From: Betaproteobacteria bacterium
GTDB lineage: Bacteria > Pseudomonadota > Gammaproteobacteria > Burkholderiales > SG8-41
Reading direction: 5' to 3'
Length of the DNA stretch: 64,000 nt
Assembly: GCA_028291945.1 (NCBI GenBank)
Contig: JAQGNH010000392.1
Coordinates: forward strand, 32,678 to 96,677
Shown: positions 1-64,000 of the stretch, one piece after another
How the letters are laid out: each line of letters starts with the position of its first letter
Numbering within the stretch: the first letter of the stretch is position 1
Translations under genes and position numbers: made by a program
Notes under the pieces: generated by a model
Databases searched by the model: none
Seen by the model: only the letters and a program-made list of their open reading frames with translations
What the model was told of the DNA's origin: nothing

Positions 1-959
<959 letters not shown>

Positions 960-1146
960 TTAGGGAAAAAAGCTTCGCACCGCCTTTGAGCACGACGGCG
1001 CAACGCGCGCGAGAACGGGCGCGGATCTGTGCGCGTCGACAGGCTCGAGCGCGCCGTCCCACATGCGACAGCGGCAGCGCAAAGAGCCGCCAGAGAGAGT
1101 CTGAAGCGCGAAAGCTTACGCGCGAAGCAGCCTCGCACACTACGGT

Positions 1147-1310
1147 ATCAAGCGGGCAGAGAAGCCTCACCCGCAACGGATCAAGGGCGGAGGAGCTTCG
1201 CGCGCAACGGCATCAGGGGCGTGGAGCGACCTCGCGCGCAACGGCATCAAGGGCGCGGAGAAGCTTCGCGCGCAACGGTATCAGGGCCGCGGAGAGCTTC
1301 GCGCGCAAGA
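1147..1310. repeat. ~5 imperfect tandem copies of a 32-34 bp unit (ATCARGGGCGnGGAGnAGCTTCGCGCGCAACGGY)
   Basis: Unit starts read at 1147, 1180, 1212, 1246, 1280; overlaps the 3' end of ppsA. Confidence 0.85.
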
Positions 1311-3691
1311 TATAGCCAGGTTTCGACCACCGAGTCGGGATTGAGCGACAAACTTTCGATGCCTTCGTCCATCAGCCATTTGGCGAGGTCAGGATGGTCG
1401 GAAGGTCCCTGACCGCAGATGCCCACGTACTTGCCGGCCTTGCGGCACGCCTGGATCGCGAGGTGCAGCATGTGTTTGACGGCGGGATCGCGCTCGTCGA
1501 ACGCATCGGCAATGAGTCCGCCGGAATCCCTGTCGAGCGCAAGCGTCATCTGCGTCATGTCGTTGGAGCCGATGGAAAACCCGTCGAAGTGCTCGAGGAA
1601 CTGCTCGGCAAGCACCGCATTCGCAGGGATTTCACACATCATGATGATGCGCAGTCCATTTTCGCCGCGCTTCAGGCCATGTTCCGCGAGTAGCTCGATC
1701 ACTTTGCGCGCTTCAGCGATGGTGCGCACGAAAGGCACCATGATTTCGACGTTGGTGAGTCCCATCTCCTCGCGCACTTTCTTCATCGCCCGGCACTCGA
1801 GGGCGAAGCAATCGCGAAAAGAAGACGACACGTAGCGTGACGCGCCGCGAAAACCGAGCATCGGATTCTCTTCGTGAGGCTCGTACCGGGAACCGCCGGT
1901 GAGGCTGGAGTACTCGTTCGACTTGAAATCAGAGAGCCGCACTATCACAGGCTTGGGCCAGAACGCAGCACCCAGCGTGGCGACGCCCTCCGTGAGCTTC
2001 TCGACATAAAAGGTCACAGGATCCGCATAGCCCGCACTGTGCTCCTCCACCGCGACCTTGAGGTCCGCCGACAGGTCAGGGTACGCGAGCACCGCTTTCG
2101 GATGCACACCGATCATGCGGGCGATGATGAATTCGAGCCGCGCGAGACCAACGCCTTCATTCGGAAGTCGTTGAAATTCGAATGCGAGCTCCGGATTACC
2201 CACATTCATCGTGATTTTGACCGGCGGCTTCGGCATTTTCGCGAGCGACAGGTCGATCACCTCCGTTTCGAGCACCCCGCGGTAGACGAATCCCGTGTCT
2301 CCTTCGCAACATGAGACCGTGACCGACTTGCCATCCTTCAGCACGCGCGTCGCGTCACCACAACCGACCACCGCGGGAATGCCCAGCTCGCGCGCGATGA
2401 TTGCGGCGTGGCAAGTACGACCTCCGCGGTTCGTAACGATCGCGGCGGCGCGCTTCATGACCGGTTCCCAGTCCGGATCAGTCATGTCAGTGACGAGCAC
2501 CTCGCCTTCGCGAACGCTGTCCATTTCCGCTGCGCTCTTCACCAGCCGAACAGGACCAGCACCGATGCGCTGCCCGATCGCGCGGCCCGTAGCGAGCACC
2601 TCAGAGCGTTGTTTGAGGCGATAGCGGCGCAGGGTGTCTACCCGTTCGCCTGCTTTGACTGTTTCAGGGCGCGCCTGCAGGACGTACAACTTACCGTCGA
2701 CACCGTCCTTGCCCCACTCGATGTCCATGGGCCGGCCATAGTGTTTTTCGATCGTCATCGCATAGCGCGCGAGCTCTTCGACTTCCGTATCGGTGATGGA
2801 AAATCGGCCCCGCTCGTCTTCCGACACGCTCACCGTCTTCACTGAACGGCCGGCCTGCTGCTCATCACCGTACACCATCTTGACGGCTTTCGATCCCAGG
2901 CCCCGTCTGAGGATCGCTTTTTTGCCCTCCTTGAGCCCGCGCTTGTAGACGTAGAACTCATCGGGGTTCACCTGGCCTTGCACGATGGTCTCGCCCAGCC
3001 CATACGACGACGTGATCAGCACCACTTGATCGAATCCCGACTCGGTATCCAGCGTAAACATCACGCCGCTCGATGCGAGATCGCTGCGTACCATCCTCTG
3101 CACAGCGGCCGAGAGCGCAACATCCGCGTGCGCGTAGCCCTGGTGCACGCGATACGAAATCGCGCGATCGTTGTAGAGCGATGCGTAAACGTGCCGGATC
3201 GCCTCCAGCAGGTTCTCCAAGCCGTGCACGTTGAGAAACGATTCCTGCTGCCCGGCGAAGGAAGCGTCCGGGAGATCTTCAGCGGTAGCAGATGAACGCA
3301 CCGCGAACGAAGTGTCGGCATCGGAGTTTCGGGTGAGTGCCTTGTAGCTCGCACCAATTTGCTCTGTCAGCTCGGGCGGGAAAGGCTGCGCGATGATCCA
3401 TTCCCGGATTTCCTTACCCGCGGTAGCGAGCGCCTTGATGTCTTCGGCATTCAGTTTGGCAAGGCGCTGCGAAATCCGCTCGGCGAGACGGTCTTTGGCC
3501 AGAAACAGCCGGTAGGCCTGCGCCGTTGTGGCAAACCCACCCGGAACCCGCACGCCTGCGGCCCCAAGCTGACTTATCATTTCACCGAGCGAAGCGCTTT
3601 TGCCCCCGACGTTCGCAACGTCAGTCATGCGGACTTTTGACAGGTCGAGTACCAGAGACTCATTCATGGATGTCACCGCGTGTTTGTGCAT
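1247..3691 (-). CDS. ppsA: Phosphoenolpyruvate synthase
   Basis: 814 aa; [21 protein letters not shown] phosphohistidine motif, [17 protein letters not shown]; divergent from ppsR. Confidence 0.96.
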
Positions 3692-3745
3692 GTCGGGAAA
3701 ACACGATATTTTACCGGAAGCCTCACTCTCCCCTCCTGACTATCT

Positions 3746-4573
3746 ATGGCCGCCCAGAAACGGATTGCGTTTTTCATTTCCGACCGCACCGGAATCACGG
3801 CCGAGATGCTGGGCCATAGCCTGCTCACGCAATTCGAGGGCGTCCGGTTCCAGGAGGTGACGCTGCCCTTCGTCGACACGGTGGAAAAGGCCCACGAAAT
3901 CGTGCTGCGGATCAACGAGAGCGCGGCGACCGAAGGCGTGCGACCCATCGTCATCAGCACACTCGTCAATACCGAGATCGCGACGATCGTCGGGGCCGCC
4001 AACGCTCTTTTCCTCGACTGCTTTGAAATTTTCATCTCACCGCTCGAAAAAGAGCTCGGCGAGCGCGCATCTCACGCGATCGGACGCAGTCACAGCGTCA
4101 ACGACCTGGTGAACTACTATCACCGCATCGATGCGGTCAATTATGCGCTCGGCCATGACGACGGCGTTGCAACGCGTGACCTCGCCGATGCCGACATCAT
4201 CCTCGTCGGCGTGTCGCGCTCGGGCAAGACGCCCACATGCCTCTACATGGCGATGCAGTTCGGCATACGCGCCGCCAATTACCCGCTCATCCCCGAGGAC
4301 TTCAGCAGTATGCAACTACCGGGCCAACTGCGTCCTCTGCGCGGCCGATTGCGTGGTCTGACAATCAAGCCCGAGCGGCTGCAGCAGATCCGCAATGAGC
4401 GGCGTCCCGGCAGTAAATACGCGACGCTCGCCAATTGCGAATTCGAAGTGCGCGAAGCGGAAGCCCTCATGCGACAGGAGGGCATTCCCTATCTCGATGC
4501 CACGAGCAAGTCGGTGGAGGAGCTTGCGACGACCATACTGCACGAGGCGAAGCTGCTGAGGCGGATCTACTGA
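3746..4573 (+). CDS. ppsR: PEP synthase regulatory kinase/pyrophosphorylase (PPSRP)
   Basis: 275 aa; [23 protein letters not shown]-terminus and [16 protein letters not shown]-loop-like motif; next to ppsA. Confidence 0.93.
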
Positions 4574-4594
4574 CAAACCCGTGCGCCGCGAAGC

Positions 4595-4747
4595 GTGAAC
4601 CGTGAGTCGTGAACTGTGACGAATCTCATTCTGGCCGACCCTAAACGATAAGCAGTCAGATCTTGCGCCTCGTGACGCGCTCAGCGGGGTGAAACGCGAT
4701 GCGCCAGACAAAGCGAGTAACCATACGGCTCACGGCTCACGGCTCAC
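4595..4747. repeat. Intergenic element with inverted heptad arms (GTGARYC)n ... (GGCTCAC)3
   Basis: Left GTGAACC GTGAGTC GTGAACT GTGAC (4595-4620); right GGCTCAC x3 (4727-4747). Confidence 0.7.
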
Positions 4748-5536
4748 CGCTTGTTGCCTCACCCTCTCGAACAAGCACACCGCCGCTGCGGCAGCTACGT
4801 TCAGCGACTCGGCGTGACCCGGCATCGGTATGGAAATACTTGCATGTGCCGCATCGCGCAGGGATGCAGAGAGCCCGCTGCCCTCATTCCCAAAGAGAAG
4901 CGCTACACGCCCGCTCAGGTCGGCTGAATAAAATGCGGTCGCGCTGTCACTCGCGACCGCCAGCACGCGGCCCGGATAGTCACGAGCGAGCGCCTCCAGA
5001 TCTACACCTTCGTGGATGCGCAGACTGAAATGGGCGCCCATCGCTGCCCGCAGCACGCGCGGTGACCACGCTTGAACGCAGCTCGTGGACAAATACACCT
5101 CTTTGATCCCGGCGGCGGCGGCCGACCTGAAGATCGAGCCCACGTTGCCGGGATCCTGCACGTCCTCCAGCAACACGCACGCGTCAGGTTGCGCCGGCAA
5201 TGCAGACGGCTGGGGCGTTCTCACCGCCGCGATGATGCCGGTCGGCGTAGACACTGACGACAATTGCCGAAACAGCGCGTCACTGAAGATCAACGGCGCG
5301 GGCACAGTGGAGGACCCGAGTAACGCGGCAATCTCGACGTCATCAAGATGAGACCGGCTGATGGCGACATATTCAGGCGCTCCGACATGCTCCAGATACG
5401 CAGCGACGAGATGTACTCCGTCGAGCAGCGACAATCCGGCTTTGCGCCGCTCGCGCGAAGACTGGTGCAGTTTGAGCAAGGTGCGGAACCGCGGGTTTTC
5501 GGCCGATGTGATCTGCAGGGGCGAGGCTCGGGTCAT
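4730..5536 (-). CDS. TrmH/SpoU-family RNA 2'-O-methyltransferase
   Basis: 268 aa; LLEDVQDPGNVGSIFRSA, LLFGNEGSGLS, ISIPMPGHAESLNVAAAAAV SPOUT motifs. Confidence 0.9.
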   Translation of the reverse strand: MTRASPLQITSAENPRFRTLLKLHQSSRERRKAGLSLLDGVHLVAAYLEHVGAPEYVAISRSHLDDVEIAALLGSSTVPAPLIFSDALFRQLSSVSTPTGIIAAVRTPQPSALPAQPDACVLLEDVQDPGNVGSIFRSAAAAGIKEVYLSTSCVQAWSPRVLRAAMGAHFSLRIHEGVDLEALARDYPGRVLAVASDSATAFYSADLSGRVALLFGNEGSGLSASLRDAAHASISIPMPGHAESLNVAAAAAVCLFERVRQQAVSREP

Positions 5537-6822
5537 GCGCAGGTACGAAAACCGGCAAACACGTCGCGGCGATCAGGCGTATAGAAGTTGCGCCAGGTGT
5601 TGCGGATCAGGTCGGCGCGCGTCGCAAAGCATCCACCGCGAAGCACTTTGTGATCGCCAAACCACGGCTGCGAGTATTCCTTGTAGGCATCGACCACGAA
5701 TCCAGGATAGGGCTCGAACGCGTCAGCGGTCCACTCCCAGACATTACCGATCATTTGCCGGCATCCCCACGCGCTCTCCCCCTGCGCATAACCCGCAACA
5801 TCGACCGCGTGGTCCGAACTGCCATAAAGATTGGCGCGTTGCGCATCAGGCTCTTGATTGCCCCACGGATAGCGCCGCTTGCGAGAGAGATCAGCCGGCT
5901 CGCTGGCTGCCGCGAATTCCCATTCTGCTTCTGACGGTAACCGTCGGCGCGCCCATCGGCAATATGCGTCCGCTTCATACCAATTGACGTGGATCACCGC
6001 CGCATCCGCCACGATGGGCAACCACCTATCATAAACACGCGCACACCATGCGTTTCCGGCTTTGCGCCAATAAGCCGGATGCGATGCGTTTGCGGACGCA
6101 CACCATGCCCATCCGTCGCCAGACCATAGCTCAGGTCGCGAGTAACCTGCGTCTTCAACGAACGACACGAACTCAGCGTTTGTCACGCATGCCCGCGCGA
6201 TGCTGAAAGGGGCGACCGTCACTTGATGCGCCCATTTCTCGTTGTCGAATACGAAACCATCGTCCGGTCTCGCGCCGAGCATGAAGATGCCTCCAGCGAT
6301 GTCGGCGTCACCCTGGGGCACGCTATGCTTGTCGCGGAGTGAACTCGCGCCAGAACCGCATGGCGCACTGTAGCCCAGCGTTTGCCGCGTGTAGGTGAAC
6401 GCTTCGCAATGCATTTCTTCGTGCAAGGCAGCAAGCTGTGCGAAGTACGACCACGCGCCGGCCGGCTTCGCCGCCAGTTTGTCGAGCACGCGCTGCAGCA
6501 CTTCATGCAGGTATTCCAGCGTCCTTTCGAGCCCAGGCAACGGAAGATGCCATCGCCTGTCGTGCGGCACCGAAGACGAATCGTACAGGCCATCAGCGTC
6601 ATGGCGGACGGAAGGAAGAAGCTCAGGCTCTCCTTCGCGATGACGCAGGCACCAGCGCTCCTGAAACCACGCGAGGTGGCCGATCTCCCACAGCGGCGGA
6701 TTTACGATCTTCAATCGCGGACCGAGCAGCTGCGAGCCTGTCAGGTCCAACGTGAGGCTCAGCGTGCGTGCGCGCGCATCGAGCAGCTGCTGCTGAAGGA
6801 CTTCGGTGTCGACGTGGATCAT
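5533..6822 (-). CDS. senA: SenA/EgtB-like selenoneine or ergothioneine synthase (DinB + formylglycine-generating-enzyme-like domains)
   Basis: 429 aa; PPLWEIGHLAWFQERWCLRH and HEEMHCEAFTYTRQTLGY metal-site-type motifs; C-terminal NWYEADAYCRWARRRLPSEAEWEFAA and GNVWEWTADAFEPYPGF; SenA preferred over EgtB because of the adjacent SenB-like glycosyltransferase. Confidence 0.75.
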   Translation of the reverse strand: MIHVDTEVLQQQLLDARARTLSLTLDLTGSQLLGPRLKIVNPPLWEIGHLAWFQERWCLRHREGEPELLPSVRHDADGLYDSSSVPHDRRWHLPLPGLERTLEYLHEVLQRVLDKLAAKPAGAWSYFAQLAALHEEMHCEAFTYTRQTLGYSAPCGSGASSLRDKHSVPQGDADIAGGIFMLGARPDDGFVFDNEKWAHQVTVAPFSIARACVTNAEFVSFVEDAGYSRPELWSGDGWAWCASANASHPAYWRKAGNAWCARVYDRWLPIVADAAVIHVNWYEADAYCRWARRRLPSEAEWEFAAASEPADLSRKRRYPWGNQEPDAQRANLYGSSDHAVDVAGYAQGESAWGCRQMIGNVWEWTADAFEPYPGFVVDAYKEYSQPWFGDHKVLRGGCFATRADLIRNTWRNFYTPDRRDVFAGFRTCA

Positions 6823-6877
6823 GCGCGCAGGCGTTTGCTGTAGTATCCCGCGTTAGTTTAGCTTGCGCCGTCAGCGC

Positions 6878-7891
6878 ATGAGAATTTCGATCATCACACC
6901 CGCAGCCGCCCGCGTGCGCAATGGCAATCGCAACACCGCAGCACGCTGGGCGGGTTTTCTGCGAGACCTGGGGCACCGCGTGACAGTCGAACAGGACTGG
7001 AGTGGCCGGCCTGCAGATCTCATGATCGCTTTGCATGCCCGCCGCAGCTTCGACTCAATCGCACGCTATGCTGACGTGTGTCCCGGCCGACCGCTGATCG
7101 TCGTTCTTACTGGTACCGACGTGTATCGCGATATCCGCAGTGACGCCGATGCGAAACGTGCTCTCCAGCTCGCGACGCGCCTTGTCGTTCTGCAGGAAAT
7201 GGCGGTCAAGGAGCTCACTCCGGCGCTGCGCAGAAAAGTGCGTGTGATCTACCAATCGTCGCGAACAATCGCGCGGCCGCCTGCCCTGACCTCGTGTTTC
7301 GAAGTGATCGTGAGCGGACACTTGCGCGAGGAAAAAGACCCCTTCAGGACAGCAGCCGCTCTGGAGTATCTGCCTGGCAGCAGCCGCATACGTGTTACGC
7401 ACATCGGCCGTGCGCTCGCTGCCGATGCTGCAGCAGAGGCACGCGCCTGGATGGAGCGGGAGCCACGCTATCGGTGGGTCAGCGAAGTCCCGCACTGGCG
7501 TGCGATGCGCCTGTTGGGCCGCGCCCGCCTCATGGTCATCAGCTCGCGCATGGAGGGTGGCGCGAACGTCGTGTCCGAAGCGCTGCGCCTCGGCGTGCCC
7601 ATCGTCGCGTCGAAGGTTTCAGGCAACATCGGCATGCTCGGAGTACCCTATGCGGGCTACTATCCTGTGGGAAACGAACGCGCGCTCGCGCGCATCTTGT
7701 CCCGCGCCGAGCGCGATCATGACTACTACCGCCTTCTGAACAATGCTTGCGCAGCGCGGGCACCGCTGGTAGCGCCGAAGCGCGAGCGTGACGCGCTGCG
7801 CGCGCTTATCTCGGAATGGACGTCGGGCGACCGCGTCGAGACTCGCGGCACGCGCCACTTGCCACTCGCGAAGAGCGCGTTGTTTCGCTGA
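6878..7891 (+). CDS. senB: SenB-like selenosugar synthase / TIGR04348-type glycosyltransferase
   Basis: GT-B glycosyltransferase ISIITPAAARVRNGNRNTAARWAGFLRDLGHRV...LTGTDVYRDI...SRMEGGANVVSEALRLGVPIVASKVSGNIGMLG; divergent from the senA-like gene; ORF track start 6863 is a TTG, ATG at 6878 preferred. Confidence 0.75.
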   Translation: MRISIITPAAARVRNGNRNTAARWAGFLRDLGHRVTVEQDWSGRPADLMIALHARRSFDSIARYADVCPGRPLIVVLTGTDVYRDIRSDADAKRALQLATRLVVLQEMAVKELTPALRRKVRVIYQSSRTIARPPALTSCFEVIVSGHLREEKDPFRTAAALEYLPGSSRIRVTHIGRALAADAAAEARAWMEREPRYRWVSEVPHWRAMRLLGRARLMVISSRMEGGANVVSEALRLGVPIVASKVSGNIGMLGVPYAGYYPVGNERALARILSRAERDHDYYRLLNNACAARAPLVAPKRERDALRALISEWTSGDRVETRGTRHLPLAKSALFR

Positions 7892-7897
7892 CAGCGC

Positions 7898-9067
7898 TCA
7901 CACCGGCACACGCGAGAGCAGCGGCATCAGTGCGGCAGCGGCTTTCTCAGCGGTATTCTGACGCAAATCGTGGCGCATCGATTCGAAATGGGTGTCGAGC
8001 CGCGCCCGCGCGTCCTTGTCGTAAAGAAGCGTCTTGACGGCTTCGGCGAGCGTCTCCGGAGTTGCTGCATCCTGCAGGAGTTCTGGGACCACTGACTCTC
8101 CCGCCAGGATATTCGGCATGCCGACGAAAGAAAGATACGCACGCTTTCGCAGCATCCACCAAGACAGCCGATTCATCTTGTACGTGATCACCATCGGACG
8201 CTTCAGCAGTGCGGCTTCGAGGGACGCCGTTCCTGATGCAACGAGCACCACATCGGCTGCGGCCATCGCCTCGAGTGAATGTCCGATGACCATCGTGAGA
8301 TTCAGATTCTCCGGTTCGACCCGGTACAGCGCCGCTTCGAACAAAGCCTTCGTATCGCGGCTGGCAAAAGGTACGAGGAAACGGATATTCTCGATCTGCT
8401 CGTTCAGTTTGACTGCGGTGCGCACGAAAAGCTCCGCCATATTCTCGAGCTCGCTTACCCGACTTCCGGGCAGCATGGCAACGACCGGCACGCCGATCGG
8501 CACTCTCAATTCTTCCCGCACCAGTTCCGGCGGCGGCAGATCCGCGAGCAGATCCGCGAGAGGATGCCCTACGTAGCACACGGGCACTCCCGCGCCTTCG
8601 TACAGCCGGGTCTCGAATGGAAACAGCGTCAGTAGCGCCGAGACGGCCTGTTTTACTTTCTGGATCCGTTCGCGGCGCCACGCCCATACGGCGGGCGCCA
8701 CGTACTGAACCGTGGGAATTCCCGCCTTCCTCAGGTCGATCTCGAGGTCGAGGTTGAAATCAGGCGCATCGACGCCGATGAAAAGCGCCGGCGGGTTTCG
8801 AAGAAAATATCTGCGCAGCCGGCGGCGGATGCCGACGATTTCCCAGTAATGCCTGATCACTTCGACATAGCCGCGCACCGCGAGCTTTTCCATCGGAAAA
8901 AGTATTTCGGCGCCCGCCGCTTCCATTTTCGGACCGCCGATGCCGACGAAATGCAATCGTGGATTGCGCGCGAGAAGGGATCGCATGAGATGTGCACCGA
9001 GCTGGTCGCCCGAGGCTTCGCCCGCGACAATACCGATCACATACGCGCGATCGGTGGACTTAGGCAT
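7898..9067 (-). CDS. lpxB: Lipid-A-disaccharide synthase
   Basis: GIVAGEASGDQLGAHLMRSL, MLPGSRVSE; position in lpx cluster. Confidence 0.96.
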   Translation of the reverse strand: MPKSTDRAYVIGIVAGEASGDQLGAHLMRSLLARNPRLHFVGIGGPKMEAAGAEILFPMEKLAVRGYVEVIRHYWEIVGIRRRLRRYFLRNPPALFIGVDAPDFNLDLEIDLRKAGIPTVQYVAPAVWAWRRERIQKVKQAVSALLTLFPFETRLYEGAGVPVCYVGHPLADLLADLPPPELVREELRVPIGVPVVAMLPGSRVSELENMAELFVRTAVKLNEQIENIRFLVPFASRDTKALFEAALYRVEPENLNLTMVIGHSLEAMAAADVVLVASGTASLEAALLKRPMVITYKMNRLSWWMLRKRAYLSFVGMPNILAGESVVPELLQDAATPETLAEAVKTLLYDKDARARLDTHFESMRHDLRQNTAEKAAAALMPLLSRVPV

Positions 9068-9082
9068 TTCGACGATATCCGT

Positions 9083-9901
9083 TCAGCGAATGATGCCGCG
9101 ACTCGGCGCGGCAACGAAATCGAGCAAGGGTTGCACCTCAGGACACTCTTGCGCCTGTTGCGCGAGCTCGCGCTGTGCTTCCTCGAGTCCGAGACTCGAA
9201 CGGTACAGTGTCCTGTAGGCGCGCTTGAGCCCGGCGATGGCTTGGGCGGAAAAGCCGCGGCGGCGCAGTCCTTCCGCATTGATGCCGTAGGGTCGCGATG
9301 GATTTCCTGATACTTTTATGTAAGGCGGCACGTCCTGCAGCAGGATCGTGCCCATACCCGATATGCTGTGCTTACCGATGCGTACGAACTGATGCACGAC
9401 CGTGAAGCCGCCCAGGATCGCGTCATCGTCTACGCGCACATGCCCGGCAAGCTGCGCATTGTTCGCGAAGACGGTGCGGCTTCCGATCTGGCAATCGTGG
9501 GCGATATGAACGTAAGCCATGATCCAGTTGTCGTCACCGATGCGCGTGACGCCAGCGTCCTGCGCCGTTCCACGGTTCAAAGTACAGAACTCACGTATGG
9601 TGTTGTTATCGCCGATCTCGAGTCGTGTCGGCTCGCCGCCATACTTCTTGTCCTGCGGCGCGTCTCCCAGCGACACGAACTGGGAGACCGTGTTGTTCTT
9701 TCCAAGGCGCGTGTGACCAGTGATCACCGTATGCGGGCCGATACGGCTGCCCGACCCAATTTCGACATGGGGTCCGAGGACGGTATAAGGACCGACTTCC
9801 ACGTCAGCGGCGATCAACGCGGCGGGATCGACAATCGCCGTCGGGTGAATAGCATCACGCCTCGAAGCGCTTTTCGCGCGCGTCGCGCGTTCAGCGCCCA
9901 T
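9083..9901 (-). CDS. lpxA: Acyl-ACP--UDP-N-acetylglucosamine O-acyltransferase
   Basis: Left-handed beta-helix hexapeptides [29 protein letters not shown]; between lpxB and fabZ. Confidence 0.96.
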
Positions 9902-10352
9902 GCTCGTTATTCAGTTCGCGTATCGTGCATAGCAGATCAGCTTCGGCCACGGTCGAATCCTCGACGCGCGCGATGCCATGGAATTTCCACAGTCCGCGCA
10001 TGTGCCGCACCAGCGAAACATCCAGGTGCAAAGCGTCCCCGGCCGTGACCGGCTTTTTGAAGCGCGCATTGTCGATGCCGACGAAGTAGTACACCATGTT
10101 CTCGTCCGCTTTATGTCCTTCCGTCGAGAACGTCAGTATTGCGGCGGCCTGTGCCATCGCTTCGATGATCAGCACTCCGGGCATTACCGGGTGATGCGGG
10201 AAGTGCCCCCCAAAAAACGGTTCATTGATCGTCACGTTCTTCAGCGCGACCACATTCTTGCCCGGATCGCACGACAGCACACGATCGATCATCAGGAATG
10301 GATACCGGTGCGGCAGATACTCGAGGACACGATGTATGTCCATGCTGTTCAA
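9891..10352 (-). CDS. fabZ: 3-hydroxyacyl-ACP dehydratase
   Basis: [39 protein letters not shown]. Confidence 0.97.
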
Positions 10353-11398
10353 GATTGGCTCCTTCTAATCTGAGCGAGTCCATCCTCGAGAGCCGCCACG
10401 CGCTTGGCAATTTCTGCGAGATGGCGTAGTTGCACTGCATTTCGACGCCAGTCGCGGTTCGGCTCGAACGGGTACACACCGCTGTAGACGCCGGGTTTAT
10501 CGATCGATTTCGTAATCGACGTGTGACCCGACACCTCCACGTGATCTGCGATCGTGACGTGCCCGGCGATACCCACCGCACCTCCAATTCGGCAATGCCG
10601 CCCGATGCGTACGCTGCCTGCAATGCCGGTGCATGCCGCTATCGCGGTGTGGGCGCCGATGTGGACGTTATGGGCGATCTGAATCTGGTTGTCGAGTTTC
10701 ACACCGTCTTCTATGACGGTGTCGTCGATCGCGCCGCGATCGATCGTTGTGTTCGCGCCAATCTCGACATCATCTGCGATGCGCACACGGCCGACCTGGG
10801 GTACTTTCACCCAACGATCGCCATCAAACGCAATGCCGAAGCCGTCGGCACCGATCACCACGCCCGCGTGAGCGATGACGCGATCACCCAGTAGGCATTC
10901 CGCGTATATCGCGACGTGCGCGTGAAGATGGCAATCACGTCCCACGCGCGCGTTCTCCCCCAGCGTGGCGCCGGGACCGATGACGGAGCCTTGTCCGACA
11001 CGCGCGCCGCGGCCAATGACGACGTAAGGGCCGATCTCTGCGCTGCTATCGACGTGAGCCTCCGAGTGAACCGTGGCCGTGGTATGTATTCCAGGTACAG
11101 GCGTACGGGGAGACGCAAGCAGCGTTGACACGCGCGCAAAGTACAAATAAGGCTGCTCGTGCACGATTCGGGCAGTCTGGGCAAGATCGCGCTCAGTCGG
11201 AGACAGTATGACTGCGGCGGCTTTCGTAGTGGCGAGATGCCTCAGATAGCGCGGGTTTGCGAGAAAAGCGATCGTTTCGGGACCCGCGTTTTCCAGGGTC
11301 GCCACGCGGCTCACCCTCACTTCAGGGTCACCGACGACTTCGCCCCCGAAGCGCGCGATGAGTTCGCGCAGGCTGTAGGAAACTACGCTGCCGTTCAT
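10349..11398 (-). CDS. lpxD: UDP-3-O-(3-hydroxyacyl)glucosamine N-acyltransferase
   Basis: 349 aa hexapeptide-repeat protein, synteny. Confidence 0.96.
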
Positions 11399-11435
11399 GA
11401 GCGCGAGGCTGGGCGCTCGCAGGCGGCGGCTCGTG

Positions 11436-11975
11436 TTATCTCTCGGACGCGAGCGCTTTCAGCACTCGCTCGGTGATGTCGAGACGAGGACTGCGGTAAA
11501 CAGCCTCCTGCACGATCAGATCGAATTTTTCGGCTTCCGCGATTTGCTTGATCACCCGGTTCGCGCGCTCGAACAGCGTCTGCAGTTCCTGGTTGCGACG
11601 CAGATTGAGGTCTTCCGTGTAGGAGCGCTGCATCCGCTGGAAATCAAGGGTCATGCGCGACAGCTCCTGCTCTTTCGCCCGGCGATCGCTCTCGCTCATG
11701 GTCATAGCTTCTTTTTCGAGCTGTCCCTGAAGGCTTTTAATCTGACCCTCACGCCGCTGCAGCTCCTGCGCTCGCGGAGCGAACTCCTTCTCGAGGCGTT
11801 TGCTCGCAACCTCGGCGGGCGCGGACTCGCGATTGATGCGCTCCGCGTCGATGAATCCGATCTTGAGCTCCGCCGCCGCCACGGCAGCCGCAGTGGACAA
11901 CAGCGCGAACGACAGCGCCACGCGACCGAGCGCCCCATAAAAATGCTTCAATGTCGTCTCCTTCATCGCCGTCAA
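11436..11975 (-). CDS. skp: OmpH/Skp periplasmic chaperone
   Basis: Signal peptide + KIGFIDAERINRESAPA coiled-coil; between bamA and lpxD. Confidence 0.9.
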   Translation of the reverse strand: MTAMKETTLKHFYGALGRVALSFALLSTAAAVAAAELKIGFIDAERINRESAPAEVASKRLEKEFAPRAQELQRREGQIKSLQGQLEKEAMTMSESDRRAKEQELSRMTLDFQRMQRSYTEDLNLRRNQELQTLFERANRVIKQIAEAEKFDLIVQEAVYRSPRLDITERVLKALASER

Positions 11976-14242
11976 AACGCTCCACCGAACGTAAACTGAA
12001 AGATCTGCTTGCTATCGCCCTCCAGCGACCGGATTGGCGCTGCAACACTTATTTTAAGCGGACCCATGGGTGAAACCCAGAGTACGCCGAGACCGACCGC
12101 AGCGCGCATCTCGCTGAAGGCGAAGCTTTCCGAAGCCATCCCGGTATCGACGAATGCGCTCATGCGCACGCTCTTTTCACCCTGCAACCCAGGGAACGGA
12201 AACAGGAACTCCGCGTTACCCAGGACCTTGTGGCTGCCCCCGCGGGGATTACCCTGCACGTCCTTGGGCCCGGCCGTGAACACCTTGAAGCCGCGCAGGG
12301 AGTTTACTCCACCAACGTAGAAGTTTTTGAAGAATGGCAGCGCAGTCGTATCGCTATAGCCCGCGCCATAGCCGAGTTCGCCATTAAGCATGAGCGTGTA
12401 ATCGCGGCTGATCGGGAAATATCGCTGATACTGATACTGGGCTTTATAGTATTTGAGGCTGGCGCCCGGCACCCCGACTTCTGCGCTTGCTCGCTGCATG
12501 ACGCCCTTCGTCGGATAGATCAGGCTGTCGCGGTTGTCGCGCGTCCAGCCGACCGTGGCCAGTATCGCGTCGCTGGTGCTCCCGAACGTTTTGACATAAT
12601 CGAGATAAATGAGAGGACTGTCGGCAAACGTCGATATGCTGGTTCTCTCATAGCCCAGTCCGTAATTGATTGTGTCGATATCCGTGATGGGCACGCCGAA
12701 CCGTACCGCACCGCCTGTGGTCTGCGTGGTGTAGTCGCCAAGACCGGCGTTGGCGGCATTGATTTTGCGCTGGTAAATGTCAAAGCCACGGCTCACGCCG
12801 TCGACCGTGTAAAACGGATCGGTATAGGACAGTGCGTAGTTCGTGTTGAGCTTGCTCGTGTTGAGCCCGATCGACACGTGCTTGCCGGATCCGAAAATGT
12901 TCTGTTGCGTTACCGAACCCGACAATATGACGCCTTCGCCGCTTCCGAACCCTGCACCGAGCAGCACGGAGCCCGTAGGTTTCTCGGTTACCGAGACGTT
13001 CACATCGACCTGGTCGGTTGTCCCCTGCACCGCCGGCGTTTCGATATTGACCTCGTTGAAATAGCCCAGGCGGTCTATCCGGCTGCGTGAATTCGCTATC
13101 TTGTCGGACGAGAACCAGCCGCCCTCCATCTGGCGGAATTCCCGCCGTATGACTTCATCGCGGGTGCGGTTGTTACCCAGCACATTGATGCGCCGGACAT
13201 ACACGCGGCGGCCTGGGTCGATGAAAAAAGTAAACGACGCCTGCCTCTTCTCCTTGTCAAGCTCCGGTGCTGCGTTCACGTTGGCGAAGGCGTAGCCCTC
13301 GCTACCGAGACGGTCGCTGATTTTCTTGGTTGATTCTGCGACACGTGCGCGAGAAAAAACGTCGCCGCGCTTTAGCGTGATGAGTTTGCGGATCTCGGCC
13401 TCGGGCAGCAGCAGTTCGCCACCAACTTTGACGTCCGCTACCGTGTACTTGGGACCTTCAGTGATCGAGATCGATATGTAGATGTCTTTCTTGTCCGGCG
13501 TGATCGACACCTGCGTGGATTCAACATTGAATTCCAGATAGCCGCGGTCCAGATAGTAGGACCGCAGCGTCTCCAGATCCGCAGCGAGTTTCTGGCGGGA
13601 ATATTGATCCGCTTTGCTGTACCACGTGAGGATGCCGGGCGTGCGAAGACTGATCTGCCGCTTCAGCTCTTTTTCGCTGAAAGCCTGATTTCCGATGATG
13701 CTGACCTGCCGGATCTTTGCAGCATCGCCTTCTTCGACGGCGAAATTGAGCGCGACGCGGTTGCGTTCGAGTGGCGTCACGGTGGTGCTGACGTTCGCGC
13801 CGTAACGGCCCCGCGTCAGGTATTGCCGTTTCAATTCCTGTTCGGCGCGGTCGAGGAGTCCTTTATCGAAGATCCTGCCCTCGGCAAGGCCGATCTGATT
13901 CATTGCCTTCAAAACGGTGTCCTTATCGAACTCGCGCAGCCCGGTAAATTCAATCTGGGCGATTGAAGGCCGCTCCTGTACGACTACGACGAGCACGCCC
14001 TCTTCAGCTTCGATCGAGACGTCTCTGAAAAACCCCGTGGCAAACAGCGCTCTGATGGTCTGGGAGGCTTTTTCGTCTGTCATCGTATCGCCAACCTTGA
14101 CAGGAAGGTAGCTGAAGACAGTGCCGGCCTCGGTTCGCTGTATCCCTTCTACGCGGATGTCTTTGATGACGAAGGGTTCGATTGCTCGCGCCGGGAGGGA
14201 ACTCAACGCCAACGCCAAAACACCTACACGCAAAAAATGCAT
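11972..14242 (-). CDS. bamA: Outer membrane protein assembly factor BamA
   Basis: 756 aa; POTRA region and C-terminal barrel (...GPLKISVAAPIRSLEGDSKQIFQFTFGGAF). Confidence 0.97.
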   Translation of the reverse strand: MHFLRVGVLALALSSLPARAIEPFVIKDIRVEGIQRTEAGTVFSYLPVKVGDTMTDEKASQTIRALFATGFFRDVSIEAEEGVLVVVVQERPSIAQIEFTGLREFDKDTVLKAMNQIGLAEGRIFDKGLLDRAEQELKRQYLTRGRYGANVSTTVTPLERNRVALNFAVEEGDAAKIRQVSIIGNQAFSEKELKRQISLRTPGILTWYSKADQYSRQKLAADLETLRSYYLDRGYLEFNVESTQVSITPDKKDIYISISITEGPKYTVADVKVGGELLLPEAEIRKLITLKRGDVFSRARVAESTKKISDRLGSEGYAFANVNAAPELDKEKRQASFTFFIDPGRRVYVRRINVLGNNRTRDEVIRREFRQMEGGWFSSDKIANSRSRIDRLGYFNEVNIETPAVQGTTDQVDVNVSVTEKPTGSVLLGAGFGSGEGVILSGSVTQQNIFGSGKHVSIGLNTSKLNTNYALSYTDPFYTVDGVSRGFDIYQRKINAANAGLGDYTTQTTGGAVRFGVPITDIDTINYGLGYERTSISTFADSPLIYLDYVKTFGSTSDAILATVGWTRDNRDSLIYPTKGVMQRASAEVGVPGASLKYYKAQYQYQRYFPISRDYTLMLNGELGYGAGYSDTTALPFFKNFYVGGVNSLRGFKVFTAGPKDVQGNPRGGSHKVLGNAEFLFPFPGLQGEKSVRMSAFVDTGMASESFAFSEMRAAVGLGVLWVSPMGPLKISVAAPIRSLEGDSKQIFQFTFGGAF

Positions 14243-14245
14243 CGA

Positions 14246-15613
14246 TCAGCCGCTGATGAGACGATTTATGTCGTTATAAAGTGCGAAAGCCATCAATACG
14301 AACAACAGCGCCATGCCCAAGTGTTGTCCGATTTCGATGGCTTTGTCCGATACCGGACTGCCTTTGAAAACTTCGAAGACATAATACATCAAATGCCCAC
14401 CATCCAATAATGGTATTGGCAGCAGGTTCAGCACACCCAAACTGATGCTGATAAGCGCGAGAAACAGCAGAAAAGAAACCCAGCCCATTTGCGCGGACTG
14501 TCCTGCGTAATCAGCAATAGTGATCGGGCCACTCAGATTTTTGAGCGACACCTCGCCGACGATCATCTTGCCCAGCATCTGCAGACTGAATGCCGAGGTA
14601 TCCCACGTTTTATAAAGTGCCTTTGCAATGCTTTCGACAGGACCGTAACGCACTTCCGTCATGAGCTCGGCGAATGCGTCGCGATCCACTTTGGGTCCCG
14701 CACCGATTCTCCCGATGGCTTTTCCACTCTCCGTAAAAACCTCAGGCGTGACCGGCACGGTCGTCGCTGTCTTTTCCGCGCGTTTGACTTCGAACATCAG
14801 AGGTTCACCTGGATGCGCGCGAACAGCTGATACGACCTCTTCCCAGGTTTTGACCGGACGATCATTGATCGCCACGATCTGATCGCCGGGTTGCAGTCCA
14901 GCGCGCTCCGCCACGCCGCCGGCAACAACATTGCCGATCACAGGCGCGATCGGCGGCTGGTAACGCGCAAGGCCGAGCACGCGCAGAAAGTCGCTGTCGA
15001 GGTCACCAGCGCTGACATGGCTCAAGTCGAGCTCGCGCTGCACGATCTCGCCGGAACGTGTACGTACCGTTACGGGAACGCGATCTTTCTTCACTGCCCG
15101 CTGCAACAGCACCCAGCGCGCGTCCTGCCACGTGTCTACCGTTTCGTTTCCGATTTTGGCAATGGTGTCGCCGTTAGCGAATCCCGCCACCGCTGCGGGC
15201 GTGTTCGCCGCGACCGGCCCCAGCACGGCTTTCATGCCCGGAACGCCGTGCATGAACAGGATCCAGTACAGGAAGATCGCGAGCAGGAAGTTCGCTACGG
15301 GACCCGCGAGTACTATTCCGAAGCGCCGTGCGACGGACTGCCTGTTGAACGCCCGATGAGCTTCGCTCGAATCCACCGGACCTTCCCGCTCGTCGAGCAT
15401 TTTCACGTAGCCGCCGAATGGAAACGCTGAAATGCTCCACTCGGTTTGATCCGGACCGCGCCTGCGCGACCACAGCGGGCGACCGAATCCGACGGAAAAG
15501 CGCAACACCTTTACATTACACAGCCGGGCCACACAGTAATGACCCAACTCGTGAATGATGATAAGCAGCCCGAGCGTGACGACGAATGCGACGATCGTAG
15601 TAAGGAAGTTCAT
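14246..15613 (-). CDS. rseP: Site-2 protease RseP
   Basis: [29 protein letters not shown] domains, [12 protein letters not shown] at 15613 preferred over the ORF-track start. Confidence 0.95.
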
Positions 15614-16872
15614 GTGCGTGCCTGCGGCGTCGATGTGACATGATGTAAGAGCGGCGAACTGCGCGATGCGTTCCCGCGTGTGCCGGCGAATCGCTCGGCG
15701 AGACAGCGCTCGGCGCATACGCGCGCGGCGCGGTCGGCTTCGAGCACGTCCTCCAGTTTCTCCACCCGCCCGCTCTCGCAACGCGCAAGCACATCCTGTA
15801 TCAGCTGCGCAATTTGCGGAAACGCGATATCGCCGGCGAGGAAGCGCTCGACCGCGATCTCATTCGCAGCATTCAGGATGGCTGGCGCTCGACCGCCTGC
15901 TGAGAGCGCTTCGTAAGCGAGCCGCAGACAGGGAAAGCGTGCGGTATCCGGCTCCTCGAAGTGCAGCAGCCCGGTGCGCGCCAGATCCAGAAACTTTACG
16001 CCCGCGTCGATGCGGTCGGGATAAGCGAGAGCGTGCGCGATGGGCGTTCGCATGTCGGGATTGCCGAGCTGCGCGATCACTGAGCCATCGACGTATTCGA
16101 CCAGTGAATGCACCACGCTTTCCGGGTGGATCACCACTTCGATCTGATCCGGGCTGGCATTGAATAGCCAATGGGCTTCGATCACTTCGAGCCCCTTGTT
16201 CATCATCGTTGCGGAGTCTACCGAAATTTTGCGTCCCATCGTCCAGTTCGGATGTGCGCAAGCGGCTTCGGGGCTAACGTGCACAAGCTCGCTGAGCGGC
16301 GTCTGTCTGAACGGACCGCCAGAAGCGGTCAGCAGTATGCGGCGAACGCCGACTGCCTTGAGATCGCCCGTGAAGCTGCGGGGCAGCGACTGGAAAACCG
16401 CGTTGTGCTCGCTATCGATCGGCAGCAGTGGCGCGCCACCGGAGCGCGCCGCCTGCATGAGCACGGCGCCGGCAGTGACGAGGGCTTCCTTATTCGCGAG
16501 GAGCAGCTTCTTTCCAGCTTCAGCCGCGACGATCGTGGGTTTGAGACCGGCGATGCCGACGATCGCTGCCATGACGGTGTCCACTTCAGGCAGGCTCGCA
16601 ACATACTCGAGCGCCTCAGTCCCGCAGAGCACTTGCGTATCGAGACCCGCGCGCTTCATACGGCGAGCAAGGTCCTCTGCGGCCTGCGGCTGGGAAATCA
16701 CTGCGTAACGCGGCTGGTACCTGACGCATTGAGCGAACAAAATCGCTGATTGCGTATGCGCTGTCAGGGCGATAACCCGAAAACGGTCGGGATGACGCTG
16801 CACGACATCAAGCGTACTCGCACCCACACTGCCGGTAGAGCCGAGAATCGTCAGATTTTGAAGAGAGGGCAT
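15610..16872 (-). CDS. dxr: 1-deoxy-D-xylulose-5-phosphate reductoisomerase
   Basis: [48 protein letters not shown]. Confidence 0.96.
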
Positions 16873-16885
16873 GGGTGGGGGCGCT

Positions 16886-17695
16886 TCAGCGCAGATAGTA
16901 GGCTAACGCCGCCGCGGGCATGGTTGCGGTCAGACCATCGATGCGGTCCAGGATACCGCCGTGCCCGGGTAGAAGCTGCCCGCTGTCTTTCACTCCGGCG
17001 GTACGTTTGATCCACGACTCGAAGAGATCGCCTTCGACGCTCAGAACCAGGATCACTGCGAACACGATAAGCCCCCACGAGCGGTCGAGATAGTGATTGC
17101 TCGCGGGCAGAGTAAGCAACAGGATGGCGTAATAGATGGCCACCGCTGTGGCCGCTCCCAAGGCGCCTTCCCACGTTTTCCCCGGACTGATGAGCGGCGC
17201 AAGTTTGCGGCGACCCCATCGCTTGCCCGTCAGATACGCTGCGGTGTCTGACACCCACACCACCGACATAAAAAGCAGCAGAGCCCACGGCGCGGCCTGC
17301 AACTGCACCAGCGCGAGCCACATCGGAACGAGCACGATCCAGCCGACGAGCGCGAGCAGCAAGGGATTGCGAGTAGCCCACCGCTCGACGAGCCACACCG
17401 GCGCAATCGCGAGCCAGAAGACGCAACTCAGGGCGTAGATTCCAATGTCAACGCGCACTGGAACACCGCCAGCACGCGGCACCAGATAGAAGAGCGCCGC
17501 CGCGGAAATGACGAGTGTGGCAGCATACGCCAGACGCGACGCGGGCGTATAGCCGGCAAGCCCCGCCCATTCCCAGCTCGCGATGGCAAGGACGGGGAAC
17601 ATCACCAACGCCCACAGTTGTTGCGGCAGGAACAGCAGCGCCGCGATGACAAACGGAAGCGATATCGCAACGGTGAGCAGGCGCGTCACGAACAT
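16886..17695 (-). CDS. cdsA: Phosphatidate cytidylyltransferase
   Basis: [37 protein letters not shown]-type CDP signature; start [10 protein letters not shown] at 17695. Confidence 0.94.
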
Positions 17696-17735
17696 GGAAG
17701 AGCGTTCCTGCTGCGGCGCGCGCGGAAAATGCGGA

Positions 17736-18515
17736 TCAGCCTGCGGAGATCCGAGCCACGCGGCGGCTCGACTGCACTTGTTCGCTGGTGCGGCCGAAAC
17801 GGCGTTCGCGCTCCTGATACGACCGGATCGCGTCATCGAGTGCCGCGACGTCGAAATCGGGCCACAGCGTATCGGTAAAATAGAGCTCGCTGTAGGCGAG
17901 CTGCCACAGGAGAAAATTGCTGATGCGCTGCTCGCCCCCGGTGCGCACGAAGAGGTCCGGCTCCGGTGCGTAACTCATCGAGAAATACGGCGTCAGATCT
18001 GCTTCGGAGAAGCCGGCCGCCAGCTCAGGCCGTTCCTGCAGCATACGATTGGCCGCTTGCAGCATATCCCATCGCCCGCCGTAGTTCGCTGCAATGGTGA
18101 GTAATAGACGGTTGTTCTCTGCGGTACGGGCTTCGGCCTCTTCGACCAGACGCACGATGCGAGGCTCGAAACGGCTCAAGTCACCCACGACCCGAAAGCG
18201 CACACCGTTCGCATGCAGTTTTTCGATTTCCTGCTCGAGCGCCGCGACGAAGAGCTGCATGAGAAACTTCACTTCGTCCTGCGGACGACGCCAGTTCTCA
18301 CTGCTGAAGGCGAACAGCGTCAGGTACTCCACCCCACGCTTCACGCACGCCTTGACTGTGGCGCGAACGGCTTCGAGGCCCCGCTTGTGTCCCGCCACAC
18401 GCGGCAGAAAACGCTGCTTTGCCCAGCGACCGTTGCCATCCATGATGATTGCGACATGCCGGGGAACGCTGCGCGACTCGGGTATGGCGAGAGTAGAGCT
18501 CTTGTGCTTGTCCAC
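17736..18515 (-). CDS. uppS: Undecaprenyl diphosphate synthase
   Basis: [29 protein letters not shown]. Confidence 0.96.
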
Positions 18516-18518
18516 GGG

Positions 18519-19076
18519 TCAGATCGCCATCAAATCCGCTTCTTTCGCCTGCAGAGCCTTGTCGATGTCGGCGATATAGCGGTCCGTCAGTTTCTGAACA
18601 TCGTCCTGGGCCCGGCGCTCTTCGTCCTCCGCCACCTTTTTCTGTTTGAGCAGGTCCTTTAGCTGGTGTATTGCATCGCGCCTCACGTTGCGGATGGCCA
18701 CGCGCGCGTTCTCACCTTCCTTGTGCACGACTTTGATCAGATCCTTGCGCCGCTCTTCCGTGAGAGCCGGCATCGGCACACGCACCGTGTCACCCATGCT
18801 CGAGGGATTCAAGCCGAGATCGGAGTCCCGAATCGCTTTTTCGATCGCGGACGCCATTTTTTTCTCCCAAGGTGTGACGCCTATCGTGCGCGCGTCGAGC
18901 AGCGTCACGTTTGCAACCTGCGGCACTGCGGTGGGCGTCCCGTAATAGTCCACCATCACGTGGTCGAGCAAGCCTGCGTGCGCGCGGCCGGTGCGGACTT
19001 TGGACAAATCATTTTTTAGCGCTTCCAGGCTCTTCTTCATTTTCTGGTCAGCGGTTTTTTTTACGTCGGCAATCAT
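18519..19076 (-). CDS. frr: Ribosome recycling factor
   Basis: 185 aa; [24 protein letters not shown]. Confidence 0.97.
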
Positions 19077-19120
19077 GCTGCAGCCCTCCGCAAGTTAGAG
19101 TGCGTGACACTCTCACCCAT

Positions 19121-19840
19121 TTACACGTGCACCATCGTACCTTCGTCCTGCCCCAGTACGACACGTTTCAGCGCATGCGGCTTGAAGATGCTAAATACGT
19201 TGATCGGAAGTTTCTGGTCACGGCACAAAGTAAGAGCAGTCGCGTCCATCACCTTCAGATTTTTGATGATGGCTTCATCAAACGTGAGGTCCTTGTATCG
19301 CACGGCGTCAGGGTGGGTTTTCGGATCGTCGGTATAAACGCCGTCCACTTTGGTCGCCTTGAGCACCAGCTCCACATTCATTTCCATGCCACGGAGGGCT
19401 GCTGCGGTATCGGTCGTGAAAAACGGATTGCCAGTACCGGCAGCGAAAATCACGATCTTGCCCTCTTCCAGATAGCGCATGGCTTTGCCGCGTATATAAG
19501 GCTCCACCACCTGCTCGATATTGAGTGCAGATTGTACGCGGCTCACCAAATTGACACGCCGCATCGCGTCCTGTAACGCAAGCGCGTTCATGACTGTCGC
19601 AAGCATCCCCATGTAATCGGCTGTCGCGCGGTCCATGTGGGACGCTCCGGGAGCTACCCCGCGAAAGATGTTGCCTCCGCCAATCACGACTGCAACCTCG
19701 ATGCCGAGATGCGCGACCTCCGCCACTTCGTTGACGATGCTCTCGATCGTCTGACGGTTGATGCCGTAGCTGTCCTCGCCCATCAGAGCTTCGCCGCTCA
19801 ACTTCAGAAGTATGCGCTTATAGGCGGGTGTCTCGGCCAT
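19121..19840 (-). CDS. pyrH: UMP kinase
   Basis: [26 protein letters not shown]. Confidence 0.97.
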
Positions 19841-19858
19841 GTTCTGCTCGACGAGGGA

Positions 19859-20773
19859 TCAGGAGGGTTGTGCGCTTTTTTCTGACTTGCTGCCTGCCTG
19901 ACCGACCTGCGCCATTACTTCGGCTGCGAAATCGTCCTTGCGTTTTTCGATGCCCTCACCGACCACGTACAGTGAAAATGCTGCGACTGACGCGCCTTTC
20001 GATTTCAACAGATCGGCGATGGTTTGTTTGTCGTTCTTCACGAAAGGCTGCCCGAGAAGGGTCACGTCCTTCAGGAATTTGCTGACGGCGCCCTCGACCA
20101 TTTTTTCCACGATGTTCGCGGGCTTGCCCGATTCCGCGGCTTTCGCTGCAGCGATATCGCGCTCTTTCTGCACGATCTCCGGAGACACTTCATCACGCGA
20201 CAACGCCAGAGGTTTGCTCGCAGCGACATGCATGGCGATGTCCTTGGCAAGCGCATCGTCGCCACCGACCACGTCTACCAGCACGCCGATTTTCGAACCG
20301 CCGTGGACGTAGCTCGCCAGGCGGCCTTTCGCCTCGCGGCGCTGGAAGCGCCGCAACGATACGTTTTCTCCAATCTTGCCCACGAGGCTCTTGCGGCGCT
20401 CTTCCACCGTCGCACCGTCGAGCGCAAGCTGAGACAACGCGGTGACATCGACGGGATTGCTGTTCGCCACAAGCCGTGCGACGGCGTCCGCAAATGCACG
20501 AAACTCTTCGTTTTTGGCGACGAAATCTGTTTCGCTGTTCACTTCGATGATCGCGCCGAGCTTGCCATCACCTGCGATGTACGCGGCAACTACGCCTTCC
20601 GCGGCTACCCGTCCTGCCGCTTTGCTCGCCTTGTTACCCAGTTTGATGCGCAGTATCTCTTCGGCCTTGCCCAGATCGCCTGCGGCCTCGGTCAACGCCT
20701 TTTTGCACTCCATCATGGGTGCATCGGTTTTCTCGCGTAGCTCGCGGACCATACCCGCTGTTATTTCAGCCAT
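19859..20773 (-). CDS. tsf: Elongation factor Ts
   Basis: [22 protein letters not shown]. Confidence 0.97.
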
Positions 20774-20792
20774 GTAACCAGTCTCCGCTCTT

Positions 20793-20816
20793 AAAAAAAG
20801 GGGCTCGCGCCCCTCT
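20793..20816 (-). terminator. Intrinsic terminator/attenuator between rpsB and tsf
   Basis: Minus strand AGGGGC-GCGA-GCCCCTTTTTTT. Confidence 0.75.
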
Positions 20817-20859
20817 TAGCGCACCGGCGTGAAGCCGGTCTCGTGTTCGATCGCCCGCG

Positions 20860-21600
20860 TCAGCGAGACTCTTCCTCGACCTCGACGAACTCATCGCCGC
20901 CGGTCACAATTTCCTGCAGGCTATCGTTGCGACCCTCGAGGTACGCGTCCGCGATACCGCGCACATACAGGCGAATGGCGCGGCTTGAGTCGTCGTTCCC
21001 TGGAATGATGTAATCGACACCAATAGGCGTGTGGTTGGTATCGACCACAGCGATCACGGGGATGCCGAGCTTATTGGCTTCGGCGATTGCGTTCTTCTGG
21101 TAGCCCACGTCGATTACGAACATCGCGTCGGGCAATCCGTTCATGTCCTTGATGCCGCCGAGACTGCGATCCAGCTTGGCCATTTCTCTCTGATAATTGA
21201 GGGCTTCTTTTTTCGTAAGCTTGTCGAACGTTCCATCCTGCTGCATCTGCTCCATGTCCTTCAGACGCTTGATCGACTGCTTGACGGTTTTGTAGTTCGT
21301 CAGCATTCCTCCGAGCCAGCGGTGATCGACGAACGGCGCGCCGGAACGCAGCGCCTCTTCCCGAATGATCTCGCGCGCCTGACGCTTCGTGCCTACGAAA
21401 AGGACGCTTCCCTTGTTCGCGGATAGCTGACGCACGAACTTCAGCGCGTCCTGATACATCGCGAGGGTTTTTTCGAGGTTTACGATATGGATCTTGTTGC
21501 GATGCCCGAAGATATAAGGCGCCATCTTCGGGTTCCAATAACGGGTTTGATGTCCGAAATGGACGCCCGCTTCCAGCATTTCACGCATAGTAACCGACAT
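20860..21600 (-). CDS. rpsB: 30S ribosomal protein S2
   Basis: [28 protein letters not shown]. Confidence 0.97.
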
Positions 21601-21925
21601 ACTGCCTGACTCCTGACAAGGGTTGAGCCTCCATCCGCCAGCACACCCCGCTCGGCTTCGAGCGCGGCACCCTGGGTAATTACGGCGGATGTGCGAATTC
21701 GGCGCGCTGGACGGCAGACTTTCCTGGAATGCCCGCCACGCCGTACTGTAGCCCGTCCATGACGAGCTAACCGCCTATTTTACCACTGTAAGTCGTCAGC
21801 TCTCAAGCATCCGTGGGCAGGCCGGCAGCGGGTGCCGTGTCGCAACCGGATCTGGACTACAATTCCGGTTGCCTGCAAAACCAAGCACTTGGAATTCCTT
21901 CTTCCGGACCCATGTCCGGATTGCT

Positions 21926-22726
21926 ATGTCCGTTACGCTCAAATCCTCAGAAGATATCGCTCAGATGCGGGTCGCCGGCCGGCTCGCAGCCGAAGTGCTC
22001 GATTACATCGGTCCACTCGTCAAACCGGGCGTATCAACCGGTGAGATCGACCGTCTTTGCCATGAATACATGGTCGAAGTCCAGGGCACGACACCCGCCC
22101 CTCTGAACTACGCGCCTCCAGGTTACCAGCCTTATCCGAAGTCCATCTGCACGTCGGTTAATCATGTCGTCTGTCACGGGGTGCCCGGCGAAAAAAAACT
22201 CAAGTCCGGCGACGTCGTGAACATCGATATCACTGTGATCAAGGACGGCTATCACGGCGACACGAGCCGCATGTTTTATGTGGGGCAGCCTTCGATACAG
22301 GCTCGGCGGCTGTGTGACGTGACTTTCGACTGCATGTGGCGAGGCATCGATGCGGTCCGAGCCGGGGCTCATCTGGGTGACATAGGATTCGCGATACAAA
22401 GCCATGCCGAACAGCACGGATTCAGCGTCGTGCGCGAGTTTTGTGGACACGGCATCGGCCGCAAATTCCACGAGGAGCCTCAGGTGCTCCACTACGGGCG
22501 GCCGGGGACGGGTTTGAGGCTGCAGGCGGGAATGATATTCACCGTAGAGCCCATGATCAATGCAGGCAAGGCGGACATCCGTCAACTCGCCGATGGCTGG
22601 ACCATCGTCACCAAAGACCACAGCTTGTCCGCGCAATGGGAGCACACCGTTCTTGTCACCGAAACCGGCCACGAGATTCTGACGTCGTCAGCCGGTACGC
22701 CTGCGCGGCCTCACGCCGCATTCTGA
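21926..22726 (+). CDS. map: Type I methionine aminopeptidase
   Basis: INIDITVIKDGYHGDTSRMF-type motif, HGIGRKFHEEP; start MSVTLKSSEDIAQMRVAG. Confidence 0.95.
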   Translation: MSVTLKSSEDIAQMRVAGRLAAEVLDYIGPLVKPGVSTGEIDRLCHEYMVEVQGTTPAPLNYAPPGYQPYPKSICTSVNHVVCHGVPGEKKLKSGDVVNIDITVIKDGYHGDTSRMFYVGQPSIQARRLCDVTFDCMWRGIDAVRAGAHLGDIGFAIQSHAEQHGFSVVREFCGHGIGRKFHEEPQVLHYGRPGTGLRLQAGMIFTVEPMINAGKADIRQLADGWTIVTKDHSLSAQWEHTVLVTETGHEILTSSAGTPARPHAAF

Positions 22727-22730
22727 GCTC

Positions 22731-25316
22731 ATGGACGCCTCCGCGGCGGTCGCGCGCCCCGCACCTGGGTCCACACTCACGCACTGGAAGCAGCGGCTGG
22801 CGCTCGAACGCCAGCAGCTCAAAACGCAATTTCTGAACCGCCCAGCGCCTGCGGGACTATTGCGGCGCCTGAGCTCTGTCGTCGACCGACAGCTGCGCGA
22901 AGTCTGGGACAGTTATGCAATGCCCGCCGGCCTTGCCTTAGTCGCCGTAGGTGGCTACGGCCGGGGCGCGCTCTATCCCTATTCCGACGTTGATCTGCTT
23001 ATTCTTCTCCCCAGCCCGGCTCACGAAGTTCCCGAGCGCGAGTTGCAGCAGTTCATCGGCACCTTGTGGGACATCGGCCTCGAAGTGGGTCACAGCGTTC
23101 GCACCGTCGCACAGTGTCTGTCTCTGGCGGAACAGGACATTACCGTGCAGACAACGCTGCTCGAGTCCCGACTGATCACCGGAAATCGGGCGCTCTTCCG
23201 GGAGTTCGAGGCGGCGACCTCTGCTGCCATGGACACCCGGGCCTTCTTGGAGGCAAAGCAACTAGAGCAGCAGCAGCGACACGCACGCTTTCAGGCAACA
23301 AACCTGGAACCCAATATCAAGGAAAGTGCCGGCGGCTTGCGGGACCTGCAAACAATACTCTGGATCGCGCGTGCTGCAGGCATCGGTAAGAGCTGGAAGG
23401 AGGTTGCCGAGCGCGACCTGATCACGGCGACCGAGGCACGAGAGATTCAGCGCCACGAACGTTTTCTGCAGACCCTGCGCACGCGGCTGCATTATCTCGC
23501 CTCGCGGCGTGAGGATCGGCTCCTCTTCGACCATCAATCGGCGCTCGCGGCGCAGATGGGTTTGCAGGACAAACCGCATCGGCTCGCGAGCGAACAGCTC
23601 ATGCAGCAGTATTATCAAGCGGCCAAAGCCGTCGCACAGCTGAATACGATTTTGCTTCAAAACCTTACGGCACTGATCTCACCGCCACAGGATCGCGAGT
23701 TTCACCCGATCAATGATCGCTTCGGCATGCGGGGAGAGTTGCTCGAGGCAAAGACCGACGATCTCTACGAACGCCATCCTGCCGCGCTGCTGGAGACTTT
23801 CGTGCTGTTACAGACCCATCACGAGCTGAAAGGCATCAGCGCAGGCACGCTGCGCGCTTTGTGGCGAGGCCGCCGTTTGATCGACGATCAGTTCAGACGG
23901 AACGCTGTGAATCGCGATCTCTTCATGCGCATACTGAAAAGCCCATCCAGAGTGGACCGCGAGCTTCGACGGATGAACCAGTACGGCGTTCTCGGCCGAT
24001 ATCTTCCCGAATTCGGGCGCGTGGTCGGGCAGATGCAACACGATCTGTACCACGTATACACTGTTGACGAGCACATCCTAAAAGTCGTGCGCAACCTGCG
24101 CCGATTTGCCGTGCCTGAGCTCGCTCACGAATTCCCGTTGTGCACTCGTCTGATGACCGACTTCGCGCAGCCCGAAGTTCTTTACCTCGCGGGACTGTTC
24201 CACGATATCGCAAAGGGGCGTGGCGGCGATCACTCACATCTCGGTGCGCAGGACGCGCTCCGTTTTGCCCGCACGCACGAGCTCTCTGCCGAGGACGCGA
24301 ATCTCGTGGCATGGCTCGTGGAAAATCACCTGGTCATGTCATCGACGGCGCAAAAGCAGGACATCAGTGACCCCGATGTCATCCGTGCATTTGCGGAACG
24401 CGTGGGCGATGACCGCAGGCTTAGCGCACTCTACTTGCTCACCGTCGCAGATATACGAGGCACCAGTCCGAAGGTCTGGAACGCGTGGAAAGCGAAGCTC
24501 CTGGAGGATCTATTTCATCTTACGCGGCGCCTCCTGGCAGGTCACGGCGCGAGCGTCGAAAGCAGTATTCAGACGCGCCAGGAAGAAGCGCGCTCAAAAT
24601 TGCGCCTCTATGCGGTCCCGGAACACGCACACGAAAAGCTGTGGGCACAGCTCGACACCGCTTATTTTCTGCGCCACGACCCCCAGGAAATCGCCTGGCA
24701 TACGCGACTTCTGTATTACCGCCCCGACACCCCGACACCCGTGGTGAAGGCACGGCTGTCCCCCGCCGGTGAAGGGCTGCAGGTCATGGTCTACGCTGAG
24801 GACCAGAAAGAACTGTTTGCGCGCATCTGCAGCTTCTTCGAAAGCATCAGCTACGACATCCACGAAGCCAAGGTATACACCTCCCGCACCGGATACGCGC
24901 TTGACACCTTTCAGGTGCAGGACCCGAACAACGACAGCCCGCGCTATCGGGACATCATGAGCTACATCGAATACGAGCTTGCGGAGCGCCTCGTGCACAA
25001 GTCGCCGCTCCCGGCGTTACCGCATCCGCGCCTGAATCGGCAGCTTCGACATTTTCCGATATCACCTGAAGTCAACATCCAACCCGACGACAAAGGTACT
25101 TATCAGGTGCTTTCCGTCATCGCAGGTGACCGGCCGGGGCTGCTGTCGCGAATCGCACGGGTGCTCACGGCGTACGACATCAGCCTGCATACCGCAAAAA
25201 TCAATACGCTGGGCGCCCGTGCCGAAGACGTATTTCTGATCAGCGGCAATACACTGCACAATGCGAAGCGGGTGATCCGTTTCGAAGCAGATCTCATCGA
25301 GCAGCTGCGTACGTAG
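22731..25316 (+). CDS. glnD: [Protein-PII] uridylyltransferase/uridylyl-removing enzyme
   Basis: GGYGRGALYPYSDVDLLIL nucleotidyltransferase, HD domain, C-terminal ACT domains. Confidence 0.96.
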   Translation: MDASAAVARPAPGSTLTHWKQRLALERQQLKTQFLNRPAPAGLLRRLSSVVDRQLREVWDSYAMPAGLALVAVGGYGRGALYPYSDVDLLILLPSPAHEVPERELQQFIGTLWDIGLEVGHSVRTVAQCLSLAEQDITVQTTLLESRLITGNRALFREFEAATSAAMDTRAFLEAKQLEQQQRHARFQATNLEPNIKESAGGLRDLQTILWIARAAGIGKSWKEVAERDLITATEAREIQRHERFLQTLRTRLHYLASRREDRLLFDHQSALAAQMGLQDKPHRLASEQLMQQYYQAAKAVAQLNTILLQNLTALISPPQDREFHPINDRFGMRGELLEAKTDDLYERHPAALLETFVLLQTHHELKGISAGTLRALWRGRRLIDDQFRRNAVNRDLFMRILKSPSRVDRELRRMNQYGVLGRYLPEFGRVVGQMQHDLYHVYTVDEHILKVVRNLRRFAVPELAHEFPLCTRLMTDFAQPEVLYLAGLFHDIAKGRGGDHSHLGAQDALRFARTHELSAEDANLVAWLVENHLVMSSTAQKQDISDPDVIRAFAERVGDDRRLSALYLLTVADIRGTSPKVWNAWKAKLLEDLFHLTRRLLAGHGASVESSIQTRQEEARSKLRLYAVPEHAHEKLWAQLDTAYFLRHDPQEIAWHTRLLYYRPDTPTPVVKARLSPAGEGLQVMVYAEDQKELFARICSFFESISYDIHEAKVYTSRTGYALDTFQVQDPNNDSPRYRDIMSYIEYELAERLVHKSPLPALPHPRLNRQLRHFPISPEVNIQPDDKGTYQVLSVIAGDRPGLLSRIARVLTAYDISLHTAKINTLGARAEDVFLISGNTLHNAKRVIRFEADLIEQLRT

Positions 25317-25322
25317 ACAACG

Positions 25323-26267
25323 ATGAGTCAGATCCTGCAGGCTGATTTCTGTGAGTTAAGGAGTGAGGGCCTCATCGCTTTCAGCGGGGAAGATGCGCTT
25401 TCTTTTCTCCACGCGCAGTTAACGAGCGATGTTGCCGGCCTCTTCGAATCGCAGACTCAATACAGCGGCTACTGCTCCCCTAAAGGGCGTCTGCTCGCCA
25501 CGTTTTTACTGTGGCGGCGGCCGGCGGATGTCCTCATGCAGCTGCCCGCCGATTTGCGGGAAAGCGTGCAGCAACGCCTCTCAAAATACGTGCTGCGTGC
25601 ACGCGTTCGCGTGAGTGCTGCAAGCGGGCGGTATCTGATGTTCGGATTGGCGGGCGAACGCGCGCGCTCAGTCCTGGCCGAAATGAACTTGCCGCTGCCG
25701 AGCGCCGACCACGAGGTCACTTCGGCGGGCGATGTATACGTCACACGTCTGCCTGTGAACCGATATGTAATCCTCGCAGAGGCTGATCGCGGAGCGAGCC
25801 TGCGTGCAAGCCTCGATAAACACGCGCGGCCTCAGGACGTCACCCTCTGGGACCGGCTCGACATTGAGGCGGGCATCCCTGTGATCACGAGTCAGACTCA
25901 AGATCAGCACGTTCCGCAGATGGTGAACCTGGATTTGATCGGGGCCGTAAGCTACAGCAAGGGGTGTTATCCCGGACAAGAGATTGTGGCGCGCACGCAT
26001 TACCTGGGGCGGCTGAAACAGCGTATGTACAGACTGTCTGTTCCAACACTCCAGCCGGTGCGCGCGGGCGATCCGCTTTTCAGTGCGCAGTTCGGTGACG
26101 CGCAGGCAAGCGGCTCGATCGTGCAGGCAACCCGCCGCCACAGCGCTGTTTTTGAGGCACTTGCGGTCATTCAGACGGCCAGCGTGCAGGCAGGCGCCGT
26201 TCACTTCACCTCCCCGCAGGGTCCTGTCGTGGATTTTCTCTCTTTGCCATACGCGATACCCAGCTGA
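25323..26267 (+). CDS. ygfZ: YgfZ/GcvT-like folate-binding protein
   Basis: KGCYPGQEIVARTHYLGRLKQRMYRL signature. Confidence 0.93.
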   Translation: MSQILQADFCELRSEGLIAFSGEDALSFLHAQLTSDVAGLFESQTQYSGYCSPKGRLLATFLLWRRPADVLMQLPADLRESVQQRLSKYVLRARVRVSAASGRYLMFGLAGERARSVLAEMNLPLPSADHEVTSAGDVYVTRLPVNRYVILAEADRGASLRASLDKHARPQDVTLWDRLDIEAGIPVITSQTQDQHVPQMVNLDLIGAVSYSKGCYPGQEIVARTHYLGRLKQRMYRLSVPTLQPVRAGDPLFSAQFGDAQASGSIVQATRRHSAVFEALAVIQTASVQAGAVHFTSPQGPVVDFLSLPYAIPS

Positions 26268-26364
26268 TTTCCGCTGGATGAATCCATGCCGTGGCATGCC
26301 GCTTGCTGATTCATTACCGAAGCGCAACTGCCGTTGCGCACTTAATAGTCAGCAGGGAAACATC

Positions 26365-26676
26365 ATGGCCGGATTTGAATCGCTGTTCGCATCGATAGAC
26401 GCCTGGTTTGGTTTCGTGGGCTCGTGTGTAGCGGGTGGCGGTTCGGCCTGCCGTCCCTTTCTCGCGTTTGTCGCTTTGACTGCGGCTGCCGGCGCGGCGC
26501 TCGCGCTTCTCGCCCTCGCGTATAGGGCACTGCTGCAGCAGGACCAGTCGCGACAAGTTGAGTCAAGTCAAAAGCCTCAACGCGAGCCGCAAGCTCGCCA
26601 ACCCGTGCGCAGTCTTCCAGCGCGAGTACCTGGCGCGAACGCTGCGCCGGTAGGCGGCTGGCGAATGACCGCCTAG
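26365..26676 (+). CDS. Small hydrophobic hypothetical protein
   Basis: ATG at 26365 with upstream CAGGGAAA; one predicted TM segment AFVALTAAAGAALALLALAYRALL. Confidence 0.5.
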   Translation: MAGFESLFASIDAWFGFVGSCVAGGGSACRPFLAFVALTAAAGAALALLALAYRALLQQDQSRQVESSQKPQREPQARQPVRSLPARVPGANAAPVGGWRMTA

Positions 26677-26753
26677 AGTCGAGTAGGCCTCCATAGCACG
26701 GCAATCGCTCCCTGACGGGCGCGATCAGCTTACAATGCGGTGGCGGGGTCTGC

Positions 26754-27035
26754 ATGGCTTATTCGTATTACATCTATTATCGCGTCGCAACCGATCACGC
26801 CAACAGCTGCGAATCGCGCGTACTCGAGCTCTTTTCAGCGATCAAGCAAGCGACGAACATCGCAGGCCGGCTGCTGAAGAAGCGCAGCGAACCGCTGCTG
26901 TGGATGGAAGTGTACGAGAACGTCCGTGATGATGCGAAGTTCGAGCTTGAGCTCGAGCAGGCAGCCGCGCAGCTGAAAATTGCGGAGTGTCTGCAGGAGG
27001 GATCCACGCGTCGCGCCGAATGCTTTGAGGCGTGA
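26754..27035 (+). CDS. DUF4936-like small protein
   Basis: YSYYIYYRV...LLKKRSEPLLWMEVYENV, directly upstream of the NRDE gene. Confidence 0.7.
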   Translation: MAYSYYIYYRVATDHANSCESRVLELFSAIKQATNIAGRLLKKRSEPLLWMEVYENVRDDAKFELELEQAAAQLKIAECLQEGSTRRAECFEA

Positions 27036-27038
27036 CGC

Positions 27039-27872
27039 ATGTGCGTGATCCTCTTCGCCGTCGGAGCCCATCCCCGATTTCCGCTGATTGTTGCTGCGAA
27101 CCGCGACGAAGCCTACGCCCGCCCCGCCGCACAGGCCGAATTCTGGCAGGACCCGCCCCACGTCTACGGCGGCAGGGATCTCGAACGGGGTGGCACATGG
27201 CTCGGCCTTGCATTGAACGGTCGCTTTGCCGCGATCACCAATTATCGCCAAGGTCATCACGGGAAAGCTCCAAGATCGCGCGGTGATCTCACTCGTGACT
27301 ACCTGGCCGGAATCGCGGAACCCTTGCATTATCTGCGCGGGGCGGAGGAACGCTGCAGGCAATATCGCGGCTTCAGCCTGATCGCGGGCACCGTCTACGG
27401 CCTGTACTTTTATTCGAACCGCAGCCACGGAATCCAGGCGATCGAGCCCGGTGTGCATGGCCTCAGCAATCGTCTCCTCGATGAACCATGGCCCAAGGTT
27501 GAGCGTGGTGTGGCCGTACTGACGAGTCTGCTCGAGAGTTCCGAAACCGACATTACGCAAGCGCTACTCGCGCTGCTCCGCGACCGCACGCCGGCGCCGG
27601 ACCATCTTCTTCCATCGACGGGCATTGCACTGGAACGCGAGCGCGCGCTATCCGCAGCTTTTATCGCGGGCGACACTTACGGAACGCGCGCTTCAACGGT
27701 CTTACTGGTCAGTCAAGATGGGGAAGTGCTGTATTGCGAGCGCAGCTTCGGCCCGCACGGCACACCTCTTGGCAGTGTCGATCGGCGTTTTCAGCTCAAC
27801 GACGCGTCACGTGTCAGCGCGCCGATACCAGCGGCAGCTCCATTATCCGGTGCGGGATACCAGCCTCCGTAA
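27039..27872 (+). CDS. NRDE (TANGO2-like) family protein
   Basis: MCVILFAVGAHPRFPLIVAANRDEAYARPAAQAEFW. Confidence 0.92.
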   Translation: MCVILFAVGAHPRFPLIVAANRDEAYARPAAQAEFWQDPPHVYGGRDLERGGTWLGLALNGRFAAITNYRQGHHGKAPRSRGDLTRDYLAGIAEPLHYLRGAEERCRQYRGFSLIAGTVYGLYFYSNRSHGIQAIEPGVHGLSNRLLDEPWPKVERGVAVLTSLLESSETDITQALLALLRDRTPAPDHLLPSTGIALERERALSAAFIAGDTYGTRASTVLLVSQDGEVLYCERSFGPHGTPLGSVDRRFQLNDASRVSAPIPAAAPLSGAGYQPP

Positions 27873-28287
27873 ACTCCGGACCCACCGCGATGAACCCGCA
27901 ACGCGCGTAGAAGCCGATCGCGTGGGTTTGAGCGTGCAGCCGCACAGTGCTGCAGCCATCGTTTCGAGCGATTTCCACCAGCGTTCTCAGGATGGCGTCC
28001 CCGACGCCGCGGCCGCGCCATCCTTTCAAAACGGCCATTCGCCCGATGTGACAGTCGCTCTTAAGTCTTCCCGTGCCGATCGGAGCGCCATCAGGATCGA
28101 TGGCAAGCACGTGACGCGAGCGCTCGTCTTCGTCGTCCCATTCGAGATTTTCGGGAACGCTCTGCTCTTCGATGAAGACCGCGCGGCGGACGAAGTGGAG
28201 GTCGGCCCGCCTTGCATCCCACTCGACGCGCTGTACCGTGAATGACGCAATAGCTGGCATCGCCATGCGGTATTGTAACGGCCGCAA
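27814..28287 (-). CDS. GNAT family N-acetyltransferase
   Basis: IGRMAVLKGWRGRGVGDAILRTL acetyl-CoA motif; convergent overlap with the NRDE gene. Confidence 0.88.
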   Translation of the reverse strand: MRPLQYRMAMPAIASFTVQRVEWDARRADLHFVRRAVFIEEQSVPENLEWDDEDERSRHVLAIDPDGAPIGTGRLKSDCHIGRMAVLKGWRGRGVGDAILRTLVEIARNDGCSTVRLHAQTHAIGFYARCGFIAVGPEFTEAGIPHRIMELPLVSAR

Positions 28288-28398
28288 GCACTGCCCCGAG
28301 CACCCCGCCGTGGAACTGCTGCTACCGGGTTATGAACGGCAACAGCTCGATGTAATCAGCAACGCGGCCTTTGCAGCCGCCAGCCGCGCTGAGCTCGC

Positions 28399-29139
28399 CT
28401 AGATCGTGAGCCCGCCGCTAACTTCGATAACGGCACCGTTGATGTAGCTGGCTTCGTCCGACGCCAGAAATGCGAAGGTGTTGGCGACCTCCTCCGGCCT
28501 GCCGAGTCGGCCCATCGGGACCTTTTCTTCGAGGGCGTGGAGCACGCGCTCCGGAATCGAGCCCAGGATGCTCGTTGCGATAAAACCCGGGCAAACCGCA
28601 TTCGCCCGTATACCTTTACGGCCCAGCTCGCGCGCCCACGTTTTCACCATGCCGATTACACCGAACTTGCTCGCCGCATAGTTCGTCTGGCCGAAATTGC
28701 CATACAGACCGACGATTGACGACGCGTTCAGGATCACGCCTGACTGCTGCGCGAGCATCGTGTTCACGACCGCCTTGGTACAGTTGTAGACGCCCTTCAG
28801 ATTGATTTCGATGACGCTATCGAACTGATCGTCCGTCATATTCTTCAACTGTGCATCCATGACGATGCCGGCGTTGTTGACGAGGCAGTCCACACGTCCC
28901 CACTTGGCGATGGTCACTTCGACCATCTGCTCCAGTGACTTGACGTCTCGCACATCGGCGACGTAGCCGAATGCGTCGCCGCGGGTTTCCTTGCACATCT
29001 CAACCGTTTCTTCGATCCATTCGGGCGAGAGGTCACAGACGACGACTTTCGCGCCTTCGCGCGCGAACTTGACGGCTGTGGCCTGCCCAATGCCCCGGCC
29101 TGCCCCCGTGATGATCGCTACTTTGTCTTGGAGTCTCAT
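28399..29139 (-). CDS. fabG: SDR oxidoreductase (3-oxoacyl-ACP reductase-like)
   Basis: ITGAGRGIGQATAVKFAREG, NNAG, YAASK, C-terminal YINGAVIEVSGGLTI. Confidence 0.88.
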   Translation of the reverse strand: MRLQDKVAIITGAGRGIGQATAVKFAREGAKVVVCDLSPEWIEETVEMCKETRGDAFGYVADVRDVKSLEQMVEVTIAKWGRVDCLVNNAGIVMDAQLKNMTDDQFDSVIEINLKGVYNCTKAVVNTMLAQQSGVILNASSIVGLYGNFGQTNYAASKFGVIGMVKTWARELGRKGIRANAVCPGFIATSILGSIPERVLHALEEKVPMGRLGRPEEVANTFAFLASDEASYINGAVIEVSGGLTI

Positions 29140-29340
29140 CGACCTACAACCTCTCTGTCAGGAATACGCCGCGCTGCGCCGCACAATGTAGCGTAATTTT
29201 CTGCGTTGCACAATCCGTGCCCGATTCAGCGCACCCCCTACTTATGCGGTTAAGTTCCACTTAAGACGCTAGATGTAGGGGAACGTGCCAAAATACACGC
29301 AGCGTTCTGCGGCGCGTCCGCGCGGACTGTCAACACCGCT

Positions 29341-31388
<2,048 letters not shown>

Positions 31389-31395
31389 AACAGGC

Positions 31396-31494
31396 GTCAG
31401 CGGTCAGGCTTAAACGGTCCGCAGGGGAACGGCAGTGCACGTGCAAGCAAGCGACTCGAAATTGCGGTAACCCGCAACGGCTGACCGCTGACCG
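31396..31494. repeat. Intergenic element with inverted heptad arms (GTCAGCG)n ... (CTGACCG)2
   Basis: GTCAGCGGTCAG (31396-31407) and its exact inverse CTGACCGCTGAC (31481-31492). Confidence 0.7.
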
Positions 31495-31496
31495 GT

Positions 31497-32963
31497 TTAC
31501 TCAATACGGTAGTTCGGAGCTTCCTTGGTGATCTGCACGTCGTGCACATGAGACTCGCGGATCCCGGCCGCAGTAATTTCGACAAACTCTGCTTTCGTTC
31601 TGACCTCTTCGATCGTGCCGCAGCCGAGATAACCCATGCTTGCGCGCAAACCGCCCATCAACTGCTGGATCAGCGGAACGAGCCCGCCCTTGTAAGGCAC
31701 ACGACCCTCGACGCCTTCCGGCACGAGTTTGTCAGTGTCGAGCTCGTCATTGTCCTGAAAATAGCGGTCGGCGGAGCCTTGCTGCATCGCGCCCAGCGAG
31801 CCCATGCCGCGGTAAGCCTTATACGAGCGCCCCTGATAGAGCTCCGTCTCGCCGGGTGCCTCTTCGGTCCCGGCAAAGAGGCTGCCGATCATGACACTGT
31901 GCGCGCCGGCGGCGAGGGCTTTCGCAATGTCGCCCGAGTAACGGATGCCGCCATCTGCAATGAGCGGCACGTCAGTGCGCGCAAGCGCTTTCGCAACGTT
32001 TGCCACCGCTGTGATCTGGGGTACGCCGATGCCTGCGACGATGCGCGTCGTGCAAATCGAGCCCGGTCCGATGCCGACTTTAACCCCGTCTGCGCCGTTG
32101 TCGACGAGCGCTTTTGCCGCAGCCGCCGTCGCAATATTTCCGCCTATCACCTGCGTCTTGGGATGCGTGCGTTTGATCCAGCGCACGCGGCTGAGTACGC
32201 CTTCCGAGTGACCGTGTGCAGTGTCGACGACAATGACGTCGACAGCCGCTTCAAGCAAGGCTTCTACGCGTTCCTCGGTGCCCTCGCCCACCCCCACGGC
32301 CGCACCGACGCGCAGCCGCCCAAGATCGTCCTTGCTCGCGTGCGGATGTTCCGATGACTTCAGGATATCCTTCACCGTAATCAGTCCACGCAGCTCGAAG
32401 TTGTCGTTGATGACGAGCACGCGTTCGAGACGATGCTTGTGCATCAGGGCCAGCGCCTCCTCTCGCGGCGAACCTTCGCGCACCGTAACGAGCCGCTCGC
32501 GCGGCGTCATGATGTTCTTGATCGGTTGGTCGAGCTCAGTCTCGAAACGCAGATCTCGGTTAGTGACGATCCCGATGATCTTGCCGGAGGCGTTGATGAC
32601 CGGCAGTCCTGAGATGCGGTGCTGCTGCGTGATCTGCAAAACATCACGCACCGTCATCGCCTCGGTGACCGTGATCGGATCCTTGACAATGCCGCTCTCG
32701 AAGCGCTTCACCTTGGTGACTTCGACGGCTTGCGCTTTCGGCGACATATTCTTGTGCACGATGCCGATGCCGCCTTCCTGAGCAACCGCGATAGCCAAAC
32801 GCGCTTCCGTGACGGTGTCCATGGCAGCGGAGGCCACGGGAATATTCAGGGTAATGCCGCGGGTCAGACGTGACTTCAGGTTTACGTCGCGCGGAAGGAT
32901 AGTCGAGTGGGCCGGAACCAGGAGAACGTCGTCGAAGGTTAGGGCTTTCTCCACCACGCGCAT
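31497..32963 (-). CDS. guaB: Inosine-5'-monophosphate dehydrogenase
   Basis: CBS domains; [20 protein letters not shown]. Confidence 0.97.
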
Positions 32964-33118
32964 ATTTGTTCCTTCGCAAAGTCAGCATTATACGTGCGGT
33001 CACGTAAACCGCCAACGAAACCAGGCGTTAGTGGTTTGACTGTGCACGACAAAATGGCTATGTTCGCGCTCGCCCATGGGCGCTCGAAGCGCCTGTGCAT
33101 ACACATTGGGGGACGTTC

Positions 33119-33577
33119 ATGAAAATATTTGCCGTGCTGTTCATGATGATGGTGTCCGCTGTTGCTTCCGCGCAGATCAATAAATGCATCGATAAGAGCG
33201 GTAAGGTGGTGGGCTATGGTAACGAGTGCCCTGACGGCATGACGTCCGAGCAAAGCGGTGTCAAGAGCACGTCGCCCGCTTCTTCTGCTCCCGCGTCGGC
33301 GCCACAGCAGAAATCACTTGCGGAGCGTGACGCGGAATTCCGTAAGCGGCAGATCGAGAAGCAGGAAGCCGCGGCGAAAGCAGAAAAGAAGAGCGCAGAA
33401 GTCGAACAGCGCAAGCGCGCATGCGACGACTCGCAAGCGTATCTAAAGACGCTGCAAGCTGGGCAGCGGATAAGCCGCACCGATCCGAAAACGGGCGAGC
33501 GAATCTTTCTTTCTGATGGTGAATATCCGAAGGAAATCGCAACCGCCGAACGTTCGGTCGCCGGTAACTGCAAGTAA
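33119..33577 (+). CDS. DUF4124-type secreted protein
   Basis: Signal peptide MKIFAVLFMMMVSAVASAQINKCIDKSGKVVGYGNECP. Confidence 0.7.
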   Translation: MKIFAVLFMMMVSAVASAQINKCIDKSGKVVGYGNECPDGMTSEQSGVKSTSPASSAPASAPQQKSLAERDAEFRKRQIEKQEAAAKAEKKSAEVEQRKRACDDSQAYLKTLQAGQRISRTDPKTGERIFLSDGEYPKEIATAERSVAGNCK

Positions 33578-33582
33578 CCGCC

Positions 33583-33870
33583 CTACTTAAGCCCGCGAGC
33601 GGCGCGGCGGTGGCGCGCCTGTTTCGCATCCGCTAGGAGCGGACGATAGATCTCCACCCGGTCGCCATCGCGCAAAAGGACATCGCCAGTTACGAGCCTT
33701 CCGTAGATGCCCACCGGCGCCTGCTGCAGTTCGGCAAGGCTTGTCTGCAGCGCCGCGCGATCAACCGCTTCGCGGACCGTGCTACCCGCAGGCATGCTGA
33801 GTGCGATTACGATCTGCTTCTCCGGCCGCGCGTAAACAACCTCGACGCCGATAGTCTGTTCAGGCGCCAT
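33583..33870 (-). CDS. rnfH: RnfH family (UbiH-like fold) protein
   Basis: IGVEVVYARPEKQIVIALSMPAGSTVREAVDRA; start MAPEQT at 33870; overlaps ratA. Confidence 0.85.
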   Translation of the reverse strand: MAPEQTIGVEVVYARPEKQIVIALSMPAGSTVREAVDRAALQTSLAELQQAPVGIYGRLVTGDVLLRDGDRVEIYRPLLADAKQARHRRAARGLK

Positions 33871-34291
33871 ACACTTTGTCCGCGCGATGCACGAAGGCGT
33901 CGACGAGTGTATTCGCGATGTAGGTAAACACAGGCCCGACCAGCATTTCGAGGATCTTGCTCGAAAACTCGTAGTGCAGGCAGAACTCGATCTTGCAGGC
34001 GTTTTCAGCCAAGCTTGTGAAGCGCCATTCGCCATCGAGTACTCTGAAAGGCCCTTCCACCAGCCGAATGGACATCAGCCGCGGCGCTTCCTTTGTATTC
34101 TCAGTGGTAAAGCTCTGCTTGGCACCGTGATAGTTGACGTTTATGGTCGCCCGTGTGCGGGTCGCGTCGCGGTAGATCACCTTCGTTCCGTTGCACCACG
34201 GGAGGAATTCCGGATAGGCCTCCACCGCATCGACCAGCGCGAACATCTGCTGCGCGGAATGGCCGACGAGCACTGATTTTTGTACGAGCAC
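33860..34291 (-). CDS. ratA: RatA/Coq10-like START-domain protein
   Basis: VQKSVLVGHSAQQMFALVDAVEAYPEFLPWC; divergent from smpB. Confidence 0.92.
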   Translation of the reverse strand: MLVQKSVLVGHSAQQMFALVDAVEAYPEFLPWCNGTKVIYRDATRTRATINVNYHGAKQSFTTENTKEAPRLMSIRLVEGPFRVLDGEWRFTSLAENACKIEFCLHYEFSSKILEMLVGPVFTYIANTLVDAFVHRADKVYGA

Positions 34292-34352
34292 TTTTTCTCC
34301 GTCCAGCCAACCGCACGTGGGCTGCTAGAATACCCGCGCACGGCAGTCACCC

Positions 34353-34799
34353 ATGAGTATTATTGAAAACAAGAAAGCGTTCCACGACTATTTTATAGAG
34401 GAGCGCTACGAGGCCGGTATCGCCCTGGAGGGGTGGGAAGTTAAAGCCATCCGTGCCGGACGCGCGCAGCTTAAGGAAGCTTACGTAATCGTCAGCAACG
34501 GCGAGCTCTTTCTGCTCGGCTCTCATATCAGTCCGCTGACGAGCGCATCGACGCACGTGCAGCCCGATCCGACACGCACGAGGAAGCTCTTGCTCAATGC
34601 TTCCGAAATCAGCAAACTGATCGGCGCAGTAGAGCGCGCCGGCTATACGCTCGTGCCGATCAACATGCATTACATGCGTGGCCGCATCAAGCTCGAGATC
34701 GGGCTTGCCAAAGGCAAGAAGCAACACGACAAGCGTGACGCGGAAAAAGACCGCGACTGGAAACGGGAACAGCAGCGTTTGCTGCGCCACAATCGGTGA
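34353..34799 (+). CDS. smpB: SsrA-binding protein
   Basis: [40 protein letters not shown]. Confidence 0.97.
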
Positions 34800-34958
34800 T
34801 CCGACATCATAGCGCGGCTGGCTTTGCTGTTTATCGGAAGCAGCCGGCTGCGGGGATACGAGAGCAGCAGCTGAAAGAATGATGGGCTGCCTCGTCAGAA
34901 CATCGGATGTGAATTGCATTAACCGCGTAGACTGTTCGCACACACAAGGGAGCGCCGT

Positions 34959-35669
34959 TTGGAGATTCAGGTTACCAAACGCAGAAAAAGGACGCACCGG
35001 CCGAGCCTCAAATTCGAAAAAGAGGCTGCCTGCGTCGTTTGCGGGGTTGATGAAGTCGGCTGTGCACCGCTCGCCGGGCCGGTTGTCGCGGCGGCAGTAA
35101 TCCTGCCGAGCACGGGATTACCGAGGAAACTCGCCGCACTGATCAACGACAGCAAGATCGTCCCCGCACCGAAACGCGAGGCGGCTGCATTCGCGCTTCC
35201 CCAATACTGCGTGATCAGTTTTGGGGAGGCCAGCGTCGAAGAGATCGACACGCTGAATATTTACCACGCGCGAATGCTGGCCATGCGGCGCGCGGTGGCA
35301 GGACTGAGTGTGCTTCCGCAGCTGGCGCTGATCGACGGCAACGCAACGCCGAAAGACCTCGCATGCCCTGCGCGCACGATCGTCGATGGAGATGCGAAGT
35401 GCCTGTCGATCGCGGCCGCCTCGATCGTTGCCAAAGTTTTTCGCGATGCCTATATGCACAAGCTCGCAGATGAATTCCCCGGCTATGGGTGGGAAACAAA
35501 CGTCGGGTATGGGACCCGCGACCATCGCAGCGCCCTCGTTCGCCTGGGACTCACGCCGCACCATCGCCGCAGCTTCGCGCCCGTTCGCATGCACCTCGGT
35601 CTACCGCTTTTTCCCGACGACTGTCCAATCCCCGCAATCGACGACCCAGAACAGGACCACTGGGACTGA
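34959..35669 (+). CDS. rnhB: Ribonuclease HII, divergent (GVDEVGCAPLAGPVVAAAV)
   Basis: RNase HII motifs (DEVG..PLAGPVVAAAV, SKIVPAPKRE, YGTRDHRSALVRLGLTPHHRRSF) with GCA in place of GRG. Confidence 0.85.
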   Translation: MEIQVTKRRKRTHRPSLKFEKEAACVVCGVDEVGCAPLAGPVVAAAVILPSTGLPRKLAALINDSKIVPAPKREAAAFALPQYCVISFGEASVEEIDTLNIYHARMLAMRRAVAGLSVLPQLALIDGNATPKDLACPARTIVDGDAKCLSIAAASIVAKVFRDAYMHKLADEFPGYGWETNVGYGTRDHRSALVRLGLTPHHRRSFAPVRMHLGLPLFPDDCPIPAIDDPEQDHWD

Positions 35670-35709
35670 AGCACATCACACGACCGTGTGAGAGCGTGCC
35701 ATACCGGAG

Positions 35710-36060
35710 GATGGGAGGTTACGGACGAAAACCTTGGGTTTCCCTCTGTCCGTTCATAGGCCCGCCTCGCGGAGCGAGCTTCCGAGGGCAAACAAGCACT
35801 GGGCGCAATCAGCGCACCGCATTGGCTCAGTGCCTCAAAGCGAGCGCTGCGAGCCGAAGGAAGAGAGGTTACGGAGAGAAACCTAAGTGTCTCTGTTCGT
35901 TCAGGCGGGGCGCCTAGCGGAGCAAGGTTGCGCAGCGAAACTATCGCCGGGCGCAATCCAGCGCATCGCATTGGCTCAGTGCCCCGAAGCGAGCGACGAG
36001 CCCGACGATGGGAGGTTACGGAGGGAAACCTTGGTTTCCCTCTGTTCGTAAATTCCATTA
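35710..36060. repeat. Three imperfect ~148-bp tandem repeats (third truncated), each with a hairpin
   Basis: GA(T/A)G(G/A)GAGGTTACGGA at 35710, 35860, 36007; shared GCATTGGCTCAGTGCCYC; copy 3 hairpin GAGGGAAACCTTGGTTTCCCTC. Confidence 0.8.
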
Positions 36061-36077
36061 TCGCGCTTCACGCGATA

Positions 36078-36130
36078 ATGGGGTGGCTGATGGGACTCGA
36101 ACCCACGACAACCGGAATCACAACCCGGAC
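36078..36130 (-). pseudogene. Displaced 3' portion of tRNA-His (att site)
   Basis: ATGGGGTGGCTGATGGGACTCGAACCCACGACAACCGGAATCACAACCCGGAC matches 41374-41426 with 3 differences; D-arm and 5' acceptor half absent. Confidence 0.9.
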
Positions 36131-36531
36131 GCCACAGATTCTGAATTTTGTTAAATCAACAGGTTAGGCAGCGCCGGCTCTTCCTGTGTCGATTTAATAG
36201 CCCCTGATGGCCTATCCTTCCAGCACACTTTTGACACAGCATTTCATACCGACGTCGCTTCCCATACTGTCCGCGGGGGAAGCGTTACTGCGACATGTAG
36301 GTGAGCCAGACCCGGACTAGCCTCATCGACGAGCTCAATTGAACGGATTTCGAACCGTTAATTGCCGCTCGAAAATCTGTCCGTGCTGCAGTCTTCGGAA
36401 TAAAGCTCTTTGCATCCCGCCAGAAGCGCCGAAGCGACGATCATCGCGTCTTAAATACTAAGCCCGTAACGAGCGGCAATTGCGGAACATCGCGACAGTA
36501 GGCAAGCTGGGTAAGCCATGTCAGCACTGAG

Positions 36532-37371
36532 GTGCTACAGTTCCGCCATAAACCACTCACAGCTGAGTCTAGTGTGAATCACGGCCTCGAGTACAACCGC
36601 CAGCTCTTGTTACTTGGTGCCAAGCGGAACGCAGTTCTTGAACTGTCGGAAGTGCAGCGTTATGGAACGGATAGCTACGGCGATCCTGACTACGTAACGA
36701 TTTACGGTTTGCGACCCGCCGACTGGTTCGCGAAGGGAGTCCGGCTCCTCGGGCGCACAGCGGTCGAATGCACCCGAGATGAGCTCGCCAACGCAGTCGG
36801 AAAAGAAATCGCGGCAATTGCTGCAAGTGGCGCAGAGGCGGCGCATGTCGTTTTGGACCCGTTTGCTGGGTCCGGCAACACGCTGTACTGGATCTTGCGC
36901 CACCTGCCTGGTGCGCGCGCTACCGGTTTCGAGCTCGATCCTAAAGTTTTTGAGCTCACCCGAGCCAATCTGTCGATACTCGGGCTTCCAGTTACGATCC
37001 TGAACGCCGACTACGCGAGCGAACTGTCCAATGTTGCACCTGCTACCGATGAGCTTCTGGTTACGTTCATAGCCCCACCTTGGGGCGAAGCGCTCAGCGC
37101 AAAGTCAGGACTCGATCTACGACGCACCACTCCGGCCGTAACCGAAATCGTTGACCTACTCACGAAACAGTATCGGCACAATCGGCTCGTATGCGCCGTT
37201 CAGGTTCACGAGCGACTTGATCATGCCGGTGTACGCGAAATTACGCAGCGCTTCGACTGGTCAGCGTTATCCATCTTTGATCTGAATCCGCCCGGAGAAC
37301 GGCACGGACTTCTTCTTGGCACAATCGGGTGGGTGCCACGACTCGGAGCTGCAGCAGCGAATCATGCATAG
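36532..37371 (+). CDS. SAM-dependent methyltransferase (PPWG motif)
   Basis: VVLDPFAGSGNTLYWILRHLPGARATGFELDP (motif I) and LVTFIAPPWGEAL (motif IV-like); GTG start uncertain. Confidence 0.75.
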   Translation: MLQFRHKPLTAESSVNHGLEYNRQLLLLGAKRNAVLELSEVQRYGTDSYGDPDYVTIYGLRPADWFAKGVRLLGRTAVECTRDELANAVGKEIAAIAASGAEAAHVVLDPFAGSGNTLYWILRHLPGARATGFELDPKVFELTRANLSILGLPVTILNADYASELSNVAPATDELLVTFIAPPWGEALSAKSGLDLRRTTPAVTEIVDLLTKQYRHNRLVCAVQVHERLDHAGVREITQRFDWSALSIFDLNPPGERHGLLLGTIGWVPRLGAAAANHA

Positions 37372-37459
37372 CTACGCTGCTGTGGCGTTCAATCGCCAGG
37401 ACGTCGCGGCACAAGTATGTGTGGTGCCGCTTATGGCCCGATAGCTGCCTGCTGCTTGG

Positions 37460-38850
37460 CGCTGCCCCAGTTGGTGTAACAGGGGACCTACGGATACAGG
37501 CGGAGCGCGTAATCGCATGATTACGCATCCCTGCTCTGCCATAAAACGCATTAGGACGAAAACAACGAGCGCCGCCTCAGCTCATGCCTACTTGTTTTCG
37601 TCATAACGCGTCTATGAGGCGGTCTTTCATCAACGAATTTCTATCCGCCAAGCGGTTTTGATCAGACAGCGTTTAATCATACTGCTGCCCTTGCAAGCGG
37701 GCGCATGCTGATTACCTCCACGGTTAAGTTGTTGCTCAATTCTCCGTGCTAATCCCCGAGCTAATCGCGATATCCCTTTTTTTTGCCACCATTTCTCATT
37801 GCGCGACGATACGAGACCAATCAAGATCACCAGCAACATCGCCTGAACAGTGCATCGATTGACGCGCAAAAAGTGACGGCGTAAAAATGAGTCTCACGTT
37901 GTACAGGTAGTTGGCATCCTGGCCGTTCGTTGCGAGCGGCGAAGCCAGCGCAGTGGTTATCGCAGCCGATCATCGCGATCGAGTAACACACGCCAGCTCG
38001 CCGCGTGGGAAGTAGCCAAGCCCAAGAGAAAGATTCAAAAGAGCGCGAGGTTAACCCGTATTGCCTCGTGCGCGCGCCTGCAAGGGCGTTCGGGAGAGAG
38101 TGACGCGCGTGGCTTGACAGTGCGCGTCGCAAGCCCTCGAGCTTGCAGAGAGACGGCCGTCCCCAAGACGGTCGCATAGGATTGCACAGTGGCCGTCGCT
38201 TCCTGGGCGGCCTGTCAAAGAGATCCCGAACGGGATCACCGAGCGTTCACGGCAAGTGAGCGCCCGGTCACGAGATCGAGCGAGTTTGTTGTCTCGCCTC
38301 GATCGTGGACGCGTGACGTCCAGTAGCAACGTGTCGGTCCGGTGCTCGATGCCAGACCGACACGTTTTCCGACATTGATTCCGAGAGTCGCCGCCTGTTT
38401 CGGTGCGTGACGTGCGAAGGCCGCACGCCGCCCGTGTGCCGCGAGCCTTGAGCTCGCGTGCACGCGACGTGGGGTAACGGCCGTAGCCGCTCACGCACAC
38501 AGCTATCGCCACCCGCACGCGCGTCGTTACTAGCGGGCCACCGCTAGTGACGTACGCGCTAACACGACCGGCGCGGGGTGCAAGTCCCGCGTGTCTGCGA
38601 ACTCGGAACCACGTGACGAACCTCCTGAAGGCGAGTCATGCCAGCTTTGCGATGGGTGCAATGCCCTCGCCGAATGATTCGCGTAACGGACCGATGAGAC
38701 GCGCCTTAACGGCGCTCCTTGAGTCCTGGGTTAATGACTCTCGCGACGGGCGATTCTGCAGGATCGCCCTCGCGACGCCTACAAGGCGGCGTGCGGCGCC
38801 GGCGAGCAGCAAAAACTTCCGCACGAAACGGGAGTGGTGTCCCGTGCTCA
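37460..38850 (+). ncRNA. Candidate large structured non-coding RNA (or structured ssDNA locus)
   Basis: More than 20 local hairpins including 11-18 bp stems; near-uniform G-U orientation on +; no convincing ORF; boundaries approximate, densest part 38041-38850. Confidence 0.5.
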
Positions 38851-38990
38851 ATCTTAGTCCTCGTGGCCGCTACGGCGTCACAGGCGAGCAGAAACACTTA
38901 CCTGACACGAACACACCAAGGCAGCACAGGCAGCACGGCAGAAACGCTTTACGGGACGAATGGAACGCTTTTCAAGAAAGGACCTGAATC

Positions 38991-39980
38991 ATGCGAGACA
39001 AACGATCACCGCTCCCGCCGTCGGTTCCCACTCTGGCGGCGGCGCTTCAAATCGCGGGCATGGATTGCCTCCCGCGTGTTCGCTCTCACTCACATGACAA
39101 GGACGCGCCCATGCGTGATCTGAACTACGCCTTGAAGCAGCTCTCCATGCGAAACCGTGATGGCAGCTTCGCGACCCAGGCCGACCGCCAGCACATCCTC
39201 AATCTCGTTGCCAATCAGCTCCACGAGATGGGGTTCCGGCACATGGACGCCCACAGCCTGAAGCCCAAGCACGTAGAGAAGCTCGTTGAGCGCTGGCTTG
39301 GCGAGGACCTGTCGGCGGGGACGCTCAAGAACCGGATGACGGCGCTGCGCTGGTGGGCCGAGAAGATCGGCAAGGAGAACGTTGTCGCGCGCAGCAACGA
39401 CGCCTACGGCATTCCGGATCGAGTCTTCGTGACCAATGTTTCGAAGGCCACCGAGCTTGACGCCGAGAAGGTCGGGCAAATTCGGGATGCCTACATCCAA
39501 ATGTCACTCCGACTGCAAGCCGCATTTGGCCTGCGCCGCGAAGCCTCGATCAAGATCATTCCGGCGCTGGCGGATCAAGGCACCTGGCTCGTACTCCAAG
39601 AGTCCTGGAACAAGGGCGGGCGAGAGATCAGACTTCCCATCCTCACGCCGGAGCAGCGCGATCTCCTCGACCAGGCCAAAGCACTTGCTCAAGGCAAGAG
39701 CCTCGTTGCGCCCGGCCATACCACCTACCGCGACTATCTCGCGCACTTTCGTTACGAATGCAAGCGCGTCGGCATTCACGCCTTCCACGGCCATCGACAT
39801 TTCTACGCGCAGGCGCGCTACAAAGCATTGACCGGTCACGAATGCCCGGCGCGGGGTGGCCCTACTTCCAAACAACTCACGCCCGAGCAGAAGGCCGCCG
39901 ATCGCGAGGCGCGGCAGACGATCAGTCACGAGATGGGCCATAACCGCGAACAGATCACTGCCGTGTATTTGGGACGCTGA
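38991..39980 (+). CDS. Tyrosine recombinase-like integrase domain protein (Phage_integr_N/Integrase_1 type)
   Basis: LRREASIKI, HAFHGHRHFYAQARY, HEMGHNREQITAVYLG give R...HxxR...H...Y; conserved-looking start MRDLNYALKQLSMRNRDGSFATQADR may be the real start at 39111. Confidence 0.75.
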   Translation: MRDKRSPLPPSVPTLAAALQIAGMDCLPRVRSHSHDKDAPMRDLNYALKQLSMRNRDGSFATQADRQHILNLVANQLHEMGFRHMDAHSLKPKHVEKLVERWLGEDLSAGTLKNRMTALRWWAEKIGKENVVARSNDAYGIPDRVFVTNVSKATELDAEKVGQIRDAYIQMSLRLQAAFGLRREASIKIIPALADQGTWLVLQESWNKGGREIRLPILTPEQRDLLDQAKALAQGKSLVAPGHTTYRDYLAHFRYECKRVGIHAFHGHRHFYAQARYKALTGHECPARGGPTSKQLTPEQKAADREARQTISHEMGHNREQITAVYLGR

Positions 39981-39992
39981 CGCACAACGCAC

Positions 39993-40337
39993 GTGCGAGA
40001 GCTGGCAGATAGCGAGATGAGTCACGCAGTCCCACTCACTCAAGCGGCCGCCGTCTTGGGGGTCGCCTATAAGACGGTGTGGAAAGCCGCCGCTACGGGG
40101 AAGATCAAGGCGTTCCGTGCGTGGCCAGGTGGGCCATGGCGCATATGGCAGCACGAGCTCGACCGCTTATTGCATAATGAGCACGGGCCGGCGCTGCCTC
40201 CAGATATGGAGGTTGCATGCCCCATAAGCGTGAAGGGAGCCGATATTGGTGGGTGCGTATCGGCGGAGTACGACAATCTGCTGAAACAGAGGACTTCGAA
40301 GCAGCGACGCGGATCGAGCGTGACGGCAACGAGATAA
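39993..40337 (+). CDS. HTH excisionase-like DNA-binding protein
   Basis: LTQAAAVLGVAYKTVWKAAATGKIKAFRAWPGGPWRIWQHELDRLL winged-HTH; overlaps the integrase start. Confidence 0.65.
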   Translation: MRELADSEMSHAVPLTQAAAVLGVAYKTVWKAAATGKIKAFRAWPGGPWRIWQHELDRLLHNEHGPALPPDMEVACPISVKGADIGGCVSAEYDNLLKQRTSKQRRGSSVTATR

Positions 40338-41350
40338 TTCAGCTGTCACGTCAGAAGGCCAAGATAGAGGCGATGCGCCTTGAATTGGTCGGCGCCAAAC
40401 CGGCGCGGTCGTGGAAAGAGCTTTGTGTTCGCTGGTCGAAGGAGAAAGCAGCAAAGGCGTCTTGGCTGGATGATCTGAGGATGATCGAGTGGTGGGGTCA
40501 GCATCTGGATCACATTACTGACATCCGCGTGATCACTCGCGAGCGGGTTGACGATGTCATGCGGACGCATCGCAGCGGCATAACCGTAGCATCAGCAGTA
40601 CCGGCCAATTCAACGGCTAACCGCTACGTGGCGTTGCTCTCCGCCATGCTGAATGCCGCGTGCAAGCGGTGGGACTGGATCGAGCGTGCCCCGCTCTTGA
40701 TGCGCTACCCAGAACCGGAAGGCCGCGAGTCGTGGCTGACGGTTACCGAGTGGCGCTTACTCGAGCAGCAGTGCCCCGAGCACCTGCGGCGGCCAGCGAC
40801 ATTTGCACTGGCTACCGGGTTACGCGATGCCAAGGTGTTTGGTTTGGAATGGCCACAGATAAACATGTCGGAGCGGTATTTGATGCACAAGGGAACCGGG
40901 AACAAGCTGGGCAACGTCATTCCGTTGAACGATACGGCCATGGCGGTGCTGCGCGAGATCCAGGCATCCCCGGTGCGTCATATGACGCGGGTGTTTACGT
41001 GGATGAAGCCAAAGAAGGTGGATGATGTTCTAACGTACACGGTCGAGCCGTTGAATGATTACGGTAAGGCGTGGTGGAAAGCGCTCGCGCGTGCTGGTCT
41101 GGGGCATTACGATGCAGATGGACGCTGGCGGGGGGAATTTACGTGGCATGGACTACGCCACACCTTCGCAACGTGGCTACGCAGCGGTGGTGCTCCCGAT
41201 TGGGCAATCGACGCTTTGGGAGGCTGGTCAAGGGCTGCAACACGCGAGCGTTATTCGCATGTGTACGTCGAGTCTCTGCGGCCGTTCGCGCAGATGATCG
41301 ACACAGTTCTGACACAGCAACCGGATATTAGAGCAGCACAACACCGGTAA
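40217..41350 (+). CDS. int: Phage-type tyrosine integrase
   Basis: ATGLRDAKVFGLEWPQI, FTWHGLRHTFATWLRSGG, LGGWSRAATRERYSHVY; ends next to tRNA-His. Confidence 0.92.
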   Translation: MPHKREGSRYWWVRIGGVRQSAETEDFEAATRIERDGNEIIQLSRQKAKIEAMRLELVGAKPARSWKELCVRWSKEKAAKASWLDDLRMIEWWGQHLDHITDIRVITRERVDDVMRTHRSGITVASAVPANSTANRYVALLSAMLNAACKRWDWIERAPLLMRYPEPEGRESWLTVTEWRLLEQQCPEHLRRPATFALATGLRDAKVFGLEWPQINMSERYLMHKGTGNKLGNVIPLNDTAMAVLREIQASPVRHMTRVFTWMKPKKVDDVLTYTVEPLNDYGKAWWKALARAGLGHYDADGRWRGEFTWHGLRHTFATWLRSGGAPDWAIDALGGWSRAATRERYSHVYVESLRPFAQMIDTVLTQQPDIRAAQHR

Positions 41351-41374
41351 GTCGTTGAACTGCAGGTGAGAAGA

Positions 41375-41450
41375 TGGGGTGGCTGACGGGACTCGAACCC
41401 GCGACAACCGGAATCACAATCCGGGACTCTACCAGCTGAGCTACAGCCAC
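41375..41450 (-). tRNA. tRNA-His (GTG)
   Basis: GTGGCTGTAGCTCAGCTGGTAGAGTCCCGGATTGTGATTCCGGTTGTCGCGGGTTCGAGTCCCGTCAGCCACCCCA; G at -1. Confidence 0.97.
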
Positions 41451-41478
41451 CATCGGAAAACTAGGAGCGCAATTGGAA

Positions 41479-41555
41479 TGGCGCGCCCGGCGGGACTCGA
41501 ACCCACAACCCCCGGCTTAGAAGGCCGGTGCTCTATCCGATTGAGCTACGGGCAC
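41479..41555 (-). tRNA. tRNA-Arg (TCT)
   Basis: GTGCCCGTAGCTCAATCGGATAGAGCACCGGCCTTCTAAGCCGGGGGTTGTGGGTTCGAGTCCCGCCGGGCGCGCCA. Confidence 0.95.
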
Positions 41556-41737
41556 TGTCGACGCTAAGGGCAACCGCCACGCTTGACGGACGCCTCCAAG
41601 AGGCCCGTAATCATATATCCCGGCTGCTTCGACGGTCAATCTAAAGTAGGCTCCGAATGCAATGTCCGAGTTTCCTTGCTACCCCTGGGGAATTCTGATA
41701 GAAAAGCGCTCTTTTAACGACTGGACAGTACATTCAA

Positions 41738-42160
41738 ATGCCCTCCGAACTGCACAAAGCCATCCCTCCGTACAAGCCCAAGGGCAAGGAGGAGTACATG
41801 AATGCGCGCCAGCTCGACTACTTCCGCAAAATGCTGGAAGAGATGAAACGAGAGCTGTCGCAGGATATCGATCGCACGGTCCACACGATGCAGGACGAGG
41901 CCACGATCTTCGCCGACCCCAATGATCGCGCGAGTCAGGAGTCCGATATGTCGCTCGAGCTGCGCAATCGCGATCGCGAGCGCAAGCTGATCAAGAAGAT
42001 CGACGAGACCATTATGCGCATCGACCAGGGCGAGTACGGTTACTGCGACTCGTGCGGCGTCGAAATAGGGCTGAAGCGACTCGAAGTGCGCCCGACCGCC
42101 ACGCTTTGCATCGACTGCAAGACGCTCGACGAGATGAGGGAACGCCAGGTCGCGAAGTAG
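41738..42160 (+). CDS. dksA: RNA polymerase-binding transcription factor DksA
   Basis: FADPNDRASQESD, YGYCDSCGVEIGLKRLEVRPTATLCIDCKTLDE. Confidence 0.96.
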   Translation: MPSELHKAIPPYKPKGKEEYMNARQLDYFRKMLEEMKRELSQDIDRTVHTMQDEATIFADPNDRASQESDMSLELRNRDRERKLIKKIDETIMRIDQGEYGYCDSCGVEIGLKRLEVRPTATLCIDCKTLDEMRERQVAK

Positions 42161-42219
42161 TCTGCGAGAATCTGGGAGGGCTCTCGCCGGCGATCAGCGC
42201 GACCGGAAGCGACGAACAA

Positions 42220-42245
42220 AAAGGGGCAGCCTGAGCTGCCCCTTT
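42220..42245. terminator. Bidirectional intrinsic terminator between convergent dksA and pnp
   Basis: AAAGGGGCAGC-CTGA-GCTGCCCCTTT with A/T tracts on both sides. Confidence 0.88.
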
Positions 42246-42265
42246 CTTATTACGAGCCTGAAATC

Positions 42266-44428
42266 CTACTGCACAGGTTGCGGTTGCGGCTGTTGCTGCT
42301 GCGTTTGTGGCTGCTGGCCCTGCTGACTTTCGTTCGCCGCGGCTTTCATCGACAGCCGGAGGCGGCCCTTGTCATCCGCTTCGAGGACCTTCACGCGAAC
42401 CTGCTGGCCTTCCTTCAGGTGGTCCGAGACCGCGTTCACGCGCTCGTTCGCGATCTGAGAAATGTGCAGCAGCCCGTCGCGTCCCGGGAGCACGCTGACG
42501 ATCGCACCGAAGTCGAGCAGCTTCAACACTGTGCCATCGTAGATCTTGCCCACTTCGACATCTGCTGTCAGCTCTTCGATACGTTTCCTCGCGGCCTCTC
42601 CGCCCTCCGAGGACACGCAGGCAATCGTCACAGTGCCGTCGTCTTGAATGTCTATCGTGGTACCGGTTTCCTCGGTCAGCGCGCGAATGACCGCCCCGCC
42701 TTTACCGATGACGTCGCGGATTTTCTCGGGCTTGATCTTCAACGTGATCATGCGCGGCGCGTAGGCAGAGAGCTCTTCACGTGGATGGTCGACAGCCTGC
42801 TTCATTTTCTCGAGGATGTGCATGCGGCCTTCGCGTGCCTGAACGAGCGCGGCGTGCATGATCTCTTTCGTGATCCCTTGTATCTTGATATCCATCTGCA
42901 GCGCGGTGACACCGCGTTCGGTGCCGGCAACCTTGAAGTCCATGTCGCCAAGATGGTCCTCGTCGCCGAGGATGTCGGTCAGCACGGCAAACCGATTACC
43001 TTCCTTGATGAGGCCCATCGCGATCCCCGCCACGTGCCCTTTCAGCGGCACACCGGCATCCATCAGCGCGAGACAGCCGCCGCACACCGAAGCCATCGAG
43101 CTCGAACCATTCGACTCGGTGATCTCGGATACGACACGCAGCGAATAACCGAACTCCTCCGGCGTCGGCAGCACTGCGAGGAGCGCGCGCTTAGCCAATC
43201 GGCCATGACCGATTTCCCGACGCTTCGGCGAACCGACACGGCCGGTCTCGCCCGTGGAGTACGGGGGAAAGTTGTAATGGAGCATGAAGCGCTCACGGTA
43301 CTCGCCCTGGAGCGCGTCGATGATCTGTTCGTCGCGCGAGGTGCCGAGCGTTGCGACTACAAGCGCCTGAGTTTCGCCACGCGTGAACAGTGCACTGCCG
43401 TGCGCGCGTGGAAGCACGCCCGTGCGTATCGTGATGGGTCGCACCGTTCGCGTGTCGCGGCCGTCGATGCGCGGTTCGCCGTCAAGGATCTGATTACGGA
43501 CGATTTTCGCTTCCACGTTGCTGAATTCCGCGCCGAGCGTGATGAGTTGGTCGGGCGTTGAAGCTTCCGAGGCAAGCTCGAGCATGACTCGATTGCGGAT
43601 TTCGTCGACGCGTCGCGTGCGCTCCTGCTTGCCGCGGATTTCATAAGCCTGCCGCAGATCGCTCTCCGCGATCTGGGCCATGCGCTCGATCAGCGACTGA
43701 TCCTTGGCCGGAGGCGTCCAGTCCCACATCGGCTTCCCGGCTTCGTCCGCAAGCTCGTTGATGAGCTTGATCGCAGCCTGCATCTGGTCGTGACCAAACA
43801 CAACCGCGCCGAGCATGACATCCTCCGGCAGCTCGTGCGCTTCCGACTCCACCATCAGTACGGCGCGCTCCGTACCCGCGACGACGAGATTCAGTTTCGA
43901 GGTTTGGAGCTCGGTTGCAGTTGGATTCAAGACATACTGACCATTCGCGTAGCCCACGCGCGCTGCTCCGATCGGACCGTCGAACGGTATGCCGGAAATC
44001 GCAAGCGCGGCGGAAGCGCCAATCATCGCCGGGATGTCCGAATCGACTTCATTGTTCGATGACATCACTGTCGCGACGATCTGCACTTCGTTGTAGAAGC
44101 CTTCAGGAAACAGCGGCCGGATCGGACGGTCGATGAGGCGCGACGTCAGGATTTCCTTTTCTGAAGGGCGGCCCTCGCGTTTGAAAAAGCCGCCCGGTAT
44201 CTTACCGGCGGCATACGTGCGCTCCTGATAATCCACGGTGAGTGGAAACCAGTCCTGTCCCGGTTTGGCGTCATGATTGCCAACGACGGTCACCAGCACG
44301 ATGGTATCTTCCATGTTGACCAGCACGGCACCGCTCGCCTGACGCGCGATCTCGCCCGTTTCCAGCGTAAGTTGCCGGCCGCCCCAGTTCAAAGTCTTGG
44401 TTACTCGTTTCATCTTGTCCTTGTCCAC
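42266..44428 (-). CDS. pnp: Polynucleotide phosphorylase
   Basis: RNase PH, KH ([20 protein letters not shown]) and S1 domains. Confidence 0.97.
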
Positions 44429-44431
44429 AAA

Positions 44432-44456
44432 TAAAAAAGACCGCGCGAGCGGTCTT
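44432..44456 (-). terminator. Hairpin + T-tract between rpsO and pnp
   Basis: Minus strand AAGACCGC-TCGC-GCGGTCTTTTTTAT. Confidence 0.75.
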
Positions 44457-44551
44457 GCGGTTATAAAGTGCGAGCGGCGGATTGCGCTGGACCGGCCACG
44501 CGATTCAGAGTGCGTAACGCGAGCCGGCAGCGAGCCCCCATGCGGGTTGCT

Positions 44552-44821
44552 TTACTTGCGCAGTCCCAGCCGTTCGATGATCGCCTTGTACTTATCGGCG
44601 TTCGTCCGCTTGAGATAATCGAGCAGCTTGCGGCGGCGGCTCACCATGCGCAGCAACCCACGGCGCGAATGATGATCTTTGACGTGCGTTTTGAAGTGCT
44701 CCGTCAAATCAGTGATACGCGCAGTCAAGAGCGCGATCTGGACTTCAGGAGAACCAGTGTCGCCCTGCGCCCGCTGGTAGTCCTTCATCAGCTGAGCTTT
44801 CTGCGTAACGTTTACGGCCAT
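44552..44821 (-). CDS. rpsO: 30S ribosomal protein S15
   Basis: [36 protein letters not shown]; start at 44821. Confidence 0.96.
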
Positions 44822-44875
44822 CTTTACTTCTCCAGCGGAAAATCCGGCTATTTTACTCTGTAAACCCACGTTTTC

Positions 44876-45796
44876 TCAAGCTTTCACGGCACCCGTGGAA
44901 AGCAGCCTGCGCGCCACCAGATGCCCGTCCGGAGAAGCTTCTGCGACCCCGAGAAAGCCTGAATCTCGACCATACACACGTACCAGGCCGCTGATCGTTG
45001 GTGGCGAGGCCACCACCTGACCGCGAACCATGCGCTGAGTCTGTTCAGCATCGAGCTCGAACGCCGGTAGACCGGCAAGGAGCGCATCCACGGGCCGCAT
45101 GTGTCGAGAGCGCGCGTCGTCGGTCATCGAGCTCAGCGCATCCAACGTCACCGCGTCATCCACGGAAAAAGCGCCGACGCGCGTTCGCCGAAGCCCAGCC
45201 AAGGTCGCGCCGCAGCCGAGTGCCTTGCCAATATCCTCGGCAAGCACGCGGATGTAGGTCCCCTTGCTGCAGGTCACATCGATGCGCAGCTCTGCGTTTT
45301 CATAACATTCCACACGCAACGCGTGGATCGTCACGCGACGGGGCACGCGAACGACATCGGTCCCTGCGCGAGCGTACTCGTAGAGTGGCTTGCCCGCGTG
45401 CTTGAGAGCGCTATACATCGGCGGCATCTGGAGGATCTCGCCACGAAACTGCGCAACAGCCGCGTCGATCTGTGGCCGATCGACCTCCACGGCAGAGCGT
45501 GTAAGTACTTCACCTTCCAAGTCCCCGGTCGTCGTGGTCACACCGAGTCGCACTGTTGCCAGGTACCCTTTATCGGCATCGAGCAAGGTCTGCGAAAACT
45601 TGGTTGCTTCTCCGAAGGTCACCGGCAGTAGACCCGTAGCCATTGGATCCAGAGTGCCGGTATGGCCCGCCTTTGCGGCCTCGAAAAGACTCTTGACGCG
45701 TGTAACCGCGCCTTGCGAAGAGATGCCTAGAGATTTGTCGAGCAACAGCACGCCGTTCACTGCGCGACGGCGCTTGCGCTCGGACGATGCGCTCAC
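44876..45796 (-). CDS. truB: tRNA pseudouridine(55) synthase
   Basis: NGVLLLDKSLGISSQGAVTRVK, GHTGTLDPMATGLLPV. Confidence 0.96.
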   Translation of the reverse strand: MSASSERKRRRAVNGVLLLDKSLGISSQGAVTRVKSLFEAAKAGHTGTLDPMATGLLPVTFGEATKFSQTLLDADKGYLATVRLGVTTTTGDLEGEVLTRSAVEVDRPQIDAAVAQFRGEILQMPPMYSALKHAGKPLYEYARAGTDVVRVPRRVTIHALRVECYENAELRIDVTCSKGTYIRVLAEDIGKALGCGATLAGLRRTRVGAFSVDDAVTLDALSSMTDDARSRHMRPVDALLAGLPAFELDAEQTQRMVRGQVVASPPTISGLVRVYGRDSGFLGVAEASPDGHLVARRLLSTGAVKA

Positions 45797-46170
45797 TCCT
45801 CGGTCGGAAGCTTGGGCGCGCTGCCCACGGCCTCGTCGATCAAGCGCGAAAGTTTCATCCCGCGCTCGACGGAGGCGTCGTACTTGAACTCGAGCGTCGG
45901 GACGGTGCGCAGCTTCATGCGCTGCGAGAGCTGAGTTCTCAGAAATCCGGCCGCCCGCGTGAATCCTACGGTCGCTTCTTCGATCTGCGCGGCATCACCC
46001 AACAGGGTGAAAAAAACTTTCGCATGCGCCTGATCGTGGGTCACTTCCACGTCGGTGATCGTAACGAGGCCGCTAACGCGCGGATCCTTGAGCTCAAAGC
46101 GGATCAGCTCGGCCAGCTCGCGCTGGATTTGCTCGGCAATTCGTTGGCTGCGGGAATAGTCTTTCGGCAC
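45793..46170 (-). CDS. rbfA: Ribosome-binding factor A
   Basis: SQRIAEQIQRELAELI, DPRVSGLVTITDVEVTHD. Confidence 0.95.
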   Translation of the reverse strand: MPKDYSRSQRIAEQIQRELAELIRFELKDPRVSGLVTITDVEVTHDQAHAKVFFTLLGDAAQIEEATVGFTRAAGFLRTQLSQRMKLRTVPTLEFKYDASVERGMKLSRLIDEAVGSAPKLPTEE

Positions 46171-46184
46171 GGCTGGAATGTGCG

Positions 46185-46290
46185 GTGATGAATGATAAAT
46201 GATAAACGCAGAGCGTGAAATTCCAGAACGATTACGGCAGCACCTTCTCAGTGCTCATTCCGCATTCATCATTCCGCGTTCATCATTTGC
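46185..46290. repeat. Intergenic element with inverted heptad arms (AATGATA)n ... (TCATTCC/GCGTTCA)n
   Basis: GGTGATG AATGATA AATGATA (46185-46205); TCATTCC GCATTCA TCATTCC GCGTTCA TCATTTG (46256-46290). Confidence 0.65.
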
Positions 46291-46293
46291 ACG

Positions 46294-48888
46294 CTAAAGC
46301 GAGCGAGCCACCTCTACGACCTCGTACACTTCGAGCTGATCGCCGACTTTGATATCGTTGTAGCCCTTGAGCGAGAGACCACACTCGAACCCGGCCTTCA
46401 CTTCGCGCACGTCATCCTTGAACCGCTTGAGGGAATCGAGCTCGCCCTCGTGCACGACCACGTTGTCGCGCAGCAGCCGGATTCTGGCACTGCGACGAAT
46501 CAGACCGTCGACGACATAGCAGCCGGCAACCGTTCCAATCTTCGATATCTTGAAGACCTGACGGATCTCGACAACCCCAAGAGTGCTCTCCTTACGCTCT
46601 GGCGCGAGCATCCCGGACAGTGCCGCTTTGATCTCGTCTACGGCCTCGTAAATGATGTTGTAGTAGCGGATTTCCACGCCGCCCGATTCAGCGAGCTTGC
46701 GCGCCGCGCCGTCGGCGCGTGTGTTGAAGCCGATCACTACCGCTTTGGACGCAAGCGCAAGATTGATGTCCGATTCCGTGATACCGCCGACAGCCGCGTG
46801 AACGATGTTCACTTTGACCTCGTCAGTCGACAATCTCGAAAGCGCGTGTGCCAGACCCTCGTACGAACCCTGCACGTCCGCTTTAATGATGATGGTGAGA
46901 GTCCTCTTCTCGCCTTCACCAATGTGGCTGAACATGTTCTCCAGATTTGCTGATTGCTGCTTGGCGAGCTTGACGTCCCGGAACTTGCCTTGGCGGAAGA
47001 GCGCAATCTCGCGCGCTTTGCGCTCATCGCCCAACGCGATGACTTCGGAACCGGCCACCGGTACATCGGAAAGGCCGAGCACTTCGACCGGCAGCGAGGG
47101 CCCGCCCGACTCTATCGTCTTACCCGTTTCGTCGAGCAGCGCACGCACGCGCCCGAAAACAGCGCCCGCCAGCAATATATCGCCGCGTTTGAGCGTCCCG
47201 GACTGCACGAGCACTGTCGCAACCGGGCCCCGGCCTTTGTCGAGCCGCGACTCGATGACGATGCCCTTTGCAAAGGCGTCGCGTGCGGCGCGCAGCTCCA
47301 GAACTTCAGCCTGCAGCAGGACGCGCTCGAGCAAGCTGTCTATGCCCTGGCCTGTCTTCGCCGAAACCTGAACGAACATTGTGTCGCCGCCCCATTCTTC
47401 GGGCACGACTTCGCGCGAAGCGAGCTCCTGCATGACACGTTCGGCATTGGCTTCCGGCTTGTCGATCTTGTTCAGCGCGACCACGATCGGCACCTTGCCG
47501 GCTTTCGCATGGGCAATCGCTTCTTCCGTCTGCGGCATCACGCCATCGTCAGCTGCGACGACGAGAATGACGATGTCGGTGACTTTGGCGCCCCGTGCCC
47601 GCATTGCTGTAAAGGCTTCGTGACCCGGTGTGTCCAGAAACGTGATCATGCCGCGCGGCGTCTCGACGTGGTAGGCGCCGATGTGCTGCGTGATGCCGCC
47701 GGCCTCACCGCTCGCTACACGAGTGCGGCGGATGTGGTCGAGCAGCGAGGTCTTGCCATGGTCGACGTGACCCATGACGGTGACAACCGGCGCGCGCGGC
47801 TCGAGCTTCAGCTCCGCGTGTCGCGTTTCGTGTTCTTCCGCAAGGAAAGCATCCGGATCGTCGAGCTTCGCGCGAACCGCCTTATGTCCCATTTCCTCGA
47901 TGACGATCATCGCGGTGTCCTGGTCGATCACCTGGTTGATCGTCGCCATCGTACCGAGCTTCATCAGCGCCTTGATGACTTCGGCAGCCTTCACCGACAT
48001 CTTGTGCGCAAGCTCAGCGACGGTAATAGTCTCGCCTACGACGATGTCTCGCACCAACGGTTCTGCCGGTGCAGCAAAAGCATGCTGGTCCGTATCTTCA
48101 GAATGAGCGCCGTGGCGTCCCGCTTTCCGCGCGCGCCAACCCAGACCGCCGCTTGAATCGCCGCGAGTCTTGATCGTGCGCCGCTTGACCGCCTCGTCAC
48201 GCCAGACCACCTGCTTGGCCGGTTTCTTCGCGGTCTTCTTGTCTTTATCGGCCGGCTTGGTCGTCGGCTTGTGCAGCGTGCCTTCGACAGGCAGACCTGA
48301 CGCCGTCGTCGCCGCCGCGGCCGCTGCGGGTGCAGCTTCGGCAGGAGCAGCCGTTTCGGCTTTACCTTTCGCTTTGGTCTCGGCCTTCGCCTCTTCGACC
48401 TGCGCCTGCGCTTCAGCAACCGCTTCTTTCTTGCGGCGTTCCTGTTCGGCCTTCTCCGCCTTACGCTCGACGTCTTCGGCCTGCCGCGCAGCGAGTTCCG
48501 CGTGCTGCTTGGCCTCGGCTTCGCGCAGGGCAATCTGCTCCACGCCGAGTACGGGCTTGGCCGTTTCGACCGGCTCGGGCTCTACTGCATCGCGCTTGAC
48601 GAGCACGCGCTTCTTGCGCACTTCCACCTGAATCGTACGCGACTTGCCCGTAGCGTCGGATTTCTTGATTTCCGTCGTCTGCCGACGCGTCAGGGTGATC
48701 TTCTGCTTCGACTCCTTGGCTCCGTGTGACTGGCGGAGATAGTCGAGCAGTTGCGTCTTGTCTTTCTCGGTGAGCGACGTGTCTGCCGCGAGTGCGCGCG
48801 TGACGCCCGCCGCCTGCAGCTGCTCGATGAGCAGCGCGGGCGGCAGCCCGAGTTCCTTCGCGAATTGTGTAACGTTGATTTGCGCCAT
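46294..48888 (-). CDS. infB: Translation initiation factor IF-2
   Basis: [30 protein letters not shown]. Confidence 0.97.
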
Positions 48889-48919
48889 CTAGTCTATGTG
48901 TGTTGGTCCGGTCCGGACA

Positions 48920-50404
48920 TCAAGCATTATTTTCCGCAAACCATGGCGCTCGTGCCGCCATGATCAATGTCTTCGCACGCTCTTCTGGAAGACCCGTCGC
49001 TTCGACGAGGTCGTCCGTCGCGTAGTCGGCGAGGTCTTCCTGCGTACCCACACCTTTCGATGCGAGGAGCCGCGCGGTATCGGTGTCCATGCCCTCGACT
49101 TTCAGCAGGTCTTCGATATCGTGCTCCACTTTCTCTTCACTTGCGATCGCCTGGGTCAGCAGCGCATTGCGCGCGCGGCTGCGTAGCTCGTTCACCGTCG
49201 CCTCGTCGAAGGATTCGATCTCCAGCATCTCCGTGAGCGGAACGTAAGCCACTTCCTCCAGCGTCGAAAACCCTTCCTGCACGAGGATGTCGGCCACTTC
49301 CTCGTCGACGTCGAGCTTTTCAATGAATACCGATTTAGTGTGCGAGGATTCTTCCTGGGTCTTCTTTTCCGACTCTTCGAGCGTCATGATGTTGAGCTCC
49401 CAGCCGCTCAGCTCGGCGGCGAGACGCACATTCTGCCCGTTGCGGCCGATCGCCTGCGCGAGGTTCACTTCCTCGACCACGATGTCCATGCTGTGCTTTT
49501 CTTCGTCGACGGTGATGCGGCTCACCTCGGCAGGCGCGAGCGCGTTGATGACGAACTGCGCGGGGTCGGGATTCCACAACACGATGTCGACGCGCTCGCC
49601 TGCGAGCTCGGAAGTGACGGCCTGCACGCGAGAGCCCCGCATGCCTACGCACGTACCGATCGGGTCGATCCGTTTGTCGTTGGAATGCACCGCGATTTTC
49701 GCGCGCGAGCCGGGGTCGCGTGCGGCGGCCTTGATCTCGAGCAAACCATCTTCCAGCTCGGGTACTTCGAGCTCGAAGAGCTGGACCAGGAATTCGGGAG
49801 CCGTCCTCGACAGGATCAGTTGCGGACCCCGCGCTGCGCGGTCGATTTTCCAGATGTAGGCGCGCACGCGGTCGCCTATTCTTAGATTTTCTTTCGGGAT
49901 CATCTGGTCGCGAGGCAGCACGGCTTCAAGCCGTCCTGATTCGATCAGCGCGTTCCCGCGCTCCATGCGCTTGATCACCCCGGTGACGAGGTGTTCCTTG
50001 CGCGAGAGGAAGTCGTTCAGGATCTGTTCGCGCTCGGCGTCGCGGATTTTCTGCAGAATCACCTGCTTCGCGGTCTGCGCACCGATGCGGCCGACTTCCA
50101 GACCGGAAAGCGGCTCTTCGATATATTCGCCCATCTGAATTTCGGGCTTTTCCTCGCGCGCTTCGTGCAGCATGTATTGCCGCGAAGGCACCTCGAACTC
50201 CTCGTTCGGCACTACGTGCCAGCGGCGGAAGAAGGAGAATTCACCATTGGCGCGGTCCACAACAGCGCGCACTTCCACGTCTTCGTTAAAACGCTTCTTG
50301 GTGGCCGAGGCCAAGGCGAGCTCCAGCGCGCCGAACACGGTTTCCTTGTCGACGTTCTTCTCGCGCGAAAGCGCATCCACGAGCAATAATATTTCTCGGC
50401 TCAT
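48920..50404 (-). CDS. nusA: Transcription termination/antitermination protein NusA
   Basis: S1-[21 protein letters not shown]. Confidence 0.97.
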
Positions 50405-50446
50405 CTCAACTCCTTAACGCGTAACGGAATGACTCGTCACGCACTC

Positions 50447-50875
50447 TTAAATTGCAGGCACCAGCCGCGCCTTGTCGAAATTCTCAAGCTCGAGCGACAT
50501 GACTTTGCCGTCGACTTCGATTTCGACCTTTCCGGCACGCGTCTCCCGCAATACCCCCACGAAGTTGCGCTGTCCTTCGAACGGCACACGCAGCTTGATG
50601 CGCGCCCTGTGGCCGGCGAAGCGCACGAAATCCTGTTCTTTCCTCAGCAACCGGTCGAGCCCCGGCGATGAGATTTCGAGGCGCTCGTAATCGACGCCTT
50701 CGACCGCAAGCACGCGGCTCAAGTGGTTGCTCACCGTGGCGCAGTCTTCGACGTGAATGCCGCTGGGCTTATCTATGTACACTCGCAGCAGCTTGCCTTT
50801 TCCTGAGCGCTCGAGATCCACGAACTCGTAGCCCAAGCCTGCCAAGGTCGATTCCAGCAACTGCAGCAAGTCCAT
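50447..50875 (-). CDS. rimP: Ribosome maturation factor RimP
   Basis: Upstream of nusA; LRVYIDKPSGIHVEDCATVSNHLSRVL. Confidence 0.95.
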   Translation of the reverse strand: MDLLQLLESTLAGLGYEFVDLERSGKGKLLRVYIDKPSGIHVEDCATVSNHLSRVLAVEGVDYERLEISSPGLDRLLRKEQDFVRFAGHRARIKLRVPFEGQRNFVGVLRETRAGKVEIEVDGKVMSLELENFDKARLVPAI

Positions 50876-50891
50876 AAATCCTGCGCCACAA

Positions 50892-50916
50892 ACAAAAAAT
50901 GGGCGAGCCGCCCATC
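50892..50916 (-). terminator. Leader terminator/attenuator upstream of rimP
   Basis: Minus strand ATGGGC-GGCTC-GCCCATTTTTTGTTTG, just before the rimP start. Confidence 0.65.
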
Positions 50917-51013
50917 GTTTCCCACAGAGCCTTGAAGTGTAACAGAAATAAGGTCACAAACCAAGGCTGCTGAGCGGCGCAGCACAGCCTGGCGGGGCTT
51001 GTCATGCGGGGTT

Positions 51014-51033
51014 TACTGTATATAATTACAGCT
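51014..51033 (+). promoter_or_regulatory. LexA-binding SOS box
   Basis: TACTGTATATAATTACAGCT: CTGT-N8-ACAG core 15 bp before lexA ATG. Confidence 0.92.
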
Positions 51034-51046
51034 AAGGAGATCCCCC

Positions 51047-51649
51047 ATGGACACACTCACCCCTCGCCAGGCGCAAATACTGAAGTTGATCGAGGACTAC
51101 ACCGAAAAATCGGGGTTTCCGCCGACGCGCAGTGATATCTGTGAAGCCATGGGCTTTCGCTCGCCCAATGCCGCGGAGGAGCACTTGCGCGCCCTCGCCC
51201 GCAAAGGCGTCATCGAAATGATCCCCGGTACCTCTCGCGGTATACGACTGAAGCAGGAGCCTGGGGTTCCCATCGTCGGCCGTGTCGCCGCAGGCTCGCC
51301 GATACTCGCTTCAGAGCATATTGAGGGCCGCTACCAACTTGACGCCGCGCTCTTCAACCCGCGCGCAGATTACCTGCTCAAAGTGCGGGGCTTAAGCATG
51401 CGCGATGCGGGTATCCTCGACGGCGATCTGCTGGCGGTCCATCGCACGACCGAATTCCGGTCGGGACAGATCGTGGTTGCGCGGCTTCACGACGAAGTCA
51501 CCGTCAAGCGCATCCGCAAAAACCGCGACAAAGTCGAGCTGATCGCAGAAAACCCGGCATTCGCGACGCGTGTCATCGATTTGAAGCGCGACACGCTTGA
51601 AATCGAAGGCATCGCGGTGGGCATCATTCGCAACGGCCGGACTCTATAG
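51047..51649 (+). CDS. lexA: LexA repressor
   Basis: [44 protein letters not shown]24 active-site region. Confidence 0.97.
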
Positions 51650-51651
51650 AT

Positions 51652-52329
51652 ATGGGCCTCGAAGCCGTTCTCAACCACCCCGCGGTCTGGCGCGGCAACG
51701 AATGTGCGCGCGTTGCGTTCGCTGTTCCGACTGGCTTTGCCGAGCTCGACGCGCAACTGCCCGGCGGCGGCTGGCCGACGGGCGCGATCACCGAGATTTA
51801 CGCCGAGCGCGCAGGTGTTGGCGAAATGAAGCTCACTGTCACTGCGGCCGCGCGACTGACGCAGGAAGGCCGCTGGCTCAGCGTGATCGCACCGCCCCAC
51901 GTTCCTTATGCACCCGCGCTCGCTTCACACGGCATACGCCTCGAGCGGCTGCTGCTGATCCAGCCGGGCAGCGTGGAAGACAATCTCTGGGCTGCCGAGC
52001 AGGCGTTACGTGCGTCATGCTGTGGTGCCGTGCTGCTGTGGCAGGACCACATCAACGAACGCGCCCTGCGCAGACTGCAGCTCGCTGCAGAAAGCGCGTC
52101 CACTTCGTTGTTCCTGTTCCGCTCCGCACGCGTTGCACCGGCTTCCCCGGCAGCGCTGCGGCTGCATGTGTCACGCGTGCAGGGGAGGACGATCGTGCGC
52201 ATACTCAAGCGCCGCGGAGGCGGGCTGCCTGCACCCATTACGCTCGATCTGCACGGGACGCCTGTTTCGCGCGTCAGACGACCGGCAGCTCCGCGTGTGC
52301 GCGAACCGCTGCTCACAGCATTATTCTGA
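51652..52329 (+). CDS. imuA: ImuA (RecA/SulA-like translesion synthesis protein)
   Basis: PTGFAELDAQLPGGGWPTGAITEIYAERAGVGEMKL; lexA-imuA-imuB-dnaE2 order. Confidence 0.9.
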   Translation: MGLEAVLNHPAVWRGNECARVAFAVPTGFAELDAQLPGGGWPTGAITEIYAERAGVGEMKLTVTAAARLTQEGRWLSVIAPPHVPYAPALASHGIRLERLLLIQPGSVEDNLWAAEQALRASCCGAVLLWQDHINERALRRLQLAAESASTSLFLFRSARVAPASPAALRLHVSRVQGRTIVRILKRRGGGLPAPITLDLHGTPVSRVRRPAAPRVREPLLTALF

Positions 52330-52351
52330 AACTTATCAGCTGGAATGAGCG

Positions 52352-53791
52352 ATGCTGTGGCTCGCTTTGCGGTTTGCTTCACTGCCTCTGGAAGTTTACG
52401 CACGCGCCGTACGCGCGTCGGATCCGCTCGCTGTCGTCAGCTCGACCGGCACTCAGGCTGAAATCGTCGCGTGCAATGACTGCGCGCGCCGTCGGGGCGT
52501 CAAACAGGGCATGCCGCCCGCTGCAGCTTCGGCGCTCGCTTCCGATCTTCAGGTCGTTCCGCGCGATGTCGCAGCCGAGAGCGCTGCGCTCGAGCGTATC
52601 GCAGCATGGGCCATTCAATTCACGCCTGCGGTCAGCATCGCGCCTCCGGGCGAAGTCCTGCTCGAAATAGCAGGCTCGCTCGCGATCTTCGGTGGATTGA
52701 AGCGCTTGTGGCGCGAAGTGTCCGAGGGCTTGCGCGCGCTAGGCTATGCAGCCACGATCGCGTGTGCGCCCACACCGCTCGCCGCGCAGTGGTTTGCCCG
52801 CGCAGGATCGAGTGTGCGGCTGCGCAACAGTGACGCATTGCGTGCAGGCCTTGCGGAGTTGCCGATCGAAGTGATGCAGCCATCACCCGACGCGCTCGGG
52901 CTGCTGCAGAACATCGGAGCGAGGACTCTGAGCGATTACCTCGCCTTGCCACGCGACGGCATGGCACGGCGTCTCGGCCAGGCGCTGCTCGATGATGTCG
53001 ACCGTGCGCTTGGAAGACTACCGGACCCACGCCCCTTCTTTACGCCGCCTACTTTTTTCAAAGCATCACAACCGCTGCCCGCACCCGCGCAGGAAGCCGA
53101 AATGCTGCTATTCGCGGCGCGGCGTCTGCTCGTCGAGCTGTGTGGCTATCTCTCGGCGACGGCCAGCGGTGCACAGCGTCTGACGTTTTCATTCTCTCAC
53201 CATGGACGCGAGCCCACACGCGTCACGTTGTCGCTCGTCTCCGCCACGCGCGATGCCGATCATTTGACCAATGTGCTGCGCGAGCGGCTCGAACGCACTG
53301 CGCTTCCCTGCCCTGCAACAGACATCGCGCTCGAAAGCGAGCTTCTTCTGCCGCTCGCGTCACGCAATCTTTCCTTGTTGCCAGACGCGGGACAGGACGA
53401 GGAAGCCGCAGCGCAGCTGATCGAGCGCCTGCGTGCACGGCTCGGGGACGAAGCTGTGCTGGGTCTCAAGCGCTTTGCCGACCACCGCCCTGAATACGCC
53501 TGGCGGCCGTGTCAACCGGGAAACAAAGACACGAGCACGGGTTTGGTTGCAGGACGTCCGCTATGGCTGCTCGCGCAACCGCGCTCGCTCGGCGAAGACG
53601 CTGCCGCACCGTGTTACGACGGACGACTGACGTTACTCGCCGGACCCGAGCGCATCGAAGCCGGCTGGTGGGATGGCCATGACATCACGCGTGATTATTT
53701 CGTGGCGTCCAATCCGAACGAGGCGCTGCTCTGGATATACCGCGAACGCGACCCGGGCGGCCGATGGTTTTTGCATGGATTTTTCGCTTGA
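52352..53791 (+). CDS. imuB: ImuB, Y-family polymerase-like protein
   Basis: 479 aa; RRRGVKQGMPPAAASAL..., synteny with imuA/dnaE2. Confidence 0.92.
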   Translation: MLWLALRFASLPLEVYARAVRASDPLAVVSSTGTQAEIVACNDCARRRGVKQGMPPAAASALASDLQVVPRDVAAESAALERIAAWAIQFTPAVSIAPPGEVLLEIAGSLAIFGGLKRLWREVSEGLRALGYAATIACAPTPLAAQWFARAGSSVRLRNSDALRAGLAELPIEVMQPSPDALGLLQNIGARTLSDYLALPRDGMARRLGQALLDDVDRALGRLPDPRPFFTPPTFFKASQPLPAPAQEAEMLLFAARRLLVELCGYLSATASGAQRLTFSFSHHGREPTRVTLSLVSATRDADHLTNVLRERLERTALPCPATDIALESELLLPLASRNLSLLPDAGQDEEAAAQLIERLRARLGDEAVLGLKRFADHRPEYAWRPCQPGNKDTSTGLVAGRPLWLLAQPRSLGEDAAAPCYDGRLTLLAGPERIEAGWWDGHDITRDYFVASNPNEALLWIYRERDPGGRWFLHGFFA

Positions 53792-53849
53792 AAGACAAGA
53801 AGCCTCAACGCAAAGGGACGCAAAGGAAAAACCAAGGACGCCAAGCGAT

Positions 53850-53962
53850 GAAGGCGTAACTCGTCACTATTAATCGTCACCCGTTCCCGGTCACCCTCAC
53901 TCGTCACTCCGCTCCTCGTCACTTCGTCACCTGTCACCGTCACCGTCACTTAGTTACCTCAT
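53850..53962. repeat. Low-complexity GTCAC-rich repeat tract upstream of dnaE2
   Basis: About ten (T)CGTCAC(Y)/GGTCAC copies spaced mostly 6-8 nt apart. Confidence 0.7.
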
Positions 53963-53974
53963 CACCCCCACCCG

Positions 53975-56900
53975 ATGCTCCCCCTCCCCGCCTACACCGA
54001 GCTGCACTGCCTCAGCAACTTCAGCTTCCTGCGCGGTGCATCGCATGCTGAAGAGCTCGTCGAGCGTGCACATGCACTCGGCTACAGCGCGCTCGCGATT
54101 ACGGATGAGTGTTCGGTCGCCGGCTTAGTGCGCGCGCATGTCGCTGCAAAACGCCTTGGACTGAAGCTCGTCATCGGCACTGAATTGAAGCTCGCGAATG
54201 GCGTCAAGCTCGTGCTGCTTGCCACTGACCGCGCGAGTTATGGACGGCTGTGTGCATTGATCACGTGTGCGCGCATGCGTACGCCGAAAGGCGAATATCG
54301 CGTCGAAGCGACTGACTTCGATGATGGCCTTGCAGGCTGTCTCGCTCTGCTCGTGCCGCAGGGCACGTCCGACCTCGAGCACGCGCGTTTCATCGCACAG
54401 CGTTTTCCAGGCCGCGCATGGATTGCCGTCGAGCTCGTGTCAGGCTCGAACGATGCCGCGCGATTCGCTGCGATGCGCGAGCTGAGCGCGCAATGCGGAT
54501 TGCCGCTCGTTGCAGCCGGCGACGTGCACATGCACGTGCGCTCGCGCCGGCCGCTGCAAGATGTGCTCACGGCGATCCGTCTCGGCGTCAGCGTGCATAC
54601 GGCAGGCGATGCGCTGCACCCGAACGCCGAGCGCCATCTGCGACGTCGCGTGCAGCTCGCATCGACCTACCCTGCCGAGCTTCTGGCCGAGACCGGGCGC
54701 ATCGCCGAACGCTGCGATTTCCAGCTCGATGCGCTGCGTTACGAATATCCCGCCGAGCTCGTTCCAGCAGGTCACACTGCGACGAGCTATCTGCGAGAGC
54801 TCACCGAAGCCGGTTTGAAATGGCGCTTCCCGCGAGGCACGCCTCAAAACGTGCGCGAACTGGTGGAACATGAGCTCGCGCTCATTTCCGAGCTCGAATA
54901 CGAACATTTTTTTCTGACTGTCTACGATGTGGTGAGTTACGCCCGCAGCAAACACATCCTGTGTCAGGGACGCGGCTCCGCAGCCAATTCCGTGGTTTGC
55001 TACAGCCTCGGCATCACCGAGGTCGATCCCGCACGCAGAAATGTGCTGTTCGAGCGCTTCATTTCACGCGAGCGCAAAGAACCGCCGGATATCGATGTCG
55101 ACTTCGAGCATCAGCGGCGCGAAGAAGTGATTCAGTACGTGTACGAAAAGTATGGACGTAACCGTGCGGCCATCGCTGCGACCGTCATCTGCTATCGGCC
55201 GCGCAGCGCGGTGCGGGACGTAGGCAAAGCGCTGGGACTCGAGCTCGCTCAGGTTGATCGTCTGGCCAAATCGCTGGCGTGGTGGGATAGCCGGCATGCG
55301 ATACCGGACCGCCTGCGTGAAGCCGGCTTCGATCCAGAAAGCGCAGTCATGGTCCATCTCGTCGAGCTGGTGACGACAGTCATAGGATTTCCCCGCCACC
55401 TGTCCCAGCACGTCGGCGGTTTCGTCATCTCACGCGGGCCGCTCGCGGAGCTCGTGCCGATTGAAAACGCGGCGATGCCGGCACGCAGCGTGATCCAGTG
55501 GGATAAAGACGATCTCGAAGCACTCGGCCTTCTCAAAGTTGACGTGCTCGCGCTGGGCATGCTCTCGGTTATTCGGCACGCGCTCGAATTCGTCGACCCC
55601 GGACGCAAACCCGCCGCGACGATGGCCGCAATCGTCGACCGCGGAGACGATCCTAAAGTGTTCGAGATGATCCAGCATGCCGATACGATAGGCGTGTTCC
55701 AGATCGAGTCGCGGGCGCAAATGTCCATGCTGCCACGTCTGAAGCCCACGGAGTTCTACGATCTCGTCATCGAGATTGCAATCGTGCGCCCGGGCCCCAT
55801 TCAGGGTGGCATGGTGCATCCCTATCTGCGCCGCAAACAGGGTCTCGAACCGACGAGCTATCCGTCGGAAGCCGTCAGGAAAGTGCTCGAGCGCACGCTT
55901 GGCGTGCCGATTTTCCAGGAGCAGGTCATGGAACTGGCGATGGTCGCCGCTGATTTCACTGCGGGCGAAGCGGATCAACTACGCCGCGCGATGGCCGCAT
56001 GGAAACGCAAAGGCGGGCTCGAGCCGTTCGAGCGCAGGCTGCGCGAAGGCATGCTGAAGAATGGATACACCGAGGAATTTGCCGAGCGTGTCTTCAGCCA
56101 GATCTGTGGATTCGGCGAATATGGATTTCCCGAATCGCATTCGGCAAGCTTCGCGCTACTCGCTTATGTCTCAGCATGGATCAAGCATTATGAGCCGGCG
56201 GCTTTTCTCGCTGCATTGTTGAACAGCCAGCCGATGGGCTTTTACTCGCCTTCGGTGCTCGTTCAGGATGCGCAGCGCCATGGCGTCGAAGTGCGTCCGG
56301 TCGACGTCACGATCAGCGTGTGGGACTGCACACTCGAACGCGCCGGCGACAACAAGCCGGCAGTGCGTCTCGGCTTACGCATCATCAAAGACATGACGAA
56401 AGTGGGGGCGGAGCGTATCGAAGATGCACGCAAACAAGGTTTATTCGAGGACGTCAGCGATCTCGCACGGCGCGCCGCGCTGAACCGCCGCGATCTGGCC
56501 CATCTTGCAGCCTCGGGCGCGCTCACGATGCTCGCAGGGCATCGACGCAATGCGCATTGGGCCGTGGCGGGCGCAATAAGCGAGCCGCATCTCTTACGCG
56601 ATGCACCCGTGCAGGAATCGCTGCCCTTACTCCAAACTCCAACCGAAGGCGAGAACATCATCGCCGACTATCGCAGCCTCGGTCTGACACTGGGCCGCCA
56701 TCCGCTTGCGTTACTGCGCAAGCGTCTGCAACGCATGCGCCTTGCGAGTGCCGAAGAGCTCAAGGCGATGCCTGATGGAAGGCCGGCAAAGACAGCAGGT
56801 ATTGTCACGTGCCGACAACGCCCCGGAACCGCGCAAGGCGTCATTTTCGTCACGATCGAAGACGAGACGGGTTATACCAACGTCGTTGTCTGGAACGATC

Positions 56901-57061
56901 TCGTGGAGAGGCAGAGAAAAGAGCTGCTCGGTGCGCGGCTGCTCGGCGTGGAAGGCTACATGCAGAAAGCAGGGGGAGTGATCCACCTCATCGCGCGTCG
57001 TCTAGTCGATCACAGTCCGCTGCTGGGAAGACTGCTGACGGAGTCACGCGACTTTCATTAA
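53975..57061 (+). CDS. dnaE2: Error-prone DNA polymerase DnaE2/ImuC
   Basis: 1028 aa PolC-type alpha subunit; [47 protein letters not shown]. Confidence 0.95.
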
Positions 57062-57591
57062 TCGTCGGCGACTTCTTCGCCGGGGAAAAGCTCTGCGGTG
57101 AAACCAAAGGTGCGCATATCGCGTATCCGCATCGGGTACAGGATGCCCAGCAGATGATCGACTTCATGCTGCACCACGCGCGCGTGAAAGTCGGTCACCG
57201 TGCGGTCGATCGGCTTTCCGTACGGATCGACGCCGCGGTAACGCAAATGCTTGTATCGCGGCACGACCCCGCGCATGCCAGGAACGGAAAGGCACCCTTC
57301 CCAGCCCTCCTCCATCTCATCGCCGATCGGCTCGAGCTCGGGATTGATCAAGACGGTATACGGGACCGGTTCTGCTTCCGGATAGCGGGGGTTGAAGTCG
57401 AGACCGAAGATAACGACCTGCAACCCGACGCCGATCTGCGGCGCCGCGAGTCCCGCACCACTGAGCTCACGCATGGTGTTCTGCATGTCGCCAACAAGCT
57501 CGTGAAGCTCGGGCGTGTCGAATGCTTCAACGCGCTGTGCGACGTTCAGCAAACGCGGATCGCCCATGCGCAACACGGGCCTAACGGCCAT
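57058..57591 (-). CDS. def: Peptide deformylase
   Basis: [29 protein letters not shown]. Confidence 0.96.
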
Positions 57592-58327
57592 CGAGCGTCA
57601 CCAGGTAGTCGAGGATCTTGTGCACCCGGGTAAGGGCTCCGCGTGACACCGTGTTGATATCGGCCAGCTTGATGCCTGCCGCGCTGTCACCGCGCCCCGC
57701 GGCGTGATTGACGACCACCGCGATCGCTGCGTAACAAAGGCCAAGCTCGCGTGCGAGACCTGCTTCCGGCATACCGGTCATGCCCACCATGTCAGCCCCG
57801 TCGCGCTCGAAGCGGTTGATCTCCGCTGCGGTTTCGAGCCGCGGGCCCTGGCTCGCCGCATACGTTCCGCCCTCGAGCAGCGGCTCTGCCGCCTGTTTCG
57901 CCGCCTGCAGCAGGCGCTGCCGCAATGCCTCGCAATAGGGATGCGTGAAATCGACGTGTACCACGCTGCGATCGGTGCCGTTGAAATACGTGAACTCGCG
58001 ACCGTGCGTGTAATCGATGATCTGATCAGGTATCGCGAGCGTGCCCGGCGTAAGGTCGGCCCGTATGCCGCCCACCGAAGCAACTGCGACTACATATTTA
58101 ACCGGGTACTGCGAGAGCGCCCACATGTTCGCCCTGTAGTTGACCTTGTGCGGCGGTATCGTATGCCCGTAGCCGTGCCGCGCCAGAAATGCCACTGACT
58201 CGCCGCGCATCGTTCCGAACGTGATCGCGCCTGAAGGATCGCCATAAGGCGTCCGCACTACTTCTCGCCGTACCACATCGAGGTTGGCAAGCTGCGTGAG
58301 ACCGGTGCCGCCGATGATGGCTAACAT
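57581..58327 (-). CDS. mtnP: S-methyl-5'-thioinosine/thioadenosine phosphorylase
   Basis: [57 protein letters not shown]. Confidence 0.92.
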
Positions 58328-58342
58328 TTCTTCTTGAATGCG

Positions 58343-58475
58343 AAATGATGAACGATGAATGATGAATAGCGAACGAGAGCGACGCGCGCGTTCACGGCCC
58401 TAATGCCAAACAGGCAGGCAGCAAATTTTACCCTCCGCATTTCCGCATCCATCATTCACCAGTCATCATTTCATC
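58343..58475. repeat. Intergenic element with inverted heptad arms (GAATGAT)n ... (TCCATCA/TTCACCA/GTCATCA)n
   Basis: AAATGAT GAACGAT GAATGAT GAATAGC GAACGAG (58343-58377); TCCGCAT TTCCGCA TCCATCA TTCACCA GTCATCA TTTCATC (58434-58475). Confidence 0.65.
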
Positions 58476-59018
58476 TCGAAGCGCATAGATCGCGGGCAGG
58501 TTCCGCCATGCGCCGTAGACGTCCATTCCGAAGCCGAATACGTACCTGTTGGGAACGGTGATCCCGACAAAGTCCGCGACGATCGGTTTAGGACGTCCGA
58601 GGTCCTTCTGTGCGAACACGGCGCTGTAAAACTCCGTCGCGCCTGCGTCGAGGAGCTTCTGCCGTACGGCTGCGAGCGTGTGGCCTTCGTCGAGAATATC
58701 ATCGACGACGAGCACGATCCGGCCGGCTACAGCGGTGCCTGGGCTCACCTTCCAGGTGATCTCACCGCCCACGGTGGCCGTACCGTAGCGCGTCACATCG
58801 AGATAATCGAAATGCAGCGGAAAACGCAGTTGCGGCAGCAAGTGTCCGGCGAACATGACACTGCCGCGCATCACGCCGAGCACGAGCGGATGACTGTCCT
58901 TGAGCTTCGCGCTCACTTCCGCCGCGACTCGGGTAACCTCTGCAGCCACGCATTCAGCGGAACAGACTTCTTCGGCCGTTTCGAGTATGCGCCAGGCTTG
59001 TTCGGGCGTCGCCTTCAA
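58452..59018 (-). CDS. hpt: Hypoxanthine-guanine phosphoribosyltransferase
   Basis: VLVVDDILDEGHTLAAVRQKL PRPP loop. Confidence 0.9.
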   Translation of the reverse strand: MKATPEQAWRILETAEEVCSAECVAAEVTRVAAEVSAKLKDSHPLVLGVMRGSVMFAGHLLPQLRFPLHFDYLDVTRYGTATVGGEITWKVSPGTAVAGRIVLVVDDILDEGHTLAAVRQKLLDAGATEFYSAVFAQKDLGRPKPIVADFVGITVPNRYVFGFGMDVYGAWRNLPAIYALRDEMMTGE

Positions 59019-59088
59019 TGGCTGATGTGACGAACGGTTCGTTACTAAGATGCGCCCAACTATATCAGCGCACGGATGACGCTGCGCG

Positions 59089-59973
59089 CTATTCCGGAAC
59101 CCGGCAGCCCATTGATTTGAGATAGCCGCGAAACTCGGCCCCTATTTCGGGATGCTTGACGGCAAACGCAAGATTGGCCTTGAGGTAATCGAGCTTGCTC
59201 CCGCAATCGTAGCGCACACCTTCGAACTCGTACGCAAACACATCCTCGTCCGCAAGCAGTGCGGCAATCGCATCGGTCAGCTGGATCTCTCCGCCCGTCC
59301 CAGGCGTCTGGTGCTGAAGGTGATGGAAGATGCGCGGCGTCAGGATGTACCGACCGACCACGCCGAGCCTGGAAGGCGCCTTCTCCGGATCCGGTTTCTC
59401 GACGATACCACCGATGCGATGCGGCGATTTCGACTGCTCTTCAACGCGTACGATGCCGTAGCGTTTGGTTTCATCGCGGCCTACGTTTTGGACTGCCAGG
59501 ATCGAACGGCCGCAGCGGCCGTAGATCGAAGTCATTTGCGAGAGCACCGGCGTTTGGGCATCGATCAGATCGTCCGCAAGCACGACAGCAAAAGGTTCCT
59601 CGCCGACAACGGGAAGGGCGCACAGGACCGCATGCCCGAGCCCGAGCGCCTGCGGCTGCCTCACGTAGACGCACGACACGTTCCTGGGAATGATCTCCTG
59701 AACGATCTGCAGCAAATCCGTTTTGCCTCGCTGACTCAGCTCTGCTTCGAGCTCCGTCGCCTTGTCGAAATGGTCTTCGATCGCACGCTTGCCGCGTCCC
59801 GTGATGAAAATCATCTCTGTCATGCCGGCCGCGACCGCTTCTTCAACCGCATACTGAATAAGAGGCTTGTCGACCACCGGCATCATTTCCTTCGCACTGG
59901 CCTTGGTCGCCGGCAGGAACCGCGTTCCCATTCCCGCCACTGGGAATACTGCTTTCGTCACTTCGTTCATCAA
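59089..59973 (-). CDS. galU: UTP--glucose-1-phosphate uridylyltransferase
   Basis: [40 protein letters not shown]. Confidence 0.96.
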
Positions 59974-59980
59974 GCCAACT

Positions 59981-60189
59981 TTCTATTTAGCGGCATCGCC
60001 GCATAAGCACGTCTCTGCGCCCATACCAAACCAGTGGCGTAGAGTTGATTGTATCCGGCGGCCGTAACCGCTTTAGCAGGCCTTCGCCCAGAGCGAGGGT
60101 GGGAGCGCCGTAGCGTCATTGTACCCGGCGGCCGTAGCCGCATAAGCGCGTCTTCGCCCCCGAAGCGTAGCGAAGGAGCGGCGTAGATC

Positions 60190-60190
<1 letters not shown>
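59981..60190. repeat. Three imperfect 70-bp tandem repeats between galU and ligA
   Basis: GTAYCCGGCGGCCGTARCCGC at 60051 and 60121; GCATAAGCRCGTCT at 60001 and 60140 (two periods) with the middle copy at 60070. Confidence 0.8.
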
Positions 60191-63395
<3,205 letters not shown>

Positions 63396-63412
63396 GAGGG
63401 CGCCTGCCAGCC

Positions 63413-64000
63413 TTAAGCTGCGACCTCTTCGGTGAGCTTCATCGCTTCTTCGATATCGACGGCGACCACGCGGGAGACGCCCGGCTCCTGCATGGTGATG
63501 CCGAGCAACTGATTCGCAATTTCCATCGTGATTTTGTTATGGCTGATGAACAGAAACTGTGAGTTGTCGGACATCTTGCGCACGAGTTCGCAAAAACGCT
63601 GGGTGTTGTAGTCGTCGAGCGGCGCATCCACCTCGTCGAGCAAACAGAACGGCGCCGGGTTCAGCTGAAACATCGAAAAGACGAGCGAAAGCGCGGTCAG
63701 CGCTTTTTCGCCGCCCGATAGCAGATGGATCGAGCTGTTTTTCTTGCCGGGAGGCTGGGCGATCACCTGCACGCCGCTGTCGAGTATCTCCTCGCCGGTC
63801 AATATGAGCTTGGCGTTGCCGCCGCCGAAGAGCGCCGGAAACATACGACCGAAATGGGCGTTGACCTCGTCGAATGTGCTTTGCAGGCGCTCACGCGTTT
63901 CCCGATCGATCCGGCGAATCGCGTCTTCAAGCGTCGTCATTGCTTCGGTCAAGTCCGTAGACTGCGCGTCGAGGTACGTCTTGCGCTCCTGCGCGGTCTG
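63413..64000 (-). CDS. smc: Chromosome segregation protein SMC (C-terminal part; runs off right edge)
   Basis: [43 protein letters not shown] signature/Walker B. Confidence 0.96.

Follow-up and report, generated by a model that had tools for sequence, protein, structure and literature searches.

How does an island move between genomes when it consists of four genes and a gene-free, structured stretch? The question is raised by an element of ~5.3 kb (36078-41424) that occupies the tRNA-His site in the window, a 64,000-nt stretch of betaproteobacterial DNA. The original prediction described it as a minimal, satellite-type island in which a methyltransferase, a structured RNA and a second recombinase form a functional set. 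The island itself, the genes that belong together, the structured stretch and the second recombinase are considered in turn.

The island is bounded by direct repeats of 51 nt (36078-36128 and 41374-41424, both read on the plus strand), identical at 48 of 51 positions; a flanking repeat had been predicted correctly, although not as the perfect 53-mer that was claimed. A 46-nt pattern of the repeat, with differences allowed, matches at just two places in the window, with 0 expected by chance. The right copy now forms the 3' part of an intact tRNA-His (gtg) gene found by ARAGORN (41375-41450, minus strand), the integration target, and the integrase gene ends 24 bp from it (25 bp in the original prediction). 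The left copy carries the ATGGG/CCCACG variant seen in most tRNA-His genes of the family, and at its side lies a terminator-like inverted repeat of the native tRNA-His (CCATTATCGCG / CGCGATAATGG; 36055-36081), a remnant that has stayed with the displaced end of the tRNA gene; at two empty congener sites (L084 and L085), inverted repeats of the equivalent kind lie immediately next to tRNA-His. Because of this family-typical variant and this terminator-like repeat, the left copy is assigned as the displaced native 3' end of tRNA-His and the right copy as element-borne. Three congeners (G001, G002 and G003) have intact tRNA-His sites without the island, and the covariance model finds no structured unit in them. 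A Burkholderiales contig (L027) carries an island of the same size in its tRNA-His, flanked by a 50-nt repeat. Collectively, the polarity of the attachment repeats, the empty sites and the same-size island support a minimal integrated island at tRNA-His.

The four genes, all on the plus strand, are those first described, namely a methyltransferase, two tyrosine recombinases and a helix-turn-helix (HTH) protein. The site-specific tyrosine integrase for the tRNA-His site (40217-41350; PF00589, 5e-16; phrog_1, 2e-42) has its start at 40217 overlapped, as predicted, by the gene for an HTH_17/AlpA-like protein (39993-40337; PF12728, 1.9e-7), a candidate excisionase by its PHROG matches. The second recombinase, Int1 (39111-39980, with a conserved start at 39111 and an alternative at 38991), is a tyrosine recombinase family protein made of a core-binding domain (PF12834, 3e-20) and PF12835. 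It was correctly recognized as being of the R-H-R-H-Y type, with intact catalytic residues (23 homologs all share R142, H226, R229, H230, H277 and Y286), and its sequence has no convincing relative among solved structures. The remaining gene encodes a class I SAM methyltransferase (36532-37371) with weak TGS1/RsmD-like matches (9e-5 with PF03602, below the cut-off, and 1e-3 with TGS1 in the PDB). Searches of the four ORFs with Pfam, NCBIfam, PADLOC and PHROGs detected no known relaxase, capsid or T4SS domain, in line with the original prediction, and none of the capsid, packaging or phage-interference genes that would point to a phage satellite.

Which of these components belong together? For the methyltransferase, the other 73 family genomes searched gave no convincing homolog (one marginal match), and 72,556 plasmids gave a single one. 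By its distribution it is private passenger cargo, and its membership of a conserved set is not supported. In the L027 island, the structured unit and Int1 are accompanied by a DUF4224 ORF and a different integrase, and the cargo consists of a DUF5615 and an RTX-like ORF. Since that island shares the unit and Int1 but differs in cargo, the four genes are not a co-conserved set; of the combination proposed earlier, the RNA and Int1 recur, whereas integrases and cargo vary. From these comparisons, the conserved set consists of Int1 and the gene-free structure.

The gene-free stretch starts with a spacer (37372-38213) that has no family-matched ORF and contains a 20-nt inverted repeat (I4, 37546-37611). 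It is followed by the structured non-coding unit of ~700 nt (38214-38924, plus strand), a candidate transfer RNA and/or oriT. The limits of the unit are those of pairwise homology among copies whose contexts are unrelated, roughly from -480 to +230 relative to the core; the 5' limit is less certain in the window, because its 5' domain diverges from that of other copies. The fold of 38214-38924 has an MFE z-score of -8.3 against shuffles, and the conserved 3' core (38694-38902, plus strand; model R1) scores 155 bits. In an alignment of 25 sequences, ten helices find support, a pseudoknot among them; 90.5% of cells are paired, and 34 of 52 pairs show double-sided changes. Covariation reaches 0.311, compared with 0.133 in shuffled alignments (0 of 500 shuffles reach the observed value) and at most 0.071 for slid partners. 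An Rfam search that included permissive thresholds returned tRNA matches only, and a known Rfam family is ruled out as the identity of the unit, no covariance match exceeding the gathering score. The element conserved over the longest range is the AACACTTACC motif (38893-38902, plus strand). In 69 of 98 loci an exact AACACTNACC precedes Int1 by at most 300 nt, compared with 0.05% in shuffles; these loci include plasmids of Pasteurellaceae, Pleionea, Acinetobacter and Salmonella.

Two properties bear on the nature of the molecule, namely an excess of G-T over A-C cells (68:27) and loops in the 5' domain that vary between GCAA, GAAA, GUAA and GAGA. Together they favour a predicted plus-strand RNA over folded single-stranded DNA. 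In the latter case the unit would act during transfer as an Frpo-like single-strand promoter or a single-strand origin, activating the adjacent recombinase on entry. Such a role would suit the location of the unit, which lies shortly before recombinase genes of several families and often shares their orientation, as well as the lack of a sigma-70-like promoter near its 5' end and the G-T excess itself, which also fits a single-stranded plus-strand structure. It is nevertheless improbable, given that GNRA-type variation of loops, like a pseudoknot, is characteristic of RNA and that P4-type integrases lie in the opposite orientation beside two copies of the unit without Int1 (RNA-only copies).

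How far does the association with Int1 extend? A tblastn-guided scan yielded 80 loci with Int1 relatives, and blastn revealed a conserved sequence immediately upstream of Int1 across loci. Model R1 scores >50 bits in 57 of the 80 (24 of these being the training set) and reaches E<0.01 in 11 more, so that 68 loci have an upstream match at E<0.01. ICE-type neighbours accompany Int1 in 34 of the loci, and a second recognized tyrosine integrase and a tRNA or tmRNA gene lie nearby in 19; the unit precedes Int1 in tRNA islands and in conjugative-type elements of Beta- and Gammaproteobacteria. Within the window's family, 25 of 74 genomes contain the unit, with a maximum of four copies per genome. When genomes were drawn evenly across the phylum, 2 of 397 had it, which makes its occurrence patchy. 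Nucleotide searches of plasmid, phage and viral-contig collections did not recover the unit, and on plasmids with Int1 the matches to R1 were marginal (best E 0.13). The cargo neighbouring copies of the unit includes TumE and TIR genes. Judged by this range of loci, the unit and Int1 are a widespread, uncatalogued module, and literature on PF12835 or on large RNAs with integrases, searched with most subscription journals outside its scope, does not describe it.

The unit also occurs alone. At 12 of its 32 places in the family the fetched flanks contain no Int1, and these RNA-only copies score in the same range as copies with Int1. At least six of them have another recombinase as a neighbour: four adjoin large serine recombinases (L139, L141, L142 and L145) and two adjoin P4-type integrases (L133 and L135). 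A tree built from the unit requires five changes for the RNA-only state, at least three of which are forced by well-supported branches; on this tree, units without Int1 have three or more separate origins. Within the genus of G052, one copy with a serine recombinase has a tRNA-Arg flank that stands alone in the other genomes searched. RNA-guided recombination by Int1, in the manner of bridge RNAs, was abandoned as a leading idea, since the unit stands beside serine and P4-type recombinases and occurs without Int1.

Such separability, with tyrosine or serine recombinases as neighbours, could mean that the unit is an independent trans-acting RNA, a selfish, defensive or regulatory cargo for which Int1 is a frequent neighbour and not a partner. 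Other large mobile-element RNAs are structured in a similar way, and the nearby TumE and TIR genes would agree with a cargo role. GOLLD and ROOL are large, highly structured RNAs of mobile elements, sometimes located near tRNA genes; the unit differs from them by its hosts, its partner genes and its lack of an Rfam match at permissive thresholds. Independence is nonetheless quite unlikely, in view of the upstream model match in those 68 of 80 Int1 loci and of the AACACTNACC motif, which still precedes Int1 on plasmids of Pasteurellaceae and Acinetobacter.

The neighbours of Int1 point to conjugation. Homologs with 44-54% identity are encoded on small plasmids, and the next gene downstream, or the next but one after a small ORF, encodes a coupling protein in pSIO1, pAhaem5227a, a Pleionea plasmid and pCFSAN093705. 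These small plasmids have no known relaxase, and the downstream coupling protein is of the T4SS type. The pSIO1-type coupling protein occurs on 46 PLSDB plasmids, 46 of 46 typed non-mobilizable, and is also carried by 22 of 22 Acinetobacter records in a sample of 60 Int1 records. In chromosomal loci of the L058-L066 type (e.g. L059), Int1 precedes genes for PilL2, TIGR03759, PFL_4695 and TraD. Among nine genomes with L058-type or other ICE-type loci, MOBH exceeded the cut-off in one, and further tests of seven of them gave no MOBH, one MOBP and one MOBF. The TraC ATPase is encoded in three genomes with ICE-type loci; linkage to Int1 was not seen in the L058-type genomes, and for want of TraC near Int1 the L058-type loci may be incomplete ICEs. 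A distant Int1 subfamily (30-36% identity) resides on large plasmids of Burkholderiales, several of which also encode a MOBH or MOBP relaxase, so that Int1 would not always be the sole relaxase.

Could Int1 be an ordinary site-specific recombinase, active in multimer resolution or in the integration of nested elements, with the unit as its recombination site or regulatory leader? The full tyrosine-recombinase catalytic set, the core-binding domain and the constant position of the unit upstream of Int1 are what such an enzyme would display, and a resolution role fits large MOBH/MOBP plasmids. This explanation is unlikely, because the 12 family copies without Int1 score like the others, because ~700 nt with a pseudoknot far exceed the size of a core site, and because a coupling protein consistently adjoins Int1 on plasmids.

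The reading proposed instead, with slightly more confidence than doubt, is that of an integrative mobilizable element (IME). Int1 would serve it as a relaxase of the recombinase type, and the unit as a transfer RNA, probably with oriT. The roles given to Int1 and the unit are those of candidates, drawn from genomic context and the SGI1 precedent. Int1 would nick at or near the structured unit, which would supply an RNA needed for transfer initiation and probably oriT, while a helper conjugative element would provide the coupling protein and the mating pore. The circle would then enter the recipient single-stranded and integrate at tRNA-His. Elements that have the unit and have lost Int1 would borrow Int1 in trans, like oriT-only IMEs; presence both with and without Int1 is what would be expected of a transfer sequence that acts in cis or can be used in trans. 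The proposal is supported by the coupling-protein genes adjoining Int1 on plasmids typed non-mobilizable, by the PilL2/TIGR03759/PFL_4695/TraD genes that Int1 precedes in genomes where known MOB families were mostly not found, and by the SGI1 precedent together with the intact catalytic residues of Int1. Arguing against it are the core-binding domain of Int1, the distant homologs on plasmids with MOBH or MOBP, the failure of nucleotide searches to find the unit in plasmid and phage collections, the marginal R1 matches on plasmids with Int1, and the host assembly, where a PF02534 family search found no coupling protein. Int1 being itself a candidate tyrosine-recombinase-like relaxase, an IME is preferred to a phage-type satellite; of the original prediction, the minimal integrated island is retained. 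The claim that a relaxase is missing holds for canonical families and may be wrong in effect.

The closest precedent is the Salmonella island SGI1, with the gene order oriT, sgm-sRNA, mpsA, mpsB. Its mobilization depends on the RNA, which comes from a 650-700-nt transcript and has its functional part at the 3' end; for MpsA, the role of an atypical tyrosine-recombinase-like relaxase has been proposed (PMC6414798, PMC9299015). Like SGI1, the present island sits at a fixed site with its own integrase and without its own T4SS, and encodes a tyrosine-recombinase-like protein with a C-terminal tyrosine directly downstream of a structured RNA of ~650-700 nt with its most critical part at the 3' end, the RNA and the importance of this part being predictions in the present island. 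The site differs (tRNA-His versus trmE), SGI1-type regulators and Tra subunits are lacking, and Int1 has its own core-binding domain (PF12834) where SGI1 uses a separate MpsB. The comparison concerns position, length and type of partner, MpsA and sgm-sRNA being likened by description and not by sequence. MobK (pIGRK) and TcpM (pCW3) are likewise recombinase-type relaxases with RK(H/Y)RH residues, a tyrosine and an oriT upstream of the gene (PMC8152469, PMC6137059); they are mutually unrelated in sequence and have no reported structured RNA. As MpsA, MobK and TcpM are reported without a core-binding domain (PMC8152469; for MpsA/MpsB also PMC9299015), Int1 is not assigned to their group. The RNA-only elements, made of a recombinase and a transfer-type sequence without a relaxase, recall oriT-only or oriT-mimic IMEs (PMC5704250), except that their shared sequence is a covarying structure of ~700 nt and not a short oriT, and that use of Int1 in trans is putative.

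Altogether, the module would probably let the island move between cells by conjugation in an SGI1-like manner. A broader idea is possible, if held with less than even confidence: ~700-nt RNAs and Integrase_1-type recombinases may together initiate conjugation in a non-canonical way in proteobacterial IMEs, ICE-type elements and small 'non-mobilizable' plasmids, many minimal elements being RNA-only and using Int1 in trans. If true, this would give a relaxase and a transfer RNA to plasmids typed non-mobilizable, including the 46 small ones, mostly from Acinetobacter, and would add a large structured RNA class absent from Rfam. RNA-dependent conjugative mobilization would grow from the one case found, SGI1, to a large family, and the role of RNA in transfer initiation would become testable in many small natural systems.

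Imperfect direct repeats of ∼148 bp with a GGAGGTTACGGAGGGAAACCTTGG core lie at 35700–36045 of the window, immediately beyond the edge of its tRNA-His integrative element (36078–41424). This core recurs at multiple sites in the congeners G001–G003, with ∼98% identity over 43 nt, and constitutes a REP-like dispersed repeat.

A Burkholderiales island of equal size occupies tRNA-His at L027 (2800–8283). It contains the structured non-coding unit (in the window at about 38214–38924), the Integrase_1-type tyrosine recombinase Int1 and DUF4224, together with an integrase different from that of the window island; its cargo consists of a DUF5615 (PIN-like) gene and an RTX-like ORF. At L144 (7700–9990), the unit and Int1 adjoin tRNA-Lys, and no second integrase was recognised in between; Int1 may be the sole recombinase there. 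Another, divergent Integrase_1 protein (52 bits) is encoded in the window's own genome (L180, G000:C294:3000–16000), where a search with R1, the covariance model of the conserved 3′ core, gave no further unit copies outside the island. Distant Int1 relatives occur on PRTRC-type large plasmids (L168–L174), preceded by a gene-free gap of ∼1.1–1.5 kb; some of these plasmids also carry MOBH or MOBP relaxases.

Large serine recombinases adjoin copies of the unit lacking Int1 at L139, L141, L142 and L145. Three of these four copies lie at tRNA-Asn, tRNA-Tyr and tRNA-Arg; a TIR gene is found near the L139 copy and a TumE gene near that of L145. Within the unit core, the hairpin CGGGAGTGGTGTCCCG lies just 5′ of window position 38850 and has an invariant GUGGUG loop. 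One idea is that this loop could pair with the CCA end of tRNA.

Follow-up and report, generated by a model that had tools for sequence, protein, structure and literature searches.

A covarying structured element upstream of a tyrosine recombinase gene on a tRNA-His-integrated island, and its possible role in conjugative mobilization

Results and discussion

A conserved structured element 5' of the recombinase gene

The window, a stretch of 64,000 nt from a Betaproteobacteria bacterium, contains a noncoding region (37372–38990) flanked by the genes for a methyltransferase-like protein and an Integrase_1-type recombinase, and the last part of this region holds a structured element on the + strand that is real, new, deeply conserved and covarying. 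The element is likely to be an RNA. We propose, with a probability of about 0.55, that the locus constitutes a conjugative mobilization module with a tyrosine-recombinase-like relaxase, an origin of transfer (oriT) and a structured RNA, carried by a small tRNA-integrated island and organised like that of SGI1. This reading is based on the conserved order of the parts, the covariation, the linkage to a coupling protein gene, a 3' motif shared with plasmids, the existence of copies that lack the recombinase, and the precedent of SGI1.

Homologues of the recombinase were gathered from genomes, viral contigs and plasmids. Iterative nhmmer searches of 2 kb upstream found a core of ~270 nt (38657–38929 by the profile, extended to 38650 by helix P1) for 91 of the 106 distinct homologues, in almost every case immediately 5' of the gene. 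In close copies the similarity starts ~900–1300 nt upstream, continues to the recombinase stop codon and is then lost, indicating that the noncoding region and the recombinase move as one module.

The helices of the core are all given for the + strand. P2 (38701–38715) is paired in 96.6% of the cells with compensatory CG/UA/GC/AU pairs, and P3 (38721–38740) in 95.8% with AU/GC and GC/AU exchanges. A long-range helix CGUGCG/CGCACG (38790–38825) is 97–98% paired, and its innermost pair occurs as CG, GC, AU and UA. Since this helix, 38790–38795/38820–38825, overlaps the loop of a smaller stem at 38785–38800, the two probably form a pseudoknot. Hairpin P6 (38828–38845, loop AGUGGUGU) is 99% paired, nearly invariant and carries little covariation information; judged from the letters, which hardly vary, its loop GGUGU might form a second pseudoknot with ACACC at 38913–38917. 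It is followed by stem P7 enclosing hairpin P8 (38846–38889) and by the 3' motif AACACTTACC (38893–38902), which is found as AACACTNAYC in 92 of the 106 upstream regions.

In a 25-sequence MAFFT alignment the seven helices of the 3' half are paired in 91.9% of the cells, with a covariation of 0.254 against 0.103 ± 0.010 in shuffles, none of 500 of which reached it, and at most 0.087 when the partners were slid. P2 and P3 in the 5' half show a covariation of 0.454 against 0.218 ± 0.021. A covariance model of the 3' half, here called R1, has 81 matches in 1.05 Mb of loci fetched by the recombinase gene, all codirectional with and just 5' of a recombinase homologue. The alignment of these 81 sequences pairs in 95.9% of the cells with a covariation of 0.457 against 0.126, and leans towards the R1 structure because it was fitted to the model. 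In a stricter test, substitutions were re-dealt along the branches of a FastTree tree with the column rates kept, and pairs were scored by a G statistic with APC. Only four pairs are then significant alignment-wide, 38795:38820 in the long-range helix, 38847:38888 in P7 and 38868:38877 and 38867:38878 in P8, and all fall within the predicted helices. A plain MAFFT alignment of the whole core, made before the model, gives three (38795:38820, 38868:38877 and 38867:38878), and separate MAFFT alignments of the halves one and none in the tree-based test.

A cmscan of the window against Rfam gives only two tRNAs above the gathering cut-off, and nothing convincing was found in the region when searched to E=5. 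Conservation and covariation are both present 5' of related recombinases, and the suggestion in the initial annotation of a structured element borne by a mobile element, possibly of a new class, is retained. A bridge-RNA-like role in RNA-guided recombination was set aside, as a repeat search of the core against the attachment sites and flanks gave no convincing match.

Extent of the folded region and coding content

The initial annotation had described 37460–38850 as a near-continuous series of stem-loops and as a candidate giant RNA of ~1.4 kb. The hairpins listed there are present as far as they were checked. Compared with dinucleotide shuffles (ViennaRNA, 150-nt windows, z-scores on both strands), folding goes beyond chance only from ~38125 to 38800, with + strand z-scores of -4.3, -3.2, -4.5, -6.3 and -3.0 and mostly weaker values on the - strand; the strongest fold, at 38425–38574, has z = -6.3 on the + strand and -4.2 on the - strand. 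Positions 37372–38125 show no fold excess over the shuffles, with + strand z-scores from about +0.3 to -1.6 as in the adjacent genes, and hairpins in the 5' half of the claimed locus are therefore no more abundant than expected by chance. The upstream regions of 25 homologues have a mean + strand z of -1.4 to -1.9, compared with 0.0 in the recombinase coding sequences and -0.1 further upstream. The hairpin-dense stretch at 38125–38500 on the + strand (z down to -4.5) has partial similarity to two homologous loci (L070 and L071), and its conservation is limited to close relatives. Deep conservation is found only in the last ~440 nt, made up of the covarying core and the dyad described below, and with the fold excess restricted to 38125–38800 the giant RNA was rejected.

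For practical purposes the region is free of credible ORFs. Reading frames of 116–155 aa exist mechanically, a Pfam scan of one of them gave no match, and the relatives differ by indels in this region. The promoter evidence is weak, with one sigma-70-like site at 37859–37888, and a search for a conserved promoter upstream across the homologues gave no + strand excess. Copies in Oxalobacteraceae (L084, L085, L087, L092 and L094) have a promoter-like TTGCAA/TTGAAA-16-TAGAAT on the + strand, ~460–500 nt 5' of the dyad.

The tRNA-His island

The noncoding locus is one module of an island integrated at tRNA-His, with its own xis and integrase. A repeat search found a 51-nt direct repeat at 36078–36128, a copy of the 3' end of tRNA-His that is 94% identical to 41374–41424 and forms the left attachment site; the tRNA-His gene with the right attachment site is located at 41374–41450 on the - strand (ARAGORN and Rfam). 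The stretch bracketed by the repeats, 36078–41450, encloses on the + strand the methyltransferase-like gene (36532–37371), the noncoding region, the recombinase, an HTH_17 excisionase-like (xis-like) protein (39993–40337; PF12728, with TIGR01764 below cut-off) and a Phage_integrase protein (40217–41350; PF00589), and the locus is therefore part of a 5.3-kb tRNA-integrated island. An integrase ending beside a tRNA gene is also found 3' of some homologous modules (loci L070, L109, L121, L130 and L149). The methyltransferase-like gene has weak matches to Cons_hypoth95/Methyltransf_25, to type II methyltransferases and to the PADLOC profile mads_2, and is possibly defence cargo. Elsewhere in the same genome, contig C294 encodes a second, distant member of the recombinase family, ~30% identical, without an R1 match.

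The recombinase and its putative DNA site

The recombinase is an Integrase_1/Phage_int_SAM_2 tyrosine recombinase (38991–39980, + strand; PF12834 and PF12835) with the catalytic residues R-K-HxxR-H-Y. These show no variation among the homologues, and the tyrosine is residue 326 of the ORF starting at 38991. The initial annotation had left the start at either 38991 or 39111; the latter is probable, since residues 1–36 are unstructured in the AlphaFold2 model (pLDDT <50, against a mean of 85.9 for the model) and the homologues start at M41. A sequence profile search of the PDB gave no match. By fold the model matches tyrosine recombinases, best of all an integron integrase bound to attC (E 4.7e-6) with a TM-score of only 0.36, a value probably due to the orientation of the domains. 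The phage collection contains essentially no recombinase homologues, and a phage system was therefore rejected. One record, OR851053.1 (Salmonella phage S.Kent 1-2-1, 3144 bp), encodes half of a homologue and might in fact be a small plasmid.

Located ~100 nt 5' of the structured core is a long dyad, GCGCGTCGTTACT...AGTGACGTACGCGC (38519–38559), a candidate oriT core or recombinase site. Its form CGTYACT-N(6-24)-AGTGACG, with a variable spacer between the arms, is found in 88 of the 106 upstream regions of homologues and in 1 of 51 control windows, and the order dyad, structured core, recombinase recurs across Burkholderiales and Gammaproteobacteria. Six direct GTGACG repeats on the + strand between 37873 and 38618 (starting at 37873, 38100, 38313, 38407, 38547 and 38613) are candidate half-sites for the recombinase or relaxase, and between the dyad and the 3' motif of 79 homologous loci there are 57 forward and 7 reverse copies. 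By sequence, dyad and direct repeats look like half-sites for a DNA-binding protein, and for this part of the hairpins a DNA site bound by protein is the better reading.

The main rival to an RNA is a folded single-stranded DNA, where the region from the dyad to the 3' motif would be a site of the oriT or attC kind, its + strand folding while single-stranded during transfer and its hairpins being recognised by the recombinase. The nearest solved fold is that of an integron integrase, a binder of folded attC, and oriTs contain inverted repeats. The initial annotation had taken a G-U bias in the stems as favouring an RNA from the + strand, and across the homologues this bias is found in the helices of the 3' half (53 G.U against 13 A.C cells) but not in P2 and P3, which are neutral (4 against 5). 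DNA hairpins tolerate G.T pairs, and the bias of 53:13 therefore shows the strand and not the chemistry. Long-range, probably pseudoknotted covarying helices are on the other hand more typical of RNA, and SGI1 has an essential RNA at this position which is separable from its oriT (PMC9299015). We regard a DNA site without any RNA as rather unlikely.

Copies without a recombinase gene

A scan with R1 gave 47 matches in 28 out of 400 genomes of the order, and at the class level 9 of 274 genomes match. One of the latter, G644, has seven copies in a genome of 5.1 Mb (contig C2, loci L206 and L212), and genomes G005 and G100 have several each. Nineteen matches that were not obviously beside a recombinase gene were fetched with their neighbourhoods, and 18 of them have no recombinase homologue within ~3 kb, or within less at contig ends. 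A dyad is located upstream in 12 of the 18, in 10 of them within ~300 nt, and the R1 scores are mostly high, up to 150 bits, equal to those of recombinase-linked copies. Phage integrases, a serine recombinase and type I restriction systems are found among the neighbouring genes. Such copies are often located directly beside type I restriction-modification genes (L187, L188, L189, L193, L198 and L201), which suggests small mobilizable defence islands.

A 5' leader regulating the expression of the recombinase mRNA would explain why the element is codirectional with and just upstream of the gene, and why gammaproteobacterial R1 matches end at the start codon. The 18 copies of the core without the gene, most of them high-scoring, already contradict it and indicate that the element is not a leader, which makes this role very improbable. 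The same copies argue for a pair of site and RNA that can be served in trans. Decaying remnants may be among them. As they keep dyad and core together in cis, they also agree with the single-stranded DNA site considered above.

Plasmid homologues and DNA transfer

On plasmids of Vibrio (pSIO1, 4.9 kb), Pleionea, Psychrobacter and Acinetobacter, the recombinase gene precedes the gene for a VirD4-type coupling protein, in many cases with one small ORF between them. This protein is found in 46 plasmid records, all of which are typed as non-mobilizable. Of the 40 coupling-protein records listed, at least 29 are also among the recombinase records listed. The R1 model does not match the plasmid homologues, and no relatives of the core at the DNA level were found on plasmids; these keep only the 3' motif and a local fold. 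The motif AA[AC]ACTNA[AC]C is located 5' of the recombinase in 14 of 14 plasmids, with none on the reverse strand and none in equal downstream controls, and in most of the 14 a branched stem is predicted directly 5' of it. The adjacency to the coupling protein gene was seen only on plasmids, and a search of the chromosomal loci (Burkholderiales islands) found no coupling protein. A VirD4 homologue was not found in the fragmented genome of the window either, and the helper must thus come from elsewhere. In Shewanella baltica pSBP2_mcr4 (L160) the colistin resistance gene mcr-4.3 is followed ~700 bp further on by a homologous recombinase gene.

Where no other relaxase is known on a plasmid, the simplest role for a tyrosine recombinase that comes with its own dedicated coupling protein is that of a relaxase, and we lean towards this role for the recombinase, with the dyad as its oriT. 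The protein could also be an ordinary recombinase, since it keeps the core-binding domain and the full catalytic set, unlike MobK, TcpM and MpsA. The dyad would then be a site for multimer resolution or integration, the core an accessory region or a regulatory RNA, and conjugation would not be involved. Complete tyrosine-recombinase residues, a dyad with direct half-site repeats resembling a recombination site, and the frequency of the recombinase on plasmids would all fit. Against it stand the operon-like linkage to a VirD4-type coupling protein, seen repeatedly on plasmids without another known relaxase, and the presence of the module in chromosomal islands already equipped with an integrase, and we regard resolution or integration as distinctly unlikely.

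Proposed function

For the mobilization module we suggest the following course of events. The island would excise by its own integrase and xis, and the recombinase would act as a tyrosine-recombinase-like relaxase, like MpsA, MobK and TcpM, that binds the dyad and the repeats as oriT. The structured element would be transcribed as an RNA which helps to build the transfer complex or docks it to the coupling protein of the helper, as proposed for the sgm-sRNA of SGI1, and the excised island would travel by the secretion system of the helper. Where an element has only dyad and RNA, its mobilization would rely on a recombinase provided in trans. We put forward a place for the RNA in the transfer complex tentatively, at somewhat less than even odds.

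A wider proposal, which we consider doubtful, is that ribonucleoprotein relaxosomes are widespread, with a tyrosine-recombinase-like relaxase needing a conserved structured RNA encoded beside oriT, and with the pair of dyad and RNA also found alone in elements that borrow the enzyme. If so, the sgm-sRNA of SGI1 would be one member of a general principle and not a curiosity. The recombinase family would also provide a candidate relaxase for many plasmids and islands typed as non-mobilizable, including Acinetobacter plasmids. It offers dozens of natural variants with covariation-defined helices and a candidate oriT, and since small plasmids carry enzyme, RNA motif and coupling protein together, the role of the RNA can be tested with small constructs. 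No description of an RNA accompanying PF12834/PF12835 recombinases was found in the literature searched.

Comparison with known systems

The initial annotation had compared the locus with GOLLD, ROOL and HEARO, which like OLE are structured noncoding RNA elements, several of them on mobile elements. This analogy does not hold, as the core is much shorter, its gene partner is different and it has no match in Rfam. Integrons resemble the locus in that a tyrosine recombinase is found close to conserved dyads whose spacers vary, and their integrase is the best fold match. They differ in having an array of attC-bearing cassettes, while here no array is seen and each locus has a single dyad, whose distance to a covarying core is roughly constant.

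The known tyrosine-recombinase-like relaxases are TcpM, MobK and MpsA (PMC8152469, PMC9299015, PMC12857230). MobK of pIGRK and TcpM of pCW3 are, like the candidate studied here, relatives of tyrosine recombinases, and they are used for conjugation (PMC8152469, PMC12857230); in pIGRK a minimal oriT of 186 bp is located directly upstream of the MobK gene (PMC8152469, PMC12857230). These proteins have no core-binding domain and no RNA has been described with them, whereas the recombinase of the window has PF12834 in the same protein as PF12835 and the full catalytic set, and thereby differs from MOBM, described as a catalytic domain without a core-binding domain (PMC8152469).

A better analogue is the SGI1-type module, to which the locus is likened by its published organisation and not by sequence, so that membership is not claimed. 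SGI1 encodes MpsA and MpsB and has an oriT with inverted repeats (PMC6414798, PMC9299015), followed by the sgm-sRNA with a functional core of ~280 nt (mob coordinates 1295–1572) and then by mpsA (PMC9299015). The sgm-sRNA is essential for transfer, possibly by bridging to transfer proteins of the helper, and SGI1 is so far the only element for which an RNA has been suggested as an essential component of a conjugation complex, without a mechanism or a comparative structure (PMC9299015). Both modules have a protein of the tyrosine recombinase family, whose role in mobilization is here inferred, and a GC-rich inverted-repeat region upstream, represented by the conserved dyad and GTGACG repeats as candidate oriT. 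Order, strand and core length are the same, and the carrier is in both cases an integrative element with int and xis, here the integrase and HTH_17 genes between the tRNA-His repeats, that would depend on a helper. In SGI1 the DNA-binding and catalytic parts are split into MpsB and MpsA, whereas one protein has both in the island described here, and the RNA and dyad of the present family occur also without the gene, with a structure supported by covariation over many lineages.
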